In this document: piece by piece, positions 1-64,000 of the stretch
Numbering within the stretch: the first letter of the stretch is position 1
Layout: the number at the start of each line of letters is the position of its first letter
Assembly (NCBI GenBank): GCA_003695915.1
Contig: RFGF01000018.1
Span: 1 to 64,000, forward strand
Direction: 5' to 3'
DNA from: Nitrospirota bacterium
Lineage (GTDB): Bacteria; Nitrospirota; Nitrospiria; Nitrospirales; UBA8639
DNA: 64,000 nucleotides
Made by a program: the position numbers and the translations under genes
The notes under the pieces: model-generated
Told to the model about the DNA's origin: nothing
What the model saw: the letters and a program-made list of their open reading frames with translations, nothing else
Database searches by the model: none

Positions 1-198
1 CTTCCAGATGCCCCACCGCGGGTGGGCCGCGCTTAACTGATTCAGAGCATCACTGAGGGCCGCATCTCAGCCCTGCCAATTACCGGGTGGCTGGTCGTAC
101 GCCGACCGAGCCAACTTCAGGGCCGCACAGCCCCGGACAATGGAAATGCCATGGGTTGCGTGGATGGGTGGCACGGCCTCCCGTTTCTCCGTCGGCGT
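1..198 (-). pseudogene. IS3-family transposase OrfB, 5' fragment with in-frame stop
   Basis: Read on the minus strand, the frame gives RGCAALKLARSAYDQPP, then a TGA (67-69), then DAALSDALNQLSAAHPRWG before the window edge. This matches the N-terminal part of IS3 OrfB proteins, which come just before the DDE integrase core. The premature TGA means full-length transposase cannot be made from this copy. The catalytic core would lie beyond the window. Confidence 0.6.
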
Positions 199-464
199 GC
201 GAGCTGTTTTTCGATGAGATCCTTCAGGGCTCGATTCTCGAAGGCCAGATCGGCATCCATCCGTTTCAACTTGGCCCGTTCGCTCTCGGTCTCCTTCAGC
301 CATTTGAGAGCCGAGGCCTCGAGCCCCCCATACTTCGCTTTCCAGGCGTAATAGGTCGCGTCACTGAGCCCATGCTCGCGGCACAGGTCTTTGACCGTGA
401 TCCCGGCCTCGGCTTGTTTCAAGATGGGGATAATTGGGGTTTCGCTAAATCGCGTCCGTTTCAT
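117..464 (-). CDS. IS3-family transposase OrfA (helix-turn-helix protein)
   Basis: The 115-residue product opens with the helix-turn-helix region typical of IS3 OrfA proteins (KDLCREHGLSDATYYAWKAK, about residues 25-45). A leucine-zipper-like stretch follows, ending near ALKDLIEKQL. In intact elements OrfA binds the IS ends and is fused to OrfB by -1 frameshifting. A good AGGAGG site precedes the ATG. The last 25 or so residues are out-of-frame readthrough beyond the usual OrfA end. The partner OrfB is damaged, so the element is probably not autonomous. Confidence 0.8.
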   Translation of the reverse strand: MKRTRFSETPIIPILKQAEAGITVKDLCREHGLSDATYYAWKAKYGGLEASALKWLKETESERAKLKRMDADLAFENRALKDLIEKQLARRRRNGRPCHPSTQPMAFPLSGAVRP

Positions 465-528
465 CCGAGCCTCCTGGTGGTATGGTGCCAGAAAACTCTA
501 TTTTTGCCCTGTCCTCAATTATGGGAGC

Positions 529-702
529 TTACACCGGGACCTGGCTGTCGCGAGAGACGCTGTCGAGGGCTTCGCCGCGCAACAACCGAAGCACTTGCTC
601 CGTCTTGCGCTAGGCGCTCCACCGTTCGGGGAGTTTCATCGATTCATCCTGGGGCCCATCGTCCTCTGTAGATGTGCGGGAATTCTTCCGTTTGGTCTCC
701 AT
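529..702 (-). pseudogene. second IS3-type OrfA remnant
   Basis: From an ATG at 702 (preceded by AAGGAGG) the minus strand encodes METKRKNSRTSTEDDGP and then KLPERWSA, a TAG stop (610-612), RKTEQVLRLLRGEALDSVSR, and a final stop at 529-531. The RKTE-x-VLRLLRGE core is typical of transposase OrfA proteins of a different group from the one at 117-464. It is truncated on its 3' side next to the other IS, which suggests that element inserted into it. The 5' flank at about 733-775 carries an imperfect palindrome (GGCTTAAAT...ATTTAAGCC) that may be this element's end. Confidence 0.5.
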
Positions 703-1035
703 ACCCAACCTCCTTGGCCATCGTATTGTGGCTTAAATCTGTGTCCAAGGAAACCGGGTCCGATTTAAGCCGACCAAGTCAGGCGGTAATTGAACCCTAT
801 AGAAACTCCGTGAGAACTCATGATATAGCCGATCGCCACGCGCATGTATCGCACAAGGAGCCTCCCGCACCTAAATCCATATAGACATACATATAAATGC
901 AGGTCTTCTTAAATTGTCGACCTCCTATGTATAGTTTACTTGGATCCATGTTCCCTTCTTTCCCGCGCCCATTGCCGATGAACTGGTTTGATTCTTTATG
1001 CAATGATTTTTTCCTTTAAGTTTTTTCTCTCAAAA
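703..1035. other. intergenic region, no gene supported
   Basis: Apart from the palindrome near 733-775 next to the IS remnant, I see no coding or RNA feature here. It separates the IS remnants from the end of the por operon. Confidence 0.5.
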
Positions 1036-1074
1036 TGAAAAGCCCGCCTCATATAATCGGAGGCGGGCTTTTCA
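1036..1074 (-). terminator. rho-independent terminator of the por operon
   Basis: A perfect 15-bp inverted repeat (1036-1050 and 1060-1074; arms TGAAAAGCCCGCCTC and its complement) encloses a 9-base loop. It lies 25 bases after the last por gene. On the minus strand the GC-rich stem ends in a T run. Because the arms carry A and T runs, it could act in both directions. Confidence 0.85.
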
Positions 1075-1099
1075 TCCTGACAAAATTGTTCAACAAATC

Positions 1100-2449
1100 C
1101 TAAATATTTTGCATAAAGTGAGCTACTGCTTGCTGATCAACCTCCGTTCCCATTATTGCTGATGCAGGAACACTATTGGATTTTTTCCCTGAAAGCCCAC
1201 AGATTACTTCGTCCACAATCATTTCGACGGGCATTGACATCCCGCCGTAAACATGCGGACCAGCAATGATCTTGGCTTTTGAATATCCATAGATGGATGC
1301 AGCAACATCTTTTGCCAACCATCCAACGTAATTAAATTCCGGAATCACAATCAGTTTAGCCTTTGCACACAGCTTACGAAGCTCAGCCGTTGGGAATGGT
1401 CGAAGCGAACGGACTTTAATTAAGCCAACCTGAATTCCTTGTTCCGCACAGAGGCGAACGGCTTCTCGAGATTGGGCAGCGGCACTTCCAGAAGCAATTA
1501 GAATCGCCTCGGCTCCTTCGACGTTCTGAGCCTCGACCAACCCGCCCATATAAAAATCAATATACTTTCTGGATCGTTCCACTGCTGCCCATACTTCTTG
1601 CTGCCAGACCGCGTGAATATTATAGGCCATAAAATTCGACTTTTGGACTGGAGCATCTCGGGATAACCGAGCTGGGGGATTCTCCGCATCCAACACTGGC
1701 ACTGCACCCCGCCAGGCATCTCGCGGAGGTAGCTTTAATCCTCGGTCCGGCATGGCGCAATAGCCACGGGCATGCGTGACGAAAAATCCGTCGCAGCAGA
1801 CCCCAACCGGTAGGGTCACATCGTTTTTCTCACTAATGACGAACCCCTTCATAATAAAATCAAACATATCCTGCTGATTCTCGGCATGGAATACAATCAT
1901 GCCACAATTCAACAGGTAGGCAATTTCGATATTGTCCGGCTGAATAGCTAAAGGGGCATTAACTACCCGACAAGTAAATAGCGCTACAGCGGGAAGACGG
2001 TGCCCTGGCCATGATGCAATTGGCTCAATCCCGCGAAGAGTTCCAGGTCCCGCCGTTGCTGTAAAGCACCGCACGCCAGCTCGAGAAGCGCCAGCAATAG
2101 CCGACATGACACCATACTCTTCTTCGCCCCGATAATATTCTTTGACGTATCCTTCCCCATAGAGCACTCCGATAAGCTGCATCGTTTCACTTTGGGGTGT
2201 AATCGGATAGGCGATGGCCACATCGACATTCGATCTTCTGACAGCCTCTTTTGCGGCTTCGCTCCCGGTAATAAATTCTCGCTCTCGTGGTGCTTCAAAA
2301 AACATGTATTCTGGGCTCACCACTCGCTGTCGCTTGGCCTCAGCATGAGGATCTTTTTTCCCTCCCTGCGTAGAAGGCGGCGGCGGAGCAACTGTAATGG
2401 GGTCTCCTTGTGGATTGGTTTTTACTTGTGTGTCCAATGCTTCACTCAT
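1100..2449 (-). CDS. porA: 2-oxoacid:ferredoxin oxidoreductase, alpha subunit
   Basis: This is the 449-residue alpha subunit of a pyruvate/2-oxoglutarate:ferredoxin oxidoreductase. The enzyme interconverts 2-oxoacids with acyl-CoA and CO2 using ferredoxin in the cytoplasm. After a poorly conserved proline-rich N-terminus (about 1-45) comes the pyrimidine-binding PFOR domain with AYPITPQSETMQ and GEEEYGVMSAIAGASRAG. A transketolase C-like domain follows from about residue 305. It is the last gene of the five-gene operon and directly precedes the terminator. Five separate subunits are characteristic of the Hydrogenobacter/Nitrospira enzymes. Substrate (pyruvate or 2-oxoglutarate) cannot be decided from sequence. 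Confidence 0.9.
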   Translation of the reverse strand: MSEALDTQVKTNPQGDPITVAPPPPSTQGGKKDPHAEAKRQRVVSPEYMFFEAPREREFITGSEAAKEAVRRSNVDVAIAYPITPQSETMQLIGVLYGEGYVKEYYRGEEEYGVMSAIAGASRAGVRCFTATAGPGTLRGIEPIASWPGHRLPAVALFTCRVVNAPLAIQPDNIEIAYLLNCGMIVFHAENQQDMFDFIMKGFVISEKNDVTLPVGVCCDGFFVTHARGYCAMPDRGLKLPPRDAWRGAVPVLDAENPPARLSRDAPVQKSNFMAYNIHAVWQQEVWAAVERSRKYIDFYMGGLVEAQNVEGAEAILIASGSAAAQSREAVRLCAEQGIQVGLIKVRSLRPFPTAELRKLCAKAKLIVIPEFNYVGWLAKDVAASIYGYSKAKIIAGPHVYGGMSMPVEMIVDEVICGLSGKKSNSVPASAIMGTEVDQQAVAHFMQNI

Positions 2450-2524
2450 GGTGCAACCCCTTTATAAGTAAGTATGTTTAAAAATTAAAGGCGTAACGAC
2501 GATGAACATGCATATAGCCTTCTA

Positions 2525-3310
2525 TCAGCCTTCTCGTTGCATTTCTTCTGCTCGGTGACCATATGCAGCTGCCGAACCAGAACTAGGATCGCCAGGTGAA
2601 AAATCAAGCGGATTCGTATGAGTTTTCCCTTGATGAACCATCCTTGATTGATACGGAGTAAACCGTACGGTAGCTCCATCTTCCGGCAATTTGATGCCCA
2701 ATTGCTCGCGCACCCGTGCAAAGACTTGGGCTATGCGCCGAAGCTTTGCAGCATCGGTATCTCGAATGGTAAACATAGCATCTTCATGGCCTTGCTCTGC
2801 ACACAAGGCGATGGTCGTACAATTCGTTCCAGCTCTGATCATTTTGAGAGAAAGATTAGCATAATGACAATGAACGCCGACAAAAATACAGGCTTCAATT
2901 TTATTTCCCCAAATGGTTAAATTTGGATGATTGGGGTTAATGACTTCTTCAGGCTCAACCTTGGGATACTTTGGTCGATAATCCGGCATCGGAATGATAA
3001 GCACATCGGGAATCTGGGCTGCAATCTCCAATACCGCTCTTGCTTTCTCTGCTGCATGCTCATTCCAATTCCACAATACGAGCGGACCAGGGAAAATGGT
3101 GGCATTGCGACTGGTGAGCATAATCCGAGCCAATTCTTCCATCACTTGCTCTTCCGGCGCCTCACGTCCATACCGCAAACCATAACCTGGATTAGGAGGC
3201 AATACTCCCAATTGGGCAGCCGAAGGCGGATGAAAGCCAGCGGGTCCTGGAACAATTATTCTTTCCTCTACATTTTCTTCTATGGTCTCCACAATCCTTA
3301 CTCCCTTCAT
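2525..3310 (-). CDS. porE: 2-oxoacid:ferredoxin oxidoreductase epsilon-type subunit (CODH-beta-like)
   Basis: The 261-residue protein belongs to the accessory subunit family often labelled carbon monoxide dehydrogenase beta-like, corresponding to ForE of Hydrogenobacter. It is not a CODH by itself. A conserved core spans NKIEACIFVGVHCHYANLSL and a following Cys-containing stretch (NCTTIALCAEQGHEDAMF, about residues 160-190). Its place between delta and alpha genes in the same operon supports its identity as the fifth subunit of the multisubunit enzyme. The biochemical role of this subunit is unclear. Confidence 0.8.
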   Translation of the reverse strand: MKGVRIVETIEENVEERIIVPGPAGFHPPSAAQLGVLPPNPGYGLRYGREAPEEQVMEELARIMLTSRNATIFPGPLVLWNWNEHAAEKARAVLEIAAQIPDVLIIPMPDYRPKYPKVEPEEVINPNHPNLTIWGNKIEACIFVGVHCHYANLSLKMIRAGTNCTTIALCAEQGHEDAMFTIRDTDAAKLRRIAQVFARVREQLGIKLPEDGATVRFTPYQSRMVHQGKTHTNPLDFSPGDPSSGSAAAYGHRAEEMQREG

Positions 3311-3342
3311 CCCTCCCTGAACATAACAAACTTGAAAAAGCT

Positions 3343-3666
3343 TTACCCGATTACAGGGCTGGTCAGCTTAGCAACGGTAGTTTTTTCTTTATATTCAACA
3401 TTTTCCGTCAGCGCAGCTTCAGGAATTTGATCGATCATTTCCATTTTAATGGCATGATGCTTGGCCATATTGTCGCATACCCAAACGCATTGAGCACATC
3501 CTTTACATCGATCTACAGCAACATATGCTGCACCATATTTTAATCCTTTCTCCTTTCCTGCATCCTGGTTGTACAGGATAGTATTGGCTTCAGGACAATA
3601 TTGGGTACAAAGCTTGCAGCTCGTTGCTGCACAAATTTCCGTATCGATATGAGCCACTAAATACAT
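3343..3666 (-). CDS. porD: 2-oxoacid:ferredoxin oxidoreductase delta subunit (2x[4Fe-4S] ferredoxin-like)
   Basis: A 107-residue electron-transfer subunit. Two [4Fe-4S] ligand sets are visible: CAATSCKLCTQYC near residue 12 (spacing C-x4-C-x2-C-x3-C, with an extra residue group in the first gap) and CKGCAQCVWVC near residue 54. It would pass electrons between the TPP site of the beta subunit and external ferredoxin. It sits 13 bases downstream of the gamma gene stop, so translation is probably coupled. The residues between the motifs (NQDAGKEKGLKYGAAYVAVD) are longer than in simple clostridial ferredoxins. Confidence 0.9.
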   Translation of the reverse strand: MYLVAHIDTEICAATSCKLCTQYCPEANTILYNQDAGKEKGLKYGAAYVAVDRCKGCAQCVWVCDNMAKHHAIKMEMIDQIPEAALTENVEYKEKTTVAKLTSPVIG

Positions 3667-3679
3667 TATGTTTCTCCTT

Positions 3680-4393
3680 TTAGGCCGATGCTGCTGTGGC
3701 GGGTTCTATCGTAGCTTTCTCGACTTTTGCCCAACCATGATCCACAGCATAATTCCATGCTGCCCGAACCACAGCTAGATTTTTTTCAATCAGCTCTTGT
3801 TTTTTCTTAAATTTTCGCTCGACGACACTATCCAGTGCAGCCGTTCCACCGGACACGACAAATCCTTTTCCTAAAAACCGATCTCTCACCGCTTGAGCTA
3901 ATGCATCCATGTTTGTCAATCCTGTAATCGCTCCTATTGCGCCCACCATCGCCATATTGGTCGCCAAGTCAATTCCCGCAACTTCTAACGAAAGTTTTGT
4001 CGCCGGTAAGTAATACAGCTTGGCATTGAGCGCATTCAACTCACGTTCATGATCGGGCTCAAGGGTCATCGATCCGTCATGATTGATTAGCACTACCCCA
4101 TCTTTCTTTAACCCGAAATAAAAAGGATTCGTATAACTTTTGCCATGGGTAATGACTTGTGGATGAAATATCATAATAATATGAGGAAACGTGATTTCAC
4201 CAATTTCATAAATCGGTTCATTCGATACCCTCACATAACTCTCGACCGGAGCCATTCGCTTTTCTGATCCATAAAATGGCACAATCGTGCTCTCTCCTCC
4301 GGCATTGATCACGGCCGTACTAAAGATATGCGACGCCGTTACCACTCCTTGCCCACCGACTCCAGCCATTCGAATGTTATATCGTATTGCCAT
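3680..4393 (-). CDS. porG: 2-oxoacid:ferredoxin oxidoreductase gamma subunit
   Basis: A 237-residue gamma subunit of the PFOR catalytic domain family. The N-terminal MAGVGGQGVVTASHIF motif (residues 9-24) is the diagnostic nucleotide/CoA-side signature, and GSEKRMAPVESYVRVS follows. It forms the catalytic core with the alpha and beta subunits. The ATG is preceded by GAGGAG. It is the second gene of the operon, 58 bases after the beta gene. About 40 C-terminal residues rich in Lys and Ala extend past the conserved domain. Confidence 0.9.
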   Translation of the reverse strand: MAIRYNIRMAGVGGQGVVTASHIFSTAVINAGGESTIVPFYGSEKRMAPVESYVRVSNEPIYEIGEITFPHIIMIFHPQVITHGKSYTNPFYFGLKKDGVVLINHDGSMTLEPDHERELNALNAKLYYLPATKLSLEVAGIDLATNMAMVGAIGAITGLTNMDALAQAVRDRFLGKGFVVSGGTAALDSVVERKFKKKQELIEKNLAVVRAAWNYAVDHGWAKVEKATIEPATAASA

Positions 4394-4451
4394 ATGTCCT
4401 CCTCATCGAAAAGTCTCCATGGTATTTGCATAGAAACTAAACATATGCTGG

Positions 4452-5342
4452 TCAATCTTTTGAGACTGCTGCAGTGGGTTTCGGAAGGTATTCTTTATAC
4501 CCGTATTGCTCAGCCAAATACTGCTTAGCTTCTTCGGTAATATATTCTGAGAATCGATACCGATCGTTTTCTACATTTTTTGCGTCTTCCATAACTTTAT
4601 CTGTCGGGATCGCATACTCGATGTTGCAAGATGTATACGCTTGAATATACGTCGGACCGATTTCCCTAGCAATCAATACGGCTTTTTTGATCACGCTTTC
4701 TACGCGGCGAGGATTGTTCGGTACAACTGTCGCCACATAGGCGCATCCAGCAATCTTCGCCATTCCCACCATGTCCATTTTTTCAAATTTTTTCCCGAGG
4801 GGGGCCATCTTCAGCACTTGATTCTTATTCGTCATCCCGCTCTCTTGCCCACCAGTGTTCCCATATACTTCGTTATCTAACATAATGGTGGTAAATTTTT
4901 CTTTTCGAAACCATGAATGTAATGTTTGGGCAAACCCGATATCGGCTATTCCCCCATCGCCAGCCATTACCACCACATCCTTAGGCCGGTCCCCGAAACG
5001 AAGCCGCAACCCTCGCGACAATCCAGAGGCCACTCCATTTTGGTCTCCATAATTTCCATAGACGAAAGGAATAGCGGCTTGGGAAATAGCCAATCGCCCA
5101 CATCCTGCCGTCCCAACAGTAATGGTATCCTCAGGGTTAGGGAAAGAAATCATCGCCAGACGGATAAAAAGAGTCATCGCACACCCTGCACACATAGGAT
5201 GTTCTTCTAAGATCTCCTTAAAAGTACCCGCCTGCGACACCGAGACCTTTTTCCCAAATGGCCCGTGCTCAACCATATCGCGATATTCTTTTGGCATAAA
5301 TTTATCGAACCCTGGAGTAAATTTTACGTAATCAAGGCTCAT
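4452..5342 (-). CDS. porB: 2-oxoacid:ferredoxin oxidoreductase beta subunit (TPP-binding)
   Basis: A 296-residue thiamine-diphosphate-binding beta subunit. The proximal [4Fe-4S] ligands include CAGC (about residues 52-55) and Cys in TAGCGRLA. The TPP/Mg motif is GDGGIADIGFAQTLHSW, with NEVYGNTGGQ later (about residues 128-168). It carries out decarboxylation and acyl transfer. It is the first gene of the operon, with a GGAGGCGATAAGC leader before the ATG. The order beta-gamma-delta-epsilon-alpha differs from the Hydrogenobacter for cluster as I recall it, although the gene set is the same. Confidence 0.9.
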   Translation of the reverse strand: MSLDYVKFTPGFDKFMPKEYRDMVEHGPFGKKVSVSQAGTFKEILEEHPMCAGCAMTLFIRLAMISFPNPEDTITVGTAGCGRLAISQAAIPFVYGNYGDQNGVASGLSRGLRLRFGDRPKDVVVMAGDGGIADIGFAQTLHSWFRKEKFTTIMLDNEVYGNTGGQESGMTNKNQVLKMAPLGKKFEKMDMVGMAKIAGCAYVATVVPNNPRRVESVIKKAVLIAREIGPTYIQAYTSCNIEYAIPTDKVMEDAKNVENDRYRFSEYITEEAKQYLAEQYGYKEYLPKPTAAVSKD

Positions 5343-5427
5343 AGCTTATCGCCTCCTTTTTGAGCATCTTTATCCGTAAATAAAAGGTTACATGAGTGAA
5401 AATTTTCCCTTTTGCGAGAGCAGCTAA

Positions 5428-5457
5428 ACCGTAACAGAGGGGTCAAAAAATTGTCAA
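5428..5457 (-). promoter_or_regulatory. candidate sigma70-type promoter for the por operon
   Basis: On the minus strand TTGACA (5457-5452) is followed after 18 bases by TACGGT (5433-5428), about 85 bases before the first por ATG. The rest of 5343-5684 is AT-rich without a gene. Another TTGACA lies further upstream near 5538-5545 without a clear -10. Prediction by eye only. Confidence 0.3.
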
Positions 5458-5684
5458 TTTTTGAATCGATGGATTTATTTAACAATTCATAATCCTACGT
5501 TGCATATTTATTCAATGCAATGCAAAAGAAGCCCTAAACTTGTCAAAAAAAGTCCTATTTTACTTGAGAACTTAGGCCTTTGGGACCAAGAAAAATGAAA
5601 ATTGGGTACAGGACTAGCAGGAAAGATTGGAGGAAAGAAATTAATGAATTTCGAAGATGGAAAATATTCTCCCGGTTGGCTATT

Positions 5685-6677
5685 TCAATCGAGGATATAT
5701 TGGACCGGATTCACAACTCGATCATTGACGGCGATTTGATAGTGGAGATGAGGACCCGTTGAAAATTTCCCTGTACTTCCTACATGACCAATAATGTCGC
5801 CGCGACGAACTTTCTGCCCATACTTCACCAAAATCTTAGAAAGATGCCCGTACGTGGTTTCCACTCCATAGCCATGATCAATTCGCACGAACTTTCCCAT
5901 TCGAGTATCATACGCAGCTACGACAACTTTACCGTTGGCTGGAGCCTGAACCGGAGTCCCTGTGGGTGCTCCGATATCAATCCCGGCATGCATAGCCTTT
6001 TTCCCAGTGAACGGTGAAATGCGCGGGCCAAACTTTGAGGTGATGGGGCCTTTTACAGGCCAAATGGACGGAGTTGCCGCCCACTGCTTCGCTCGCTGGG
6101 TGGCAATTTCGGACAGCTCATTGAGAATGGTTTCTTCGACGTTCGACTGATGTTCGAGCCACTCCAATCCCTTTTCTATGGAGGCAATCAGCGTTTCGCT
6201 TCGCGAAAGCGGATAGGTCTCATTTGAGCCTCCTTTCTCGATATGAGTTCCGTTTTCCCCGGCAAGACCAAGGGAAAGGTTCATTCCTTCGACCTCGAAA
6301 GGAAATTCCTCGCCCCCTTGTCCCTCAAGCCGATCAAGGCTGCTTTCAATACTATCTGGCTCTAAGCCGAACAAGGTTTGGAGCTTTCGATTCAGCGTTT
6401 CCAAGGCCACCATGCGCTTCCGCATGCCCTCAATTTCTCCCGCAAAGCTGCTCGTTCTTGCTCGCGATTGCGATAGTTCGGCCTTTAAGGCATGCAATTC
6501 TGCTAATTGATTCCACTGGATAATATAGTGTGCCACAATCCCGAATTGAACGATCGTTACACATGCCAATGTGATAAGCACTCGCCTGAGGATCTTGGGA
6601 CGGATTTTTACTCGAAGCGGCGTAGATCGAGCGCCACGGAAAATAATGACCGTATAATGTTCATCAATGTTTTTCAT
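5685..6677 (-). CDS. M23 family metallopeptidase (murein hydrolase, membrane anchored)
   Basis: A 330-residue LytM/M23 endopeptidase or activator acting on peptidoglycan peptides in the periplasm. One transmembrane helix (about residues 26-48) is followed by a coiled-coil linker (about 50-110) and the M23 domain (about 225-320). Zinc ligands are visible in HAGIDIG (H-x3-D) and HLHYQ (HxH). I chose the ATG at 6677 because the family N-terminus (YTVIIFRGARSTPLR) begins there; the longer frame reads into the inserted IS. No good Shine-Dalgarno site is visible. An IS3 element ends about 36 bases upstream and must have replaced the native upstream region. Confidence 0.85.
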   Translation of the reverse strand: MKNIDEHYTVIIFRGARSTPLRVKIRPKILRRVLITLACVTIVQFGIVAHYIIQWNQLAELHALKAELSQSRARTSSFAGEIEGMRKRMVALETLNRKLQTLFGLEPDSIESSLDRLEGQGGEEFPFEVEGMNLSLGLAGENGTHIEKGGSNETYPLSRSETLIASIEKGLEWLEHQSNVEETILNELSEIATQRAKQWAATPSIWPVKGPITSKFGPRISPFTGKKAMHAGIDIGAPTGTPVQAPANGKVVVAAYDTRMGKFVRIDHGYGVETTYGHLSKILVKYGQKVRRGDIIGHVGSTGKFSTGPHLHYQIAVNDRVVNPVQYILD

Positions 6678-6727
6678 GCTTTTTCTGAGACCGTAGTTCG
6701 ACGTCAAGCTGTAGTGCACCCCATTTG

Positions 6728-7510
6728 TCAAGCGGCCACGAACTGAGTCAGGTGGCTGGATTGATAATCTCGTTCGCACTGGCTTGGCGTTTTATACCTC
6801 AAGGCTGAATGATGGTATCCGTCATTATCTTGCTTCACCCAGTTCGCTAATGCTTCCTGCAATTCTTGGTGACTGCTCCACTCCCGTAACCAAATGAGCT
6901 CTTCTTTCACAGTCCGCATGAGGCGCTCCGTATCGGCATTGCCCTTCGGATTGTGATCACTCGTGAACGCTTGGGTCGCGTCCAGGGCCTGACACGCCTT
7001 CAGAAACGCTTTGCCGGTAGGTTGGCACCCATTATCGCTCATCAGGTCCAGTCCATGCTCACGCACCCCGTTCGGAAATTGTCGGTGCAAGCCCATCTTC
7101 AGGGCCTGCAGCCAATCCTGGGCTCACGAACGCGTTCCTGCCTGCCAGCCCACAATCTTTTTCGTATACCAGTCCAAGACTAAGACGAGAGAGAGTCAGC
7201 CTTCTGGCTCGACCAGCACCTTCGTCATATCAATGCCCCACCACTGATTGGGCCGATGGGGTTTGGGCTTCCTCCGCGTGGGCGTCCGTTTGGCCCGCAA
7301 CCGGACATTCGTAGGCACGCTCCAGTGATGTTCCTGCATCAGGCGTAAGACCCGTTTCCGATTCACCACCACCCCCTCCGTGAAGCGGAGATACGCCCAG
7401 ACTCGGCGGAAGCCCCAAAACTGGTGCTCAGCCTTGAGAGCTTCGATCTGCTTCCGTATGCCCTCATTGCGTGTCGCCACTGCAGGGGAACTCTGCCGCC
7501 TCACTCCCAC
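6728..7510 (-). pseudogene. IS3-family transposase OrfB with two in-frame TGA stops
   Basis: A single frame encodes the OrfB integrase: the HTH_21 region (EALKAEHQFWGFRRVWAYL), first catalytic Asp in WWGIDMTKV, second Asp in LMSDNGCQPTG, and Glu in NADTERLMRTVKEE. Two TGA codons at 7196-7198 and 7124-7126 interrupt it between the first and second catalytic residues. Both fit point mutations, probably from Trp and Arg codons. The frame is otherwise open to 6728. Full-length transposase cannot be made by standard decoding. Confidence 0.85.
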
Positions 7511-7782
7511 ACCTCGTCACTTTTTTTGAGCTCCAGGGTGAGTTCTCCCACCAATTGTTTTTGTTTAAGCCGGGCATTTTCTTGGTGAAGTCGAGATTCG
7601 CGCTGGCTCTGCTTATGCACTTCAAAGGCTTGTCCCGCATGGGCCAGAAACTGATCCCGCCACTGGTAATACTGGGCTTGATTGATTTGATGTTCTGTAC
7701 ACAGCTCGGCAACCGATTTACCTTTGAGCCCTTGTATAACGATTGCCGCCTTAGTCTTGGCATCCCACTTCCGTCGTTTCAT
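7501..7782 (-). CDS. IS3-family transposase OrfA
   Basis: A 93-residue OrfA. Residues about 8-45 form the HTH_Tnp_1 domain (AAIVIQGLKGKSVAELCTEH, then QAQYYQWRDQFL), and a charged coiled-coil or leucine-zipper segment follows. It overlaps the start of the orfB frame by 10 bases in a different frame, as usual for this family. The gene looks intact, but its partner orfB is interrupted. Confidence 0.85.
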   Translation of the reverse strand: MKRRKWDAKTKAAIVIQGLKGKSVAELCTEHQINQAQYYQWRDQFLAHAGQAFEVHKQSQRESRLHQENARLKQKQLVGELTLELKKSDEVWE

Positions 7783-7945
7783 GGCTGATCCCTCCTCGCT
7801 TGATCAGCCACACTGTACTAAGTTCCGGCCCCCTTTGTCTTAATGGGGTGCAGTATAAAGCGATCAACTCAAGGTGGTCGTACTTTACGAATCAACGTGA
7901 AGTTCGTCAACTGGTTTGATCGCACCGCTTATTACCCTGTGCACT

Positions 7946-8269
7946 CTAACAGTGCCTACGACACATCTCTTTCAGCCATGTTAAATACTCTCGCGAACCG
8001 TATTGGATCGGCAATGCAATAATTTCAGGAACCTGATAACTGTGAACGGATTTGATTGCTCGCTCCAGCGATTCGAAAGCCTCGTCGATCGTTTTGACCA
8101 GCAAGAGACATTCTTGCTCCTCGGCGATCTGCCCTCCCCACCGAAACAGAGAACGAACATGGGGGATTATCGTTACGCAGGCCGCAATTTCTTTCTCCAC
8201 AACAGAGCGAGCAAGTTTTCGAGCTTCGTCTTCTGAACCCGCTGTCACCAGAACCACGATCTCGCTCAC
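7946..8269 (-). CDS. cutA: divalent-cation tolerance protein CutA
   Basis: A 107-residue CutA1 family protein, normal length for this small trimeric cytoplasmic protein linked to copper and other divalent metal tolerance. Diagnostic segments are AACVTIIPHVRSLFRWGG (about residues 30-47), EEQECLLLVKT, and VHSYQVPEIIALPI near residue 80. Translation appears to start at a GTG preceded by GGGGAGAG. It is the last gene of a minus-strand run, and the IS3 element lies downstream of it. The exact cellular role of CutA is debated. Confidence 0.9.
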   Translation of the reverse strand: MSEIVVLVTAGSEDEARKLARSVVEKEIAACVTIIPHVRSLFRWGGQIAEEQECLLLVKTIDEAFESLERAIKSVHSYQVPEIIALPIQYGSREYLTWLKEMCRRHC

Positions 8270-8477
8270 AGCTCTCTCCCCATCTCATCCGCGGCAGCGC
8301 ACTTTAAAGACGAATATCAAAGTTCACTCAACCGAAGAAAACTCACGAGGAATATCACCTAACATTTCGGTTGCCGCAAAGATCGACTTAACGAAGAATA
8401 ACCCGATTAGAGAGATCACGCGCGCTTTGGAGCACGTGGCCTTTCCGCTGGATCTTTACACCAACCAATCTCTCGAA
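8270..8477. other. intergenic region, no feature seen
   Basis: I find no convincing gene or RNA between cutA and the upstream lipoprotein gene. Longer frames crossing it are readthrough of the opposite strand. Confidence 0.4.
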
Positions 8478-9236
8478 TCAGCGACGAACGAGAAAACGCC
8501 GAGGATTACTTTCCGCCAAGTGCACAAGATCTGCGATCGCTGGCTTCAATGCTTCTTGGAGTGCAACCGGATAACTCAGCACGGCATCTTCCAAGTTGTA
8601 ATAGGGGCTATCCCACTTCTTCCCCTCGAATTCCATGGACATCGCCCATAAGATCCTTGACGGATCATCGACAGGCGTGAGCATGACATCCATTTCCACC
8701 ATTGTCGTGGTATTTCCCATAGGGGCCCCGACAATCCAGAACACCACACCCAAAGGCCCGAGCAAATAGGTCCATAACTCTCGCCGCCATTCGGTCGATT
8801 TTAATCGCCCTCGAAGCGCCAAATCTCCTAAAGCAGGATCGGGGTGTTGCACAAACTCTACGGCGGAGAACAGCCCTGCCGCACGAAGCTCTGCGGCCAT
8901 AGCTTTCGCAAAATCAACAGGCGGGTGAAATGTGATTTGATCCACGGGTTCGGGCTGAGAGATAGCCTCAGGGCGGTCATAGCGCGTTACTCCATACGGG
9001 ACAAATGGAATTGCAGCCTTCCAATACTCTTCCTGCACCACAGCGCCACGAATATCTTCAAACGGCAATACCAAAACCCGAACCGGAAGTGGGCGTGCGG
9101 CTTTAATTCCAACAAAGGCACCCGATGGGGGCGGAGGATACTCCCAATTCCGATTCCCCAAGCACGAGGTGAGGATCACACTCAGGCCTCCGACAATACA
9201 CCAGAGCCCTACCCATCTTTTGATCCATTGATTCAT
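8478..9236 (-). CDS. putative lipoprotein of unknown function
   Basis: The 252-residue product starts with a lipoprotein signal peptide; the lipobox is LTSC with Cys near residue 25. A segment RVLVLPFEDIRG follows, like the N-terminal strand of periplasmic lipoproteins that share a flavodoxin-like beta-alpha fold, then an alpha-helical FAKAMAAELRAAGLFSAVEF region. A hydrophobic stretch (about 150-170, LLGPLGVVFWIVGAPMG) may be a second membrane contact. AAGGAG lies 8 bases before the ATG. I recognise no specific family. Confidence 0.75.
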   Translation of the reverse strand: MNQWIKRWVGLWCIVGGLSVILTSCLGNRNWEYPPPPSGAFVGIKAARPLPVRVLVLPFEDIRGAVVQEEYWKAAIPFVPYGVTRYDRPEAISQPEPVDQITFHPPVDFAKAMAAELRAAGLFSAVEFVQHPDPALGDLALRGRLKSTEWRRELWTYLLGPLGVVFWIVGAPMGNTTTMVEMDVMLTPVDDPSRILWAMSMEFEGKKWDSPYYNLEDAVLSYPVALQEALKPAIADLVHLAESNPRRFLVRR

Positions 9237-9366
9237 GCCCTTGCTCCTTTGCTATGGAGGTTGGTTCTTATGGCACGTGCGCAATGCTTATGGACTAAGC
9301 TTGCTGCTTGACAGGTGAACACCATGATGCACACTACCCCTCACCTGTTATGGGGGTTACATGAGC

Positions 9367-9987
9367 TTAAGGAACCAAGCCTCCCATCTCAATCAAGGCT
9401 TTTTGAAATGCTTCGTAAGAACGCACTACGGGAAATTGGGGAAATTCGCGCTCGATGGCCTCAGGAGGACGAAAGAGAATTCCCGCATCGGCTTCTTGCA
9501 ACATAGAAATGTCGTTATAAGAATCACCGGCCGCCAGCACACGAAAGCCCAACCCCTTGAACGCCAGCACGGCTTGCCGTTTTTGATCGCGCTGACGAAG
9601 ACAATACTTCATGATTTGCCCATCTGGACTGATCTCCAAGGTGTGACAAAAAATCGTAGGATATTCAAGTTGTTTCATCAAAGGCCAGACGAATTCATAA
9701 TACGTATCCGATAAAACTACTACCTGCGAGCGCATACGAAGCCATCGCAAAAACTCCACCGCACCCTCGAGAGGACTGAGATCACCGACGACTTTTTGGA
9801 GATCCCCGATAGTCACCCCATGCTGTTTGAGCACCTCCAACCGCCGAGACATTAACTCGTCATAATCCGGAATATCCCGTGTTGTGAGACGAAGTTCGGA
9901 AATTCCTGTCCGATCGGCTAAAGCAAGCCAAATTTCCGGCACCAAAACGCCTTCCATATCCAAACACGTAAGCGTTGGCTGAGCCAT
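9367..9987 (-). CDS. thrH: phosphoserine phosphatase / homoserine phosphotransferase ThrH
   Basis: A 206-residue HAD-superfamily enzyme of the ThrH type, which dephosphorylates phosphoserine and can transfer the phosphate to homoserine. HAD motif I reads CLDMEGVLVPEIW (residues 8-20); the Glu-Gly variant DMEG is typical of ThrH rather than SerB. Motif II is VVVLSDTYYEFV, and the motif III/IV region is AAGDSYNDISMLQEAD near residue 155. Length matches the family. GGAGG precedes the ATG. A Fur-box-like sequence and a possible promoter lie 55-95 bases upstream. Confidence 0.9.
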   Translation of the reverse strand: MAQPTLTCLDMEGVLVPEIWLALADRTGISELRLTTRDIPDYDELMSRRLEVLKQHGVTIGDLQKVVGDLSPLEGAVEFLRWLRMRSQVVVLSDTYYEFVWPLMKQLEYPTIFCHTLEISPDGQIMKYCLRQRDQKRQAVLAFKGLGFRVLAAGDSYNDISMLQEADAGILFRPPEAIEREFPQFPVVRSYEAFQKALIEMGGLVP

Positions 9988-10040
9988 AAAAACCTCCCTG
10001 ACAAAACCTCGGGGCGCGAGAAAGAAGAAATACGTGCCCC

Positions 10041-10080
10041 ATCTTAATAAAAATTTCGGCGCAGGACAATCATTATCATT
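10041..10080 (-). promoter_or_regulatory. candidate promoter with Fur-box-like operator upstream of thrH
   Basis: On the minus strand TTGTCC (10069-10064), 17 bases and TAAGAT (10046-10041) form a plausible promoter about 55 bases before thrH. AATGATAATGATT (10080-10068) overlaps its -35 and matches much of the Fur consensus GATAATGATAATCATTATC. Iron-dependent control of thrH would be unexpected, so this needs testing. Confidence 0.3.
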
Positions 10081-10252
10081 GCAAGCATGGAAGAAATGGC
10101 GAATACCTGAAATTTAGCTCGTGATCATACGCGCTCGATGCGAGCCAAAGGTTCCTTGTTCAAGATGGCTGAAAGGATCGGTCACAGCTAAAGGGAATGC
10201 CCTGCTCCAAACAAGATTGCGAGCCGCGCATTCACGCGCGTCGTTTGACAAG

Positions 10253-10921
10253 TCAGACAAAAAGCGTCGTGAGATCGATGGGACGAGCACAATAACAATC
10301 GGGGCACAGCGCATGAATTTTTTCGAGATTGCCGTAGCCATACAGCACAGCACACGATTTGATCTTAGCGGCCTGAGCCGCACGAATATCGGTGGTGCTG
10401 TCACCGATCATCACCGCTCGTTCACCGGACACCCGACAGGTCGACAAGACACGCCAGATCATACTGGGTTCCGGCTTCAAATCAGCGCGGTCTTCTGGAC
10501 TCTCGATGGCCGTAAACCAGTTCACAATGCCAAGCCCTTCCAAAATGCGCATGGTATACTCTCGTGATTTATTCGTTACGATCGCTTTGCGTTTCGCCTT
10601 GAAGTGCTGCAACGCCTCCCACATTCCTGGATACAAGCGTGTCGTATCCAAACAATGCGTCAAGTAATGTCCGCGAAACACATGGAGAGCCTGTTCATAC
10701 TGCTCGAGGTTTTCCTCTCCCACCGAGAGCCGAAGTAAACGCTTCACCCCATCGCCCACAAAGCTAAAGATTTCATCTCGCGACCGCGTTGGCAATCCTA
10801 ACTCATGCAGGGTCAAATTGACGGCGGTGGCGATATCCTGTTTGGAATCGATCAATGTTCCATCCAAGTCAAAAAGCAGAGCATCCACCTCCAGAACGCT
10901 AGGACCATATTTCTTTGTCAT
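10253..10921 (-). CDS. gph: HAD hydrolase, phosphoglycolate phosphatase type
   Basis: A 222-residue HAD subfamily IA phosphatase. Motif I is LLFDLDGTLIDSKQDI (residues 15-30); motif II Thr is in AIVTNKSREYT; motif III Lys is in ADLKPEP; motif IV is VMIGDSTTDIRAAQAA (about 170-185). The cap helices and length match Gph, which removes 2-phosphoglycolate, the product of RuBisCO side reactions or DNA repair. Substrate is not certain from sequence. The start ATG overlaps the stop of the upstream gene as ATGA, so the two are translationally coupled. Confidence 0.8.
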   Translation of the reverse strand: MTKKYGPSVLEVDALLFDLDGTLIDSKQDIATAVNLTLHELGLPTRSRDEIFSFVGDGVKRLLRLSVGEENLEQYEQALHVFRGHYLTHCLDTTRLYPGMWEALQHFKAKRKAIVTNKSREYTMRILEGLGIVNWFTAIESPEDRADLKPEPSMIWRVLSTCRVSGERAVMIGDSTTDIRAAQAAKIKSCAVLYGYGNLEKIHALCPDCYCARPIDLTTLFV

Positions 10922-11484
10922 CGGACGGACTCCAATGCCTGTTGCAGTCGTTTGAGTTGGACGCGTCTGGATTCATCTGTCTCTTGCCATGCTAACAATC
11001 GTACATAGTCAATGAGCCGTTGGAGTCCGACGTGGGGGGGGAGCTGAGGGCCGACGATCCGCCATCGATCATCGACGGCTTTGATGTGAAAACGTCGCTC
11101 TTCAACTCGTACTTCCGGCCAAAACGTCGCCGTTTCAATGTGCAGGGATCCCACGACGTGAAACACGACCGGAATGAGCGCTTCCTGACTGTTCAAAACC
11201 TCCCACTGACGACTATCGCGAATGACTTCGTATCTCGAAATCACCGTGAGTCGTCCCCATGACGGCTCTCCGTCCCATGCCACATACGGCCTAAGCACTT
11301 GCGCCGTCGCCGCTTTCAGACGAGCACCGCGGCGATCCAACGAAAGGTATTTCTCAATCACATCTGCTGGATCTTTGGTCAAATCTCCCGTAAACGGCCA
11401 CCCTATTCCCGGTCCTGCCAGGACAGACACGAGCCATCCCCCTGCAACGGCCAGGGAGACTGTCTTCACCCATTGGGCCGACAT
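10918..11484 (-). CDS. uncharacterised secreted or membrane-anchored protein
   Basis: An 188-residue protein with an N-terminal hydrophobic segment (about residues 8-30) that looks like a signal peptide or anchor. Mature-region features are a run of polar beta strands (PSWGRLTVISRYEVIRDSR), FHIKAVDDRWRIVGPQLPPH, and a C-terminal amphipathic helix (DESRRVQLKRLQQALESVR). It resembles NTF2-like or DUF4440-like periplasmic domains in general pattern only. It overlaps gph by 4 bases. I cannot assign a function. Confidence 0.7.
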   Translation of the reverse strand: MSAQWVKTVSLAVAGGWLVSVLAGPGIGWPFTGDLTKDPADVIEKYLSLDRRGARLKAATAQVLRPYVAWDGEPSWGRLTVISRYEVIRDSRQWEVLNSQEALIPVVFHVVGSLHIETATFWPEVRVEERRFHIKAVDDRWRIVGPQLPPHVGLQRLIDYVRLLAWQETDESRRVQLKRLQQALESVR

Positions 11485-11535
11485 TCTGCTTTTACCACAC
11501 TAACAACGCCAATCCTTGTGCTCGTGAAGGAAGGG

Positions 11536-12009
11536 TTAGCCTTTGAGAAGAATAACGAGGATAATACCCAAGAGGAGCCAAAGAGGGATGGAAAGCATCA
11601 GGCCCCAGGCCAAACCCTGTGCCGTTTTCAATCGTCCTTTGAGAGACCGTTTCTCCACAGCTTTTTCAATGCGAATTTTGACATCTTCGAGATGAAACGG
11701 TTTGGTGATATAGTCGTCGGCTCCCCGACTGATTGACTCGACCGCTGTTCCGATGGACGGATGTCCAGTAATCATCAAAAAAATGACATCGTCATTAACT
11801 TCCCGAATCCGCTTCAACAATTCCATGCCATCCACATTGGGCATAATCAAGTCCGCCAAAATGATGTCAAAGTCTCCTTTGCGGTACTTGTTCAACGCAT
11901 CTTCCCCGTTTTCCGCCGTCGTCACCTCGTAACCTAAAGAGACGAGATACTCCGCAAGCGCGTCGCGAACCCCTTGATCATCGTCAACGACTAAGATTCG
12001 CTCTGGCAT
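11536..12009 (-). CDS. receiver-domain protein with C-terminal membrane helix
   Basis: A 157-residue response-regulator receiver (residues about 4-120). The acidic pocket is VVDDD, the phosphoacceptor Asp is in ADLIMPNVDG, the switch Thr in LMITGHPS and the Lys in YITKPFH. Instead of a DNA-binding or enzymatic output, the C-terminus ends in a short linker and a transmembrane helix (LMLSIPLWLLLGIILVILLKG, 135-157, shown minus ends). It is probably held at the inner membrane. The ATG at 12009 is preferred over an upstream in-frame TTG. No histidine kinase is adjacent. Confidence 0.8.
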   Translation of the reverse strand: MPERILVVDDDQGVRDALAEYLVSLGYEVTTAENGEDALNKYRKGDFDIILADLIMPNVDGMELLKRIREVNDDVIFLMITGHPSIGTAVESISRGADDYITKPFHLEDVKIRIEKAVEKRSLKGRLKTAQGLAWGLMLSIPLWLLLGIILVILLKG

Positions 12010-12199
12010 GATCTGCAATCCTCTCTTGCATAAATGGGGGAAGGCGCTTCAGAGCCATTTCGAACCCGAACGGATTCCTTGCTCAAAAGTCCGGGTATTC
12101 TCTACCCGTTCGATCGTCCTCTTCCATTATCCCTATCCAAAGCGATCGATTCCTGATGCTACCTGTTTGTCTTGGCCAGATCGAGAGAAAAGACAAACT

Positions 12200-12901
12200 C
12201 TAAAACGTGGGGGCGTCCACAACGACAACATCATCCGGCACGGCCAAGGTAAACACTTCGGCGGAAAGACCGCGATTGACCGCTATGTTCGTAAAACGGA
12301 ATGTCGAGATGTTCCCGCTCGCCTCGTGAAGAATCAGTTGCCGAATCAACCAGGTTTGCGGATCAACGCCCACCACAATTTTGGTCACCGTAGCATGTTC
12401 TCGCTCGTGCGGCTTTGGAATTAGCGTGAGCCAGATAAGATCATCTCGCTGAGCAAGATCCGGAGCAGGAGGGACAACATCGAATTGTTCGGCTAATTTT
12501 CCCACACCCTGAAGGAGCGCAACCGGCGCCTTCGATGCGGTCAAATTGGTCACTTTTCCCTTGACCACTTGTTGATGTTGGGGGACATACATCGACCAGG
12601 CGTCTCCTTCAACGAGAATTTGCTCGACAGTGGGCTCTACATATTCCCATCGCAAACGGCCGGGTTTTTGCAGATAGACCCGCCCGGATGACGTGAGCGT
12701 GGTCGTAAATCCTGCGATCCGTGTTTCCTGAACGAAGTCGGCTTGCAAATCGTGAATTTTGGCATACGCGGCATCGATTCGATGCAACGTCGCTAACGCG
12801 TTTTCTGAAGTCAAGTCTTTGGACTGTGCATTTAATCCCATTCCTGTGGTTCCCCACAGCACAAGAAATCCACATATGATGGCCCGCCCTTCTCGGCGCA
12901 T
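12200..12901 (-). CDS. lolA: outer-membrane lipoprotein carrier protein LolA
   Basis: A periplasmic chaperone that carries lipoproteins from the LolCDE complex to the outer membrane. The 233-residue product has a signal peptide (about residues 1-26), then the LolA domain with FVQETRIAGFTTTLTSSGRV and YLQKPGRLRWEYVEP, followed by a second half with LTLIPK and the final beta strands. I chose the ATG at 12901, which overlaps the ftsK stop by one base (TAATG), instead of a start 12 bases upstream. Coupling to ftsK is common in bacteria. Confidence 0.85.
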   Translation of the reverse strand: MRREGRAIICGFLVLWGTTGMGLNAQSKDLTSENALATLHRIDAAYAKIHDLQADFVQETRIAGFTTTLTSSGRVYLQKPGRLRWEYVEPTVEQILVEGDAWSMYVPQHQQVVKGKVTNLTASKAPVALLQGVGKLAEQFDVVPPAPDLAQRDDLIWLTLIPKPHEREHATVTKIVVGVDPQTWLIRQLILHEASGNISTFRFTNIAVNRGLSAEVFTLAVPDDVVVVDAPTF

Positions 12902-15327
12902 TATGCTGACCATTCGCCCACTGCCTCCCGGCGAACCAGCACCTCGCGACGTCCATCTCGTGCTGGCGCACTCACTAACCCTTCTTCTTCCATTTGTTCG
13001 ATCAGGCGTGCCGCTCGGGGATATCCAACTCGTAAACGTCGTTGGAGAAACGAAGCAGAGGCTTGGCCGGTGCTGATGACCAGCTCACGAGCCTGTTCAT
13101 ACACCTCGTCCCGATCCCCATCATCCTGCGCCAGTCCTTGCTCCTCCAGCGCAAGGCTTGCATCATACGTTGGACTGGCTTGCCGCTTGACCCATTCCAC
13201 CACGCGACGCACTTCGTCATCGGAAACATATGGACCATGCAAGCGGGTGATTCGTCCAGATCCTGGTGCCATAAACAACATATCTCCTCGCCCAAGCAGC
13301 GTTTCCGCGCCGTTGGCGTCTAAAATCGTGCGGGAATCGATTTTCGAGGAGACTTGATAGGCGATGCGAGCCGGGAAATTGGCCTTAATCAACCCGGTCA
13401 CGACATCGACTGAGGGGCGCTGTGTCGCTAAGACAAGATGAATGCCCGACGCCCGTGCCATTTGCGCCAATCGAGCGATTCGATCCTCGACTTCCTTGGG
13501 CGCAACCATCATCAGATCAGCAAATTCATCAATGATCACGACAATATACGGAAGAGGGCTTCCCAAAGAATTCCTCTCCCCATCACCAGGAACGGACTCG
13601 TTGACCGTGTGCTGCGTTTCCGTTGTAGAGCCATGAACTGAGGAACCGATCGACCCGTTCTGGTCAACTCCTCCCACGGTTCTCTCGACTATCCTCCGAT
13701 TATAGGCGTCGATGTTTCGCACGCCGTGCTCGGCTAACAACCGGTACCGCCGCTCCATTTCTTGAACTACCCAGCCCAGTCCGCGAGTCGCCGATTTGGG
13801 ATCGGTAATCACTGGGCGAAGCAAGTGCGGGATCCCATCGTACACTTGAAGCTCCAAGACCTTGGGATCGATCAATAACAGCTTCACTTCATCGGGGTGA
13901 GCCGAAAAAAGAATATTTAACAGAATGCAGTTGAGACCGACGCTCTTGCCGGAGCCCGTCGCCCCTGCCACGAGCAGATGGGGCATCGTGCGCAGATCAA
14001 CAATGACCGGCCGTCCCAAAATATCTTGACCCAAGGCCAAGGACAATTTCGATCGTGAGCGCCTAAAAGCCTCACAGGTCAACATCTCTTTGAGCGACAC
14101 CGTTTCCCGAACTGGATTCGGTACTTCGATGCCGACGGTGGATTTTTTCGGCAAGGGCGCCACGACGCGCACCCGATGGGCTTTGAGCGCCATCGCCAAG
14201 TCATCCGCCAGACTCACGATTCGCGCCACCTTAATCCCTGGCCCCGGCGCAAATTCATACATGGTAATGACTGGGCCCGGATGGATTTCAGTAACCTTTC
14301 CCTCAATACCAAAGTTTCGAAGCGTCTGCATCAACACCTGCGATTGCATTTCCAGATGTTGATCAGACTGGCGAGCGCTATCGGCCTTTCGACTGTCCAG
14401 CAAATCTTCGGGAGAAGGCAATCGGTAGTGCTCCGAAACCGTCTCCCGTGCACTTCCTGCAAACGGGTCATCGAGCATGGGCTCACCATGCCCTTCCATC
14501 GGATCATTTTCCTGATCGATGCGGTGGGCGTCCTTTGGCGCCCGTGACTTTTCGGTCGGCAAAGATCCCACACTCCCTCTCAAAGGAGATGCCCGATTAA
14601 TTTTCACCGGTTTGTTGGGCCTGACAGGCTGAGGATGGTGGATCAGGCTTTCCATCGCCCTTGCATACGACAACATTTTTCGTCCCAGGGTGCGACAGCC
14701 CTGCCATAAAAGCCCTAAACTTGAAAGGCCTGCAGAGACGCCGGCAGGCATGACCATTACCAAAGAAACGGCAAATCCTGCGACGAGCACGACCAAGCTC
14801 CCCACGCCTGCCATCTGATGCACGAGCGTCGAAGCGATCCAATGACCGAGGATCCCTCCCGCCAACATATTCGACGTGACAGCAGAGGTATTCCACGTCG
14901 GAACTCCTGGAAGAAAAAATTCCAACAATCCGCTCAATGACAAGACGATCAACACCATCCCCGCTACTTCCCGTACCGTTACCGAAATATGTTGACGCCA
15001 GATCGCCCGAGCTCCCCACCCTGCTAACGCGAAGGGAAGCACATACGCCGTGGCCCCCAATAACCAGAACAAGCGGGAAGCCACGATAGCTCCCATGCGA
15101 CCAACAAGGTTGCGAGGCGGCATCGCGACAGAGTCCATGGCCATTGCATGTGCTCCATTCCTTGCCGCGATCCATTGCGCATCATCTCGAGAATAAGACC
15201 CTAAGCTCAAAATCAGCAAAATACCTAAAGCGATCGAGAGGATGCCCATGACGGAAGCGGTCAGGGCACACGCCTGCTTTGGACGACGAGCGCCTTTTTC
15301 TTTTTGCACACTAGGGTAGATACTCAT
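12901..15327 (-). CDS. ftsK: DNA translocase FtsK
   Basis: An 808-residue FtsK/SpoIIIE translocase that pumps chromosome ends through the division septum and activates XerCD at dif. Four or five N-terminal transmembrane helices (about 25-190) are followed by a short linker and the ATPase motor: Walker A GATGSGKS near residue 457, Walker B VVIIDEFADLM near 595, and LVLATQRPSVDVVTG. The winged-helix gamma domain lies near 740-800. The motor has an unusual polar insert of about 40 residues just before Walker B (about 546-587). The linker is short compared with E. coli FtsK. Confidence 0.95.
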   Translation of the reverse strand: MSIYPSVQKEKGARRPKQACALTASVMGILSIALGILLILSLGSYSRDDAQWIAARNGAHAMAMDSVAMPPRNLVGRMGAIVASRLFWLLGATAYVLPFALAGWGARAIWRQHISVTVREVAGMVLIVLSLSGLLEFFLPGVPTWNTSAVTSNMLAGGILGHWIASTLVHQMAGVGSLVVLVAGFAVSLVMVMPAGVSAGLSSLGLLWQGCRTLGRKMLSYARAMESLIHHPQPVRPNKPVKINRASPLRGSVGSLPTEKSRAPKDAHRIDQENDPMEGHGEPMLDDPFAGSARETVSEHYRLPSPEDLLDSRKADSARQSDQHLEMQSQVLMQTLRNFGIEGKVTEIHPGPVITMYEFAPGPGIKVARIVSLADDLAMALKAHRVRVVAPLPKKSTVGIEVPNPVRETVSLKEMLTCEAFRRSRSKLSLALGQDILGRPVIVDLRTMPHLLVAGATGSGKSVGLNCILLNILFSAHPDEVKLLLIDPKVLELQVYDGIPHLLRPVITDPKSATRGLGWVVQEMERRYRLLAEHGVRNIDAYNRRIVERTVGGVDQNGSIGSSVHGSTTETQHTVNESVPGDGERNSLGSPLPYIVVIIDEFADLMMVAPKEVEDRIARLAQMARASGIHLVLATQRPSVDVVTGLIKANFPARIAYQVSSKIDSRTILDANGAETLLGRGDMLFMAPGSGRITRLHGPYVSDDEVRRVVEWVKRQASPTYDASLALEEQGLAQDDGDRDEVYEQARELVISTGQASASFLQRRLRVGYPRAARLIEQMEEEGLVSAPARDGRREVLVRREAVGEWSA

Positions 15328-15481
15328 ACGCAGGGAATCCTAACATGGGGGGAATCCTATATCAAACAACACGACTAAATAGATGTCGTACATCGACTCG
15401 CTACAGTCGAAGCGTGCAAACGTCAATCGCGCTCAAAATGTTTCAATACGTTTCACGGTTTTTCCAAAAAGCGCACGGCGT

Positions 15482-16375
15482 TCAAGCCCGTAATCCGTTA
15501 GCCGAATCCCTCAGTTGACGAAAAGCGCGTGCCACGGCAACAAATTCTTCTTGCGACAGCGTCTCTGCCCGCCGCTGTCGAGCGATCCCAGCGGCAGATA
15601 ATGCCGCCTCCACATACCAATTGTCGAATCCGGCGTCACGAAACGCATTGGCCAATGTTTTCCGCCGGTGTTGAAATGCCGCCCGAACCGTTCGAACCAG
15701 CCAAGCGGATCCTTCAGGATCCGTCAGCGTATCCGATCGTGTCACCAATCGCACGACGGCGGACGTCACCTCGGGTTCCGGTGAAAAGCAGGAAGGTGAC
15801 ACCCGAAATCCCCAATGGGGTATGGCGAAATACTGAGCCAAGACGGAAAGCACCCCGTAGTCCTTCGTTCCTGGCCGCGCAACGAGTCGCTGGGCGACTT
15901 CCCGTTGAAGCATGAGAATCATCCGCGTAATATGCGCACGGGCTTCAAAAAACCGAAACAGAAGGGGTGTGGAAATGTTGTAGGGTAAATTGCCGATCAC
16001 CACGACCGGTGTCGCGAGGTGCTCATAATTAAAGCGAAGAGCATCGATCGCGTTGAGCTCTAAATTGCGATACGATGTCAGAGTTGCACGAAGATAAGCG
16101 ACCAGCGCCGTATCGATTTCCAGGGCAATCACCTTTGAGGCGCACCGACAAAGCGCCGCTGTCAGCGCCCCCCGCCCTGCACCAACTTCCAAAACCGTTT
16201 CCGCTGGGTGCACATCTGCGAACGCAACAATTTTTTTCACGATATTGGGATCGGTCAGAAAATGTTGACCTAACCGTTTCTTCGGATGGGGAGCCAACGA
16301 TCGCTCATCGTCTACGAGCGCAGAGGGAATGCCGCCTTTTCTGCTATCCCAACGAAGTTCGTTCTGCGTTTTCAT
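15482..16375 (-). CDS. rsmA: 16S rRNA (adenine1518-N6/adenine1519-N6)-dimethyltransferase
   Basis: RsmA/KsgA dimethylates two adjacent adenines near the 3' end of 16S rRNA during 30S maturation. The product is 297 residues. SAM-binding motif I is VLEVGAGRGALTAAL, GQHFLTDPNI marks the N-terminus, and the adenine-pocket motif is NLPYNIST, with CFSPEPEVTSAVV in the C-terminal part. The start is at 16375 (MKTQNEL), since the longer frame reads back through the upstream gene. It overlaps that gene by 32 bases. Confidence 0.92.
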   Translation of the reverse strand: MKTQNELRWDSRKGGIPSALVDDERSLAPHPKKRLGQHFLTDPNIVKKIVAFADVHPAETVLEVGAGRGALTAALCRCASKVIALEIDTALVAYLRATLTSYRNLELNAIDALRFNYEHLATPVVVIGNLPYNISTPLLFRFFEARAHITRMILMLQREVAQRLVARPGTKDYGVLSVLAQYFAIPHWGFRVSPSCFSPEPEVTSAVVRLVTRSDTLTDPEGSAWLVRTVRAAFQHRRKTLANAFRDAGFDNWYVEAALSAAGIARQRRAETLSQEEFVAVARAFRQLRDSANGLRA

Positions 16376-16688
16376 TACGCGGAGCAGGCGTGCCGAGTTC
16401 CGCAAGCAATTGCCGAAGATGACGACGACACATATCCACATCGTCATTGAATTCGTTGAAAATATCGTCGGGGGCATACGGAGTATCCAACCATTCTCGT
16501 CTCAGCCGGTGTGCCGCTTCGGGTCCCATTTTTTCGGCCACCTCCGTTACCACAAAGTGCTTCCATTTGTGCAGTCGTTCCTTGGCTAAGACGGCATTCA
16601 AGGAGTTCATCGCTGTCCTAGACAATTCTTCCAACACGGACAATTGCTGTTCCACAAACTTGGCTGCCTCTATTGCTCTGTCGGTCAT
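16344..16688 (-). CDS. conserved hypothetical protein
   Basis: A 114-residue soluble, mostly helical and acidic protein starting MTDRAIEAAKFVEQQL, with GGAGGTGAC just before the ATG. No Cys clusters, membrane segments or known motifs are visible apart from single Cys-Arg-Arg (DMCRRHLRQLL). It lies between fmt and rsmA on the same strand and overlaps rsmA by 32 bases, so it is probably co-transcribed. I do not recognise the family. Confidence 0.7.
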   Translation of the reverse strand: MTDRAIEAAKFVEQQLSVLEELSRTAMNSLNAVLAKERLHKWKHFVVTEVAEKMGPEAAHRLRREWLDTPYAPDDIFNEFNDDVDMCRRHLRQLLAELGTPAPRNENAERTSLG

Positions 16689-16799
16689 GTCACCTCCCTC
16701 TTCTCGGCAGATCTCCAGAATCACGAACCCTTGGGATACAGCTATCAAGAATCGTTTATCAACTGCACCTGGACTTTCGGTTCATGACAAGCACAATCT

Positions 16800-17768
16800 T
16801 CACGACGATCGATGAGCGGGCTGAGCGGACAATCGTTCACCGCGCATCAAGCGATGTCCTGCCAGAAATTCTTGCACAGTCATTCGTTTTCGATTTGCCG
16901 GTTGAATTTCCAGAATGGCCAATACACCGTTTCCTGTCGCCACAAGGATCGCGGCTTTTTCGACGGCAAGAATCGTTCCTGGTACTACATCAGAAGAACT
17001 CTTGCCCCCATCGCACGCTTGAGGCTTGGCCTTCCAAATCGTGAGCCGACTCTCCTGATAAAACGTATAAGCTCCCGGCCAAGGAACCAATCCGCGAACT
17101 CGATTGGCAATCTCCTCTGCCGACAAGGTCCAGTCAATGAGACCGTCTTCTTTTTTCAACATGGGAGCCATGGTCGCTTCGGCATGATTCTGAGGACGAG
17201 GGACCAAGCCTCCTGCTTCCCACTCGCGAAGTGTCGTGAGCAACAGACGACCCCCCACCTCAGCCAATCGTCGAGAAAGCTCGATGGTCGTATCGTCGGG
17301 GGCAATGGGAACCACTTCCTGGAGCAATATCGGACCGGTATCCATGCCTTCGTCCATCAACATGGTCGTAACACCCGTGTGCGTTTCCCCGCGGATCAAC
17401 GCCCATTGTATAGGAGCAGCGCCCCGATAGCGGGGCAAGAGCGAGGCATGCACATTAATGCACCCGCGCGGGGGAAGTGCAAGAATCGAAGCTGGCAAGA
17501 TCCGTCCAAACGCAACGACGACAATTACCTCGGGCTTCGAAGCTTTCAGCGCATCCAGGAAATCCGGATCCTTCATCTTAGCCGGCTGAAGGACAGGAAT
17601 CCCCTCAGCTTGGGCCAGAGCCTTGATCGGAGAAGGCATGACCGCTTTTCCTCGCCCCCGAGGCCGATCGGGTTGCGTAACCACTCCGACCACCTCATGG
17701 CGCGAATCGAGCAATGCTTTCAACGATGGAACCGCAAATTCCGGCGTTCCCATAAAGACAACGCGCAT
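16800..17768 (-). CDS. fmt: methionyl-tRNA formyltransferase
   Basis: Fmt formylates initiator Met-tRNA using 10-formyltetrahydrofolate. The 322-residue product has MRVVFMGTPEFAVPSL at the N-terminus, the folate/active-site segment NVHASLLPRYRGAAPIQWAL (catalytic Asn, His) and DEGMDTGPIL with the catalytic Asp, followed by the C-terminal OB-like tRNA-binding domain. I start at MRVVFMG (17768); a start 18 bases upstream is also possible. It is the first gene of the long minus-strand run and is divergent from yebC. Confidence 0.93.
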   Translation of the reverse strand: MRVVFMGTPEFAVPSLKALLDSRHEVVGVVTQPDRPRGRGKAVMPSPIKALAQAEGIPVLQPAKMKDPDFLDALKASKPEVIVVVAFGRILPASILALPPRGCINVHASLLPRYRGAAPIQWALIRGETHTGVTTMLMDEGMDTGPILLQEVVPIAPDDTTIELSRRLAEVGGRLLLTTLREWEAGGLVPRPQNHAEATMAPMLKKEDGLIDWTLSAEEIANRVRGLVPWPGAYTFYQESRLTIWKAKPQACDGGKSSSDVVPGTILAVEKAAILVATGNGVLAILEIQPANRKRMTVQEFLAGHRLMRGERLSAQPAHRSS

Positions 17769-17906
17769 ACCTTTTATCCATACCATCGCCTAGAGGTGGA
17801 AGCAACCTGCGCAGGCAAAGAAAGCCTGCTTCCTATTCATGAAGAACACGATGAATCGCGCAAATTAAGAGCCTACCTGTATTACGTAAAATAATTTAGG
17901 AAATCC

Positions 17907-17935
17907 TTGACTCTTCTATAGGCCTATGCTAAAAA
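17907..17935 (+). promoter_or_regulatory. candidate sigma70-type promoter for yebC-ruvA
   Basis: TTGACT (17907-17912), 17 bases, then TAAAAA (17930-17935), in the 250-base divergent region between fmt and yebC. A 7-bp hairpin AAAAACT-CTTA-AGTTTTT begins at 17931 and overlaps the presumed start point. Prediction by eye. Confidence 0.35.
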
Positions 17936-18019
17936 CTCTTAAGTTTTTATTCCAAACGATGGATGACCGACGATCATCGTTTTCACTAGGCGCAACAGAC
18001 ACTGGAGTGCAGAAGAATT

Positions 18020-18772
18020 ATGGGTGGACATAGCCACTGGTCGACGATCAAACGGCACAAAGGAGCCCAGGACGCGAAACGCGGGAAGGTCTTCACCAAA
18101 GTCATCCGGGAAATCACCATTGCCGCCCGTCAGGGAGGAGATCCAGACGGCAATCCTGCGCTCAGACAAGCTATCGCCCGGGCAAAGGATGTCAATATGC
18201 CGGCGGATACGATCAAGCGCGCCATTCAGAGGGGCACTGGCGAGTTGCCAGGCAGTCAGATCGAAGAATTTACGCTAGAAGCGTATGGTCCCGGGGGGAC
18301 AGCCATTCTCTTGGAAATCGCGACCGACAATCGCAATCGAACGGTTTCGGAAATCCGCAGTTTGTTATCAAAAAATAACGGCACGATGGCTGAAGCCGGA
18401 TCCGTCGCCTGGCAATTTCAGAAAAAAGGGTTGATCGTCGTCGACCAAGATGCGGTCGAGGAAGAACGCCTCCTGACCATTGCGCTCGAAGCTGGGGCAG
18501 AGGATGTCCGCCATGCGAACTCCACCTATGAAATCGTTACCGACCCCGGCACCTTCGAAGCAGTAAAGGGCGCCCTTTTGGATGCCCAGATTCACCCCTC
18601 GCTGGCCGAAATCACTTTCTTGCCACAAGCCTTTGTTCAGCTGGAAGAAAAAACGGCTGAGCAAACGCTTCGCTTGATCGAACTCCTCGAAGATCATGAT
18701 GACGTTCAAAAGGTTCATGCCAATTTCGATATTCCTGATCAAATCATGGAAAAGATGGCCTCTGTAGGGTAA
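18020..18772 (+). CDS. yebC: YebC/PmpR family protein
   Basis: A 250-residue YebC/TACO1 family protein, normal length. The N-terminal GGHSHWSTIKRHKGAQDAKRG (start of residues 2-22) is the family signature, followed by EITIAARQGGDPDGNPALR and AYGPGGTAILLEIATDNRNRT. Members were first described as DNA-binding regulators; several are now known to help ribosomes translate proline-rich stretches. It is followed after 36 bases by ruvA, a very common arrangement. Confidence 0.93.
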   Translation: MGGHSHWSTIKRHKGAQDAKRGKVFTKVIREITIAARQGGDPDGNPALRQAIARAKDVNMPADTIKRAIQRGTGELPGSQIEEFTLEAYGPGGTAILLEIATDNRNRTVSEIRSLLSKNNGTMAEAGSVAWQFQKKGLIVVDQDAVEEERLLTIALEAGAEDVRHANSTYEIVTDPGTFEAVKGALLDAQIHPSLAEITFLPQAFVQLEEKTAEQTLRLIELLEDHDDVQKVHANFDIPDQIMEKMASVG

Positions 18773-18808
18773 GACGCTCGTTCCCTCTTGTGCTTCCTGC
18801 CTGGGTGA

Positions 18809-19411
18809 ATGATCGCTGGACTCACCGGCCGGCTTGTTGTCAAAACGCCCTCTCATATCGTCCTCGATGTGAAAGGCGTCGGCTATGAAGTGCATATTTC
18901 CTTGAGCACTTACTTTGCCCTTCCCCCTCTCCAAGAGTCGCTTCACATTCACATCGCCACGCAGCTTCGCAACGACACCATCCAATTGTATGGTTTTTTA
19001 ACTGCAGAGGAAAAAACGGCTTTCACCTTGTTGACGAGCATACCCGGGATTGGCCCCAAGCTTGCTCTCAGCGCGCTGTCTACGCTTACGATCACGGATT
19101 TAGTCGACGCGATTCAAGCGAACGATTTGAGTTCATTGTCTGCCGTCCCGGGGATTGGACGAAAATCCGCAGGGAGGATCGCGCTCGAGCTGAAAGACAA
19201 AATTACCCGCATCCTTCCACATGAACCGACAGCTTGTTCGGAGCCTCCATCGCCACAAGATGACTTGCAAGCTGATGCCCTCTCGGCGCTGGTGCATCTC
19301 GGTTACCGAACAGCCGAGGTCAAGAAGGCCATTCAGCGCGTGCTCGCCCAGCAACCGCTACTAGACCTGGAACAACTCATCCGCCTGACCCTTCGAGAAC
19401 TCGCCCATTGA
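18809..19411 (+). CDS. ruvA: Holliday junction branch migration protein RuvA
   Basis: RuvA (200 residues) binds Holliday junctions as a tetramer and loads the RuvB motor. The N-terminal OB domain begins MIAGLTGRLVVKTPSHIVLDV (first 20 residues), the two helix-hairpin-helix motifs are IPGIGPKLALSAL and VPGIGRKSAGRIAL (about residues 75-125), and the C-terminal RuvB-contacting domain follows a proline-rich linker. ruvB and ruvC are not in the window. Confidence 0.95.
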   Translation: MIAGLTGRLVVKTPSHIVLDVKGVGYEVHISLSTYFALPPLQESLHIHIATQLRNDTIQLYGFLTAEEKTAFTLLTSIPGIGPKLALSALSTLTITDLVDAIQANDLSSLSAVPGIGRKSAGRIALELKDKITRILPHEPTACSEPPSPQDDLQADALSALVHLGYRTAEVKKAIQRVLAQQPLLDLEQLIRLTLRELAH

Positions 19412-19614
19412 GTCTCAATCAAACAACGGGCCTTCAGCCCTTTCAACGTCTTGACGCTTTTCAGCCTAGATCTCCGCTGAAGTGAGAACGGTTCACCGCT
19501 GAATGCGAGTCGAGAGCAAAAAGACCAGTTATGCAACTATCGGGAATGGCAGGTTCGAACGGCGGGGGATCATTCGTGAGGCATCATGGAAAAGGCAAGC
19601 AGCGGGAGGAAAGC

Positions 19615-19797
19615 CTATAACATTTCCCGAATTTTCAGCCCATTGTAGTTGCTCTCCACCACTTTCTTGAAAAACCGGAGCACATCGGCGAGATCGAACC
19701 AAAACCCACAATTAATACAGCGGGCATGCAACCGCCGAGAAATAACTGTGTAATGCCGCTCAACCAACATTGTTCCTTGACATTTTAAGCACGTCAT
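19615..19797 (-). CDS. small zinc-ribbon protein
   Basis: A 60-residue protein with two Cys pairs, CLKC (residues 3-6) and CINC (about 27-30), that would bind one zinc ion. The rest is a short helix rich in aromatic and basic residues (VLRFFKKVVESNYNGLKIREML). AAGGAT lies about 12 bases before the ATG. It lies between ruvA and a small membrane protein, both on other transcription units. Function unknown. Confidence 0.55.
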   Translation of the reverse strand: MTCLKCQGTMLVERHYTVISRRLHARCINCGFWFDLADVLRFFKKVVESNYNGLKIREML

Positions 19798-19955
19798 CGT
19801 CCAAGATCCTTGCTCAGCCCGAATATCTGGCGAAAAAGCCCAGAGAATTTGGCTCCCTTTTCTCTTCCGTGTTCTCTCCTCTTAGCTAGCATGCCAAAGT
19901 TGTCGTAGGGCACAAAACCGACTGTTTTTTTTCGTACTTGGTGATCATCTCACTT

Positions 19956-20210
19956 TTACCGCAGTCGGTTCAGAATCACCGCAAGACAACCGGCTAACAA
20001 TCCGCCTCCCAAGATCGTGAGCCCCACCGAAAAAAACCCTTCGAACGATCCAGAGGCATGTGTTTCATAGACTAAATCGCGAACTCCTCCTTGGATCATC
20101 AAGACAGACAATGTCGTCAGCGACCCCATCCCAAACCACCAGAAAAACGTCCGCACAAACTGCTTCTCGTCCTTTCCGAAAAGCTTCCACTCGGAGGAAT
20201 GTGCGCTCAA
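19956..20210 (-). CDS. small membrane protein
   Basis: An 84-residue protein with two predicted transmembrane helices (about 22-41, WWFGMGSLTTLSVLMI, and 58-80, FSVGLTILGGGLLAGCLAVIL). The apparent start codon is TTG without a clear ribosome-binding site, so the N-terminus is uncertain. No family recognised. Confidence 0.45.
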   Translation of the reverse strand: MSAHSSEWKLFGKDEKQFVRTFFWWFGMGSLTTLSVLMIQGGVRDLVYETHASGSFEGFFSVGLTILGGGLLAGCLAVILNRLR

Positions 20211-20271
20211 GAGAGCGGCACTCTAGCGAAGGCGTGATGGGCTGTCAAGCAGGATCTGAGACATCAAACCG

Positions 20272-21435
20272 TTACGAGACCGGTGCAGTTTCGCTGACTC
20301 GGGTTCTCAATCCGTGATGCAGAAAAATCGAGACACTGCTTGCTGCATTGTTGGCAATGGCCAGTCCCGGCGCCTCATGTCGATCTGCGGCCACCGACAA
20401 CGAGGTAATTGCAAAAGGGCCATAGGGGGTTGCATAATGCCGAGGCGGATAGTAGAACGTTCCATCTCCCTTCCCAAACAACAAAGAAACACTCCCCGAT
20501 TGAATGTTAACGATGGCAAGATCGGGAACACCATCGCCATTAAAATCTTGAGCGAGTCCATCGATCGGTCCGGCATCGCCCCCGACATCTTTTTCCTCTT
20601 GAAACGTGCCATCGCCGTTTCCCAAAAAAATGCTGATGGTGTTCATCTCCCCATTGACCACTAACAGATCTAGAATCCGATCATTGTTAAAATCCGCAAA
20701 AGACACCGAGAGGGGGCGTTTGCCTGTTCGATAATCAGTAGGTTCGTTGAAAGTACCGTCACCGCGCCCGAGCCAGATCGACACGGCACTGCTCATCGGT
20801 CCCCCGTTCGTGACGGCTAAATCGAGGTGACCATCTCGATTCAGATCAGCCGTCGCCACGGATGTCGGTGTATCGCCATATTCATACAAGGGACCGAATC
20901 GGAACTTTCCTGTTCCCATCCCTAAAAAAATCTGTAGCTTGTCGTTGCGCAATGCGGCGACAAAATCAGGAATTTGATCCTCGTTATAGTCTCCAACGGC
21001 AATGGACACGGGCGTTCGACGAACAGGATATCGTGCCATCAAAGAAAATGAACCGCTTCCTGTCCCCACGAACACCGCCACCTGGTTGCTGCCCGAGCAT
21101 GCCACCACCACGTCCATATGGCCATCTAAATTCAGATCTTCGATCGCCAAATTCCTGGGCTCCTGACAGACAGGAATCACTTTTTGGTCTTGGAAACTTC
21201 CATCTCCATTGCCAAGCAGCAGCGACAGGGAATTGTCGCGAATGTTACTGGTAATGAGATCGGCAAATCCGTCTTCGTTAAAGTCGCCTTGTTTGATGGA
21301 GGTCGGATTCTTGCCAACGGAATACGTTCGATAAAGGTATACTAGATCCGGCGGCACATAGGAATCTTGATTCTGGCACCCCGTTTGGCTCAAGCCAGCC
21401 ACCATGAATAGGATTAGCGACACCAGCCTGCTCAT
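20272..21435 (-). CDS. FG-GAP/VCBS repeat lipoprotein
   Basis: A 387-residue exported beta-propeller-like protein. The signal peptide ends in a lipobox (SQTGC, Cys near residue 20). At least six repeats follow, each with an Asp-rich calcium-binding loop such as DFNEDGFADL, DLNLDGHMDV, DYNEDQIPDF, DLNRDGHLDL, DFNNDRILDL and DFNGDGVPDL, spaced about 50 residues apart, each followed by LLGNGDGSF-type segments. This is the FG-GAP architecture also found in integrin alpha chains. I chose the ATG at 21435, with GAGGGG just upstream and a proper lipoprotein signal. Its ligand is unknown. Confidence 0.85.
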   Translation of the reverse strand: MSRLVSLILFMVAGLSQTGCQNQDSYVPPDLVYLYRTYSVGKNPTSIKQGDFNEDGFADLITSNIRDNSLSLLLGNGDGSFQDQKVIPVCQEPRNLAIEDLNLDGHMDVVVACSGSNQVAVFVGTGSGSFSLMARYPVRRTPVSIAVGDYNEDQIPDFVAALRNDKLQIFLGMGTGKFRFGPLYEYGDTPTSVATADLNRDGHLDLAVTNGGPMSSAVSIWLGRGDGTFNEPTDYRTGKRPLSVSFADFNNDRILDLLVVNGEMNTISIFLGNGDGTFQEEKDVGGDAGPIDGLAQDFNGDGVPDLAIVNIQSGSVSLLFGKGDGTFYYPPRHYATPYGPFAITSLSVAADRHEAPGLAIANNAASSVSIFLHHGLRTRVSETAPVS

Positions 21436-21659
21436 AAACCCCTCAATTGCGCTCGGAGAGGAAAAGGCCCTCACCGTTTTGGTCTGCATCATTGCATAAC
21501 AAATGCGTAGCGCTCACGTTTGCTCGCTCTCCGTTGGCAATGCGAGCATTTTTTGAGTATACGCCTTCCCGTTCCGCATGTAAAACGCGGAATTTGGTCA
21601 TTCGCATCTGATCGCCCTTCGGTACGAAACCCACCGTCATGCCTGCATGTCAATATAGG

Positions 21660-21692
21660 AGAGGTCCCGCTTACGTAGAGGTCCCGCTTACG
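21660..21692. repeat. two tandem copies of a 16-base unit
   Basis: AGAGGTCCCGCTTACG occurs at 21660-21675 and again at 21677-21692, one base apart, about 90 bases upstream of the gene at 21782. I saw no further copies in the window. It may be a small duplication without function. Confidence 0.6.
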
Positions 21693-21781
21693 CTCTGATG
21701 ATCCTCTAGAACTATTTTAGACTGGCAGATAAAGAAGGGAATATGGTATAGACCCCTTCATTAACGAGGAGGCTTATAACA

Positions 21782-22162
21782 ATGGCTGCAGGAGAAAAAC
21801 GAAAAATCGAATTGACGATGTACGGAGTAGCCGAAGTGCTGAAATGGTGTATCCAAAAAAACCAAGGTCGCATCCCCGGCGTGGATACCGAGGGTTTCAA
21901 AAAATTGCAAGAAGCCTTGGCTCAAAAACCCCAAGTTGGGGATTATTATACGCTAGACAAATTCTGGAAGCAGAAGATGGTCTTCGAATTCACCCCTGAA
22001 GAAATCGAGACCATCAATCGTTGTTTATATGACATCCCAAATTTTGACGGACTCCCCCTTCCGCAAATTCGCTTTAAATTCTGGCCACCTGCAGAGGTGG
22101 GACCACCTGAGCCCACCCCAGCTCAATCGGAATCCGAAAAGAAAGAACCCATTCCCGGATGA
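21782..22162 (+). CDS. conserved hypothetical protein
   Basis: A 126-residue cytoplasmic protein with a strong GAGGAGG site 9 bases before the ATG. It has an N-terminal helical part (KIELTMYGVAEVLKWCIQKN), a central acidic FTPEEIETINRCLYDIPNF segment, and a proline/glutamate-rich tail (about 100-126). No known motif is visible. It stands alone between divergent and convergent neighbours. The good RBS and codon pattern support it as a real gene. Confidence 0.7.
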   Translation: MAAGEKRKIELTMYGVAEVLKWCIQKNQGRIPGVDTEGFKKLQEALAQKPQVGDYYTLDKFWKQKMVFEFTPEEIETINRCLYDIPNFDGLPLPQIRFKFWPPAEVGPPEPTPAQSESEKKEPIPG

Positions 22163-22204
22163 TCTTTAAAGACGGTTAGGTCTCTTCGCAGGAGCCGCAG
22201 CCAC

Positions 22205-22864
22205 CTACCACCAAATCCATTCGTTTGTCATCATCACATGGATGCCCAAGGCCCCGTTAGTCAAGGCATGGGCGAGAATACACGGCCAGAGACGTCTGGT
22301 GTAATACAGCACGACATTGTACGCAACCCCGGCCATCATGCCAGCAGCCCAGAGATGGTGCTCCAGGCCAAACAATACGACAGTGCCCATGAACGAAAAT
22401 GGAGAAAATGTCCCCAACGGCACACGCTCAAATTGAGGATTGATCAGCCAGCGGAGCAAAAACGATCGCCAAAACAATTCTTCCATAATCGGGACGATCA
22501 TCACAGCACCGACAAACCGAATGCCAGCCAATACCATGCCGCGTGTCTCTCCGGCTAGAAACGGGTTATACGCATTCATCTCTCCTTGAACTGCCCATGA
22601 CCAATCCATTTTGACCCACAATACATAGACCCCCATGCCTACGGCGACCGTCGCAACCACTTCCCGCCAACCTCGAATCAACGGCTCTCGCAGTTCGGTG
22701 TAGCGCTCCCACCACATCATCAAGACCGTTCCCACGGCGGCAATCTTGAGAGGATACAACCATAACAACCATTCCCCCGCTTCGTCGGGCAGCCACCATT
22801 GGATACCATCATTCAAAGCGACAAAGCCCATGTAGAGAGCAAATGGCACAACGCGAAACCACAT
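22205..22864 (-). CDS. CPBP family intramembrane glutamic endopeptidase, CAAX-protease-like
   Basis: A 219-residue integral membrane protein with about six hydrophobic segments. The catalytic signatures of the CPBP/Abi family are visible: MEELFWRSFLLRW (Glu-Glu-x3-Arg), LEHHLWAAGMMAGVAYN and ILAHALTNG. It most resembles the CAAX-protease-related proteins often found in genomes with exosortase/PEP-CTERM sorting; this link is from memory of the family. I chose the ATG at 22864, preceded by GGAAGGGA and immediately before the first membrane segment. A GTG further upstream would add 38 residues. Confidence 0.75.
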   Translation of the reverse strand: MWFRVVPFALYMGFVALNDGIQWWLPDEAGEWLLWLYPLKIAAVGTVLMMWWERYTELREPLIRGWREVVATVAVGMGVYVLWVKMDWSWAVQGEMNAYNPFLAGETRGMVLAGIRFVGAVMIVPIMEELFWRSFLLRWLINPQFERVPLGTFSPFSFMGTVVLFGLEHHLWAAGMMAGVAYNVVLYYTRRLWPCILAHALTNGALGIHVMMTNEWIWW

Positions 22865-23073
22865 TGCGTTCGATCCCTTCCGATGACGAGCGAGCGCAGC
22901 GATCCTTTCCATTTCTCGAAACTGACACTCTTCCCATCGGAGCAAGCACGCACAGTCTAAAGGCACGCGCGATTTCACGACAGGAATGAGCGGAGGCAGC
23001 TGCTTTCTACCCGCACGGAGATCAGGCTCCGATGCCGGAACGCCCGAGGAAATGAATTAGAACGAGGGCTTCG

Positions 23074-24591
23074 TTAGCCTTGTCCTTGAAGAATGTGAAC
23101 AGGGGCAAAATCGTCCGTTAACAGCACACCTGGAGGAAGCGTCAAAGGCCTATGCGTTTGAAAAAACCTGAGCGTTTCGAGGGGCAATCGCTGCTTGGCG
23201 ACAAAACGCTCCAAGGTCCCCTGAAATGCATCTTGCGTCATGCTAGCGACCGATGGACCAGCAAAAAAAATCACATTGACCGCTCCTCTGCTGGTCAGAA
23301 GCCAGGGCGGACCTTCCACGGCATAGGCCTGGACTTTGGGAAAACTTGTGCGAAGGGTGCTGTGGATGGCTTGCGCCCGCCGCTGATCCGCTTCGCCATC
23401 CGAGGAAGCTAAATTGATCGCCACGATGCCGTCCGGGGCCAAATGGGTCTTCAACAAAGCAAAAAATTCCTCGGTCGTGAGGTGAAACGGAATCAAATGT
23501 CGCGCGAACACATCAACCCAGATGATGTCATATCGCTTGGAGGTCGAGAGTAAAAAGGCCCGTGCATCTTGAACGAACACCCGATGACGTGTGCCGGGAC
23601 GGTAGGCGAAAAATTCTTCGGCCGCCTGCACGACCACAGGATCCACCTCGACGACATCGAGCTCGAGCTCGGGCCAGGCTTCAGCGAGCCACTTGGCCAA
23701 CGAGCCACCGCCGTTACCCAGAATTAGTCCGCGCCGAGGCGAGCCATGCAACGGTAATGCAGCCATCATGACCTGACTATAGGGTAAAGCTAGATATGTA
23801 GGCGCCGCTTTCCACATGACGGCGTGAAACGTATTATCCAAAATCAAGAATCGAAATAACTCGTTGTCTCGGACGCGCAGCTGTTGATAAGGAGTATCCT
23901 TTTGAAATACGGCCGGCGGCTGTACCAAGATCGGATGGAACCCCGCCCATCCCAGAAGGGCCATGACCCCTCCGGCCAAGGCCACCGCCCGCAAGCGGCT
24001 CCCAAGTGCCCACCAAGCCCACATCAGCGCCAGCCCGACTTGAACCAATCCTAACAGTGCCACGAGCGTCATGCTGCCCAACCAGGTCAGCAAATAAAAC
24101 GACGTTCCCCATGTGCCAGCCAAGCTGCCGATTGTCGACACAGCAATCACTCCACCGGTATGCCGCCCGAGATGTCCCATATCTGCAATCGCCAAGCGGA
24201 GCAAAGCCGGCAAGACTCCGCTCAGCCCAAACGCTGGGACCGCTAGCAAAACACTGGCTGCCAAACATGGCCCCCACCGAGGATCGTGCAACCATCGCGC
24301 GACAGTAAACACGACGGGTTGTCCGATCCAAGCTAACAGCAAGGTCCAGGTCCCCGAGACAAAAAGCAGTGTAGCTAGAACGGCGGATGGCGCACGGCGA
24401 TCAGCGAGCCATCCGCCTGTCGCATAGCCGCTGCTCATCGCCGCCAAGATCACGCCGATCAAGGCGCCCCACACGAACAACGAACTGCCGAACACGGGAG
24501 CCAGCAAACGGCTCCCCAGGATCTCCAAAGCCATTACGACGGCCCCGGTCGTAAAGGCAGTGCTGAAAAACCAAAAACGGGATCGAGGCAT
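23074..24591 (-). CDS. fused MFS/spermidine synthase-like membrane protein
   Basis: A 505-residue fusion. The N-terminal half (about 1-230) has seven or more transmembrane helices of the type found in fused MFS/spermidine synthases (EILGSRLLAPVFGSSLFVWGA). The C-terminal half (about 240-490) is a Rossmann-fold aminopropyltransferase-like domain with LILGNGGGSLAKWL, DVVEVDPVVVQAAEEFF and DDFAPV. The GNGGGS motif replaces the common GGGEG/GGGDG, so substrate specificity is uncertain and true spermidine synthase activity is unlikely to be proven by homology. The ATG at 24591 is used; an in-frame TTG lies 75 bases upstream. No clear RBS. Confidence 0.8.
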   Translation of the reverse strand: MPRSRFWFFSTAFTTGAVVMALEILGSRLLAPVFGSSLFVWGALIGVILAAMSSGYATGGWLADRRAPSAVLATLLFVSGTWTLLLAWIGQPVVFTVARWLHDPRWGPCLAASVLLAVPAFGLSGVLPALLRLAIADMGHLGRHTGGVIAVSTIGSLAGTWGTSFYLLTWLGSMTLVALLGLVQVGLALMWAWWALGSRLRAVALAGGVMALLGWAGFHPILVQPPAVFQKDTPYQQLRVRDNELFRFLILDNTFHAVMWKAAPTYLALPYSQVMMAALPLHGSPRRGLILGNGGGSLAKWLAEAWPELELDVVEVDPVVVQAAEEFFAYRPGTRHRVFVQDARAFLLSTSKRYDIIWVDVFARHLIPFHLTTEEFFALLKTHLAPDGIVAINLASSDGEADQRRAQAIHSTLRTSFPKVQAYAVEGPPWLLTSRGAVNVIFFAGPSVASMTQDAFQGTLERFVAKQRLPLETLRFFQTHRPLTLPPGVLLTDDFAPVHILQGQG

Positions 24592-24801
24592 AATGGCAGT
24601 TTTGTTATTCACCGCGACAGACGCAGAGGGATCTGTGACAAGCCCCGATGCTAAAGTACAGACCAAACCCTGTCAATCCGCTAAACGCAGCCTGCGGCCT
24701 CGCAAAGATTGGCGTCATTGCCCTTTCATCCCACCGACCAGACACAAGATGCTCGCGCTCCGATAGATTCCTGATCACACTTTGAGTAGAATTTCTCTCG
24801 A

Positions 24802-26418
24802 ATGACTGGCTCCTCTCCCCCATTGGACTCGCCGGATTCTCCACCGTTGCCTCGAAGCATCACCAAAGCAGCCGGGCTGATCAGTTTGTCGACATTTGCG
24901 AGCCGCATCCTGGGGTTCGCGCGCGATATGCTTCTCGCAAAACTCTTCGGCGCCGGTGCTGCCGCCGACGCATTTTATGTAGCCTACCGCATACCCAACC
25001 TGCTTCGCGAATTGCTGGCCGAAGGCTCTATATCATCGGCTTTTATTCCAGTGTTCACGGAATATCATACCCTTCGTACCAAACAAGAAACCTGGGAACT
25101 CGCCAGCGCGGCATTTACTACCCTCTTGACGATCGCTACAGCTGTGACAATGATCGGCATCTTCTGTGCTCCGAGCCTCGTTTGGCTCATCGCCCCGGGG
25201 TTCAGGGAAGACGAAGCCCGATTGGCCACGACCACGCTCTTAACACAGCTTATGTTCCCGTATTTACTGTTTGTCAGCCTGGCTGCCCTGGCTATGGGCA
25301 TCTTGAACTCTCTAGGCGCTTTCGCCGTTCCCGCCTTAGCCCCGGTGTTTTTCAATCTCTGCATTATCACCTTCGCCGTGGGCATCGCCCCGCTCTTCGA
25401 CCAGCCGATTTTCGGTGTCGCTATAGGGGTCGTCGTCGGGGGTGCAGCGCAATTTCTGATGCAACTGCCGGCTCTGCAACGACATGGCCTGTTATTTGGC
25501 TGGCGATTCCTCCCTACGCATCCCGGCATTCGACGCATGGGACGTCTCATCGTCCCAACACTATTGGGATTTTCGGTCACGCAAGTGAATATCACGGTAA
25601 ATACGATCTTGTCTTCACATTTTCCCGGTGGGCCAACGTATTTGTTTTACGCCATGCGTCTCATCCAATTCCCCTTAGGGTTGTTCGGCGTGGCATTGGC
25701 TACCGCAACTTTGCCGACCCTTTCCGCTCATGCTGCACGGGGCGATTTGCCCGCCTTGCGCGATACACTGGAGGAGGCACTGCGCATGATCGCTTTTGTC
25801 ATCGTGCCAGCCATGGTTGGATTGATCCTGCTGCGGAAACCCATCATCCATGTGATCTTCGAGCATGGAGCCTTCACTCCAGCCGACACGATTCACACTG
25901 CCTCAGCATTGTTCGCGTTTGCCATCGGGCTTTGGGCATTTGCAGGCTATCGGATCGTAGCAACGGCGTTTTATGCTCTTCAGGACACCTTCACGCCCGC
26001 CTCGGCTGCCGTGATCGGCATGATCAGCAATATCCTGCTCGCCCTAGGGCTCATGCACGCGTTCGCCCATGCCGGCCTCGCATTAGCAACGGCCCTTGCG
26101 GCGATGGTCAATGTTGGCATTTTGGTCCTGTTGTTGGGGCGCCGCGTTGGCTCGTTTCGCTGGGCCATGTTGGGGCGCACGCTCTGGCGGATTGTTATTG
26201 CCCTCATCCCCATGGTGGTGGTATGCGTATGGATCACCGACTTGGCGGTCTGGAATCGTGCCGATCAATGGATCGCGAAAATCATCATGTTGGGCGTGGG
26301 CATTGGATTGAGCCTCACAGGGTATATCGGAATCCACGCGCTTTTCAAATCGGAAGAACTGGAGAAAATCTGGGCCATGCTCAACTCGAAGATTCGCCTC
26401 GGTGAACGCACTCGATAA
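24802..26418 (+). CDS. murJ: lipid II flippase MurJ
   Basis: A 538-residue MOP-superfamily polytopic membrane protein (about 14 helices) that flips undecaprenyl-linked peptidoglycan precursor to the periplasm. Signatures: ASRILGFARDMLLAKLFGAG (residues about 33-52), AYRIPNLLRELLAEGSISSAFIPVF and IEFHGAFT-like FEHGAFTPADT. Length is close to E. coli MurJ (511). It starts a plus-strand cluster with dtd. It is essential in most bacteria with a cell wall. Confidence 0.93.
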   Translation: MTGSSPPLDSPDSPPLPRSITKAAGLISLSTFASRILGFARDMLLAKLFGAGAAADAFYVAYRIPNLLRELLAEGSISSAFIPVFTEYHTLRTKQETWELASAAFTTLLTIATAVTMIGIFCAPSLVWLIAPGFREDEARLATTTLLTQLMFPYLLFVSLAALAMGILNSLGAFAVPALAPVFFNLCIITFAVGIAPLFDQPIFGVAIGVVVGGAAQFLMQLPALQRHGLLFGWRFLPTHPGIRRMGRLIVPTLLGFSVTQVNITVNTILSSHFPGGPTYLFYAMRLIQFPLGLFGVALATATLPTLSAHAARGDLPALRDTLEEALRMIAFVIVPAMVGLILLRKPIIHVIFEHGAFTPADTIHTASALFAFAIGLWAFAGYRIVATAFYALQDTFTPASAAVIGMISNILLALGLMHAFAHAGLALATALAAMVNVGILVLLLGRRVGSFRWAMLGRTLWRIVIALIPMVVVCVWITDLAVWNRADQWIAKIIMLGVGIGLSLTGYIGIHALFKSEELEKIWAMLNSKIRLGERTR

Positions 26419-26483
26419 AGTGACTTTCGATCGCCACAAGAGAAGAAGTCGTCAGGCTAGCAGCTCAATGCGTTATCCCTACT

Positions 26484-26960
26484 ATGAAAGCCGTTCTTCA
26501 GCGAGTCCGTCGAGCATCCGTGGAAGTCGATAGCAAGATCGTGGGACAGATCGAGCAGGGAATGGTCGTACTCTTGGGAATCGCCAAAGGCGATACCGCA
26601 GCCGATGTCGAATTCATGGTCCGGAAAGTTCCCGCCCTTCGCATCTTTTCCGACGAAGAAGGCAAAATGAATCGCTCTCTCCAAGAGGTGGGCGGAAGCA
26701 TTTTATTGATCTCTCAGTTCACCTTGTTGGCTTCTCTAGAGCGCGGACGCCGACCGAGTTTCGAAGACGCTGCCGCTCCGGAAGATGCCGAACCCTTGTA
26801 CCAGCTCACGGTCGAGCGGTTCAAAACGCAGGGGTATCGAGTGGAAACCGGCATCTTCGGCGCGTCGATGATCCTTTCGCTCGATAACGTGGGACCAGTC
26901 ACGCTCCTACTGGACAGCCGCCAGAAAGAACGGGTAAAACATTATGATCAAGAGCAGTAA
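26484..26960 (+). CDS. dtd: D-aminoacyl-tRNA deacylase
   Basis: Dtd (158 residues, slightly longer than the usual 145) hydrolyses D-amino acids wrongly loaded on tRNA. It starts MKAVLQRVRRASVEVDSKIV; the active-site elements are GGSILLISQFTLLA (SQF motif) near residue 75 and a Gly-cisPro-like segment that here reads NVGPVTLLLDS, with GPVT as the conserved family motif. It lies 65 bases after murJ on the same strand. Confidence 0.93.
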   Translation: MKAVLQRVRRASVEVDSKIVGQIEQGMVVLLGIAKGDTAADVEFMVRKVPALRIFSDEEGKMNRSLQEVGGSILLISQFTLLASLERGRRPSFEDAAAPEDAEPLYQLTVERFKTQGYRVETGIFGASMILSLDNVGPVTLLLDSRQKERVKHYDQEQ

Positions 26961-27030
26961 GTCTCACACCGATACTTCTTGAGAAGAGCACGGACGAAGG
27001 ATCCGGTGTGGGCAAGGAGGAGTACCGTTT

Positions 27031-27597
27031 ATGGACACACACATTCCAGACCATCATCCTCTTCGACGTCTCTTTGGCACCCTCACCGAACGAAGTTTTG
27101 CCGAAGCACTTGGATGGCCGGATTTTCGTGTGACGGAGTACGTCTCAAACCTCTTGGTCGAATTTGCTCATATTGACAATCTGACCAGGATTAAAGATCA
27201 AGAAGGCCATTCTTTGGAAACCGTCGTCGAACTGTTGTATGAAGCAGAACGATGCCGTCAGACCACCGAAATCGACAAGGAACGCGATGTGCATCGGCAT
27301 ATCGGTGATTTCACCTTGTTCATGGCCGGATTGTTTCCGGAATATCTCAACCGCATTAAATGCTCGAGGCTCATTCACCATCAAGATTTTTTGGTGGATT
27401 ATGTGAAAGCGGGCAAGCGATCCTACGGAATCGTGGCCCAATATCCGGAATCCTGCGCGAAAGAGCCAGCGGCGCTCTTCCAAACGCTTTCAACCAATTT
27501 TGAGCTTTGCGTTGCAGGCTTAGGTTTTGTCCGACGCGATTTGGATCGCATGCAAGATCCCGGGTATCGCAGAGCAAAAAATATCCTCCTCCATTGA
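27031..27597 (+). CDS. conserved hypothetical protein
   Basis: A 188-residue soluble protein, well supported by AAGGAGGAG upstream of the ATG. It is largely alpha-helical, with HIGDFTLFMAGLFPEYLNRIK (part of residues about 90-110) as the most characteristic stretch and several His and Tyr residues that could bind metal (VHRHIGDF). I do not recognise a characterised family. It lies 70 bases after dtd and 30 bases before the isoaspartyl peptidase gene, so the four genes may form one unit. Confidence 0.7.
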   Translation: MDTHIPDHHPLRRLFGTLTERSFAEALGWPDFRVTEYVSNLLVEFAHIDNLTRIKDQEGHSLETVVELLYEAERCRQTTEIDKERDVHRHIGDFTLFMAGLFPEYLNRIKCSRLIHHQDFLVDYVKAGKRSYGIVAQYPESCAKEPAALFQTLSTNFELCVAGLGFVRRDLDRMQDPGYRRAKNILLH

Positions 27598-27626
27598 CCC
27601 GCGTCTCTCGCCACTCCGAAACCGGG

Positions 27627-28586
27627 ATGGTCCTCATCCATGGAGGAGCGGGCTCCACCCAACCCACGAAGGCTCAGCTGACCTGTCTGTCCGAAGGCTT
27701 AACGCTCGGAATCGAGCAGGTTCAATGCGGACGTTCGGCATTGGATGCCGTGGAAGCAATGATCCGTTACCTGGAAGAGTCCGGATTGTTCAACGCCGGA
27801 CGAGGGGCTCGCAAGCAGTTAGACGGCGTACAGCGCATGGATGCCGCTCTCATGGAAGGCGAACGGTTGCGAGCGGGCGGCGTTGCGTGCGTCGAGCGCC
27901 TGCAGTGTCCCATTTCAGCTGCGCGTTTAGTGATGGAACACACCCCTCATGTCCTGCTGGCAGGATCACATGTCAAACGATTCGTCCGAACCATCAGAGC
28001 TCAACTAGCTGGACGGCTTGAATCTCCTCGCTCAAGCCCTCATACCAGTCGTTCTTCCTGCCCTCGGGCAATCGTGCCGTCTTCACGAATGCGCGCGGAT
28101 TCCGAGATCTGCGAGACTGTTGGAGCGGTCGCTTGCGATCTGGAGGGCAATACAGCCGCTGGAGCCTCGACAGGCGGAATACCCTTCATGCTTCCGGGAA
28201 GAGTGGGGGACTCCCCTATTATTGGGGCCGGTGTTTATGCTGATAATACAGCAGGAGCCGTTTCCATGACGGGAGCCGGAGAAAAGATTTTGCGCCTCGG
28301 GATGGCCAAAACCATTGCACTGCTCCTGAAGCTTGGAAAAAGTCCGGGCATCGCAGCCAGGATCGCACTCCGCGAGCTCCTTATTCGCCTGAAGGGCGAA
28401 GCTGGTTGCTTGATACTGACTCCGGAAGGCCGCTTTGCCATTTATCACACAACGCCATGGATGAGCGCTGGATATTGGAACGGACGAGGATCCCCGATCG
28501 TTCGAAGACAATGGAAGCGTGTGACACCAAGGAACACGCTTTCACTTTCATACATAAATGGCCCTACACCAGATCATCATCCCTGA
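27627..28586 (+). CDS. isoaspartyl peptidase / L-asparaginase (Ntn hydrolase)
   Basis: A 319-residue plant-type asparaginase / beta-aspartyl peptidase. The N-terminal MVLIHGGAGSTQPTKAQ and FNAGRGARKQLDGVQRMDAALMEG (part) match the alpha subunit. The autocleavage Thr is in CETVGAVACD (about residue 168), so the precursor would split there and expose the catalytic Thr of the beta subunit; AAGASTGGIP and GAGVYADNTAGAVSMTGAGE are the substrate-binding loops. The alpha subunit linker (about 125-165) is shortened and basic. The start at 27627 lacks a clear RBS. A partial pcm gene at 63621 acts on the same kind of damage. Confidence 0.88.
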   Translation: MVLIHGGAGSTQPTKAQLTCLSEGLTLGIEQVQCGRSALDAVEAMIRYLEESGLFNAGRGARKQLDGVQRMDAALMEGERLRAGGVACVERLQCPISAARLVMEHTPHVLLAGSHVKRFVRTIRAQLAGRLESPRSSPHTSRSSCPRAIVPSSRMRADSEICETVGAVACDLEGNTAAGASTGGIPFMLPGRVGDSPIIGAGVYADNTAGAVSMTGAGEKILRLGMAKTIALLLKLGKSPGIAARIALRELLIRLKGEAGCLILTPEGRFAIYHTTPWMSAGYWNGRGSPIVRRQWKRVTPRNTLSLSYINGPTPDHHP

Positions 28587-28643
28587 TCGTCGAGCCTTCC
28601 TGCCAAAACTTGCCAATTACGCTCACTCGGAGCCGCTCATCTT

Positions 28644-29219
28644 TCAGGCGAGTCCCTGTAAGGCCTGAAGCACTTCGCCTACATGCGATTCGACCTTCAC
28701 TTTTGGGAAGATCTTGGCAATATGGCCTTTTGTATCGATGATAAATGTCGTACGCTCGATGCCCATAAACTTCCGCCCATACAGCGACCGCTCCTTCCAG
28801 ACCCCGTAGGCCTGTACGACGCGCTTGTCTGTATCGCTGAGCAACGGGAACGGGAGATTGTATTTTTTAGAAAATTTTTCATGCGATTCCACTGAATCAG
28901 CACTGACTCCTAGGAGCACAGCATTTGCCGCTTGAATGTGCTGGAAGGCATCGCGAAACACACAGGCTTCCTTTGTGCACCCAGGCGTATCGTCTTTCGG
29001 GTAAAAATACAGTACGACATTTTTGCCCTTTAATTGCGACAAGCGCACTGTCTGGCCATGGGTACCGGGTAGGGCAAACGCCGGAGCCCGTTGTCCAACT
29101 TTTAACTGCCGGCCGTGGGGGCTTCGGCTAGAACCCTTCGGCATACCTTTCGCCTGGAGGTTTGACAATTGATTGGCTCGCTTGGCGCCGCTGCTAGCAG
29201 ATGATCGGGAAGATTTCAT
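28644..29219 (-). CDS. bcp: thioredoxin-dependent peroxiredoxin (Bcp/PrxQ)
   Basis: A 191-residue PrxQ-type peroxiredoxin that reduces hydrogen and organic peroxides. Peroxidatic and resolving Cys lie five residues apart in DDTPGCTKEACVFRD (about residues 81 and 86), the atypical 2-Cys pattern. Active-site Thr and Arg are in PGCT and IERTTFIID. The N-terminus carries about 38 extra, very basic and Ser-rich residues before the conserved LKVGQRAPAFALPG; their role is unknown. AGGAGG lies 8 bases before the ATG. Convergent with the isoaspartyl peptidase gene. Confidence 0.9.
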   Translation of the reverse strand: MKSSRSSASSGAKRANQLSNLQAKGMPKGSSRSPHGRQLKVGQRAPAFALPGTHGQTVRLSQLKGKNVVLYFYPKDDTPGCTKEACVFRDAFQHIQAANAVLLGVSADSVESHEKFSKKYNLPFPLLSDTDKRVVQAYGVWKERSLYGRKFMGIERTTFIIDTKGHIAKIFPKVKVESHVGEVLQALQGLA

Positions 29220-29349
29220 TTCTCACGCCTCCTGACTCGAGTCACTCAGTACATGTTTGACAACTGAGAAACGCAGTATTATACCCAACGCACCTTCTGG
29301 TAACGAGAGGGGAAACCAGCATAAAGGGATAAGAGAAACGTCCATCTCC

Positions 29350-30531
29350 ATGATCATTCTCGCCGACGAACAGATTCCCTATGTGCAGGAGGCCTTTTCA
29401 ACCATTGGAATCGTGCGGCGATTCCCTGGTCGTTGTCTTACTCGCGCCGTCATTCAAGAGGCAGACATCTTGCTCGTTCGGACGATCACGCCTGTCACCG
29501 GCACGTTGCTCGAAGGAAGCAGGGTTCGGTTTGTGGGGACGGCCACGGCCGGTGTCGATCACGTTGACCTGCACTATTTGCGCGCCCACCATATTGGTTT
29601 TGCCTCTGCCGCTGGGGCCAATGCCAATTCCGTCGCAGAATATGTCATGGCCGCCCTCCTCGTCCTTGCGCACCGCCACCGCTTGACTCTATCTGGGAAA
29701 CGCATCGGCATCGTCGGAGCCGGGCGCATCGGAAGCTTGGTGGCACACAAAGCCCAAGCCCTTGGGCTGATCCCAATCTTCAACGATCCACCCCTTGCTC
29801 GGGCCACTGGCGACATTCGCTATCGTCCGTTGGACGAAGTTCTCGACAGCGAGATCGTCACCCTTCATGTACCGCTGACCAAGGAAGAACCATTTGCGAC
29901 TTATCATTTATTCAACGGCCAACGCCTGGCTCTCCTGAAGCCCTCAACCATTTTTCTCAACACAGCCCGTGGCGCAGTTGTGGACAATCTCGCACTGTCT
30001 CACCAGCTCCGCCTGCGTGCGATCGGCCCCACCGTGCTCGATGTGTGGGAACACGAACCGCATCTTCATTGGGACCTTGTGCAACGCGTAGACCTCGGCA
30101 CCCCACATATTGCCGGCTATTCGCTCGAAGGCAAAGCCCAAGCGACTTTGCTGCTCTATCAAGCAGTATGTCGCTATTTCGGACTGCCGGAGCAGTGGTA
30201 CCCTTCGGCCTCCCTTCCTCCTCCCATGATTCCCTTCCTCGATATCGATGCGGGTGGGCAGTCAGACGAAGAGGTCTTGTATTCCATTGTCACGCAAATC
30301 TATCGCCCGGAGCACGATCACGCTAGGCTCACGACGCTGTTGTCTCTCTCAGCTGATGCGCGAGCACAAGGCTTCGAATCGGTTCGTGCACAGTATCCGA
30401 TGCGTCGAGAGTTCCATCACACGCGAGTGCGAGTGCGGCGAGGCACTTCGACGCTCATCGAGAAAATTCGAGGAATCGGATTTACGGTAGAAGAAGGACA
30501 GGCACCGGATTCCGGTGCCCGCCCAATGTGA
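29350..30531 (+). CDS. pdxB: 4-phosphoerythronate dehydrogenase
   Basis: PdxB oxidises 4-phospho-D-erythronate with NAD in the DXP-independent pyridoxal phosphate pathway. The 393-residue product has the D-isomer-specific 2-hydroxyacid dehydrogenase fold: MIILADEQIPYVQEAFS at the N-terminus, VGTATAGVDHVDLHYL, the NAD motif GIVGAGRIGSLVAHKA (about 115-130), FLNTARGAVVDN with catalytic Arg, and GTPHIAGYSLEGKAQ with the catalytic His. A C-terminal dimerisation domain typical of PdxB is present. The start is set at 29350 because homology begins at MIILADE; no strong RBS is seen. Confidence 0.9.
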   Translation: MIILADEQIPYVQEAFSTIGIVRRFPGRCLTRAVIQEADILLVRTITPVTGTLLEGSRVRFVGTATAGVDHVDLHYLRAHHIGFASAAGANANSVAEYVMAALLVLAHRHRLTLSGKRIGIVGAGRIGSLVAHKAQALGLIPIFNDPPLARATGDIRYRPLDEVLDSEIVTLHVPLTKEEPFATYHLFNGQRLALLKPSTIFLNTARGAVVDNLALSHQLRLRAIGPTVLDVWEHEPHLHWDLVQRVDLGTPHIAGYSLEGKAQATLLLYQAVCRYFGLPEQWYPSASLPPPMIPFLDIDAGGQSDEEVLYSIVTQIYRPEHDHARLTTLLSLSADARAQGFESVRAQYPMRREFHHTRVRVRRGTSTLIEKIRGIGFTVEEGQAPDSGARPM

Positions 30532-30578
30532 AACGTGAACAGTGCGAAACAGCACGAAATGGGCTGTCTGTGGTCCGA

Positions 30579-31043
30579 TTACGGCTGTTCGACAATGTCT
30601 TTGCGCATCGGGGCGAGCAACGCCAAAAGTTCTTGCTGTTCGTGCTGAGGGACCTGATGTGTGTTCAAGGCAGCGACGAGATCTTCGACCAGCGCATCGA
30701 ATTCCGCATTGGTAATTCCCATGCCTGCATGCGCCGTTTTCATATCTCGTCCGGTATACGTGCACGGCCCACCGGTCGCTTCGCAAATCTGATCCACGAG
30801 GTGGCGTTTCAGTCGCGGAATATCCGTCGTCGCAAACCGGCTGTTAATGCGGGCATCCTCGGCCACATTGGCCACGAATGTATCGACGACCTTCTGGATC
30901 GCCGCTTTCCCGCCCAGCCGCTCGTACAGCGAGGCGTGCGATGGCGCGGAATCCGTTCGCGACATCGTCGCACAGCCGATCAATCCCACAAACAGAAGAC
31001 TGGCAGAAAACCGATATAACCATGACCTGCCTGTGATGCTCAT
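30579..31043 (-). CDS. lipoprotein truncated hemoglobin (group I-like)
   Basis: A 154-residue globin exported as a lipoprotein: a signal peptide with lipobox LIGC (Cys near 24) precedes a trHbN-like domain (about 38-150). [20 protein letters not shown] is the N-terminal signature, [18 protein letters not shown] contains the proximal heme His (in AHAGM), and LYERLGG matches group I globins. The usual B10 Tyr position (FY in most) appears as Val here, which would change oxygen or NO handling. The anchor would place the heme in the periplasm or outer membrane. A GGAGG site is close to the ATG. Confidence 0.85.
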
Positions 31044-31235
31044 CGTAACACCTCCTTCCTTTGAGTTTTGAATTTATGGGTTAACTCGCTGCTTCGTGGA
31101 TCGATCGCTGGATCGCTTTCGACAACGATGACAAATCATCAGCGATCGTGTCTTGACGAGGTAACTTTACGTCGATAGGATTCCATTTGTCTAATATATA
31201 ATTTTAATAAATTCTATAATTTTTCTTTATATATT
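31044..31235. promoter_or_regulatory. divergent AT-rich region between globin and lysR genes
   Basis: The last 60 bases before the LysR start are almost all A and T (TCTAATATATAATTTTAATAA and similar), well below the local GC content. They probably hold the lysR promoter and perhaps the globin promoter. No Shine-Dalgarno site precedes the lysR ATG. Exact -35/-10 assignment is ambiguous. Confidence 0.35.
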
Positions 31236-32165
31236 ATGGAACTACGTCAACTTCGCTATTTTCTCGCCGTGGCTCAACACAAGAACTTTACGCGCGCGGC
31301 GCAGGCCATTCACCTGTCGCAACCGTCCCTGTCCATTCAGATTCAGGCGCTCGAAGAAGAACTCGGCGCGCCGTTATTCCACCGCTTGGGACGCCAGGTA
31401 GCCTTAACCGAGGCCGGCATGGTTCTTTACGACTATGCCAGACGGGCCCTTCGCGATCTCGATCAAGCCAAAGACGCCATCCGCGAAATTAACGGGGCAG
31501 AACGAGGGCAATTGACCATCGGCGTCCTTTCCACGGTCAACACCTATCTGATCCCCCCTGTAGTAGCCCGGTTCCGTCACCAGTTTCCTCATCTCACGAT
31601 CCATATCTACGCTCAACCCTCGCGAGCGATTGAACAAGATCTGCTCGACAACCAACTTGATCTAGGCCTGTGTCTCCTTCCGACGTCGAGCCCGCGACTC
31701 ATTACCAAGCGGTTATTCAATGAAACCCTATGTCTTGTCGGACCTCCAACCGCTCGGCCGCTGGGAACCCGCGCCAAAATGAGCACTCTGGCCAACCTCC
31801 CGCTCGTCTTGATGCCCACAGATTATTGCTTGCGAAGCATGATCGAAACGTCGTGCGCGCATGTCGGAATTCGACCCAATGTTTCTATTGAAATGACAGC
31901 TCCCGAAGGGATTCTTGAAGTGGTCGCTCGAGGGGCCGGCTGGACAATTTTGCCGGAATTGTATGTCCGACACGCCAACAAAGGCATGAGCCTCCAGGTC
32001 GTCAGGCTCTACGATCCCGTTCCCCGCCATGCGGTGGGCTTCGCCTCCCTTGCCCATCGCTATCTTGGCCCATCAGCCCATGCCTTTATGGCTCTGTGCC
32101 ACACCGCACTCGAGGATATCCAGGCCAATCGAGACTTCCCGGCTGCCGAGAGTTGCGCCTCTTGA
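31236..32165 (+). CDS. LysR-family transcriptional regulator
   Basis: A 309-residue LTTR. The N-terminal winged helix (MELRQLRYFLAVAQHKNFTR, AAQAIHLSQPSLSIQIQALE, residues 1-60) binds DNA, and a periplasmic-binding-protein-like effector domain follows (about 90-295), with GQLTIGVLSTVNTYLIPPVV and WTILPELYV. It resembles CynR/CbbR/CysB-like LTTRs generally; effector cannot be predicted. It heads the same-strand series lysR-rrf2-sulfite reductase, so control of sulfur or nitrogen genes is plausible. The ATG directly follows an AT-rich promoter-like segment without an RBS. Confidence 0.9.
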   Translation: MELRQLRYFLAVAQHKNFTRAAQAIHLSQPSLSIQIQALEEELGAPLFHRLGRQVALTEAGMVLYDYARRALRDLDQAKDAIREINGAERGQLTIGVLSTVNTYLIPPVVARFRHQFPHLTIHIYAQPSRAIEQDLLDNQLDLGLCLLPTSSPRLITKRLFNETLCLVGPPTARPLGTRAKMSTLANLPLVLMPTDYCLRSMIETSCAHVGIRPNVSIEMTAPEGILEVVARGAGWTILPELYVRHANKGMSLQVVRLYDPVPRHAVGFASLAHRYLGPSAHAFMALCHTALEDIQANRDFPAAESCAS

Positions 32166-32192
32166 CGCCCGCCTCCGGCATTAGCTATGAAT

Positions 32193-32224
32193 TATTCCAA
32201 TCGGAATAGTAGGAATTTTAATTC
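32193..32224. promoter_or_regulatory. two adjacent palindromes upstream of rrf2-type gene
   Basis: TATTCC-AATC-GGAATA (32193-32208) is followed at once by GAATT-TT-AATTC (32213-32224). Paired short palindromes with GGAAT are reminiscent of binding sites of Rrf2-family repressors such as CymR, so autoregulation by the downstream gene is a reasonable guess. Confidence 0.4.
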
Positions 32225-32225
32225 T

Positions 32226-32257
32226 CGTTTATTGACACTTTCGTTTATTGACACTTT
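32226..32257 (+). repeat. perfect tandem duplication of 16 bases before the rrf2-type start codon
   Basis: CGTTTATTGACACTTT occurs twice in direct tandem (32226-32241, 32242-32257), ending two bases before the ATG. Each copy contains TTGACA, a consensus -35 hexamer. The duplication replaces the place where a ribosome-binding site would normally be. Confidence 0.8.
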
Positions 32258-32259
32258 CG

Positions 32260-32718
32260 ATGGCTCGCTTTCCCGTCAAGGTTAAATACGCCATTATGGG
32301 AGCCATTGAACTCGCAGCTCACTTTGGGAGTAACCCCATGCAAGCGAAACTCATCGCCCAACGTCAGGGCATCCCTCATCGATTCATCGAACACATTCTC
32401 CATGCAATGAAACAAGCCGGACTATTGACGAGCCATCGAGGGGCTCAGGGCGGGTATTCCCTCGCAAGACCCCCGGCGAGCATTTCCTTAGCCGATATTG
32501 TGCAGGCGGTCGGCGGCATTCATCAGGAGGCCGCTGCTCATCCCGCTCCCCTCAACGGGGAGTGGCAGCCACGAAACGTAATGGAAATCTTGTTGAGCGA
32601 GATTCAACAACAACTTCGGGAAGCTGAGCTCGAAATCCTTCGATCGATTTCCTTGCAAGCCTTGGTTGACAGATATCGCCAAGCCGAGGCGGTCGAAGCG
32701 TTGATGTTTCATATTTAA
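32260..32718 (+). CDS. Rrf2-family transcriptional regulator
   Basis: A 152-residue Rrf2 regulator. The winged helix (MARFPVKVKYAIMGAIELAA, QGIPHRFIEHILHAMKQAG, HRGAQGGYSLARPP) matches the family. The Cys triad that binds the Fe-S cluster in IscR, NsrR and RsrR is absent; there is no Cys in the product. It is therefore more like CymR, which senses sulfur status through protein partners. Its position just before a sulfite reductase/cys operon supports a role in sulfur control. The ATG at 32260 has no RBS; an in-frame TTG lies 12 bases upstream. Confidence 0.85.
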   Translation: MARFPVKVKYAIMGAIELAAHFGSNPMQAKLIAQRQGIPHRFIEHILHAMKQAGLLTSHRGAQGGYSLARPPASISLADIVQAVGGIHQEAAAHPAPLNGEWQPRNVMEILLSEIQQQLREAELEILRSISLQALVDRYRQAEAVEALMFHI

Positions 32719-32742
32719 TCACCGAATTTTTTTCGCCTGGCT

Positions 32743-32772
32743 TTGCGCAAGGCGCGCATACACGTCTATCAT
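32743..32772 (+). promoter_or_regulatory. candidate promoter of the sulfite reductase operon
   Basis: TTGCGC (32743-32748), an 18-base spacer and TATCAT (32767-32772) lie about 94 bases before the sulfite reductase start. The spacer contains GCGCAAGGCGCGC, a GC-rich imperfect palindrome. Prediction by eye. Confidence 0.3.
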
Positions 32773-32865
32773 GACAGATCTTGCACCGATGATAATTTTT
32801 CTGCGCCTCAGCTTCGATCCAAAGAGGAGGCATTCTGGAACAAGCCTTAGTCAGGAGGCATGGTT

Positions 32866-35373
32866 ATGAGCGCGTCACCCACGACACTTAAACCTCCCGT
32901 GCAGACGTTTCCTATCCCTCCAGAGATCATGGAAGAAATTGAAGCGTTCGAAGACGAGGTACAGCGTCTGCAAGCCGGCGATACAACAACGGAAATGTTC
33001 AAACCGTTTCGCTTGCAATACGGAATTTATGGGCAGCGCCAGGCCGATGTGCAAATGGTCCGCATCAAAATCCCATTCGGAGGGCTGACTGCCAATCAAC
33101 TCCGCCGCATTGCAGAAATCGCCGACACCTATGCAACTGGCGTCGGACATGTCACGACCCGACAAGATATTCAGCTTCACTTTGTGCCGCTGTCCCAAGT
33201 CGGAACGATCATGCGGCAATTGGCAGAAGTGGGCCTCACGACGCGGGAAGCCTGTGCAAACACCGTGCGCAACGTAACCGCCTGCTCGTTGGCCGGTGTT
33301 TGTCCGCGAGAGGTCTTCGACGTAACCCCTTATGCCAAGACCGTGGCGTATCACTTGCTTCGAAACCCGTTAAATCAAAGCCTTCCTCGGAAATTCAAAA
33401 TCGCCTTTTCCGGCTGCCAACATGATTGCGCATTGACGCCTATCCACGACATCGGGCTTGTCGCTGTACGCAATGCGCAGGGCGTCGGCGGATTCCGGAT
33501 GTCAGTTGGCGGGGGACTCGGCTCCACTCCCCGGCTGGCCAAGGTGCTTCGTGAGTTTGTTCCCATGGATGAATTGATTCCCTCGATCGAAGCCGTCATC
33601 AAAGTGTTCGACAACCTGGGGAACCGAAAAAACCGCAACAAAGCCCGGATGAAATTCGTCATCGACAAGCTGGGTTTCGAAGAATTTGCGCGCCGCTGGC
33701 AAGAAACCTTCAACGCCATTCAGGCTTCCAATGGGAAACGCCCGCTGGTCCTTTTGGACCATCCCGATACGCCGCCCTTAATCATGCCGGCAAAGGCTGG
33801 AAACGGGTCTTCTCAGGAATCAGAATCCGGTCTCGCCTCGAACGGGCACTCCACAGAGCCCAACGGCGCTGGATCAAGTTTCGATATATGGCGATGCACG
33901 AATGTCATCGCTCAACGACAAGCTGGCTTTGTCTCGGCCATCATCAAGTTGCCATCCGGCGACATCACAGCCGAACAAATGTGGATGCTCGCCGATTTGG
34001 CTGAGCGTCATGCTAACGGCAATCTGCGGACGACCATCAGCCAAAACATGATCATCAGATGGATCCCTGAAAACAATCTTCGTTCCTTCTATGCCGAATT
34101 AGCCTCTTGCGGGCTGGGAACCCCTGGAGCAGAAAGGATCGAAGACATCGTGGCCTGCCCTGGGACGGATACATGCGGGTTAGGGATCACCTCTTCCAAA
34201 GGGCTGGCGCGGGCACTGGCCGAGCTCTTTCCAGCCGGTCGGACACCCGAAGACTTGAAAGGGGTCAGCATTAAAATCAGCGGGTGTCATAATTCCTGCG
34301 CACAACATCATATTGCGACCATAGGTCTCCATGGAGTCGGCAAACGGATGGGCAATCATGTGGCCCCGGTATATGAACTCCATGTGGGGGGTCAGGTCAA
34401 CGGGACGACTCGCATCGGGCAGCTCGTGGTCAAAGTGCCAGCCAAACACGTGCCGGATGCCCTTCGCCATCTCTTGGCGTTCTACCGACAAAACCGACAG
34501 GAAGGCGAAACCCTGCACGCATTTTTCTCACGGGTGGGCAAAGCGGCAATCAAGGACGTGCTGATTCCGTATACGTTCCTTCCGTCTTTCGAGGACAACC
34601 CGGATGTCTATTATGATTGGGAAGCTGATGAAGAATTTACGGTCGAGGACCTCGGGCCTGGCGAATGTGCAGGCGGAGCATTGGAGATGATTGACAATCG
34701 TATGCTCGAAGCCGAACAAGAACTCTACCAAGCCCAAGTCTTAGCCAGAAAACATCAATATGCCATTGCCGTCAATAAGGCTTATCGATCCATCATAGCC
34801 GGTGCCAAGGCCTTGTTGGTTACAGAAGGCGTCGATCCTAATACGGATGAGGACACACTGACGGAGTTCGAACGCTTGATCGTTGCCAAAGGTGTTATCC
34901 CCACCGAATATCATCATTTGGCGCAACGAATTTCCAATCTCGGATCAAAGGACGCCTCCGAGACATTCGCCCAGGAGAAAATCGCGTTCGCTCGCAATTT
35001 CGTCGAGGTGTGCCGCTCGATCACTGAACGGATCGGACAGGACCTCAAGCTCTCTCCCGCAGAGACGAGCCTTCCAGCTCCGAATAAACCGGATAACGAT
35101 GAACGGGCGGCTGTTTCCCTACAACCTGAGGCCCCAGCAGCTCCGGTGTACGACCTGCGTGGCGTGATGTGTCCCATGAACTACGTCAAAACCAAACTCA
35201 AACTAGAAATGATGGATCCCGGCGACCGCCTGGAAGTGTGGCTCGATGCCGGCGATCCCATCAAGAACGTTCCAGTGAGCCTGCGTAACGATGGACACAA
35301 AATCTTGGTCCAGGAACCGTTGGACCCCCAACAGACTCACTTCAAAATTCTCGTCGAAAAAGTGGAGGCATGA
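32866..35373 (+). CDS. sulfite/nitrite reductase hemoprotein fused to helical and TusA-like domains
   Basis: An 835-residue siroheme/[4Fe-4S] reductase that would reduce sulfite to sulfide (or nitrite to ammonium) with six electrons, probably from ferredoxin. Two Nir/Sir half repeats span about 45-280 and 340-560. The C-terminal half has CPGTDTC (431-437) and GCHNSC (474-478); the N-terminal half also has C-x5-C (140-146) and C-x3-C (184-188). A HEPN-like helical domain follows (about 605-725) and then a TusA/SirA-type domain (about 760-835) with Cys769 in RGVMCPMNY. AGGAGG favours the ATG at 32866 over 32860. The APS-reductase and CysDN neighbours favour sulfite as substrate. Confidence 0.85.
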   Translation: MSASPTTLKPPVQTFPIPPEIMEEIEAFEDEVQRLQAGDTTTEMFKPFRLQYGIYGQRQADVQMVRIKIPFGGLTANQLRRIAEIADTYATGVGHVTTRQDIQLHFVPLSQVGTIMRQLAEVGLTTREACANTVRNVTACSLAGVCPREVFDVTPYAKTVAYHLLRNPLNQSLPRKFKIAFSGCQHDCALTPIHDIGLVAVRNAQGVGGFRMSVGGGLGSTPRLAKVLREFVPMDELIPSIEAVIKVFDNLGNRKNRNKARMKFVIDKLGFEEFARRWQETFNAIQASNGKRPLVLLDHPDTPPLIMPAKAGNGSSQESESGLASNGHSTEPNGAGSSFDIWRCTNVIAQRQAGFVSAIIKLPSGDITAEQMWMLADLAERHANGNLRTTISQNMIIRWIPENNLRSFYAELASCGLGTPGAERIEDIVACPGTDTCGLGITSSKGLARALAELFPAGRTPEDLKGVSIKISGCHNSCAQHHIATIGLHGVGKRMGNHVAPVYELHVGGQVNGTTRIGQLVVKVPAKHVPDALRHLLAFYRQNRQEGETLHAFFSRVGKAAIKDVLIPYTFLPSFEDNPDVYYDWEADEEFTVEDLGPGECAGGALEMIDNRMLEAEQELYQAQVLARKHQYAIAVNKAYRSIIAGAKALLVTEGVDPNTDEDTLTEFERLIVAKGVIPTEYHHLAQRISNLGSKDASETFAQEKIAFARNFVEVCRSITERIGQDLKLSPAETSLPAPNKPDNDERAAVSLQPEAPAAPVYDLRGVMCPMNYVKTKLKLEMMDPGDRLEVWLDAGDPIKNVPVSLRNDGHKILVQEPLDPQQTHFKILVEKVEA

Positions 35374-36110
35374 GTTGGATGGCGAACCCGATAAATGCTT
35401 CGACACCTGCGTCTCAACCTCCGCCGGACGCCCTTCCTGCCGTTAACGCCTCGCTGATCGACAAACCAGCCGAAGAGGTGCTGGCTTACGCGTTCGGTCA
35501 GTATTGGCCTTCCATCATTCTCGCGTGCAGTTTCGGGGCAGAAGACGTGGTGTTGCTCGATATGATGATGCGACTGAACCCGGAGGCGCAGCTCTTTTAC
35601 TTGGATACGGATTTTCTTTTTCCAGAAACCTACGAAGTCCGTGATCGGCTCATCGCTAAATATCGCTTGCGCCCCGAACAGATCATCCGCGTCAAACCCC
35701 AGCTCACGCCAGAAGAACAAGCTCGGCAATACGGCGATGCCCTCTGGGCCCGTGAACCGGACCTCTGCTGCCGACTCCGTAAGGTTGAACCGCTCGAACA
35801 GATGTTGAAGCCCTATGCCGCATGGATTACGGGCATTCGCCGGGAACAATCGCCCACGAGAGCGAATGCTGCGCTCATTGAATGGGATCGGCAATTCCAT
35901 TTGGTCAAAGTTAATCCTCTGGCCTATTGGTCATGGCACGACGTGTGGACCTATATCAAGGCTCATGATGTGCCGTACAACGTGCTGCACGATCGCAATT
36001 ATCCCAGCATCGGTTGCACGCATTGTACCGCGCCGGTCGCACCTGGCGACGATCCACGTTCCGGACGCTGGAAGCATTTTGCCAAAACCGAATGTGGACT
36101 ACACCGCTAG
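35370..36110 (+). CDS. cysH: adenylyl-sulfate (APS) reductase, [4Fe-4S] CysH type
   Basis: A 246-residue PAPS/APS reductase that forms sulfite from activated sulfate using thioredoxin. The phosphosulfate loop is SFGAEDVVLLDM, TGIRREQSPTRA binds sulfate, and the C-terminal KTECGLH holds the catalytic Cys. The Cys pairs CCRLRKVEPL and CTHC (about residues 132 and 216) are the [4Fe-4S] ligands found in enzymes using APS rather than PAPS. The first ATG overlaps the sulfite reductase stop (ATGA), but GGAGG is only one base away, so the ATG at 35379 may be the real start. Confidence 0.9.
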   Translation: MSWMANPINASTPASQPPPDALPAVNASLIDKPAEEVLAYAFGQYWPSIILACSFGAEDVVLLDMMMRLNPEAQLFYLDTDFLFPETYEVRDRLIAKYRLRPEQIIRVKPQLTPEEQARQYGDALWAREPDLCCRLRKVEPLEQMLKPYAAWITGIRREQSPTRANAALIEWDRQFHLVKVNPLAYWSWHDVWTYIKAHDVPYNVLHDRNYPSIGCTHCTAPVAPGDDPRSGRWKHFAKTECGLHR

Positions 36111-36180
36111 CGGCTGCGTGCCGTGCACTCATCCATGAGCTTGTCTTCATTGGTCATGCTCTGCTTGAAGGAGGCATCGG

Positions 36181-36594
36181 ATGAAAAAGTTGGCCGTTAT
36201 CGTCACTCGGAGTGGGTATAACAACGTGCTGCAAGCCTGTGAGTGGGCATCTCTCGCCGCTCAGGACGGGTGGACCGTGAGCCTCTTTTTTCGAGACGAA
36301 GCCGCAGCCCGGATGAGCCTCGCCAAATGCAAAGAGCTCACAATGAGCGAAGGCTATCGAGGCCGCGAAACTCGCGTACGGGAGTTGATCAAAAAAGACA
36401 ACAAGGCCGATTTCCCCGCCTTGCTGCAACAGCTGAAAGAGGCCGGAGACGTCAAAATCTCCGTTTGCCGCGAATCGATCAAGTATTTTGATTTGAACGT
36501 CGAGGACCTGATCCCGGAATTGGACGAAGTCCAACATGCCGAAGCCTTTTGGAAAGAAGAGGTGACGACAGCGGACCAGGTGTTGACGTTTTAG
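36181..36594 (+). CDS. DsrE/DsrF-like family protein
   Basis: A 137-residue DsrE-fold protein. It starts with the beta strand KKLAVIVTRSGYNN, continues with LQACEWASLAAQDGWTVSLFF, and has a Cys in ISVCRESIKYFDLNVEDLIP (part; about residue 98), the position of the active Cys in DsrE/TusD-type sulfur carriers. Two other Cys are present (about residues 20 and 50). A good AAGGAGG site precedes the ATG. Between cysH and cysD it probably handles persulfide sulfur, perhaps with the TusA-like domain of the reductase; this is inference. Confidence 0.8.
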   Translation: MKKLAVIVTRSGYNNVLQACEWASLAAQDGWTVSLFFRDEAAARMSLAKCKELTMSEGYRGRETRVRELIKKDNKADFPALLQQLKEAGDVKISVCRESIKYFDLNVEDLIPELDEVQHAEAFWKEEVTTADQVLTF

Positions 36595-36606
36595 GTTTCA
36601 TTTTTC

Positions 36607-37680
36607 ATGCAGCGATTCATCGCCAAAATTGGCAAGGGCCATAAAGGAGCCAAAGACTTAACGTGGGAAGAAGCTAAAGAGGCCATGAGCGCCTTGATCG
36701 AGGGAACTGCATCCCCTGTCCAAGTCGGCGCGTTCCTGATGGCCATGCGGATCAAGACGGAATCCATTTCTGAATTGGCGGCTTTTACAGCCACGGCCCG
36801 CCGTTATGTGCCGCCCATCCAAGCTCCCGCCGTTTCCCATCTCGTCGACCTCCCCTGCTATGGCGAGAAGCACGAAACCGTCCATGTCGTCGTCGCAGGT
36901 GCATTGCTTGCCGTGACAGCTGGCGCCAGGGTCCTGCTGCACAGTACCGACAATGCGGCGGCAGCATCCACGATCGCGGACGTGTTACGGGGACTGGGCA
37001 TCCCTACAGAACATCGCCCTGACGCTGCCGCTCAGACGTTGATGGAAACGGGCTTCGCCTATTTGGACCTGGCACTCTATCACCCTCCTCTTGCTCGTTT
37101 GTTGGATCTTCGTCAGGAATTAGGCCTTCAGAATCTGGCCCATCAAGTCGCCCGGATGATTAATCCCGTCCGCGCCCCGTCCCAACTGATCGGCGTGGGC
37201 CATCCGCCTTACGTGTCTAAAATCATCGAGGCGCTGCGCACGCTAGGAACATCCCGTGCGATCGTGTTTCAAGGGGTCGAAGGTTCGACAGAGCTTTCCA
37301 TTTCTGCTCCGACACCGGCCCATGAGCTTCGGCAGGATCGCGTTCTACCGCTCGTTCTGCGTCCGCACGATATCAACGCGAAACTTGGAACATTCCAGGC
37401 CATGAGCCCGGCGGATGGGCCATCGTCATCGCGAGCCGAACAGGAAGCGGCCTTTGTCAAAGGGGTACTCGCAAACCGGATACGAGGCGATCGCCGAGCG
37501 TGGGTCGTGTTCAACGCCGCCTTGATTCTCTATGCAGCCGGCGCAGCGTTATCGCTTCGGCATGCGACTCCATTGATTCAGGAAGCGTTGGACTCCGGAG
37601 CAGCGCTTCGCACGCTCCAGACCCTTTCTACGACCTCAGTCGACGATCGCGCACTCTTTCATCAAACGGTGACTGCATGA
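36607..37680 (+). CDS. TrpD2-like glycosyltransferase-fold protein with lost PRPP motifs
   Basis: A 357-residue relative of anthranilate phosphoribosyltransferase (TrpD) and of the YbiB/TrpD2 group, with the N-terminal helical domain ([21 protein letters not shown], part) and the alpha/beta domain. Active TrpD has GTGGD and KHGNR signatures; here the corresponding parts read [14 protein letters not shown] and [14 protein letters not shown], so PRPP binding is probably lost or altered. [17 protein letters not shown] is conserved. It cannot be a tryptophan enzyme by context: it sits in a sulfate-assimilation operon and overlaps cysD by 4 bases. No RBS is evident. Confidence 0.8.
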
Positions 37681-38477
37681 AACACTTACGTCAACTTGAG
37701 GACCAAAGCGTCTATATTCTTCGAGAGGCCTATAAACATTTCGATCATCTGGCCATGCTGTGGTCCATGGGAAAAGATTCCACAGTATTGCTCTGGCTCG
37801 CACGAAAAGCCTTTTTTGGTCACGTACCTTTTCCACTCATCCACATCGACACAAGTTATAAGATTCCGGAAATGATCGAATATCGAGATCGCCTGGCTCG
37901 AGAATGGCGACTCAACCTGGTGATCGGGCAGAACCAAGAAGCGTTGGCCCAGGGGATGAACTACACCAAGGGCCGAGTGGAATGTTGTACCGCACTCAAG
38001 ACCCAGGCGCTCAAACAGGTCATGGAAGAAAAAGGTTATACTGGGTTGATCCTGGGCGTACGGGCCGACGAAGAGGGGACGCGAGCCAAGGAACGATATT
38101 TTTCTCCACGTGATAAAAACAGTGAGTGGGATTTTCGCGATCAACCTCCGGAATTGTGGGATCAATATAAGACGACATTCCCCCCGGGAACGCACATCCG
38201 CATCCATCCCCTGCTGGATTGGACAGAGATCAACATTTGGGAATACATCAAATTGGAGAACATCCCGTTTCTCGAATCGCTGTATTTGGATCAGGGCAGT
38301 GGAACCCGATATCGGAGCCTGGGATGTGCTCCCTGCACCTTCCCGATTCAATCCACGGCGAAAACGGTGGACGACATCATTGCCGAACTGCGTCAGTCGA
38401 ACATCGCGGAACGAGCCGGGCGCGCGCAAGACGCCGGACGCGGCATGGAACTCCTGCGAAAAGAAGGCTATATGTAA
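37677..38477 (+). CDS. cysD: sulfate adenylyltransferase subunit 2
   Basis: CysD (266 residues) is the catalytic ATP-pyrophosphatase-fold subunit that makes APS from ATP and sulfate. The PP-loop reads [17 protein letters not shown] (about residues 31-47), and [18 protein letters not shown] and [10 protein letters not shown] are typical CysD segments. The start is the ATG at 37677, overlapping the stop of the TrpD2-like gene as ATGA. It is followed by cysN with a one-base overlap (TAATG). Confidence 0.93.
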
Positions 38478-40321
38478 TGGCTCAGCAAGCGCAGCACCCG
38501 TCCCCTGTTCACGAGCAAATGAATATTGTGATCGTCGGTCATGTCGACCATGGCAAATCGACGTTGCTGGGTCGACTCTATGCCGACACGGGATCGCTTC
38601 CCGAAGGCAAACTGGAAAAGATTCAAGCGATTTGCCGACAACAAGGGAAAGAATTCGAGTATGCCTTCCTCTTTGATGCTTTTCTCGAAGAACAACAGCA
38701 AGGGATCACCATCGATACGGCTCGAACTTTTTTCACTTGGGAAGGCCGTCAATACATCATCATCGATGCTCCTGGACACAAAGAGTTTTTGAAAAACATG
38801 GTCTCCGGTGCCGCTCGGGCAGAAGCGGCGCTGCTCGTCATTGACGCGTTTGAAGGGGTGAAGGATCAATCCAAACGGCACGGACTCTTGTTATCTATGC
38901 TCGGCGTCAAGCAGGTCGCCGTCGTCGTCAACAAAATGGATTTGGTCCGATATCGTGAAGATGTCTTTCGGGGCATCGAAAAAGAGTACGGGGAATTCCT
39001 CGCCCAATTGAACATCACACCTACCTATGTCATTCCGGCAAGCGCCAAGGAAGGCGTCAACATTACGCGCGCAGCTTCTCAAATGCCCTGGTATCAGGGA
39101 CCGACTGTTCTGGACTCGCTTGCCCGATTCCAACGTCAGACTGCTCGAGAGGATCAACCGCTTCGCTTCCCCATTCAGGATGTGTACAAATTCGACGCCA
39201 GACGGATTCTCGTCGGTCGCTTGACGGCTGGCAAATTAACGGTTGGAGACCGCTTGGTCTTTTCGCCATCCAACAAGTCTGCGCATATCCAAACCATCGA
39301 AGCCTTCAATGTCGATCCGCCACCGATGCACGCTGTTGCCGGTCAATCCGTTGGCATCACATTGGACGAACAGATTTTCGTCGAACGGGGGCAGATTGCG
39401 ACTCACCCTGAAAGCGTTCCGCTCGTCTCCACGAGCTTTCGCGCACACGTCTTTTGGTTGGGCCAGCGCCCGCTCGAAATGAAGCGACCGTACCTGCTTC
39501 GTCTGACGACACGAGAAACGCCGTGTGAAGTCATCGAAATTCATCGAATCGTGGATGCCAATAATCTTGACGACCACACGACCCGTGCACTCGTCCACCG
39601 CAATGAAGTCGCCGATGTGACCCTCAAAACCAAGTGGCCTATCGCATTCGATCTCTATGCCGACTTCGAGGCGACGGGACGATTTGTGCTCGTCGACCAA
39701 TATGACGTGTCGGGTGGCGGGATCATTACCGCGTTCGTCCATGACGAACAAGAAGAACTCCGACACGAAGCTCGCATGCGCGAGTCAACCTGGATTACCG
39801 GCAACGTCGGCCCGGAAGAACGGGCACAACATTATGGGCATCGGGCTGCCGTCGTGTTATTCACTGGTCCGGATGCGGCTGCCAAAGCATTTTTGGCCAA
39901 GAAATTGGAATCCGTTCTCGTGGCTGAGGGCCGACATGCCTATCTTTTAGATCCTCTGAACCTTCGTCGAGGATTGGACTCGGATTTGGGCGACACCGAC
40001 ACCCATGAAACGGTACGACGGTTCGGAGAAGTCGTCCGGCTCTTGGCGGACACGGGTCTCCTGATCATCACAAGCACAAATGCATTCTCATCGACCGCCG
40101 ACCATGTGGTCCAAGCCATTCATACATTAGTCGATCCCGTTCCCGTCATCACGATTTATATGACCAAGTCGTCTGAACGGCTTCAGCCGGATGCGGATCT
40201 CGTGTTCGCAGGTCCGGAAGACTTTGACGAGCGGGTGCACGAGATTCTCGCCTTTCTCAAACGCAAGGGTATTCTTGCAGATCCGCTCGGCCTGCGCCCG
40301 AGCTTTCAGTTTTCCATCTGA
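38477..40321 (+). CDS. cysN: sulfate adenylyltransferase subunit 1 with degenerate APS-kinase-like domain
   Basis: A 614-residue CysN whose GTPase drives APS synthesis by CysD. G motifs are GHVDHGKST (21-29), DAPGHKEFLKNM and VNKMD; the EF-Tu-like beta barrels follow. The C-terminal 159 residues (about 456-614, from 39842) resemble APS kinase CysC (LNLRRGLDSDLG, FGEVVRLLADTGLLII) but the P-loop GxxGxGKST is replaced by FTGPDAAAKAF, and LDGDN by LDPLN. This domain therefore probably makes no PAPS, in agreement with the APS-type CysH in the same operon. Last gene of the operon. Confidence 0.9.
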   Translation: MAQQAQHPSPVHEQMNIVIVGHVDHGKSTLLGRLYADTGSLPEGKLEKIQAICRQQGKEFEYAFLFDAFLEEQQQGITIDTARTFFTWEGRQYIIIDAPGHKEFLKNMVSGAARAEAALLVIDAFEGVKDQSKRHGLLLSMLGVKQVAVVVNKMDLVRYREDVFRGIEKEYGEFLAQLNITPTYVIPASAKEGVNITRAASQMPWYQGPTVLDSLARFQRQTAREDQPLRFPIQDVYKFDARRILVGRLTAGKLTVGDRLVFSPSNKSAHIQTIEAFNVDPPPMHAVAGQSVGITLDEQIFVERGQIATHPESVPLVSTSFRAHVFWLGQRPLEMKRPYLLRLTTRETPCEVIEIHRIVDANNLDDHTTRALVHRNEVADVTLKTKWPIAFDLYADFEATGRFVLVDQYDVSGGGIITAFVHDEQEELRHEARMRESTWITGNVGPEERAQHYGHRAAVVLFTGPDAAAKAFLAKKLESVLVAEGRHAYLLDPLNLRRGLDSDLGDTDTHETVRRFGEVVRLLADTGLLIITSTNAFSSTADHVVQAIHTLVDPVPVITIYMTKSSERLQPDADLVFAGPEDFDERVHEILAFLKRKGILADPLGLRPSFQFSI

Positions 40322-40382
40322 CCGATCGTTCCGAGGATCGGATTAGACTCTTGCCGTTTGGCCGATACTGGAGAGCGTCATA

Positions 40383-41012
40383 TTAGGAAGGAGACAGGTT
40401 CTTCGGCGTGTCGGTGATCGTAAACTCCATCGTACCCACTACATTAGCGGCGTGAAGGCGCTGTCCCGGACTCCCATAATAAATTTTCACCAAGTAGCGG
40501 CCTTGTTTCCATCCCTCCGCTGGCGGTGTGATGATGAAATATCCATATCGTTGATTCATTTCCAACTCGATAACGTCTTGTCCGATAGGCTCTGGAGCTA
40601 CCGTCCCATCCTCGCCAATCTCAAACCAAGCCGCAGCAAACTGACCTGGAGCATCCAAGGGTTGTCCTTCAAAGACGATGTAAATTTCTTCCGTATCCGG
40701 AGTGAATTCGGAGACACCCGGATCAATGGGCCTCACGTAGGCATCGTCTGTCATCCATCCGGGTCGTCCGACCGTATCCCAGGGGGTTTCGTAACCCCGT
40801 GCCATCGCGATCCATGTAAACACAGACTGCGGCCGCTTCCAATTGGTCTGATCCAAAGCCATCCCTTCTCGATGCCTCTCCGTCGCGTTTCGCCCTCGAA
40901 AAGGATCGTCCTCAGCATAGACAGCAGTCCATTCAGACCCCAAAATTCCCATACACAACCCTGCAGCCATACCAAAACCGATCCACGTCTTAGTCCATCC
41001 GTTCGTATTCAT
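40383..41012 (-). CDS. secreted protein of unknown function
   Basis: A 209-residue exported protein. A signal peptide (about 1-32, ending near VYA-ED) precedes a mature domain with TEEIYIVFEGQPLDAPGQFA and YLVKIYYGSPGQRLHAANVV, a beta-rich pattern like carbohydrate-binding or DUF-type periplasmic domains. The ATG at 41012 follows GAGGAGGTGAAC at good spacing. Convergent with cysN. I do not recognise the family. Confidence 0.75.
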   Translation of the reverse strand: MNTNGWTKTWIGFGMAAGLCMGILGSEWTAVYAEDDPFRGRNATERHREGMALDQTNWKRPQSVFTWIAMARGYETPWDTVGRPGWMTDDAYVRPIDPGVSEFTPDTEEIYIVFEGQPLDAPGQFAAAWFEIGEDGTVAPEPIGQDVIELEMNQRYGYFIITPPAEGWKQGRYLVKIYYGSPGQRLHAANVVGTMEFTITDTPKNLSPS

Positions 41013-41433
41013 GGCGTTCACCTCCTCGTTCCTCTCATAAGCTGAGTAGGTCCAATCATTCAGCGCTTCAACCTTGCGTGGAGGGCCGTAACTCCTTTCA
41101 CGTTGCAACTCTCTCTAAACCTTACTCAACAGCGTGTGACCTGCGCAACGCAAGTGCCAGAGAGTTTTGCGGCGATGACTCCTTCCAGGGCTATGACAAG
41201 ACATCTCCTTCCGATGACACAACAACGGTTCCGAGCGAGGAGGAACGAAACCAGAGAGGGGATCCTGAGGGTGACCAACAGGTCGACACCACGGAACGAG
41301 GAATGGAAGACCAATGAAAACCGCGCTCATCGACCGCCTTCCGACGTTCTGGACCATCGACTGTCCATGATTGCATCCAGCAATAGTGTCGCCAACCACC
41401 ATGCTCGCAGGACCAATCTTGAGCGACAACCGT
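41013..41433. other. about 420 bases without a supported gene
   Basis: Open frames exist on both strands, but none has a convincing start, composition or recognisable product. It probably contains the promoter of the gene at 41012 and the end region of the HAD gene. Confidence 0.4.
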
Positions 41434-42315
41434 TTAGGGCAAGGGGGCCGGGACGCGTACAGCTTCGAGGCTTTGACGTTGCCGTTCGAGAATCTCGTCA
41501 GCGATTTCTGTGATATGGCGCTCAAGAATCAGCCGGAGATGACTTCCGGCTCGGTAGTCGGCAGGGGCGATAAAATGCACGCGGTCGGCATGCCGCGCAA
41601 GCGCATAACATTTTTCGAACGAGCGTCGGGTCGCATCTTGGGGGTTGTACACTGCGATGGCGAATCCGCCATGTTTTTTCATCAGCGTGAAACACGGGAC
41701 GTCCGTCGGCCCATCGCCGACATAAATCATATGCCGAAACGGAATGCGCCGCGCTTCCTCCGGCATATGATCGTTGACATCTTGATCAAGACGGAGCAAC
41801 CCTTTGTTGACCCGAAACAAGAACTGAGTTTTTTGGGTGTGACTGATCGTTCGCTTGGGAAAACTGATTCGGGCATGGTCTTCATCGAACTCACAGCCAA
41901 AAATGGCTTTGACATAGCTGGCAATTCGGCTTCCTTCCAAAATGGCCTTGAGCCCCGAACTCACCACATAATGCTCGAGATGAAGATCGCACTCGGCATA
42001 TCGCGGATTCCGGACCACCGTTTCCAATTCCGAAAAAAACTCTGGCACTCCAGGGAAAAACACCAAATCGCTGCCCATCCGCGCGAGATCCGCGTTCGAA
42101 AGATGCCGCGTCCGTTCATCTTCCAACAATCGTTTCATATAGGCGAGTTCTTGTTCATAGCCTTTTTCTTTTATCAACGCTGTGCAACTTGACCAAAATT
42201 CAGCCGCATCGATCCCGCAATGACGGAAGATAGTATCTTCCTGCATATAATGAGGACTCAGCGTGTGATCGTAATCGTACACGATCCCGATGATATTGTG
42301 CGGCCGCGCGATCAT
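41434..42315 (-). CDS. HAD-superfamily phosphatase
   Basis: A 293-residue HAD hydrolase. Motif I is IVYDYDHTLSPHYM (residues about 11-24), with the nucleophile Asp and general acid Asp two apart; motif IV is YVGDGPTDVPCFTLMKKHGG (part) near 200. YVVSSGLKAILEGS is the motif II region with Ser. The cap between them is large and helical, like the IB subfamily. Substrate is unknown. It is divergent from the lipoprotein gene at 42472. Confidence 0.8.
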   Translation of the reverse strand: MIARPHNIIGIVYDYDHTLSPHYMQEDTIFRHCGIDAAEFWSSCTALIKEKGYEQELAYMKRLLEDERTRHLSNADLARMGSDLVFFPGVPEFFSELETVVRNPRYAECDLHLEHYVVSSGLKAILEGSRIASYVKAIFGCEFDEDHARISFPKRTISHTQKTQFLFRVNKGLLRLDQDVNDHMPEEARRIPFRHMIYVGDGPTDVPCFTLMKKHGGFAIAVYNPQDATRRSFEKCYALARHADRVHFIAPADYRAGSHLRLILERHITEIADEILERQRQSLEAVRVPAPLP

Positions 42316-42429
42316 CGCGTTCCTGACATCCCTTGGAGCTTACCGACGAAGAGAGTGTAGAAAGGCAAGGACACGGTGTCAAATGATCCATTCGCTGCCG
42401 GCAGCGGGAACCTTCTTCTTCTTTCGTTC

Positions 42430-42460
42430 TTGACCCTATTCTGCGAAACCTCGCTATAAT
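42430..42460 (+). promoter_or_regulatory. candidate strong promoter giving a near-leaderless transcript
   Basis: TTGACC (42430-42435) and a perfect TATAAT (42455-42460) are 19 bases apart. The expected start point is near 42467, only about 5 bases before the ATG at 42472. No Shine-Dalgarno sequence fits between. Confidence 0.5.
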
Positions 42461-42471
42461 GTTTTGTGGCT

Positions 42472-42948
42472 ATGACAGGATCCCGATGGGGAGCGTTGAC
42501 TGTCGGTCTAGCGATCCTGACCGTATGGGGGATACTAGGATGCACATCGACACCGCCCCGATATTCTGAGGACTATGCACGCCTCGAGCGCATCGTCGAT
42601 GCGGTCAAGCACCTGCGAGACGCCTACGTCAATCGTGACGTGCACGCTATCGACGAGTTGCTCCTTCCCCTCGACTCGCTCAACATATGGGCCCAAGACG
42701 TCCGCAAAGACTTTGAAGTCTATTCTGATATCGCCTTGGACCTTTGGATCGAGCGGATAGAAATCAAGGACGATTTGATTCTGACTTTTGTGGTGTGGCA
42801 TGGGACCTGGCGACGGGCTTCGACCGACAGCGTGGTCCGTGCTCGGGGCCATGGAATTTTATATTGGAGCGGAAGCCGAGTCATTCTCCTCAGCGGAACG
42901 GATGGTGACCTCCCCTTTGGAATGGCTGTTCGGACCGGAGAGTCCTAA
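42472..42948 (+). CDS. small lipoprotein, SnoaL/NTF2-like pattern
   Basis: A 158-residue lipoprotein: signal peptide with lipobox ILGC (Cys near 24), then RLERIVDAVKHLRDAYVNRD and VHAIDELLLPLDSLNIWAQD, a helix-strand pattern seen in NTF2-like periplasmic domains, and a C-terminal beta sheet (FVVWHGTWRRASTDSVV). An alternative GTG start lies 6 bases upstream. The promoter suggests leaderless translation. It precedes nadB by 25 bases and may share its transcript. Confidence 0.7.
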   Translation: MTGSRWGALTVGLAILTVWGILGCTSTPPRYSEDYARLERIVDAVKHLRDAYVNRDVHAIDELLLPLDSLNIWAQDVRKDFEVYSDIALDLWIERIEIKDDLILTFVVWHGTWRRASTDSVVRARGHGILYWSGSRVILLSGTDGDLPFGMAVRTGES

Positions 42949-42973
42949 AAAGGAGAAGGAAAGGACTCCATCA

Positions 42974-44599
42974 ATGCCGATGCGATCTTCGTTGACATCG
43001 TTCGCCTCTTGCGACACGGACTTTCTCGTCATTGGTGGTGGGATAGCAGGGCTCCGCGCCGCGCTGGAGCTAGCGAGGCACGGACAGGTATTGGTGGTCA
43101 CCAAAGGCGATCCTGCAGAAAGCAACACTTTTTACGCCCAGGGCGGTATCGCCGTGGCTTTGAACGACGACGATCATGTGGATCTCCATTTCACGGATAC
43201 CGTGAAAGCCGGGCACCAACTCTGTTACGAGCCGGCAGCCAAAATACTGGTCGAAGAGGGACTAGCCCGCGTCCAGGAACTCATCGAATGGGGAGCTCGG
43301 TTCGACACGATTGACGGACAGCTCGCCTTTACCAATGAAGGGGCCCATAGCCGGAGACGCATCTTGCGCGCCGGCGGAGATGCGACCGGCGGTGAAATGG
43401 TCCGTGTGCTGTTGGGTCAGGTTCGACGGGAGCCGACGATTCAATGGTTGGGCAGTCATTTTAGCGTAGATCTTCTCATCCGATCGGGACAGTGTCGGGG
43501 TGCCCTTGTTCTCGATGAACGATCCAGAGCGTTTTTACTCATCACCGCACGTGCCGTGGTTCTCGCAACAGGAGGAGCAGGGCAGGTCTATGCCCGAACG
43601 ACGAACCCCTCCGGCGCGACAGGGGATGGGATGGCCATGGCCCTGCGCGCAGGAGCCATCCTTCAAGATATGGAATTCGTCCAATTTCATCCCACGGCTT
43701 TATACCTTCCGTCCAGTCCCCCATTTCTCATTTCGGAGACCCTTCGCGGAGAAGGCGGGATCCTCCGTAACCGTTCTGGTGAACGGTTCATGTCCCGCTA
43801 CGATCCGGACGGTGAGCTAGCTTCCCGCGATGTCGTTGCACGAGCCATCTGGTCAGAAATGTTGCGAACGAAATCGCCTCATGTCTATTTGGATGTGACG
43901 CATCTCGGAGCCACCTTTGTCAAAAAGCGGTTTCCTTCCATTTATGCCACGTGCCTGCGGTTTGATATCGACATTACCGAAGAATGGATTCCCGTCGCTC
44001 CGAGCGCCCACTATATGATGGGAGGAGTCAAAACGGGTCTGGACGGCGAAACGACCGTCCCCGGGCTGTTTGCCGCTGGCGAAGTCGCCTGTACCGGCGT
44101 CCACGGAGCCAATCGATTGGCGAGCAACTCGCTTCTAGAAGGATTGGTCTTTGGGGTACGTGCAGCCCGAGCGGCGGCGGCGTTCGTTCCGCAGGAGGGA
44201 CAGGCTTCGCTTTCTTTGCCCTTGCTGGAATGCGACCCGAGGCGCTCTCATATGTTCAGTGACAGAGAAAAAGTGCGGCGCTCGCTTCGACGCCTCATGT
44301 GGACAAAAGTAGGACTTGTCCGCAGCGAAGAGGCGTTGCAACGAGCGTGCGCCCAACTGGCGCAATGGGAACAGACTTCGCCGACGTTTCCTGTGACACG
44401 GGATGAGATGGAACTCTCCAACCTCATTCAGGTTGGACGGTGTATCGCAGAAGCGGCACTCTGGCGCCGTAACAGCATCGGCGCACATTTCCGAAAGGAT
44501 TTTCCTTCAACGGATGATCCGTCCTGGAATCATCACAGCCGGTCCGTTCGTACGATGGCCTCTTCTCCTAATAGAAGCTCTTCGGTCCAGGCTGGATAG
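42974..44599 (+). CDS. nadB: L-aspartate oxidase
   Basis: NadB oxidises L-aspartate to iminoaspartate, the first step of NAD synthesis, using FAD. The 541-residue product has the FAD motif FLVIGGGIAGLRAALELARHG (part; about 18-37), FYAQGGIAVAL, the FAD/succinate-family segments EFVQFHPTALY, RDVVARAIWSEM and the C-terminal GANRLASNSLLEGLVFG. GAGGAAGG-type sequence precedes the ATG at 42974. The C-terminal 40 residues are Ser-rich and unusual. It is convergent with the class-IV aminotransferase gene. Confidence 0.92.
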   Translation: MPMRSSLTSFASCDTDFLVIGGGIAGLRAALELARHGQVLVVTKGDPAESNTFYAQGGIAVALNDDDHVDLHFTDTVKAGHQLCYEPAAKILVEEGLARVQELIEWGARFDTIDGQLAFTNEGAHSRRRILRAGGDATGGEMVRVLLGQVRREPTIQWLGSHFSVDLLIRSGQCRGALVLDERSRAFLLITARAVVLATGGAGQVYARTTNPSGATGDGMAMALRAGAILQDMEFVQFHPTALYLPSSPPFLISETLRGEGGILRNRSGERFMSRYDPDGELASRDVVARAIWSEMLRTKSPHVYLDVTHLGATFVKKRFPSIYATCLRFDIDITEEWIPVAPSAHYMMGGVKTGLDGETTVPGLFAAGEVACTGVHGANRLASNSLLEGLVFGVRAARAAAAFVPQEGQASLSLPLLECDPRRSHMFSDREKVRRSLRRLMWTKVGLVRSEEALQRACAQLAQWEQTSPTFPVTRDEMELSNLIQVGRCIAEAALWRRNSIGAHFRKDFPSTDDPSWNHHSRSVRTMASSPNRSSSVQAG

Positions 44600-44613
44600 G
44601 AGGGCTGTACCGT

Positions 44614-45492
44614 TCAGCGAGATCCGATACACTCAGCGATCTTCGCCTCGAACACGGCTTGAAGATAGCGTGTGAGCGGTCCTGGACAGGTGTCATTCCG
44701 AGATTGGCCAATTTGACGAATCGGCATAATTCCCATGCCCGTATTCGTGAGGAACCATTCTTGTGCCCCGAGCACGGTGGACAAGGGATAACAACCTTGT
44801 TGAACTGCTAAGCCCGCCTCGGCCGCCAACTCGATGACGAGATCCCGGGTAATGCCCGGAATGAGCCCACACTCCTGCGCTGGTGTATGGAGTACCCCAT
44901 TATCGATAAAAAACAGATTGCTCGTCGTGCATTCGGTCACACAATCATCGGCATTCAACATGACCGCATCGAAAGCGCCTGCCTGAACGGCTTCGTGCTT
45001 GGCCAATACGTTGGTTTGGAAACTGAGCGATTTTATATCGGGAAGCTGCGTTCCGACTCCCGTTCGGCGAATGCCTGCCACAGCTAAGCGGACACCCCGT
45101 TCCTTGAAATCAGTCGGGTATGAGGGCAGGGGTCTCCCCATCACCACCACGGTCGGCTTCGGGCAGAGTGACGGATCCACTCCAAGATCACCGATGCCGC
45201 GCGACACCGTAATGCGGACCAGAGCTTCCGAGAGCCGATTGCGCGTCAAAAGCTCTTCCAGCAATGCAACCCAGGCTTCATGTGCGATGGGAACCGAGAG
45301 ATGAAGTTTTTCGCACGATCGCGACAATCGTGCCACATGACGATCGCACCACAAGATCTGTCCGCGAGAGGCTCGAAGGGTTTCGAACACACCATCCCCA
45401 TACAAAAATCCATGGTCGAAGACCGAGACAGCAGCCTCGTCCGATGGCACCCAGCACCCGTTCACAAAAACCCACGAAGAGGCCTGCATCAT
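44614..45492 (-). CDS. pabC: class-IV aminotransferase, probable aminodeoxychorismate lyase
   Basis: A 292-residue PLP fold-type IV enzyme. The PLP Lys is in PDIKSLSFQTNVLAK (about residue 151), and FDHGFLYGDGVFETLRASRG near 25-45, AVMLNADDCVTECTTSNLFF and TRDLVIELAAEAG are typical of the PabC/IlvE/Dat group. It overlaps the preceding chorismate-binding synthase gene by 4 bases (ATGA), which strongly favours PabC (4-amino-4-deoxychorismate to p-aminobenzoate) over branched-chain aminotransferase. Confidence 0.8.
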   Translation of the reverse strand: MMQASSWVFVNGCWVPSDEAAVSVFDHGFLYGDGVFETLRASRGQILWCDRHVARLSRSCEKLHLSVPIAHEAWVALLEELLTRNRLSEALVRITVSRGIGDLGVDPSLCPKPTVVVMGRPLPSYPTDFKERGVRLAVAGIRRTGVGTQLPDIKSLSFQTNVLAKHEAVQAGAFDAVMLNADDCVTECTTSNLFFIDNGVLHTPAQECGLIPGITRDLVIELAAEAGLAVQQGCYPLSTVLGAQEWFLTNTGMGIMPIRQIGQSRNDTCPGPLTRYLQAVFEAKIAECIGSR

Positions 45493-46991
45493 GACAACGC
45501 CTGAAAAAATGCCTGCGCTTTGGCCAAGGTTTCGCGATATTCTCGCAATGGCACAGAATCAGCCACGATGCCGGCTCCCACCTGCAAATAGCCGCAGTGA
45601 TCCGTCAATACCAGCGTTCGAATGAGAATATTCCAGTCCATATCTCCGGCCCAACTCACGTATCCGATGGACCCCGTGTACGGACCACGACGAACCGGTT
45701 CAAGTTGGTCGATCAGTTCCATGCAGCGGATTTTAGGCACTCCCGTAATTGTGCCTCCGGGAAATACGGCCTTGAGAATTTCTCCATTGCCAATTCCGTC
45801 TTGGAGCAGCCCAGAAACCAAGGATTCCAAATGAAACACATGAGAGTACCGAGCCACAGTCATAAACTCCTCAACACGAATCGTGCCATAGCGACACACA
45901 CGGCCTAGATCGTTTCTGGCTAAATCGACGAGCATGACATGTTCAGCCCGTTCCTTGGGATCCGCCAACAGTCTTTTAGCCTGCTCGCGATCAACTTGCC
46001 CTGTCGCACCGCGCGGGAACGTTCCTGCGATGGGTCTGGTATCCACACGGTGTCCTCGTTTCCTAAGCAGCAATTCCGGCGAATTCGAGACCAGCGAGTA
46101 CTGGTCGAGCGAGAGAAGCGCTGAAAATGGCGACGGATTCACCTGATTGACTTGCCTGTATACTTGAGCCGCGAGGGACGATCGTCCCTCGCGGCATAGG
46201 TGAGGAAACGTCATGGTAAAACGATGAGACAAATTGGCTTGGTAGATATCTCCAGATTCGATATAAGCTTGGCAAGCACGCACGCGATCCTGATACGCAC
46301 ACGCGGATTGCTCGGCGTGCACCTCATGGGGTGGAATATGTCGAAATGCGTGTCTCGGTTCACTGGGTATGCCGAAGAGACGGTCAGCCATCTCGACCAA
46401 GGCATCCTTTCCTTCACGATACAGCCGATCTCGGGCCTCTCCTTGTACTCGAGATGGAGCAGGCGCAAAAACGAGGTGGACCGTTTGGGCTTCATGATCA
46501 ATCGCCACCAGGCGATCAATGAACAGGAAATGCAAATCGGGAATGTCAAGATCAGCCTTGGCATACGTTGGCAGCCGTTCAAACTGACGAACAAGATCAT
46601 AACTCACCATGCCGACTGCACCACCGAGAAATGGAGGCAGGTTCCGATCTTCTCGTGGCTTCGGGGGGCCAAGCAGTTCCCAAAAACGAGCAAACGCATC
46701 TCCCTGACCATCGATGCACTGCCCCTCCGAACGGATTTGGTAACGATTCTCTTTGGCGATGAATTCGAGAAATGGGCGATCACCGAAAAACGAATACCGA
46801 GCCAGACCCGACGATCTTTCTCCGCTCTCTAGCAAAAAGGATGGGCTCGCACAGGCTGTCATTCGACAATACAACTCGAACGGCGTGTGCCCCGCTAATG
46901 GATACGAATAAATCAAGGGAGGCGGGGAAGCGGTATGCAGAAAGTCTTGGGCAGAAGAAACGCAATGAATGGACATGACCGAACCGGTCAT
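45489..46991 (-). CDS. pabB: aminodeoxychorismate synthase component I
   Basis: A 500-residue chorismate-utilising enzyme. The catalytic C-terminal domain has DTRPIAGTFPRGA, AEHVMLVDLARNDLGRVC, GGTITGVPKIRCMELID and GDMDWNILIRT. Anthranilate synthase TrpE and PabB are hard to separate: PIAGT is usual in TrpE whereas classic PabB has PIKGT, but the neighbour pabC and GDMDWNILIRT argue for PabB. It starts with an ATG overlapping the upstream gene stop. It would make aminodeoxychorismate for folate with a glutaminase partner that is not in the window. Confidence 0.8.
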   Translation of the reverse strand: MTGSVMSIHCVSSAQDFLHTASPPPLIYSYPLAGHTPFELYCRMTACASPSFLLESGERSSGLARYSFFGDRPFLEFIAKENRYQIRSEGQCIDGQGDAFARFWELLGPPKPREDRNLPPFLGGAVGMVSYDLVRQFERLPTYAKADLDIPDLHFLFIDRLVAIDHEAQTVHLVFAPAPSRVQGEARDRLYREGKDALVEMADRLFGIPSEPRHAFRHIPPHEVHAEQSACAYQDRVRACQAYIESGDIYQANLSHRFTMTFPHLCREGRSSLAAQVYRQVNQVNPSPFSALLSLDQYSLVSNSPELLLRKRGHRVDTRPIAGTFPRGATGQVDREQAKRLLADPKERAEHVMLVDLARNDLGRVCRYGTIRVEEFMTVARYSHVFHLESLVSGLLQDGIGNGEILKAVFPGGTITGVPKIRCMELIDQLEPVRRGPYTGSIGYVSWAGDMDWNILIRTLVLTDHCGYLQVGAGIVADSVPLREYRETLAKAQAFFQALS

Positions 46992-47587
46992 GGAACAGGC
47001 GGAGCCAGAGCTTCTTCGGCTTCCTTCGGTGTCAAGATGCCTTTTTCAACCAGCGTCTGGAGAAGCTGCTTCATGGATTTCTCCGGAGAACGCCGAATGC
47101 CTCGCACACGAAGGACAGGTGGATAGAAACGAAGATAATCGGGATTGTTGAACTCTAACGTGATCGGTTCGCTTTCCGCAAAGGGGGCCAAATCCTGCCC
47201 ATCGGCGATCGGAACGCGGAAGTAGGGCTGTCCCTTCGCGGTATACCCATCCGCTCCTGCAACCATGATCCTGCTCGACACATCGTCGCCGCTTAAATCG
47301 AGGATCTTTTCTACGATCAGGACCAAAGACTGGCCGAGCAAGGGATCTCCGGTTTGATTTTTGACGCGGACCGTAAACCGAACACGCTCGATCGAAGTCG
47401 GCTCGCCACTTGAAAACGGATCACGTGTTTCGTACACGATCATGGGGACTGCCCCGCCGGTGAGATCTGGAAGATCCTCGACTCTCTGAGCCCAGCCGTC
47501 ATGAACCAACACGCCGAAAACGACCAGCGACACGCACGAAATCAAAGACCATTGAGCATGCACGCGCAAGGATTTTGTTCTTTTCAT
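46988..47587 (-). CDS. secreted protein with C-terminal SHOCT-like helix
   Basis: A 199-residue exported protein: basic N-terminus and hydrophobic segment (about 10-33, ending DGWAQ) and a beta-rich middle region (IERVRFTVRVKNQTGDPLLG). The end (LVEKGILTPKEAEEAL) resembles the short SHOCT helix-turn-helix found at protein termini. It overlaps pabB by 4 bases and is probably co-transcribed with pabB and pabC. No function assigned. Confidence 0.7.
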   Translation of the reverse strand: MKRTKSLRVHAQWSLISCVSLVVFGVLVHDGWAQRVEDLPDLTGGAVPMIVYETRDPFSSGEPTSIERVRFTVRVKNQTGDPLLGQSLVLIVEKILDLSGDDVSSRIMVAGADGYTAKGQPYFRVPIADGQDLAPFAESEPITLEFNNPDYLRFYPPVLRVRGIRRSPEKSMKQLLQTLVEKGILTPKEAEEALAPPVP

Positions 47588-47974
47588 ATTGTCGGAAGCA
47601 GGCAGCAACACGCTCATTTCATGGGTCAATCAATCTGCTGATACAATTGTTGTGTTGCGGGGAATTTCTTCAACCTTGTCGGAAAAGATCACACCTGCTC
47701 TTTGAGAATATGGCCCACGTGCTGAGAGGCGCGAGAAATTGTAGAGCGCTGATTGAGCGCTGTCAAAAATCCTCCGATCCTCGGTAAAGAATCGTTTCTA
47801 CGATCTCGTTTGGTATCGATGATTATCCTGAGATTAGCCTGACAATATCTATTGGCAATTTTGAAGGTTTCATGATACGGTTTAACCATGATTTGCGAAA
47901 ACACCAATGAGAAAAGTACAGTAAAAAAAAGATGTAATTAGCGGATCGCTTTCGGTCTACCACATAATACGTTC
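47588..47974. other. AT-richer intergenic region, no gene supported
   Basis: The region between the divergent genes at 47587 and 47975 is AT-richer than its surroundings towards 47975. I see no convincing gene or RNA. Promoters for both neighbours are expected here. Confidence 0.4.
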
Positions 47975-48286
47975 ATGGACATTCCCTTAGCCGCTCAAGC
48001 TATTCCATTTGCAGAAATGTTGGAGAAAGGGAAAATCCCCCAGGAATATCTCTCGAGCGATTACACTGTTCAGCAATTAGTGGAAAGACTCGTACATTAC
48101 GTTCTCAGTGTACCACCAAACGCCTATACGATGCCGCAATTAGCGAGCTTGCTCGAGCAACTCGATCCAAAACATCAAATTTTCTTTTTTAAAAAGCTCA
48201 AAGAAACCAGCCCTGAAAGTCTCAAGCATTTTGCCCCCTTATACTATGGTTTCATGGCTGAATTCCATCCTTTGCTGTTCACCTAA
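47975..48286 (+). CDS. small conserved hypothetical protein
   Basis: A 103-residue soluble protein, largely alpha-helical, with YTMPQLASLLEQLDPKHQIF and FFFKKLKETSPESLKHFAPL (parts). No Cys, no signal peptide and no known domain. The ATG at 47975 has no obvious RBS. Followed by two further small genes on the same strand at 48442 and 49049. Confidence 0.55.
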   Translation: MDIPLAAQAIPFAEMLEKGKIPQEYLSSDYTVQQLVERLVHYVLSVPPNAYTMPQLASLLEQLDPKHQIFFFKKLKETSPESLKHFAPLYYGFMAEFHPLLFT

Positions 48287-48441
48287 TCCTCTTTAAGACC
48301 AAAGCCTATTCGATATTGATAGCGATCCTATCCGGCCAAGCCTTCTAAGCCCAATTTTCTTAGGAATTCTGGAACATCGGAATAAAAGGCGATATAATAA
48401 GTTTGAAAATTCTTCCGTTTTAGCATAGAGGAGTGACTCGA

Positions 48442-48810
48442 ATGAATTCAGCGTTACATCGAGCAGTGGTAAGTTTCTACAATTTGATCTATGACGACCA
48501 GGCTTTTGCCAGCAGCATGGGAAAGATTGATGTAGCCGATCAAGAACGGTACTACGGACGCGCTGAGGGGTTGAACTGGGTATTGGATCGGTGCCAAGAA
48601 CTCGAAGATGTCGATCAAAATCTGACTGCAGCTTCGCTTCAGAAGCTCTTGAGCGATGTCAAGTCCGACTTGGAACACGAGCTATCGGTTCAGCGGCGTG
48701 AAAAAGGCCGACGAGCCGACGGGCGAGAAGAGGCTTTATTGTTCGTGAATGAATATCTCACAAGTTTAATTACGGCCACGGAAATCGAGCTTGCTAAAAG
48801 CCCTGTCTGA
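48442..48810 (+). CDS. small conserved hypothetical protein
   Basis: A 122-residue helical and acidic protein starting MNSALHRAVVSFYNLIYDD, with GAGGAG eight bases before the ATG. GREEALLFVNEYLTSLITAT near the C-terminus and a long coiled-coil-like middle suggest a small oligomeric protein. Function unknown. Two weak hairpins follow (48811-48834 and 48861-48886) and may end transcription. Confidence 0.65.
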   Translation: MNSALHRAVVSFYNLIYDDQAFASSMGKIDVADQERYYGRAEGLNWVLDRCQELEDVDQNLTAASLQKLLSDVKSDLEHELSVQRREKGRRADGREEALLFVNEYLTSLITATEIELAKSPV

Positions 48811-48860
48811 AAGCCTGCATGGGTCAGCAGGCTTGAGGGTCGCGCTCTTAAGCACTCAAG

Positions 48861-48886
48861 AAACTGCCGCTTTGTAGCAGCGGTTT
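48861..48886 (+). terminator. candidate terminator after the gene at 48442
   Basis: AAACTGCCGCT pairs with AGCAGCGGTTT (48861-48871, 48876-48886; one mismatch, one G-U) and is followed by TCTG after a TTTT run. A shorter perfect hairpin without a T run (AAGCCTGC/GCAGGCTT) lies at 48811-48834. Confidence 0.35.
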
Positions 48887-49048
48887 TCTGAGATGCCATG
48901 TCCTCCAAGGCCAAAACACGAAACCTCTAAAATTACATTCGGCCGACTTGTGAGCGCTTCCGAGCCTGCTATTGGTCAGAATATCGATCGGGGGATGTAT
49001 CCGTCACCTTATCTTCATCTTCAGGCAACCAGTTTGACGCACTGAGCG

Positions 49049-49300
49049 ATGCCCGATCTTACGAAAAGCAAGATATTAAAAGAGTGGGTGATCTTGGCTC
49101 TTTGTCTCGGCGTGGGAGGGCATGTCGCCTTGGGTATCGTGCTTCATGCGCCCCATGCATGGCCGGAAGGGAGGTTTGGCCTGTTGGGCATCTTATCTGG
49201 TATATCTGTTTACGTCTGCGTGCAGGTGTGCCGATCGTTGTGGTGGCTCATCAGGGGAGAACCAACCGGCACTGGATCTCAGGACTCACACAACAAATAA
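49049..49300 (+). CDS. small membrane protein
   Basis: An 83-residue protein with two hydrophobic helices (about 12-32, WVILALCLGVGGHVALGIVL, and 44-68). It ends in a short polar tail. No motif recognised and no strong RBS; supported mainly by its clean membrane topology. Confidence 0.45.
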   Translation: MPDLTKSKILKEWVILALCLGVGGHVALGIVLHAPHAWPEGRFGLLGILSGISVYVCVQVCRSLWWLIRGEPTGTGSQDSHNK

Positions 49301-49353
49301 TCCATCATTCTTTGTTCGCCCCATATCTTGCCTGTCCATTGTCCCTCGTCGAG

Positions 49354-49644
49354 TTAGAGAACCCCTTCGATCACTATACCTTCCTCGATTAGCATAATAG
49401 GGATATGGTCCCGAATTGGATAGACAATCTTTCCATCCTCGCGCATGAGCCCGCCGTCGAGCTTTTCTTGGACAACGTGGCCCTCCTTATTCCGGAGCTC
49501 TCCCTTGTCGATCAATGCATTAAGGTGCCTGATCTGTTTCGAATCGAGCAAACGTAGTCCCTGCTTCGTTTCAGGGCAACATAGAATCGCTAACAACTCC
49601 TCGTCGATAGTGCCCGGATTCGTCGATTGCGATTCTGCATCCAT
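49354..49644 (-). CDS. Trm112-like zinc-ribbon family protein
   Basis: A 96-residue Trm112/DUF343-type protein. The core LLAILCCPETKQGLRLL and IVYPIRDHIPIMLIEEG match the family, whose members activate tRNA or protein methyltransferases in eukaryotes and archaea; bacterial roles are less clear. Only the CC pair near residue 21 remains of the zinc ligands, so zinc binding may be lost. AGGAGG precedes the ATG at 49644. Confidence 0.7.
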   Translation of the reverse strand: MDAESQSTNPGTIDEELLAILCCPETKQGLRLLDSKQIRHLNALIDKGELRNKEGHVVQEKLDGGLMREDGKIVYPIRDHIPIMLIEEGIVIEGVL

Positions 49645-49891
49645 CCTCGCCTCCTTAAGAAATCCTCGAAGCATCCTTACATCAAAGCAGACATGAACGC
49701 CAATGTATCATCAAGCGCCGCTTCTGACAAGCCAGAGCTTTAATTTGCATTTAACATCCAGCAAAACTTCTTCGCTTTCATACTCTCCGCTCCGAAATAC
49801 TCCCAGCACGCTGACTCGGATGAAAGCCGTTGGCACTTTTTGTTAGACTGCTTTTCGTTTTCCGAGTTTCTTTTTTTAGGAATATCCAACC

Positions 49892-50533
49892 ATGCTCAGG
49901 ACGATCACGTTGGCCGTATGGTCGTATCTCGGACGTCACATGTGGACGGGGCTGTTCGTCGTGGTTCCTGCTTGGGGCACGTTTTTAATTTTGTATACCT
50001 TGTTCGACGCATTGGACCATATGATGGTCGATGTATTTGCCGCGATGCTCGGGGCCGAACTGCCCGGAACTGGCCTTGCGTCGTTCTTGGTTCTCGTGCT
50101 CCTCAGCGGGATGGTCATGACGCATTACATTGGTCGCCGGATTCATAGGGCGATCGAACGCCCCATGGAGCAAATTCCTTTAGTGCGGAGCATTTATCAA
50201 ACACTCAAGAGCATGGCCGATGTGTTCCACTTTCGTCAACGATTCGGATGCAGCAAAGTCGCGGTCATTCCTTTCCCACGAGACGGTTTGTGGGCGTTAG
50301 GATTTATCATGGACACGGCTCCGACATGGCTTCAAGTATCCGAGAATGGCCCCCTGCTCATGGTTTTCGTTCCCACGGCCCTTCATCCGTTCACGGGATA
50401 TCTGGCTTTTGTTCCCGAACGCTCTATCTATCGAATTCGGTTGAGCCCAGAAGACGCCATCAAAATGGAATTTTCGGCTGGGCTATACAGACCGGAGCCC
50501 GGCTGGCTCGCGCCAGCACTTGAATCGTCTTAA
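49892..50533 (+). CDS. DUF502 family membrane protein
   Basis: A 213-residue protein of the DUF502 family. Two transmembrane helices (about 18-40 and 60-82) precede a cytoplasmic or periplasmic beta-rich domain. The family signatures are LFVVVPAWGTFLILYTLFD, IPLVRSIYQTLKSMADVF and VFVPTALHPFTGYLAFVPE. Function is unknown; members are widely conserved in Gram-negative bacteria and plants (COV1). Confidence 0.85.
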   Translation: MLRTITLAVWSYLGRHMWTGLFVVVPAWGTFLILYTLFDALDHMMVDVFAAMLGAELPGTGLASFLVLVLLSGMVMTHYIGRRIHRAIERPMEQIPLVRSIYQTLKSMADVFHFRQRFGCSKVAVIPFPRDGLWALGFIMDTAPTWLQVSENGPLLMVFVPTALHPFTGYLAFVPERSIYRIRLSPEDAIKMEFSAGLYRPEPGWLAPALESS

Positions 50534-50547
50534 GTATCGTGCCTGTC

Positions 50548-51072
50548 ATGAATCGGGTTTCCTTTTCTTTGCCCCACGACCAGGGTCTTTTGACGATCAG
50601 AGAAGCCACCCTTGAAGATTTGGACGATCTCGTCCGCATGAATGCAGCGATGGCCTGGGAAACCGAATGCCGCCGGCTCGACCTCGCCCGCCTGCGCGCG
50701 GGAACCCAAGCGGTCTTGGACTCGCGCGATCGCGGCTTTTATCTTCTCGGGGTCGTCCGTCGCGCTCAAGAGGCTGACAGGGCCGTTGCACAGCTTTTAG
50801 TCACGAACGAATGGAGCGATTGGCGGAATGGAAATTTTTGGTGGATTCAGAGCGTGTATGTCGAGCCTCAATGGCGGAGGTTGGGCATTTTTCGCCAACT
50901 GTACCGTCATCTGGAAACCATGGCTCGATCACAACCGGAAGTTTGCGGAATCCGACTGTACGTCGAGCGAAGGAATACCAACGCTCAGGCCATATATTCG
51001 AGGCTCGGCCTTTCACCGACAGGATATCACGTCTTCGAAAAAGATCTTGTTTTATCTTCGGAACGAGCCTGA
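50548..51072 (+). CDS. GNAT family N-acetyltransferase
   Basis: A 174-residue GNAT protein. The acetyl-CoA loop region reads VYVEPQWRRLGIFRQLYRHL (about residues 108-127, with R-x-x-G-I instead of the classic RxxGxG/A). ATLEDLDDLVRMNAAMAWE near the N-terminus and NAQAIYSRLGLSPTGYHVFE at the end fit the family. Substrate unknown. An in-frame GTG lies 9 bases upstream. Follows the DUF502 gene by 14 bases, so they may be co-transcribed. Confidence 0.85.
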   Translation: MNRVSFSLPHDQGLLTIREATLEDLDDLVRMNAAMAWETECRRLDLARLRAGTQAVLDSRDRGFYLLGVVRRAQEADRAVAQLLVTNEWSDWRNGNFWWIQSVYVEPQWRRLGIFRQLYRHLETMARSQPEVCGIRLYVERRNTNAQAIYSRLGLSPTGYHVFEKDLVLSSERA

Positions 51073-51146
51073 AGCACGGAACATAAGAGATTCCTGATCG
51101 ATGCCGTTCTCTCTTCATCCAGAGAGAACGGCTTTATAAAGTACAC

Positions 51147-52448
51147 ATGGAAAATGCCATGAACCGGTTTCACGCTTGGATCCGCGGAATTTCGGTGCTC
51201 ATTGTTGTCTTGGGTCTTGTTCCCTCCGCACAATCCTCCGACGATCCCCAGCACCTTCCCCGCCCGCGCGCACGAGACCTTGGGATCGTCATCGGACAAT
51301 ATCCCACAGGACTGTGGAATGCCATTACCGATGTCGACGGAGTCAAAGTTGGACATACCACCTTGATCGAGGGGCACGGCACTTTGCGTCCAGGTCATGG
51401 GCCTGTTCGCACGGGCGTGACTGTGATCATTCCCCGCGATGACATTTGGCACAACAAAGCACCAGCCGGTGCCTTTGTATTGAATGGAACCGGCGAAATG
51501 ACCGGCCTGGCCTGGGTTACCGAATCCGGATTTCTGGAATACCCCATTGCCTTGACCAATACCTTAAATGTTCCCACGGTAGCGAATGGCGTGATGACAT
51601 GGATGATCACCCATCATCCGCAAATCGGCATCACCGATGATACGCTCACCCCCGTCGTGGCCGAATGCGATGACAGCCGGCTGAACGACATTCAAGGACG
51701 CCATGTCTCTGAACACGACGTCATCGCCGCACTGAACCGAGCCTCTTCAGGCCCAGTCGAGGAGGGGACGGTTGGGGCCGGCACAGGGATGATTGCTTAC
51801 GGATTCAAGGGAGGCATTGGGACGTCATCACGTCATCTTCCCGAAGAGGCCGGCGGCTATCTGGTTGGCGTGCTTGTAAATGCCAATCATGGACGACAAC
51901 CCGAACTCGTCATCAACGGGGTGCCCGTTGGACGTTTGTATGGCGAATGGACCAAACCTCACGCTCAACTCGACGTCTCCCGATCGTCGGCTATTCCCCT
52001 TCCCTCATCAGACCACCGCACGCGCCGCGAAGATAGTGGATCGATCATCGTGATCATTGCCACCGATGCTCCGCTGGATTCCCGCCAACTGACACGCATC
52101 GCCAAGCGGGCGGCCTTGGGCTTAGCGCGTACCGGCGCGATTTCCCATCACGGGAGCGGGGATTTTTTTCTGGCTTTTTCTACAGCGAACATCATTCCGC
52201 ATTATCCCAAAAGCCGCACCTTCACGATGACCCATCTGGCCGATACCCATCTCAACCCGATTTTGGCCGCCACAGTCGAGGCGACCGAAGAAGCCATCGT
52301 CAATGCCCTTTTGCGCGCGACGACAGTGACCGGACGCGACAACCGAAAAGTAGAGGCTATCTCGATCCCTATCTTGCAAGAACTATTACGAATCTATGCG
52401 CCGAAACCAGCATTTGAAGCTCATGAGAAGGCCTCAGCACGGCACTAA
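51147..52448 (+). CDS. exported P1-family aminopeptidase (DmpA/BapA-like)
   Basis: A 433-residue P1 peptidase of the DmpA fold, which self-cleaves to expose a catalytic Ser. N-terminal signal peptide (about 1-33, ending VPSAQS). DVDGVKVGHTTLIEG and APAGAFVLNGTGEMTGLAWV (part) match the family; the cleavage/nucleophile site is in DSGSIIVIIATDAPL (about residue 295). Relatives release D- or beta-amino acids from peptides. The signal peptide suggests periplasmic action, perhaps on cell-wall peptides. Confidence 0.87.
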   Translation: MENAMNRFHAWIRGISVLIVVLGLVPSAQSSDDPQHLPRPRARDLGIVIGQYPTGLWNAITDVDGVKVGHTTLIEGHGTLRPGHGPVRTGVTVIIPRDDIWHNKAPAGAFVLNGTGEMTGLAWVTESGFLEYPIALTNTLNVPTVANGVMTWMITHHPQIGITDDTLTPVVAECDDSRLNDIQGRHVSEHDVIAALNRASSGPVEEGTVGAGTGMIAYGFKGGIGTSSRHLPEEAGGYLVGVLVNANHGRQPELVINGVPVGRLYGEWTKPHAQLDVSRSSAIPLPSSDHRTRREDSGSIIVIIATDAPLDSRQLTRIAKRAALGLARTGAISHHGSGDFFLAFSTANIIPHYPKSRTFTMTHLADTHLNPILAATVEATEEAIVNALLRATTVTGRDNRKVEAISIPILQELLRIYAPKPAFEAHEKASARH

Positions 52449-52764
52449 ACCCTGAAAAAATACGAGTGCCACATTTTATACCTCGTTCCGGAAACCCTCC
52501 GAAGGGCGCCCCACCGATGTCCCGAGCCATTCGAGATGGCTCAATACCAGCATCCCCCGTTCTGGGGGATGCATAGAACCAGAAGAGGCGTTATCCTTTT
52601 TGGTCGTATTATGGGGAACCCGCCGGGGAGTATTTCGGGAGGATCGTAGTGAGAGCGGAAGAAGAACTTAAAACCTCCTGGTGAAATTCCGTATTCAAAA
52701 TATCCAGAGTCTCGCTGAACATCAGGGGCACCGATTTTAGGATTTTTGCAAGGAGTACAATGCC
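52449..52764. other. intergenic region with two consecutive hairpins
   Basis: Two perfect inverted repeats occur in a row: GAGCCAT/ATGGCTC (52524-52542) and GCATCCCCC/GGGGGATGC (52550-52572). Neither is followed by a T run. They lie between the peptidase gene and the PEP-CTERM gene, so they may stabilise or end the upstream mRNA. Nothing else was recognised. Confidence 0.6.
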
Positions 52765-53156
52765 ATGAACCCTCAGAAGGTGTTTCTTCAAAACAAAACA
52801 GCGAGAGGCCTCGTTTCCGCTGTTTGGCTCCTTCTGCTCATCGTGACTCAATCCCACGCCACGAGTTTCCAGGTCCAGATGGAGAGTGACACCGATAGGG
52901 CAGGGGGCAACGAGGTCTTTTATCTCACCTACAATTCTTCGGGGACCTGCTGAGGAACACGATTGTCTTCAGCGGGTTCTCCCCGCTTAATGTAAACGGG
53001 GCCTATAGCATCACCGGGCTCGCGTACGATGGCGTGAAGGGCGGAGGTAGTGGGGCTGGTAGGACTCTCCCGGTGCCCTCCACCATTTTTTCATTCGGCG
53101 CAGGCCTGGTAGGACTTCTTGCGGCATGGCGTTGGAGAGCAAAAACACAATCCTAA
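52765..53156 (+). pseudogene. PEP-CTERM sorted protein gene with one-base frameshift
   Basis: The reading frame starts at the ATG (AAGGAG upstream) with a signal peptide (LVSAVWLLLLIVTQSHA) and stops at 52951-52953. If one G is added to the G run at 52941-52944, the frame continues as DLLRNTIVFSG... to the stop at 53154-53156 and yields a protein of about 130 residues. That extension ends with a PEP-CTERM-like tail: LPVPSTIFSFGAGLVGLLAA and then WRWRAK (motif, hydrophobic helix, basic end). Such proteins are cut by exosortase and sorted to the cell surface. The frameshift may be a true mutation, a variable G tract or a sequencing error. Confidence 0.75.
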
Positions 53157-53183
53157 ACGCGACGTCACCGATGATCAGCCTAG

Positions 53184-53221
53184 AAGCGCCCGCGACGGTC
53201 TACCGTCGAGAGCGCTTTTTT
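53184..53221 (+). terminator. rho-independent terminator after the PEP-CTERM gene
   Basis: AAGCGC and GCGCTT (53184-53189, 53212-53217) enclose an inner CGACGG-TCTA-CCGTCG hairpin (53192-53207), followed by TTTTTT. It fits termination of the PEP-CTERM transcript 28 bases after its stop. Confidence 0.75.
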
Positions 53222-53706
53222 AGATTATCGGATACGCTCCGAATGGATTCGTCTTTCACCATTATGGTATGAACTTTTCTTCTGAATTGAAGGGACTCCT
53301 GGCTTTCTTCTGGACATACCCTATCGATCCATAAACAGGAGCCAAGCCAGGGAAAAAATAGGCTAGATACTCGATGGTAGCGGCCGGGGCTCTTTCCGAA
53401 ACGAACGCGCAACCGTGTAGAACGGTACATCGCCGGCTAACTCATTTTTGAGATTTTGAAATGGATCACGCGGGCGATGGCATCCCAAGGTTGTCAGCCT
53501 CTTGGCGAACGGGTGTTGGTCACACTGATCGAACACACCGTGGCGTATAACCTGGACCGCATTCTCGCCTTGGACCGAGCGAAGATTGTCGCTGCGACTC
53601 GTTGAATGCTCCACTACGAACTCAAGACCTCCAGCATGGCTGCTTAGGTAGGAACGAACACCCGTGTCTATCGACGCCATATCTGCATGGCAGAACGAGG
53701 GAAGAA
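53222..53706. other. intergenic region with a possible transposase remnant
   Basis: No complete gene is supported. A 43-codon plus-strand frame from an ATG at 53477 to a stop at 53603-53605 reads RVLVTLIEHTVAYNLDRIL, which has the look of the C-terminal end of a transposase, but there is nothing upstream in frame. This identification is weak. Confidence 0.25.
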
Positions 53707-54834
53707 TTGAACAAGACGACGCTTTTTGACGCGCACCGCGCACTACAGGCCAAGATGGTGGACTTTGCCGGATGGTCCATGCCGCTTCAGTATTCCGGTG
53801 TTATTGATGAATATCGTGCAGTACGGGAACGGGCTGGCCTTTTCGATGTCAGCCATATGGGGCGCATTCGACTCTCGGGCGAGGAGGCCTTGCCGCTTCT
53901 CCAATGGGTCACCACCAATGATGCATCACGACTCGATGAGGGACAAGCTCACTATTCCATGGTGTGCAATCCCAATGGTGGCGTCAAGGACGATGTGTTT
54001 CTCTATCGCCTCGGTGCACAAGATTATCTTTTGTGCGTCAATGCATCGAATCGAGAAAAAATTATGCAATGGCTAGAAGAACAGCGCCAGGTGACGGTTC
54101 GGCAAAAGCTAACGATTATCGATAGCTCGTTCGAGATCACCCAACTGGCCCTCCAAGGGCCCAAATCCCGCACCATCCTGGAACGGCTGACCGGCAGCTC
54201 GTTAGCGGCGTTGGGCATGCGGCAATGCCGAAAATACTCAATTGCCGATTCCGAGGCGCTCATCGCAAGAACCGGCTACACAGGCGAATTAGGGTACGAG
54301 CTGTATCTTGCGGCAGACCAGGCCTTGCTTATCTGGTCGCAGCTTCTAGAGATTGGACGAGACCATGGACTCAAGCCTGCAGGATTAGGCGCGCGCGATC
54401 TCCTGCGCTTGGAAATGGGATATTTTTTATATGGACATGAATTGACCGAGGACACGACGCCGATTGAGGCAGGCGCTGAATGGGTTGTGGCGTTTAACAA
54501 AGGTGACTTCGTTGGCGCTCAGGCGTTACAACAGCAACGGACCCGCGGCCCAACACGACGCCTCATCGGCTTTGAACTCCTCGAAAAGGGCGTGCCCCGA
54601 CAGGGCATGACCGTCCTCGCCAATGGGGTTCCCACCGGGATAGTGACGAGCGGAAATTTTTCTCCGATTCTTCAAAAAGGCATTGGGTTGGCCTACGTGG
54701 CTCCGGTCAATGCCACAGTAGGAATGAAGCTGGAAATCGATATTCGAGGCCGGCACCTTCCGGCGCTCGTGGTCAAACCTCCATTTTATCGCAAGAGCCG
54801 CAACGCCGTCCTCGATAAAGGAACACGGTCATGA
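53707..54834 (+). CDS. gcvT: glycine cleavage system T protein (aminomethyltransferase)
   Basis: GcvT transfers the methylene group from the aminomethyl-lipoyl H protein to tetrahydrofolate. The 375-residue product (counted from a TTG at 53707, 7 bases after GAGGG) contains LFDAHRALQAKMVDFAGWSM, GLFDVSHMGRI, the folate-binding Asp region and ARTGYTGELGYELYLAA, with GHELTEDTTPIEAGAEWVV and NVGxxTSGNFSP-type GIVTSGNFSP. It overlaps the nudix gene by 4 bases. Other gcv genes are not in the window. Confidence 0.9.
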   Translation: MNKTTLFDAHRALQAKMVDFAGWSMPLQYSGVIDEYRAVRERAGLFDVSHMGRIRLSGEEALPLLQWVTTNDASRLDEGQAHYSMVCNPNGGVKDDVFLYRLGAQDYLLCVNASNREKIMQWLEEQRQVTVRQKLTIIDSSFEITQLALQGPKSRTILERLTGSSLAALGMRQCRKYSIADSEALIARTGYTGELGYELYLAADQALLIWSQLLEIGRDHGLKPAGLGARDLLRLEMGYFLYGHELTEDTTPIEAGAEWVVAFNKGDFVGAQALQQQRTRGPTRRLIGFELLEKGVPRQGMTVLANGVPTGIVTSGNFSPILQKGIGLAYVAPVNATVGMKLEIDIRGRHLPALVVKPPFYRKSRNAVLDKGTRS

Positions 54835-55397
54835 ATCCCAACGATGCGCATCGTTCTTCCATCGGCCTCGTGACGGCACGTCACATTTATACAGGGAAAA
54901 TCGTGACGTTGAGTGTAGATCAAGTCAGGCTTCCCAATGGCGCCGTCGCCGAACTCGAATTCATCAGACATCCCGGTGCGGCAGCGGTGGTTCCGCTAAC
55001 CGATGACGGGCAGGTCATCATGATCCGGCAGTATCGTTATGCAGCCGGAGGATTTCTCTATGAAATTCCGGCCGGAAAACTCCATTCAGGAGAAGATCCC
55101 CGCCTGTGCGCCGAACGAGAGTTGGAGGAAGAAATCGGATATCGGGCCTCTACCATGGAGCTGCTGACGAGCATTCTCACAACCCCCGGATTCACAAACG
55201 AAGTGATTCATATCTTCTTGGGAACGAACCTTTCCAAAGGAATTCAGCAATTGGAGCACGACGAGGTTCTAGATGTCGTCACTTGGCCTCTGGAAACGGC
55301 CATCCGTCGCATTCAAGACGGGACCATTCGCGATGCCAAAACTATTGTGGGGCTGCAATCCGTCTATATCAAGCGCTGTCTGGCTGCATCTTTCTAA
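54831..55397 (+). CDS. NUDIX hydrolase (ADP-ribose pyrophosphatase type)
   Basis: A 188-residue NUDIX enzyme. The Nudix box reads GKLHSGEDPRLCAERELEEE (G-x5-E-x7-REVxEE type, about residues 81-100), with IRQYRYAAGGFLYEIPAGKL before it as in ADP-ribose pyrophosphatases, and TPGFTNEVIHIFLG after. It probably hydrolyses ADP-ribose. ATGA overlap with gcvT indicates co-translation. Convergent with the gene at 55411. Confidence 0.87.
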   Translation: MNPNDAHRSSIGLVTARHIYTGKIVTLSVDQVRLPNGAVAELEFIRHPGAAAVVPLTDDGQVIMIRQYRYAAGGFLYEIPAGKLHSGEDPRLCAERELEEEIGYRASTMELLTSILTTPGFTNEVIHIFLGTNLSKGIQQLEHDEVLDVVTWPLETAIRRIQDGTIRDAKTIVGLQSVYIKRCLAASF

Positions 55398-55410
55398 ATC
55401 CTCCTCTTAT

Positions 55411-56418
55411 CTATCGGAGGCGAAATCCTTCGCAGAGCGGATCTTCAGGATCTAGGACGAACTCGTGTTGGCCTGTCAGAAAAGCCCGACCCTCGATTTC
55501 AGGAATAATGGCAGGGCGGTTGTGATAGTCGAGAGCCTGGACCATGCGGCCTGTAAACGTCGTCCCCAGGATGCTTTCGCATACCCACGGCTCATCCATG
55601 CTCTGAATCCCGCGAGCAGCCCGAATCGCCAAATGGGCGCTGACCCCGGTGCCTGTTGGAGACCGATCCAGTGCGCCATCGGCAAAAATACATACATGAC
55701 GACACCGAGCCTCCGCTCGCTCGGGCATCCCCCAGAAAATCGTGCCATACAAAAATCCAAGCTCCGGCTCTTCCGGGTGGACAATCTGCCGGCTCCGAGC
55801 AATTGCTGTCTTGATCTCCATCCCCAATTGCCTGAGCGCACTCGCATGCTCCGGCTTCAACTCGGCTCCGACGTCTTCCGCTCGACAGAAGGCGTAAAAC
55901 GCTCCGCCAAAAGCCAAATCGTATCGCACTCGGCCGACACCGGACACATCAACGGTTTCATCTAACGCCACGACGAACGAGGGAACATTCCGGAACGCTA
56001 CGGACCGTACGCGCCCATCTCGAATCACCGCCTTCGCCTGAACGAGGCCGCTCGGTGTTTCTATGCGCACCGTGGCTGACGATCCCTTTTCAGAAACGAG
56101 TCCATGCTCTATCAGCACGCTCACCAAACCAATGATGCCATGCCCACACATGGTGCTATACCCATCATTATGAAAGAACACCGCTCCCACATCGGCTGCC
56201 GGTGTTTCGGATGGCACAATCAAACATCCATACATATCATTGTGCCCCCGAGGCTCGAAAATCACAGCACGCCGTAAGTGATCATAGCGTTCGCGGCAAG
56301 CTCGCCGTTTCTCCAGGATGTTCCTTCCCGGCAACTCAGGAAACCCACCGGTGATCACGCGAAGCGGTTCACCGGCCACATGGACATCAAGAGCAGTGAT
56401 GCAATGGCTCGACAACAT
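55411..56418 (-). CDS. proline racemase family protein, probable trans-3-hydroxy-L-proline dehydratase
   Basis: A 335-residue member of the proline racemase superfamily. One active-site Cys is present in STMCGHGIIG (about residue 90), but the second catalytic Cys of racemases is replaced by Thr in DRSPTGTGVSA (about 255). The Cys/Thr pair is the arrangement of trans-3-hydroxy-L-proline dehydratases, which form pyrroline-2-carboxylate. FEPRGHNDMYGCLIVP and GTIFWG-type segments are conserved. The adjacent upstream gene is a 2OG oxygenase, an intriguing pairing. Confidence 0.82.
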   Translation of the reverse strand: MLSSHCITALDVHVAGEPLRVITGGFPELPGRNILEKRRACRERYDHLRRAVIFEPRGHNDMYGCLIVPSETPAADVGAVFFHNDGYSTMCGHGIIGLVSVLIEHGLVSEKGSSATVRIETPSGLVQAKAVIRDGRVRSVAFRNVPSFVVALDETVDVSGVGRVRYDLAFGGAFYAFCRAEDVGAELKPEHASALRQLGMEIKTAIARSRQIVHPEEPELGFLYGTIFWGMPERAEARCRHVCIFADGALDRSPTGTGVSAHLAIRAARGIQSMDEPWVCESILGTTFTGRMVQALDYHNRPAIIPEIEGRAFLTGQHEFVLDPEDPLCEGFRLR

Positions 56419-56475
56419 ACATGCCGACTATCTTAGGCGATACGGGATGGAGCGAAGACAAAGGTAAAGAAATGC

Positions 56476-57138
56476 TTAGGAGTCATGTTCCGTCATAAAC
56501 CATCCAGCAATCGACAGCCGTTTTCGATCTCCCGCCAGCAGATCAACCCGACACACCCGGTGAAATCGCGGAACGGTGAAAATCACCAATGAGCCCGGTG
56601 CCGGCAGGATGCAATGCGTGATCGACAAGTGTCGCTGGCCGCCTTTTCGAGCCTTGTCCGCGTAGATAATCAGTTCTCCTCCCCAATCAGGATGCCATTC
56701 CTCATGAAAATAAGTCGCCAAAGCCAAGCGCCGACGCGGAGGACGAATTCCTTGAGAGGCTACATACGCTTCATCAGTATCATCGTGCGTGGAGAGACAA
56801 TCACCGACAGCATAGGCATAGTAATTGAAATTGACGTGACGGGCGCGGATTCCCGGAAAAGATTCCACGTAGGCGGCAACACACGGAAGCCCCACACGTC
56901 CCAGGAAATACTCCGCTTCCTGTGGCCCGATCGTCGCTTTCAGCCAATTCCCACAGTTGGGAAAAGCTCGAGCCACCAGCGGCAGGTTGCTCAATGATGT
57001 CCATTGCGACTTCGTCATGGCCTTTCGGAATCGTGCCATTTCCTCAGGCGACCAAAAGTCTTCCAAAACGAGAACGGGATCATCACGAAAGGAAAATTTC
57101 CATGGATTGAAGTCCTGAAACCGAACGTTCATACTCAC
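56476..57138 (-). CDS. 2-oxoglutarate/Fe(II)-dependent oxygenase
   Basis: A 220-residue double-stranded beta-helix protein. The iron-binding facial triad is visible as His-x-Asp in STHDDTDEAY (about residue 117) and distal His in VPRFHRVCRV, with Arg in KRLSIAGWF binding 2-oxoglutarate. It resembles prolyl-hydroxylase-like oxygenases that use O2 and 2-oxoglutarate. It is upstream of and co-directional with the hydroxyproline dehydratase-like gene (57 bases apart). Substrate unknown. Confidence 0.8.
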   Translation of the reverse strand: MSMNVRFQDFNPWKFSFRDDPVLVLEDFWSPEEMARFRKAMTKSQWTSLSNLPLVARAFPNCGNWLKATIGPQEAEYFLGRVGLPCVAAYVESFPGIRARHVNFNYYAYAVGDCLSTHDDTDEAYVASQGIRPPRRRLALATYFHEEWHPDWGGELIIYADKARKGGQRHLSITHCILPAPGSLVIFTVPRFHRVCRVDLLAGDRKRLSIAGWFMTEHDS

Positions 57139-57560
57139 CTACCTTTGTTGCGAATCTGTTCCCTGCTCACTCCAACGACACGAGGTCAGGAGGGACATAT
57201 CGTCAACCCTACCGATTGCACGCCCTCTCCGTAGCCACAACACCTGCCCTTACCCCTCCCGCTATCAAACCATGAATGATGTTCGACAGTCTATCGCCTC
57301 ATCCCGATGCTTGCTCCATACGCAGCCTCCTGACACCCAACTGAAGAGGCCGATTCTGTTGTGAAGTCCTGCATTCCTGGCAGATGCATCCCTTCAACAC
57401 CCCATGGTTCTTGCGGTCGCCATCGTTAACTTGCCTTGATACCAGACCGAGAATGTCTTCAGATCGCAAGCCCGTGACAAACAATGCCTGTCAATGTCGC
57501 TCGAACATTGTCGAAGGCCGTCGGGATTAGAACGCTCAAATCAAGGCAGGGCTCCCTCCT
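57139..57560. other. about 420 bases without a supported gene
   Basis: A minus-strand frame of 61 codons at 57299-57484 contains KGCICQECRTSQQNRPLQLG, a CxC/C pattern that might belong to a small zinc protein or be a fossil. I could not support it further. Promoters of the neighbours are expected here. Confidence 0.35.
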
Positions 57561-58025
57561 ATGAATGAGATGGCCGTTGAATCAATCATGACCACTCACA
57601 TCACGACCGTAGACATGGACGATCCGCTCAAGAAGATCGGAGATATTTTTCGTCAAGCCCGATTCCATCACTTATTGGTCCTCAACGACGGAAAACTTAT
57701 CGGGATCATTTCGGATCGTGATTTTCTCAAAGAAATCAGCCCGTATGTAGGAACGTTATCCGAAACGACGCGGGACCGGGCCACACTCGACAAACGGGCA
57801 CATCAAATTATGACCCGCAACCCTGTCGTGGTGAGCAAAGAGACGCCCCTTCGAACAGCAGCACAAATCCTTCTCGAACGACAGATTTCGTGTCTCCCGG
57901 TGATCGGGCCTGACAAAGAAATTTTGGGCATCATTACATGGAAGGATCTTTTACGAGCCTTGATGAATTCACAACCCTCTTCGGATCCTACCCTTAGCGC
58001 CAAGCCTTCGTATGTCGATCGATAA
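57561..58025 (+). CDS. CBS domain-containing protein
   Basis: A 154-residue protein consisting almost entirely of two CBS motifs (about residues 6-60 and 78-140): VESIMTTHITTVDMDDPLKK and LIGIISDRDFLKEISPYV, then QIMTRNPVVVSKETPLRTAA and ILGIITWKDLLRALM. Stand-alone CBS pairs bind adenosine nucleotides and act as energy sensors. A CCTCCT-rich leader precedes the ATG but no classic RBS is seen. Partner unknown. Confidence 0.85.
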   Translation: MNEMAVESIMTTHITTVDMDDPLKKIGDIFRQARFHHLLVLNDGKLIGIISDRDFLKEISPYVGTLSETTRDRATLDKRAHQIMTRNPVVVSKETPLRTAAQILLERQISCLPVIGPDKEILGIITWKDLLRALMNSQPSSDPTLSAKPSYVDR

Positions 58026-58350
58026 CCCTCTCCGAAGATGCCTCTACATTATACCCTTACCCTATCTAGCCCCCCACCGATGAAAGCAAGCCGGATATCT
58101 CTCACCGATCAACGGCTGTAGTTCCGCTGGTTTCCCACGAACACATACGCGCATTTCGGATGGTGCTCGATGAGCCTCCTCTTTACGTGCCGGCGCACCC
58201 TGCTACCGGACAGAGAAACAGGCGAGCTTACAATCATTATCAGCCATTATCAGCTCGCAACGCTCAAGGCTTGCGATCTTTCCACTGCAGGCCACGCTCT
58301 TCTGCATAACATGGCTTCTTCATGCCGTCCATCACACTCTCTTTTTTTCT
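58026..58350. other. intergenic region, nothing recognised
   Basis: 325 bases between convergent genes. I see no terminator with a clear T run, no RNA gene and no supported reading frame; open frames here have poor starts and no family resemblance. Confidence 0.4.
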
Positions 58351-58938
58351 TTATGGTAAGACCGGCGGAGGATTTACCGTGGTCGCCTGAGGCCCCTTTT
58401 CTCCTTCCTCGATATTGAACACGACTTCCATGCCGTCCTCCAAGTCCTCAAAGCTCATGCCATGAACGGCGTTTCGATGAAAGTACACTTCGCCCCCGCC
58501 ATCCTGAAGAATGAACCCATACCCCGCTTCCGGAAAAATCCTGGAAATCACCCCATGATAGGGCGGAACCGGAGGGATCCGAATTTCTCTGGCTGGCCGC
58601 TGTTTTTCGCGATAGCGTCGCAATTCGACCTCGACACCGTGGAATGCCGCACGCATGGCCTCTTCGAACGTTTTTTTCTCCTTTCGAGCCGTCAGTGTAT
58701 GCCGACCAGGCATCGTCACGACCACCATCGCATCTGCGACATTCCGAGCCTTTTTATGATGCGTATTCTTCGTCAGCGTGACACGAGCATGGATAATGTC
58801 ATGAAATTTAGCCTGCAAATCGGCGATCCGCGCCTCGATTTCTTCCTTCCATCGAGGTGTCAATTCCACGTTTCGGCATTCAATATGAAGATCGACCGGC
58901 TTGATGGGCCCTTTGATATGTTCCGCTGCTTGTATCAT
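58351..58938 (-). CDS. ribosome hibernation factor (HPF/RaiA) fused to a cold-shock domain
   Basis: A 195-residue fusion. Residues about 10-110 form an HPF/RaiA (S30AE) domain (VDLHIECRNVELTPRWKEEI start, HHKKARNVADAMVVVTMPGR, part) that inactivates idle ribosomes. Residues about 128-190 form a cold-shock OB domain with YHGVISRIFPEAGYGFILQD and EVYFHRNAVHGMSFEDLEDG, including the RNP1-like GYGFI and RNP2-like VYFHR motifs that bind RNA. The fusion would tie ribosome inactivation to RNA binding or cold response. A promoter-like TTGACT lies about 60 bases upstream. Confidence 0.88.
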   Translation of the reverse strand: MIQAAEHIKGPIKPVDLHIECRNVELTPRWKEEIEARIADLQAKFHDIIHARVTLTKNTHHKKARNVADAMVVVTMPGRHTLTARKEKKTFEEAMRAAFHGVEVELRRYREKQRPAREIRIPPVPPYHGVISRIFPEAGYGFILQDGGGEVYFHRNAVHGMSFEDLEDGMEVVFNIEEGEKGPQATTVNPPPVLP

Positions 58939-58976
58939 CTCGCTTCCTCCTTTCCGCTGCTTGAGAGGTCACTATA

Positions 58977-59004
58977 TAAATAGGGCCAATCTTCTAAGAG
59001 TCAA
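58977..59004 (-). promoter_or_regulatory. candidate promoter of the HPF-CSD gene
   Basis: On the minus strand TTGACT (59004-58999), 16 bases, then TATTTA (58982-58977), with TATATA just after. The start ATG is about 40 bases downstream, after AAAGGAGG. Confidence 0.45.
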
Positions 59005-59288
59005 TTCTTGAGAAAATCATCCCTCGATCGACTTGTTTAAAGCGGAAAGAGAAAGGTCCGGAACGTCGCTGTCCGAAATCGAAAGCAAACTGGTTAACCC
59101 GCTGATTTCCGACAATGGACAATGCGAGACCCGCACTCAACATGCTCGCTTTAAGATCGTGTCTCCTGACCGGTAGGCGAAGTGCCGGGCATCGAGAAGA
59201 TTTGCTGCCGGTTCATCGTCGTCGTTCGTGCATTGCCAATTGCCAAAGCCGATATTGCGCAAATGTCTTTCGGGGTATTCGTCTCGAC
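59005..59288. other. intergenic region, nothing recognised
   Basis: Between the HPF promoter region and the end of the Ap4A phosphorylase gene. No gene or structured element seen. Confidence 0.4.
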
Positions 59289-60293
59289 TTACCAAGGCAC
59301 GCCCACTTCACGAAGAAGGCTCATCGGGCCATATTGCTTGACGAGTTCCAATTGCTCCCGATCTTTGACCAAGAATGCGCCGGCAAACCCGAGACTATTG
59401 ATCGAGATATCCCGGAAACATTCTTTCGATCGTGGCACGAGCAGCATCTCTTGCCGGGTGATCAACAAATTGTAGGGGCTGAGCTGTCCTGTATCGCCAA
59501 AGCACTTCACTCCTGCTTCCTGGCACATCGCTTGATAGCAGGTGTGTAATTCTACCGCTTGCTCCGCTGGTGTCCTGTGCTCCAAGGGGGCAATCCGGCA
59601 CAGCACATGTCGAAAGGGGAAAGCTGGGGCACCGCCAAATTGCCCATGAAACTTGGCTTCCGCCAACACAGGCTCAATGGGGATCTTCGGCCCCTTGGGA
59701 GCAAGCGGCAAAGGAACCATCTGCATGTGCCTGTGCCGTTGGCTCGCCCCGGCGACCGGTCCGGCATTGTAAAATCCCAGCCCGTCAAACTCCACCATAC
59801 ATCGCCAGAGCGCTTCAAAGTCTTGGCGACTCAGTGGGGTTTCTTGGTCTTCATATTCACGGGTCACCAGCAGTATATGGCCGTCGATGACGTTAAATTT
59901 GTTCAGGAGACAGACATGGGTCGATGTCACATCCGCGACGAAGAGCTCTGGATCATACGGAAGGAAGGGATTCTGCGAGACGCCGGATACTCGATCATCT
60001 CTTCCGGTTGATTGCCCGACCGCCTCTTTTCTTGCCAAACTGGTCACGATGCGAACCAGAAACAAGACTCCCTTGTCCGACACAAATTCGTATTCAGTGG
60101 GAATCGGCTGAAGTATGCCTCGGCGATGGGCGGCCTGGACCCGGGCTTGAACGAGCGACCATAACGATCCAGGCGCGAAGAAATGCGGAGATGGCGACTC
60201 GCTATGCTGGTCTCTATTCATGCGTGCGTCGGACGGCTGAAAGCCGCTTTTCCGGAGGATCTGCCGCCTCCTGCTACGAGAGAGGGGTTTCAT
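59289..60293 (-). CDS. ATP adenylyltransferase / Ap4A phosphorylase family
   Basis: A 334-residue protein with the HIT-like catalytic motif QRHRHMQMVPL (Hx-H-x-Hx-like, about residue 190) and the adjacent VAGAS loop. ILLVTREYEDQETPLSRQDF and AFLVKDREQLELVKQYGPM (parts) match Apa1/Apa2-type Ap4A phosphorylases that split diadenosine tetraphosphate with phosphate. A GAGG site precedes the ATG at 60293; a shorter start 72 bases downstream is possible. An N-terminal basic leader of about 25 residues is unusual. Confidence 0.83.
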   Translation of the reverse strand: MKPLSRSRRRQILRKSGFQPSDARMNRDQHSESPSPHFFAPGSLWSLVQARVQAAHRRGILQPIPTEYEFVSDKGVLFLVRIVTSLARKEAVGQSTGRDDRVSGVSQNPFLPYDPELFVADVTSTHVCLLNKFNVIDGHILLVTREYEDQETPLSRQDFEALWRCMVEFDGLGFYNAGPVAGASQRHRHMQMVPLPLAPKGPKIPIEPVLAEAKFHGQFGGAPAFPFRHVLCRIAPLEHRTPAEQAVELHTCYQAMCQEAGVKCFGDTGQLSPYNLLITRQEMLLVPRSKECFRDISINSLGFAGAFLVKDREQLELVKQYGPMSLLREVGVPW

Positions 60294-60391
60294 CTTGCCT
60301 CAGTAGGCCGGACTCGTCAATGTGGGCTTGCTCCTGTTCGCCGTTTCGAATATGGTGGTGCCAAACATTCGAGGGAGTGACGATTGCACTC

Positions 60392-60913
60392 ATGACCGAT
60401 CGACCGAGAGAACGAGACAAGCGAATCCTCGTCGGCGTTGACGACTCCGATGCCACAATTCGAGCACTTCATTACCTCGCAACCATTATTGAAGGGCGCA
60501 ACGATTTTCATGTGTGCTTGCTGCATGTTCTTCCTCCAATTCCGCCAGAACTCCTGGAATTTGGTGGCGCAGAAGATCCCGAGGCTGAACGGCAATTAAG
60601 CGAAGAGCTGAAACGAGCTCAAGCTCAATGGCTTGAAGAAGCCCAACAGGCTGCCCAGCCCGTTATGCAGCGAGCCCAAGCGGTGCTGCGAGAACGTGGC
60701 ATCGATCCCCGGCAGATCGAGGTCGCATTTGCCGAAGCGATCCATCGGCCAGATATTCCTCAAAGCCTGCTCGATGCCGCCGGGCTTCGCCACTGTGGCA
60801 CCATCGTGGTGGGTCGCGAATCTTTTCCCCTTTTGCAAGAACTCCTACACCGTCACGTCGGTGAAGAGCTTGTCCGAAAGGGTCAGGGGATGGCGATTTG
60901 GGTCGTCGAATGA
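60392..60913 (+). CDS. universal stress protein UspA family
   Basis: A 173-residue UspA-domain protein. It begins RILVGVDDSDATIRALHYLA (residues about 11-30) and ends with HCGTIVVGRESFPLLQEL, the ATP-binding-like G-x2-G-x9-GS/T region being partly degenerate (VVGRESF). A long middle insert (about 60-95, LSEELKRAQAQWLEEAQQAA part) is helical. The ATG at 60392 has no near RBS; the upstream in-frame GTG is an alternative. Divergent from the Ap4A phosphorylase gene, which may link it to stress responses. Confidence 0.8.
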   Translation: MTDRPRERDKRILVGVDDSDATIRALHYLATIIEGRNDFHVCLLHVLPPIPPELLEFGGAEDPEAERQLSEELKRAQAQWLEEAQQAAQPVMQRAQAVLRERGIDPRQIEVAFAEAIHRPDIPQSLLDAAGLRHCGTIVVGRESFPLLQELLHRHVGEELVRKGQGMAIWVVE

Positions 60914-60989
60914 ACGAATCAGGCGCAGCAATACAACAGATAAGAGAAGCGGTTCGCATGCTGGTATCTCAATTCAAGGGAGGAAGACC

Positions 60990-61238
60990 GTGTCAACACC
61001 GAAACTTCTTGAAGAAGCGGTTGAGCGACTCGACATTGCATCGGCACGCATCGATGAAGTTCGTACCAAGCCAGTGACGCTGGAAAATATTCGAGAATGG
61101 CTGGATGCTTTGACGGATTACGCCATGGCCAGCACCGAAATTCATCAACTGACAAATGAATCGGTTCATGAAAAACTCCATGAATTGGCTGCCCGAATGG
61201 GCCTCAGGCATTTTCCGTCGCGCTCGACCCAAGAATAA
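60990..61238 (+). CDS. small conserved hypothetical protein (GTG start)
   Basis: An 82-residue acidic helical protein, MSTPKLLEEAVERLDIASAR and EWLDALTDYAMASTEIHQLT (parts). It starts at a GTG 7 bases after GGGAGG, a clear RBS, with no competing ATG. Upstream frames that include it as a C-terminus are readthrough. Function unknown. Confidence 0.7.
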   Translation: MSTPKLLEEAVERLDIASARIDEVRTKPVTLENIREWLDALTDYAMASTEIHQLTNESVHEKLHELAARMGLRHFPSRSTQE

Positions 61239-61364
61239 CAACTTCAGATGAGGCGATTCGTTCTGGGGCTCGGCGCCTAAGCATCACGATTCCTGAGTCC
61301 GCTCGCGATTTTCGCCTCATCGATCGTCAATTCAGTCGGACATTTCTGTCCACTGGTCATTCCT

Positions 61365-62336
61365 ATGCAGGAAGGTGCCGACGCAGCCGAATGGCTTTCT
61401 CCCGTCGACGCGATTGCCCGAAGCCCAGGCGTCGTCCTGGTCATCGGCAGATCGGATTGTGGAAAGACCACCTGGATTCACTCTGCCACAAAAGCCCTGT
61501 TCCGCCTCGGAATATCAGCCATCGCCATTGTCGATGCAGATTTGGGTCAATCCACTTTTGGTCCCCCGACCACGGTTGGTCTCTATTGCGCAACCGATTC
61601 CGATAACTTCGACGACGATGCCGAACGTGGGATCTTTCATGCCGCAGCATTTGTGGGCTCGATCACCCCGCTCCGACATTTATTGCAAACGCTCACTGCG
61701 TGCCATCGACTGGTAGATCGAGCCAAACGATCAGGGGCTGCGATTATTATGGTCGATACCTCGGGGCTGATATCTGGAAGTGCGGGATTCCAACTGAAAT
61801 GGCGAAAAGTGGAACTGCTGGCCCCGCGGCACGTGGTGGCCCTGCAGGAGGAAGCCGAGCTCGAACCCCTGCTCTCGGTGATCGGGGCTGATTCCGAATT
61901 AGCGATCCATCGGAGAACGGTACCTTCCGACATCCGGCCTCGCTCACCCGCTGAGCGAACCGCCTATCGCAATCACCGCTTTTCGATGTATTTTAACGAT
62001 GCCCAAGCGCATACCCTTCAATTGGAATCGATCATATGCCTTTCCCCGCCCTATCCACGGCGCAGTTGGTCTATTTCCATGCCACCCGTGCTTTCCCCGA
62101 CCATTCTTCAATCGCTGTCCGCCGACGAACTCTCAGGGTGCCTCGTCGGACTCAATACCGCCACAAACACCACGCTGGGGTTGGGTGTCGTAGAAGGACT
62201 CGATCACCCTGGTCAAGCTTTGAAAGTATGGACCCCTTTACACGATCTCTCGAAGGTGAGGCTCGTGCAATTCAGCGATCTTCGACCCGCTTTGCCTTCT
62301 TTTTCCCAAGACAGACCTAACGCTTCCCAGCAATGA
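61365..62336 (+). CDS. Clp1/Grc3-like P-loop polynucleotide kinase family protein
   Basis: A 323-residue P-loop protein. Walker A is GRSDCGKTTWIH (about residues 28-39); the following VDADLGQSTFGPPTTVGLYC is the hallmark of the Clp1/Grc3 family, whose members phosphorylate 5'-OH ends of RNA in eukaryotes and archaea. Asp in ADLGQS would bind metal and clamp substrate, and IIMVDTSGLISGSAGFQLKW (part) is the switch region. Bacterial members are known only from surveys. No RBS is obvious. It overlaps the next frame as ATGA (62333-62336). Confidence 0.75.
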   Translation: MQEGADAAEWLSPVDAIARSPGVVLVIGRSDCGKTTWIHSATKALFRLGISAIAIVDADLGQSTFGPPTTVGLYCATDSDNFDDDAERGIFHAAAFVGSITPLRHLLQTLTACHRLVDRAKRSGAAIIMVDTSGLISGSAGFQLKWRKVELLAPRHVVALQEEAELEPLLSVIGADSELAIHRRTVPSDIRPRSPAERTAYRNHRFSMYFNDAQAHTLQLESIICLSPPYPRRSWSISMPPVLSPTILQSLSADELSGCLVGLNTATNTTLGLGVVEGLDHPGQALKVWTPLHDLSKVRLVQFSDLRPALPSFSQDRPNASQQ

Positions 62337-62761
62337 CAATTCTTGTCGAGAGGGACAAGCATGCGGTTTATGCCGTGTCGAAGAGCGGAATGCGTCTGCC
62401 TTCCCCGGATTTCCCTCGCAATTGGAGAGACCGTCTGCCCGAAGGCATCAGTCCAAGCTATACTCCAGAGCGAATGCCCTCGTGGTGCTTATGGGATCCA
62501 TTCAAATCCGCTTGGACGATGGTAACACTCAGACTCGCTCGCATGAGCTCCTCATCCCGGACCATTGCTTCGAGCACACCAAACCGAGGTCTTCACGCTT
62601 TTCTTTTTGACCAGCATGAGAAGGCCGCACTCAAAGCAGATTCGGCTATTTGGCGCCTGAATTGGATGACTATGCGAAGAACGATCGCCGGACGTCAACC
62701 TCCTAGAGCTGCCATGCACCCGGTCGTGTCGATCAAGGATCAAGGGCCTGTTTATGCGTGA
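62333..62761 (+). CDS. hypothetical protein, doubtful
   Basis: A 142-codon frame between the Clp1-like and CheR-like genes. It begins with ATGA overlap with the upstream stop and ends with an 8-base overlap into the CheR-like gene, as a real operon gene might. The composition is odd (many Met, Trp, Ser) and no domain is recognisable. Alternative frames within it (including 62422-62610) also look partly protein-like, so a frameshifted small gene is possible. Confidence 0.35.
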   Translation: MTILVERDKHAVYAVSKSGMRLPSPDFPRNWRDRLPEGISPSYTPERMPSWCLWDPFKSAWTMVTLRLARMSSSSRTIASSTPNRGLHAFLFDQHEKAALKADSAIWRLNWMTMRRTIAGRQPPRAAMHPVVSIKDQGPVYA

Positions 62762-63599
62762 CGAAGAGGGCGTACGATTTCTCCAATGGTGTCTGCCTCG
62801 ATTACATCTTCGATGGCCTGGATACCGGAAAGTTCGCCGGCAAGTGTATCAACGTCTAAAACGACGCATGAATGCGCTCGGCTTATCGTCTCTAGCGACA
62901 TACCGGGAATACCTAATGGCCCACCCGGAAGAATGGCCGATGCTCGAGACCCTCTGTCGTATTCACATCTCACGATTTTATCGCGATCGAGGCGTCTTTC
63001 AGGTTCTGCAACACGAGGTCATTCCGCAACTGGCCGCTATGGTCTTGTCGCAAGGCGAACACGAACTCCGATGCTGGAGTATTGGGTGTGCGGCAGGAGA
63101 AGAAGCCTATACACTGGCTATCATGTGGCACCAGGCCCTGGCTTCCTCCTTCCCTTCTCTTGCCATTCGCATTGTCGGTACAGATGCTGATCCACAAGCT
63201 CTCGAACGCGCCAAGAAGGCTTGTTATCCTGCAAGTAGCTTGAAAGACTTGCCAACAGAATGGCGGGAGGCGGCTTTTGAGATTTTGAATAAGGAATGTT
63301 GTCTCCGTCGGCTTTATCGGGATTCAGTCATCTTCTTGCAGCAAGACCTCCGATACGAATGCCCTGACCAAACCTTTCACATGATTCTTTGCCGATATGT
63401 GGTCTTCACCTATTTCGATGAAGCTTTACAGCAAGAGACCCTACACCGCATTCTAGCTCGTCTGCTTCCGTCTGGTGCCTTGATTATTGGCCAAACGGAA
63501 TCGTTGCTCGCCGACAGCCAGGGTCTCATCATCCCGTGGCCTGCACAATTGCGAATCTATCGGAAGATTGATGAAAGTGCGCGTTCGGAGGCAACGTGA
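62754..63599 (+). CDS. CheR-family methyltransferase
   Basis: A 281-residue CheR-type SAM methyltransferase that would methylate glutamates on chemoreceptors. N-terminal helical region (YREYLMAHPEEWPMLETLCRI, part) is followed by the SAM domain: CWSIGCAAGEEAYTLAIMWH (about 103-122), IVGTDADPQALERAKKACYP and LCRYVVFTYFDEALQQETLH. The motif HISRFYRDRGVFQVL is the usual CheR T-x-F-F-R region, here with Ser-Arg-Phe-Tyr. No chemotaxis genes flank it, so it may act on another sensor system. Confidence 0.82.
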   Translation: MRDEEGVRFLQWCLPRLHLRWPGYRKVRRQVYQRLKRRMNALGLSSLATYREYLMAHPEEWPMLETLCRIHISRFYRDRGVFQVLQHEVIPQLAAMVLSQGEHELRCWSIGCAAGEEAYTLAIMWHQALASSFPSLAIRIVGTDADPQALERAKKACYPASSLKDLPTEWREAAFEILNKECCLRRLYRDSVIFLQQDLRYECPDQTFHMILCRYVVFTYFDEALQQETLHRILARLLPSGALIIGQTESLLADSQGLIIPWPAQLRIYRKIDESARSEAT

Positions 63600-63620
63600 C
63601 GCTGGTGATCGATCCACGCA

Positions 63621-64000
63621 TTAGTTTTGCTCAGCGGCTTTTTTCTTTTCCGCTTCTCCAGTCATGGGAACAAAGGCGACCGGTAAAAGAGTCGTCCGCT
63701 CGAAACCCTTTTCCGTTCGCCGAATCAGGACCAGTTCTTGCACAAATTTCCCGACGGGAAGAATCATCCGTCCGCCGATCGCCAATTGGTCGAGCAAGGG
63801 CTGCGGCACATGGTCCGGAGCAGCGGTCACGATGATCGCATCGAACGGAGCTTCTTCCGGCCATCCTTGATAGCCGTCCCCCACACGGACGTGGACGTTT
63901 TGATATCCCAGTGCCCGCAGCGTGGCTTCTGCGCGCTTGGCCAAGGGCTCTACAATTTCGATCGTGTACACATGCGAGACAATTTCTGCCAGCACGGCGG
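63621..64000 (-). CDS. pcm: protein-L-isoaspartate O-methyltransferase, C-terminal part (cut by window edge)
   Basis: The last 126 residues of Pcm, which methylates isoaspartyl sites in damaged proteins using SAM. The visible frame starts inside the SAM domain (AVLAEIVSHVYTIEIVEPLA, part) and includes GDGYQGWPEEAPFDAIIVTA and LIGGRMILPVG-type LAIGGRMILPVG. The gene continues beyond 64000. The last residues (KKKAAEQN) extend past the typical end. Functionally related to the isoaspartyl peptidase at 27627. Confidence 0.9.
   Translation of the reverse strand, partial: AVLAEIVSHVYTIEIVEPLAKRAEATLRALGYQNVHVRVGDGYQGWPEEAPFDAIIVTAAPDHVPQPLLDQLAIGGRMILPVGKFVQELVLIRRTEKGFERTTLLPVAFVPMTGEAEKKKAAEQN

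What the first reader, a model, noticed from the sequence alone, without database searches (positions are those of the whole stretch)
32866..40321. PAPS-free sulfate assimilation operon with built-in sulfur-carrier parts and two apparently disabled enzyme folds
Seen: six same-strand genes, several overlapping by 1-4 bases, encode a sulfite reductase ending in a TusA-like domain, a 4Fe-4S CysH, a DsrE-like protein, a TrpD-fold protein without PRPP motifs, CysD, and CysN with an APS-kinase fold lacking its P-loop. Known: 4Fe-4S CysH enzymes use APS, so no APS kinase is needed. Inference: the TusA-like and DsrE-like parts could take sulfur from the reductase as persulfide instead of releasing free sulfide, and the two inactive folds may be structural or regulatory. 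I know of no description of this combination as one system.
Basis: partly seen in the sequence, partly recalled or inferred. Interest (0 to 1): 0.78.

Follow-up and report, generated by a model that had tools for sequence, protein, structure and literature searches.

The report
Sulfite reductase fused to sulfur carrier
Nitrospira-type bacteria turn sulfate into usable sulfur with an operon whose sulfite reductase carries its own tethered sulfur-carrier protein, which suggests the sulfur is handed on bound to protein rather than released as free sulfide, and this can be tested directly.

Summary
The six genes are real, run on one strand, overlap as described, and form a conserved Nitrospirales operon (62 fetched loci carry all five core genes in the same order). 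The TusA cysteine is invariant in 110 of 110 Nitrospirales proteins. Elsewhere in the phylum the fused reductase sits with AprAB and Sat, in one case with two TusA domains and three DsrE/DsrH-like genes; in three genomes TusA is the next gene instead of fused. Corrections: the organism is not PAPS-free (two intact APS kinases elsewhere); the P-loop loss is local (48 of 58 relatives keep it) while the APS-kinase lid motif is absent in all; DsrE is optional (15 of 101 loci); TrpD2 is a known family. Best reading: the tethered TusA takes sulfane sulfur from the reductase as persulfide. This is inferred, not shown, but a 2026 report that assimilatory sulfite reductases make zero-valent sulfur makes it directly testable.

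The parts
32162..32191 (+). promoter-like TTGACG-N18-TATGAA in front of the Rrf2 gene
   Evidence: read from the sequence; the consensus scan did not list it; many relatives have CTTGACA at this place (64 of 105 carry CTTGACAG)
32193..32216 (+). operator-like inverted repeat TATTCC-AATC-GGAATA followed by GTAGGAAT
   Evidence: ATTCC-N4-GGAAT upstream of Rrf2 in 47 of 105 loci against 0.05 in shuffles; near-identical 24-mers in AprAB-type operons elsewhere in the phylum; the only perfect match in the own genome
32260..32718 (+). Rrf2-family regulator without cysteines, nearest curated model CymR
   Evidence: PF02082 1.4e-27, CymR 67 bits against IscR 61; upstream of the reductase in nearly all Nitrospirales loci
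32860..35373 (+). siroheme sulfite reductase with C-terminal HEPN and TusA domains (start at 32860 or 32866)
   Evidence: AlphaFold model mean pLDDT 80 matches NirA, maize SiR, E. coli SiR, TusA and a HEPN protein
33283..33429 (+). extra first-half cysteine set C142-X5-C148 ... C186-X3-C190
   Evidence: 110 of 110 Nitrospirales; absent in Thermus, Bacteroidota and Proteobacteria homologues and lost in L114
34156..34299 (+). canonical siroheme-4Fe-4S cysteines C433, C439, C476, C480
   Evidence: invariant in 110 of 110 and in all 22 diverse homologues
34666..34668 (+). Cys603 in the flexible GPGECAG linker
   Evidence: 110 of 110; also in Thermus (C-terminal GRGECA) and Bacteroidota; residues 597-606 have pLDDT under 50
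34678..35046 (+). HEPN-type helical domain (aa 607-729)
   Evidence: PF05168 1.7e-5; fold match 2hsb, TM 0.80 by target length
35140..35361 (+). TusA domain (aa 761-834), active cysteine C771 in CPMN, on a disordered tether of about 30 residues
   Evidence: PF01206 2e-16; C771 110 of 110; fold match to TusA 3lvj_C, TM 0.81 by target length; tether 728-759 pLDDT under 50
35370..36110 (+). CysH, 4Fe-4S APS reductase
   Evidence: CC...CxxC and ECGLH in the sequence
36181..36594 (+). DsrE-family protein, Cys20 and Cys96 conserved
   Evidence: PF02635 and PF13686; both cysteines 15 of 15; present in 15 of 101 loci
36607..37680 (+). TrpD2/YbiB-type protein without PRPP motifs
37677..38477 (+). CysD, ATP sulfurylase small subunit
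   Evidence: about 83-89% identity in most relatives
38477..40321 (+). CysN, ATP sulfurylase GTPase subunit
   Evidence: TIGR02034 over its cut-off
39782..40318 (+). C-terminal APS-kinase-like pseudo-domain of CysN
   Evidence: APS kinase fold; lid motif FTG[IV]D absent in 58 of 58, P-loop kept in 48 of 58 but lost here

Best explanation
This is the standard sulfate-assimilation operon of Nitrospirales, under an Rrf2 (CymR-like) regulator, probably a repressor. CysD/CysN make APS, the 4Fe-4S CysH reduces APS to sulfite, and a ferredoxin-type siroheme reductase reduces the sulfite. The reductase carries a sulfur carrier (TusA) on a flexible tether behind a helical HEPN domain. The sulfur most likely leaves the siroheme at the sulfane (S0) level, is caught on cysteine (C771 of TusA, possibly via C603 of the GECAG linker) and is passed on as protein persulfide, to DsrE where present and otherwise straight to acceptors. 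One possible acceptor, inferred only, is a separate conserved cluster (CysK, two MoeB/ThiF, CysO-like ThiS, NIL, JAB protease) that resembles the thiocarboxylate cysteine pathway. The CysN pseudo-kinase is probably a structural or allosteric domain, as in fungal ATP sulfurylase. Shown: anatomy, conservation, gene linkage, operator-like motif. Inferred: persulfide chemistry, the roles of C603, HEPN and TrpD2, and the downstream acceptor.
For: Fusion across the class and further families of the phylum; TusA separate but next gene in L127-L129; tandem TusA and a DsrH/TusB-like, DsrE, DsrE trio beside the reductase, AprAB and Sat in L116; C771 and C603 invariant; flexible tether; conserved operon order; operator-like motif shared between CysH-type and AprAB-type operons; CysK/CysO-like/JAB cluster in the own genome, its CysO-like carrier in 54 of 58 Nitrospirales genomes; published finding that assimilatory sulfite reductases release zero-valent sulfur first (PMC13188885).
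Against: No biochemistry. A canonical CysK is present, so a free-sulfide route is open. Thermus and Bacteroidota homologues have the reductase without TusA, so TusA is not needed for sulfite reduction as such. DsrE is missing in most relatives. The 2026 zero-valent sulfur claim used hemin-supplemented assays and I found no independent confirmation. TusA has CPxN, not the usual CPxP.
Confidence: 0.5

Rival explanations
1. The TusA domain works inward: it brings sulfane sulfur or a thiosulfonate (from thiosulfate, through DsrE) to the reductase, so the enzyme can use thiosulfate as well as sulfite.
For: TusA/DsrE homologues carry thiosulfate in Metallosphaera (Liu 2014, cited in PMC10504309); the TusA relative YeeD works on thiosulfate (PMC11073785) and is a fold match; L116 has three DsrE-type genes beside the reductase.
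Against: The operon makes sulfite from sulfate (APS enzymes throughout); no YeeE-type importer or rhodanese in the operon.
Confidence: 0.22
2. The reductase makes ordinary free sulfide for CysK; the TusA domain serves a separate function (tRNA thiolation, molybdenum or thiamine sulfur) or only structure and regulation.
For: CysK present; the reductase core exists without TusA in other phyla; two further TusA proteins in the genome.
Against: Fusion or adjacency kept across class-level groups with an invariant cysteine; free TusA copies already exist for other duties.
Confidence: 0.23
3. The pathway is dissimilatory or a sulfite-detoxifying system rather than assimilatory.
For: AprAB and Sat in distant operons.
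Against: No dsrA model over its cut-off in 18 genomes with this reductase; CysH/CysDN in Nitrospirales; CymR-like regulator.
Confidence: 0.05

Closest known systems
Assimilatory APS-reductase pathway (4Fe-4S CysH with CysDN and ferredoxin sulfite reductase)
   Same: same three steps, motifs and gene types
   Different: reductase fused to HEPN and TusA; DsrE and TrpD2 in the operon; CysN ends in a pseudo-APS-kinase
DsrAB/DsrC dissimilatory sulfite reductase
   Same: reductase paired with a cysteine carrier that takes the product sulfur (inferred here)
   Different: carrier is a covalently tethered TusA, not DsrC; single-chain assimilatory-type enzyme; no DsrAB in the genomes tested
TusA-TusBCD/DsrEFH relay
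   Same: TusA and DsrE-type partners, a DsrH/DsrE/DsrE set in L116
   Different: attached to a sulfite reductase instead of being fed by a cysteine desulfurase or rhodanese; CPxN motif
SiR-HEPN of Bacteroidota (Aureibacter, Persicobacter)
   Same: reductase, GECAG linker and HEPN-like region
   Different: no TusA, no first-half cysteine set
Fungal ATP sulfurylase with inactive APS-kinase-like domain
   Same: ATP sulfurylase carrying a dead kinase fold (own knowledge; 1m8p is among the fold matches)
   Different: fused to the CysN GTPase type, not to Sat; ligand unknown
CysO-CysM-Mec thiocarboxylate cysteine pathway of Mycobacterium (own knowledge)
   Same: ThiS-like carrier ending GGG, MoeB-type enzymes, JAB protease and a cysteine synthase in one cluster
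   Different: at another locus; link to the reductase is inferred

Membership tests
4Fe-4S APS reductase (CysH) | CC and CxxC cluster motif plus C-terminal ECGLH | tested here: met
   present; above cut-off for TIGR00434 and PRK02090, 234.1 against 235.3 for TIGR02055, well below for PAPS_reductase TIGR02057
Assimilatory siroheme sulfite/nitrite reductase | C-X5-C ... C-X3-C in the second half and Arg/Lys substrate residues in the first half | tested here: met
   C433/439/476/480 and R101, R137, R177, K178, K180 invariant
Assimilatory siroheme sulfite/nitrite reductase | score over a curated equivalog cut-off (CysI, Sir, NirA) | tested here: not met
   all below cut-off: an outlying subfamily; so filed as a reductase of this fold, not as CysI or NirA
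TusA | TusA fold with active cysteine in a CPxP motif | tested here: inconclusive
   fold and Cys-Pro met; second proline replaced by Asn in all 110
DsrE family | DsrE fold with conserved acceptor cysteine | tested here: met
   (Cys96 aligns with a cysteine of 2qs7)
TrpD2/YbiB | TrpD fold without PRPP motifs | tested here: met
TrpD2/YbiB | nucleic-acid binding | not testable with these tools
   YbiB binds nucleic acid (PMC10123104); YbiB model cut-off not reached
APS kinase (CysC) | P-loop and FTGIDxPYE-type lid | tested here: not met
   lid absent in 58 of 58, P-loop lost here
Dsr dissimilatory pathway | DsrAB | tested here: not met
   no dsrA over cut-off in 18 genomes
CymR-type Rrf2 regulator | curated CymR cut-off | tested here: not met
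   67 bits against 195; Rrf2 superfamily cut-off met

The most novel reading that the evidence does not exclude
A sulfite reductase with two iron-sulfur sites in one chain whose product never leaves as free sulfide: sulfane sulfur goes from siroheme through a linker cysteine to a tethered TusA, then by persulfide relay into a thiocarboxylate cysteine pathway, giving protein-bound sulfur all the way from sulfite to cysteine.
Probability: 0.2. Interest if true: 0.85.

Novelty: new variant of a known kind. Interest (0 to 1): 0.62.

Why it matters
Whether assimilatory sulfite reductase yields sulfide or zero-valent sulfur is now disputed (PMC13188885). An enzyme that nature has tied to a sulfane-sulfur carrier offers a direct test. 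Nitrospira-type bacteria are major nitrifiers, and I found no description of this arrangement in the open-access literature searched. The two-site reductase is of interest for how single-chain reductases arose from a symmetric ancestor.

Tried and rejected
'PAPS-free organism': rejected, two intact APS kinases. 'P-loop loss as a defining trait': rejected, 48 of 58 relatives keep it. 'DsrE as an essential part': rejected, 15 of 101 loci, and only 16 of 58 genomes have any match, about half of them weak. Dissimilatory reading: no DsrAB. A second functional siroheme site from the first-half cysteines: left open; by inspection the matching second-half residues for sulfite binding (equivalents of R137, K178, K180) are not there, so a structural cluster is likelier. 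Second operator match in the genome (C100) lies inside an open frame with no obvious sulfur gene nearby, so no wider regulon was found; a strict pattern scan of 58 genomes hit only 4, because the spacer varies between groups. No Rfam match in the window. An SP[YF]R motif test was uninformative, since the genome's own intact kinases also lack that exact string. Literature searches for a TusA-sulfite reductase fusion in Nitrospira found nothing. Distribution outside Nitrospirota could be sampled only in plasmid records. No coordinates are returned for models, so cysteine distances were not measured.

Full report
Observation. The window lies in a Nitrospirota genome (G000, contig C45). The six genes exist as described, with 4-, 4- and 1-base overlaps. 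Domain searches confirm every assignment and add a HEPN domain between reductase and TusA. A cysteine-free Rrf2 regulator gene lies 140 bases upstream on the same strand and accompanies the reductase in nearly all relatives, so the unit is best taken as 32260-40321.

Conservation. A protein search of 198 genomes of the phylum found full-length or near-full-length fused reductases throughout the Nitrospirales and in further families. In fetched Nitrospirales loci the order Rrf2, SiR-HEPN-TusA, CysH, (DsrE), TrpD2, CysD, CysN is constant; 62 loci hold all five core genes, 60 of them with Rrf2. DsrE lies between CysH and TrpD2 in 15 of 101 loci; in the rest these two genes are separated by 6-163 bases.

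Reductase. In 110 Nitrospirales proteins the canonical cysteines 433, 439, 476, 480, a second set 142, 148, 186, 190 in the first half with nearly the same spacing, Cys603 in GPGECAG and the TusA cysteine 771 are all invariant. The first-half set is absent in Thermus, Bacteroidota and proteobacterial homologues and in tobacco nitrite reductase, and lost in L114. Cys603 is also present in Thermus, whose protein ends in GRGECA, and in Bacteroidota. The AlphaFold model gives a reductase core, a low-confidence linker around Cys603, a helical bundle, a disordered tether (728-759) and a TusA fold; Foldseek matches NirA, plant and E. coli sulfite reductases, HEPN 2hsb and TusA 3lvj.

Distant forms. 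In families outside the order the fused reductase follows AprA and AprB and precedes Sat (L114, L120). L116 has Rrf2, a TauE-like membrane protein, AprA, AprB, SiR-HEPN-TusA-TusA, a DsrH/TusB-like gene, two DsrE genes and Sat. In L127-L129 TusA is a separate gene straight after the reductase. None of 18 genomes tested has DsrA over its cut-off. The constant element is therefore reductase plus TusA, whatever enzyme makes the sulfite.

Regulation. An inverted repeat ATTCC-N4-GGAAT lies just in front of Rrf2 in 47 of 105 loci against 0.05 expected in shuffles. These loci are related, so the count is not an independent test; but the window's 24-mer TATTCCAATCGGAATAGTAGGAAT differs by few bases from AATTCCTATCGGAATAGTAGGATT of the AprAB-type operons. 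In the own genome it is the only perfect match. A repressor site at the promoter is the natural reading.

Pseudo-kinase and TrpD2. The CysN tail has the APS kinase fold but lacks the FTGI lid in all 58 proteins compared, whereas both free APS kinases of the genome have an intact P-loop, an ISPY or ITPY motif and an FTGI lid. The P-loop is lost in the window and nine others. The TrpD-fold protein has conserved but altered PRPP-site residues and resembles TrpD2/YbiB; a true TrpD is on contig C19.

Mechanism. TusA carries sulfane sulfur, so its tethering to a sulfite reductase suggests a product caught as persulfide, as DsrC does for DsrAB. A 2026 study reports that four assimilatory sulfite reductases release zero-valent sulfur first and that cysteine synthases accept it (PMC13188885); it does not mention TusA. 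The genome also has, at another locus, CysK, two MoeB/ThiF proteins, threonine synthase, a ThiS-like carrier, a NIL protein and a JAB protease; the carrier is in 54 of 58 Nitrospirales genomes, and in 15 relatives checked it lies between threonine synthase and NIL/MoeB/JAB. This resembles the CysO/Mec cysteine pathway (own knowledge) and could accept carrier-bound sulfur; that link is inference. I put the outward relay at 0.5, thiosulfate delivery inward at 0.22, plain sulfide production with an unrelated TusA role at 0.23.

Verdict. Real, conserved, and under-described; a new variant of assimilatory sulfate reduction rather than a new kind of system.

Noticed in passing
L114 2210-9460; L116 reverse strand; L120 4956-11343: Operons of Rrf2, AprA, AprB, fused reductase-HEPN-TusA and Sat in Nitrospirota genomes without DsrAB: candidates for AprAB used in assimilation, a point left open in PMC10504309.
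   Followed up: partly
L167 5490-10456 (own genome C86): Cluster of CysK, two MoeB/ThiF, threonine synthase, ThiS-like carrier ending GGG, NIL and JAB protease, conserved in Nitrospirales; looks like thiocarboxylate-dependent cysteine or methionine synthesis.
   Followed up: partly
window 33283-33429: Second full cysteine set in the first half of the reductase, nearly the spacing of the canonical set: a possible two-cluster single-chain sulfite reductase.
   Followed up: partly
L152 232-513 (own genome C121): Free-standing TusA with the same CPxN signature as the fused domain (CPYNFVKTK).
   Followed up: no
L150 8198-11467 (own genome C37): Intact APS kinase gene near a sulfotransferase-like gene and glycan-type genes: PAPS is probably used for sulfation.
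   Followed up: partly
window 32226-32259: Tandem direct repeat (TCGTTTATTGACACTT) between operator and Rrf2 start, not seen in the relatives printed.
   Followed up: no
L124, L125, L126 upstream of the reductase: Operator-like sequence (CCGATCGAAATAGTA type) directly before the reductase where no Rrf2 gene is adjacent.
   Followed up: no
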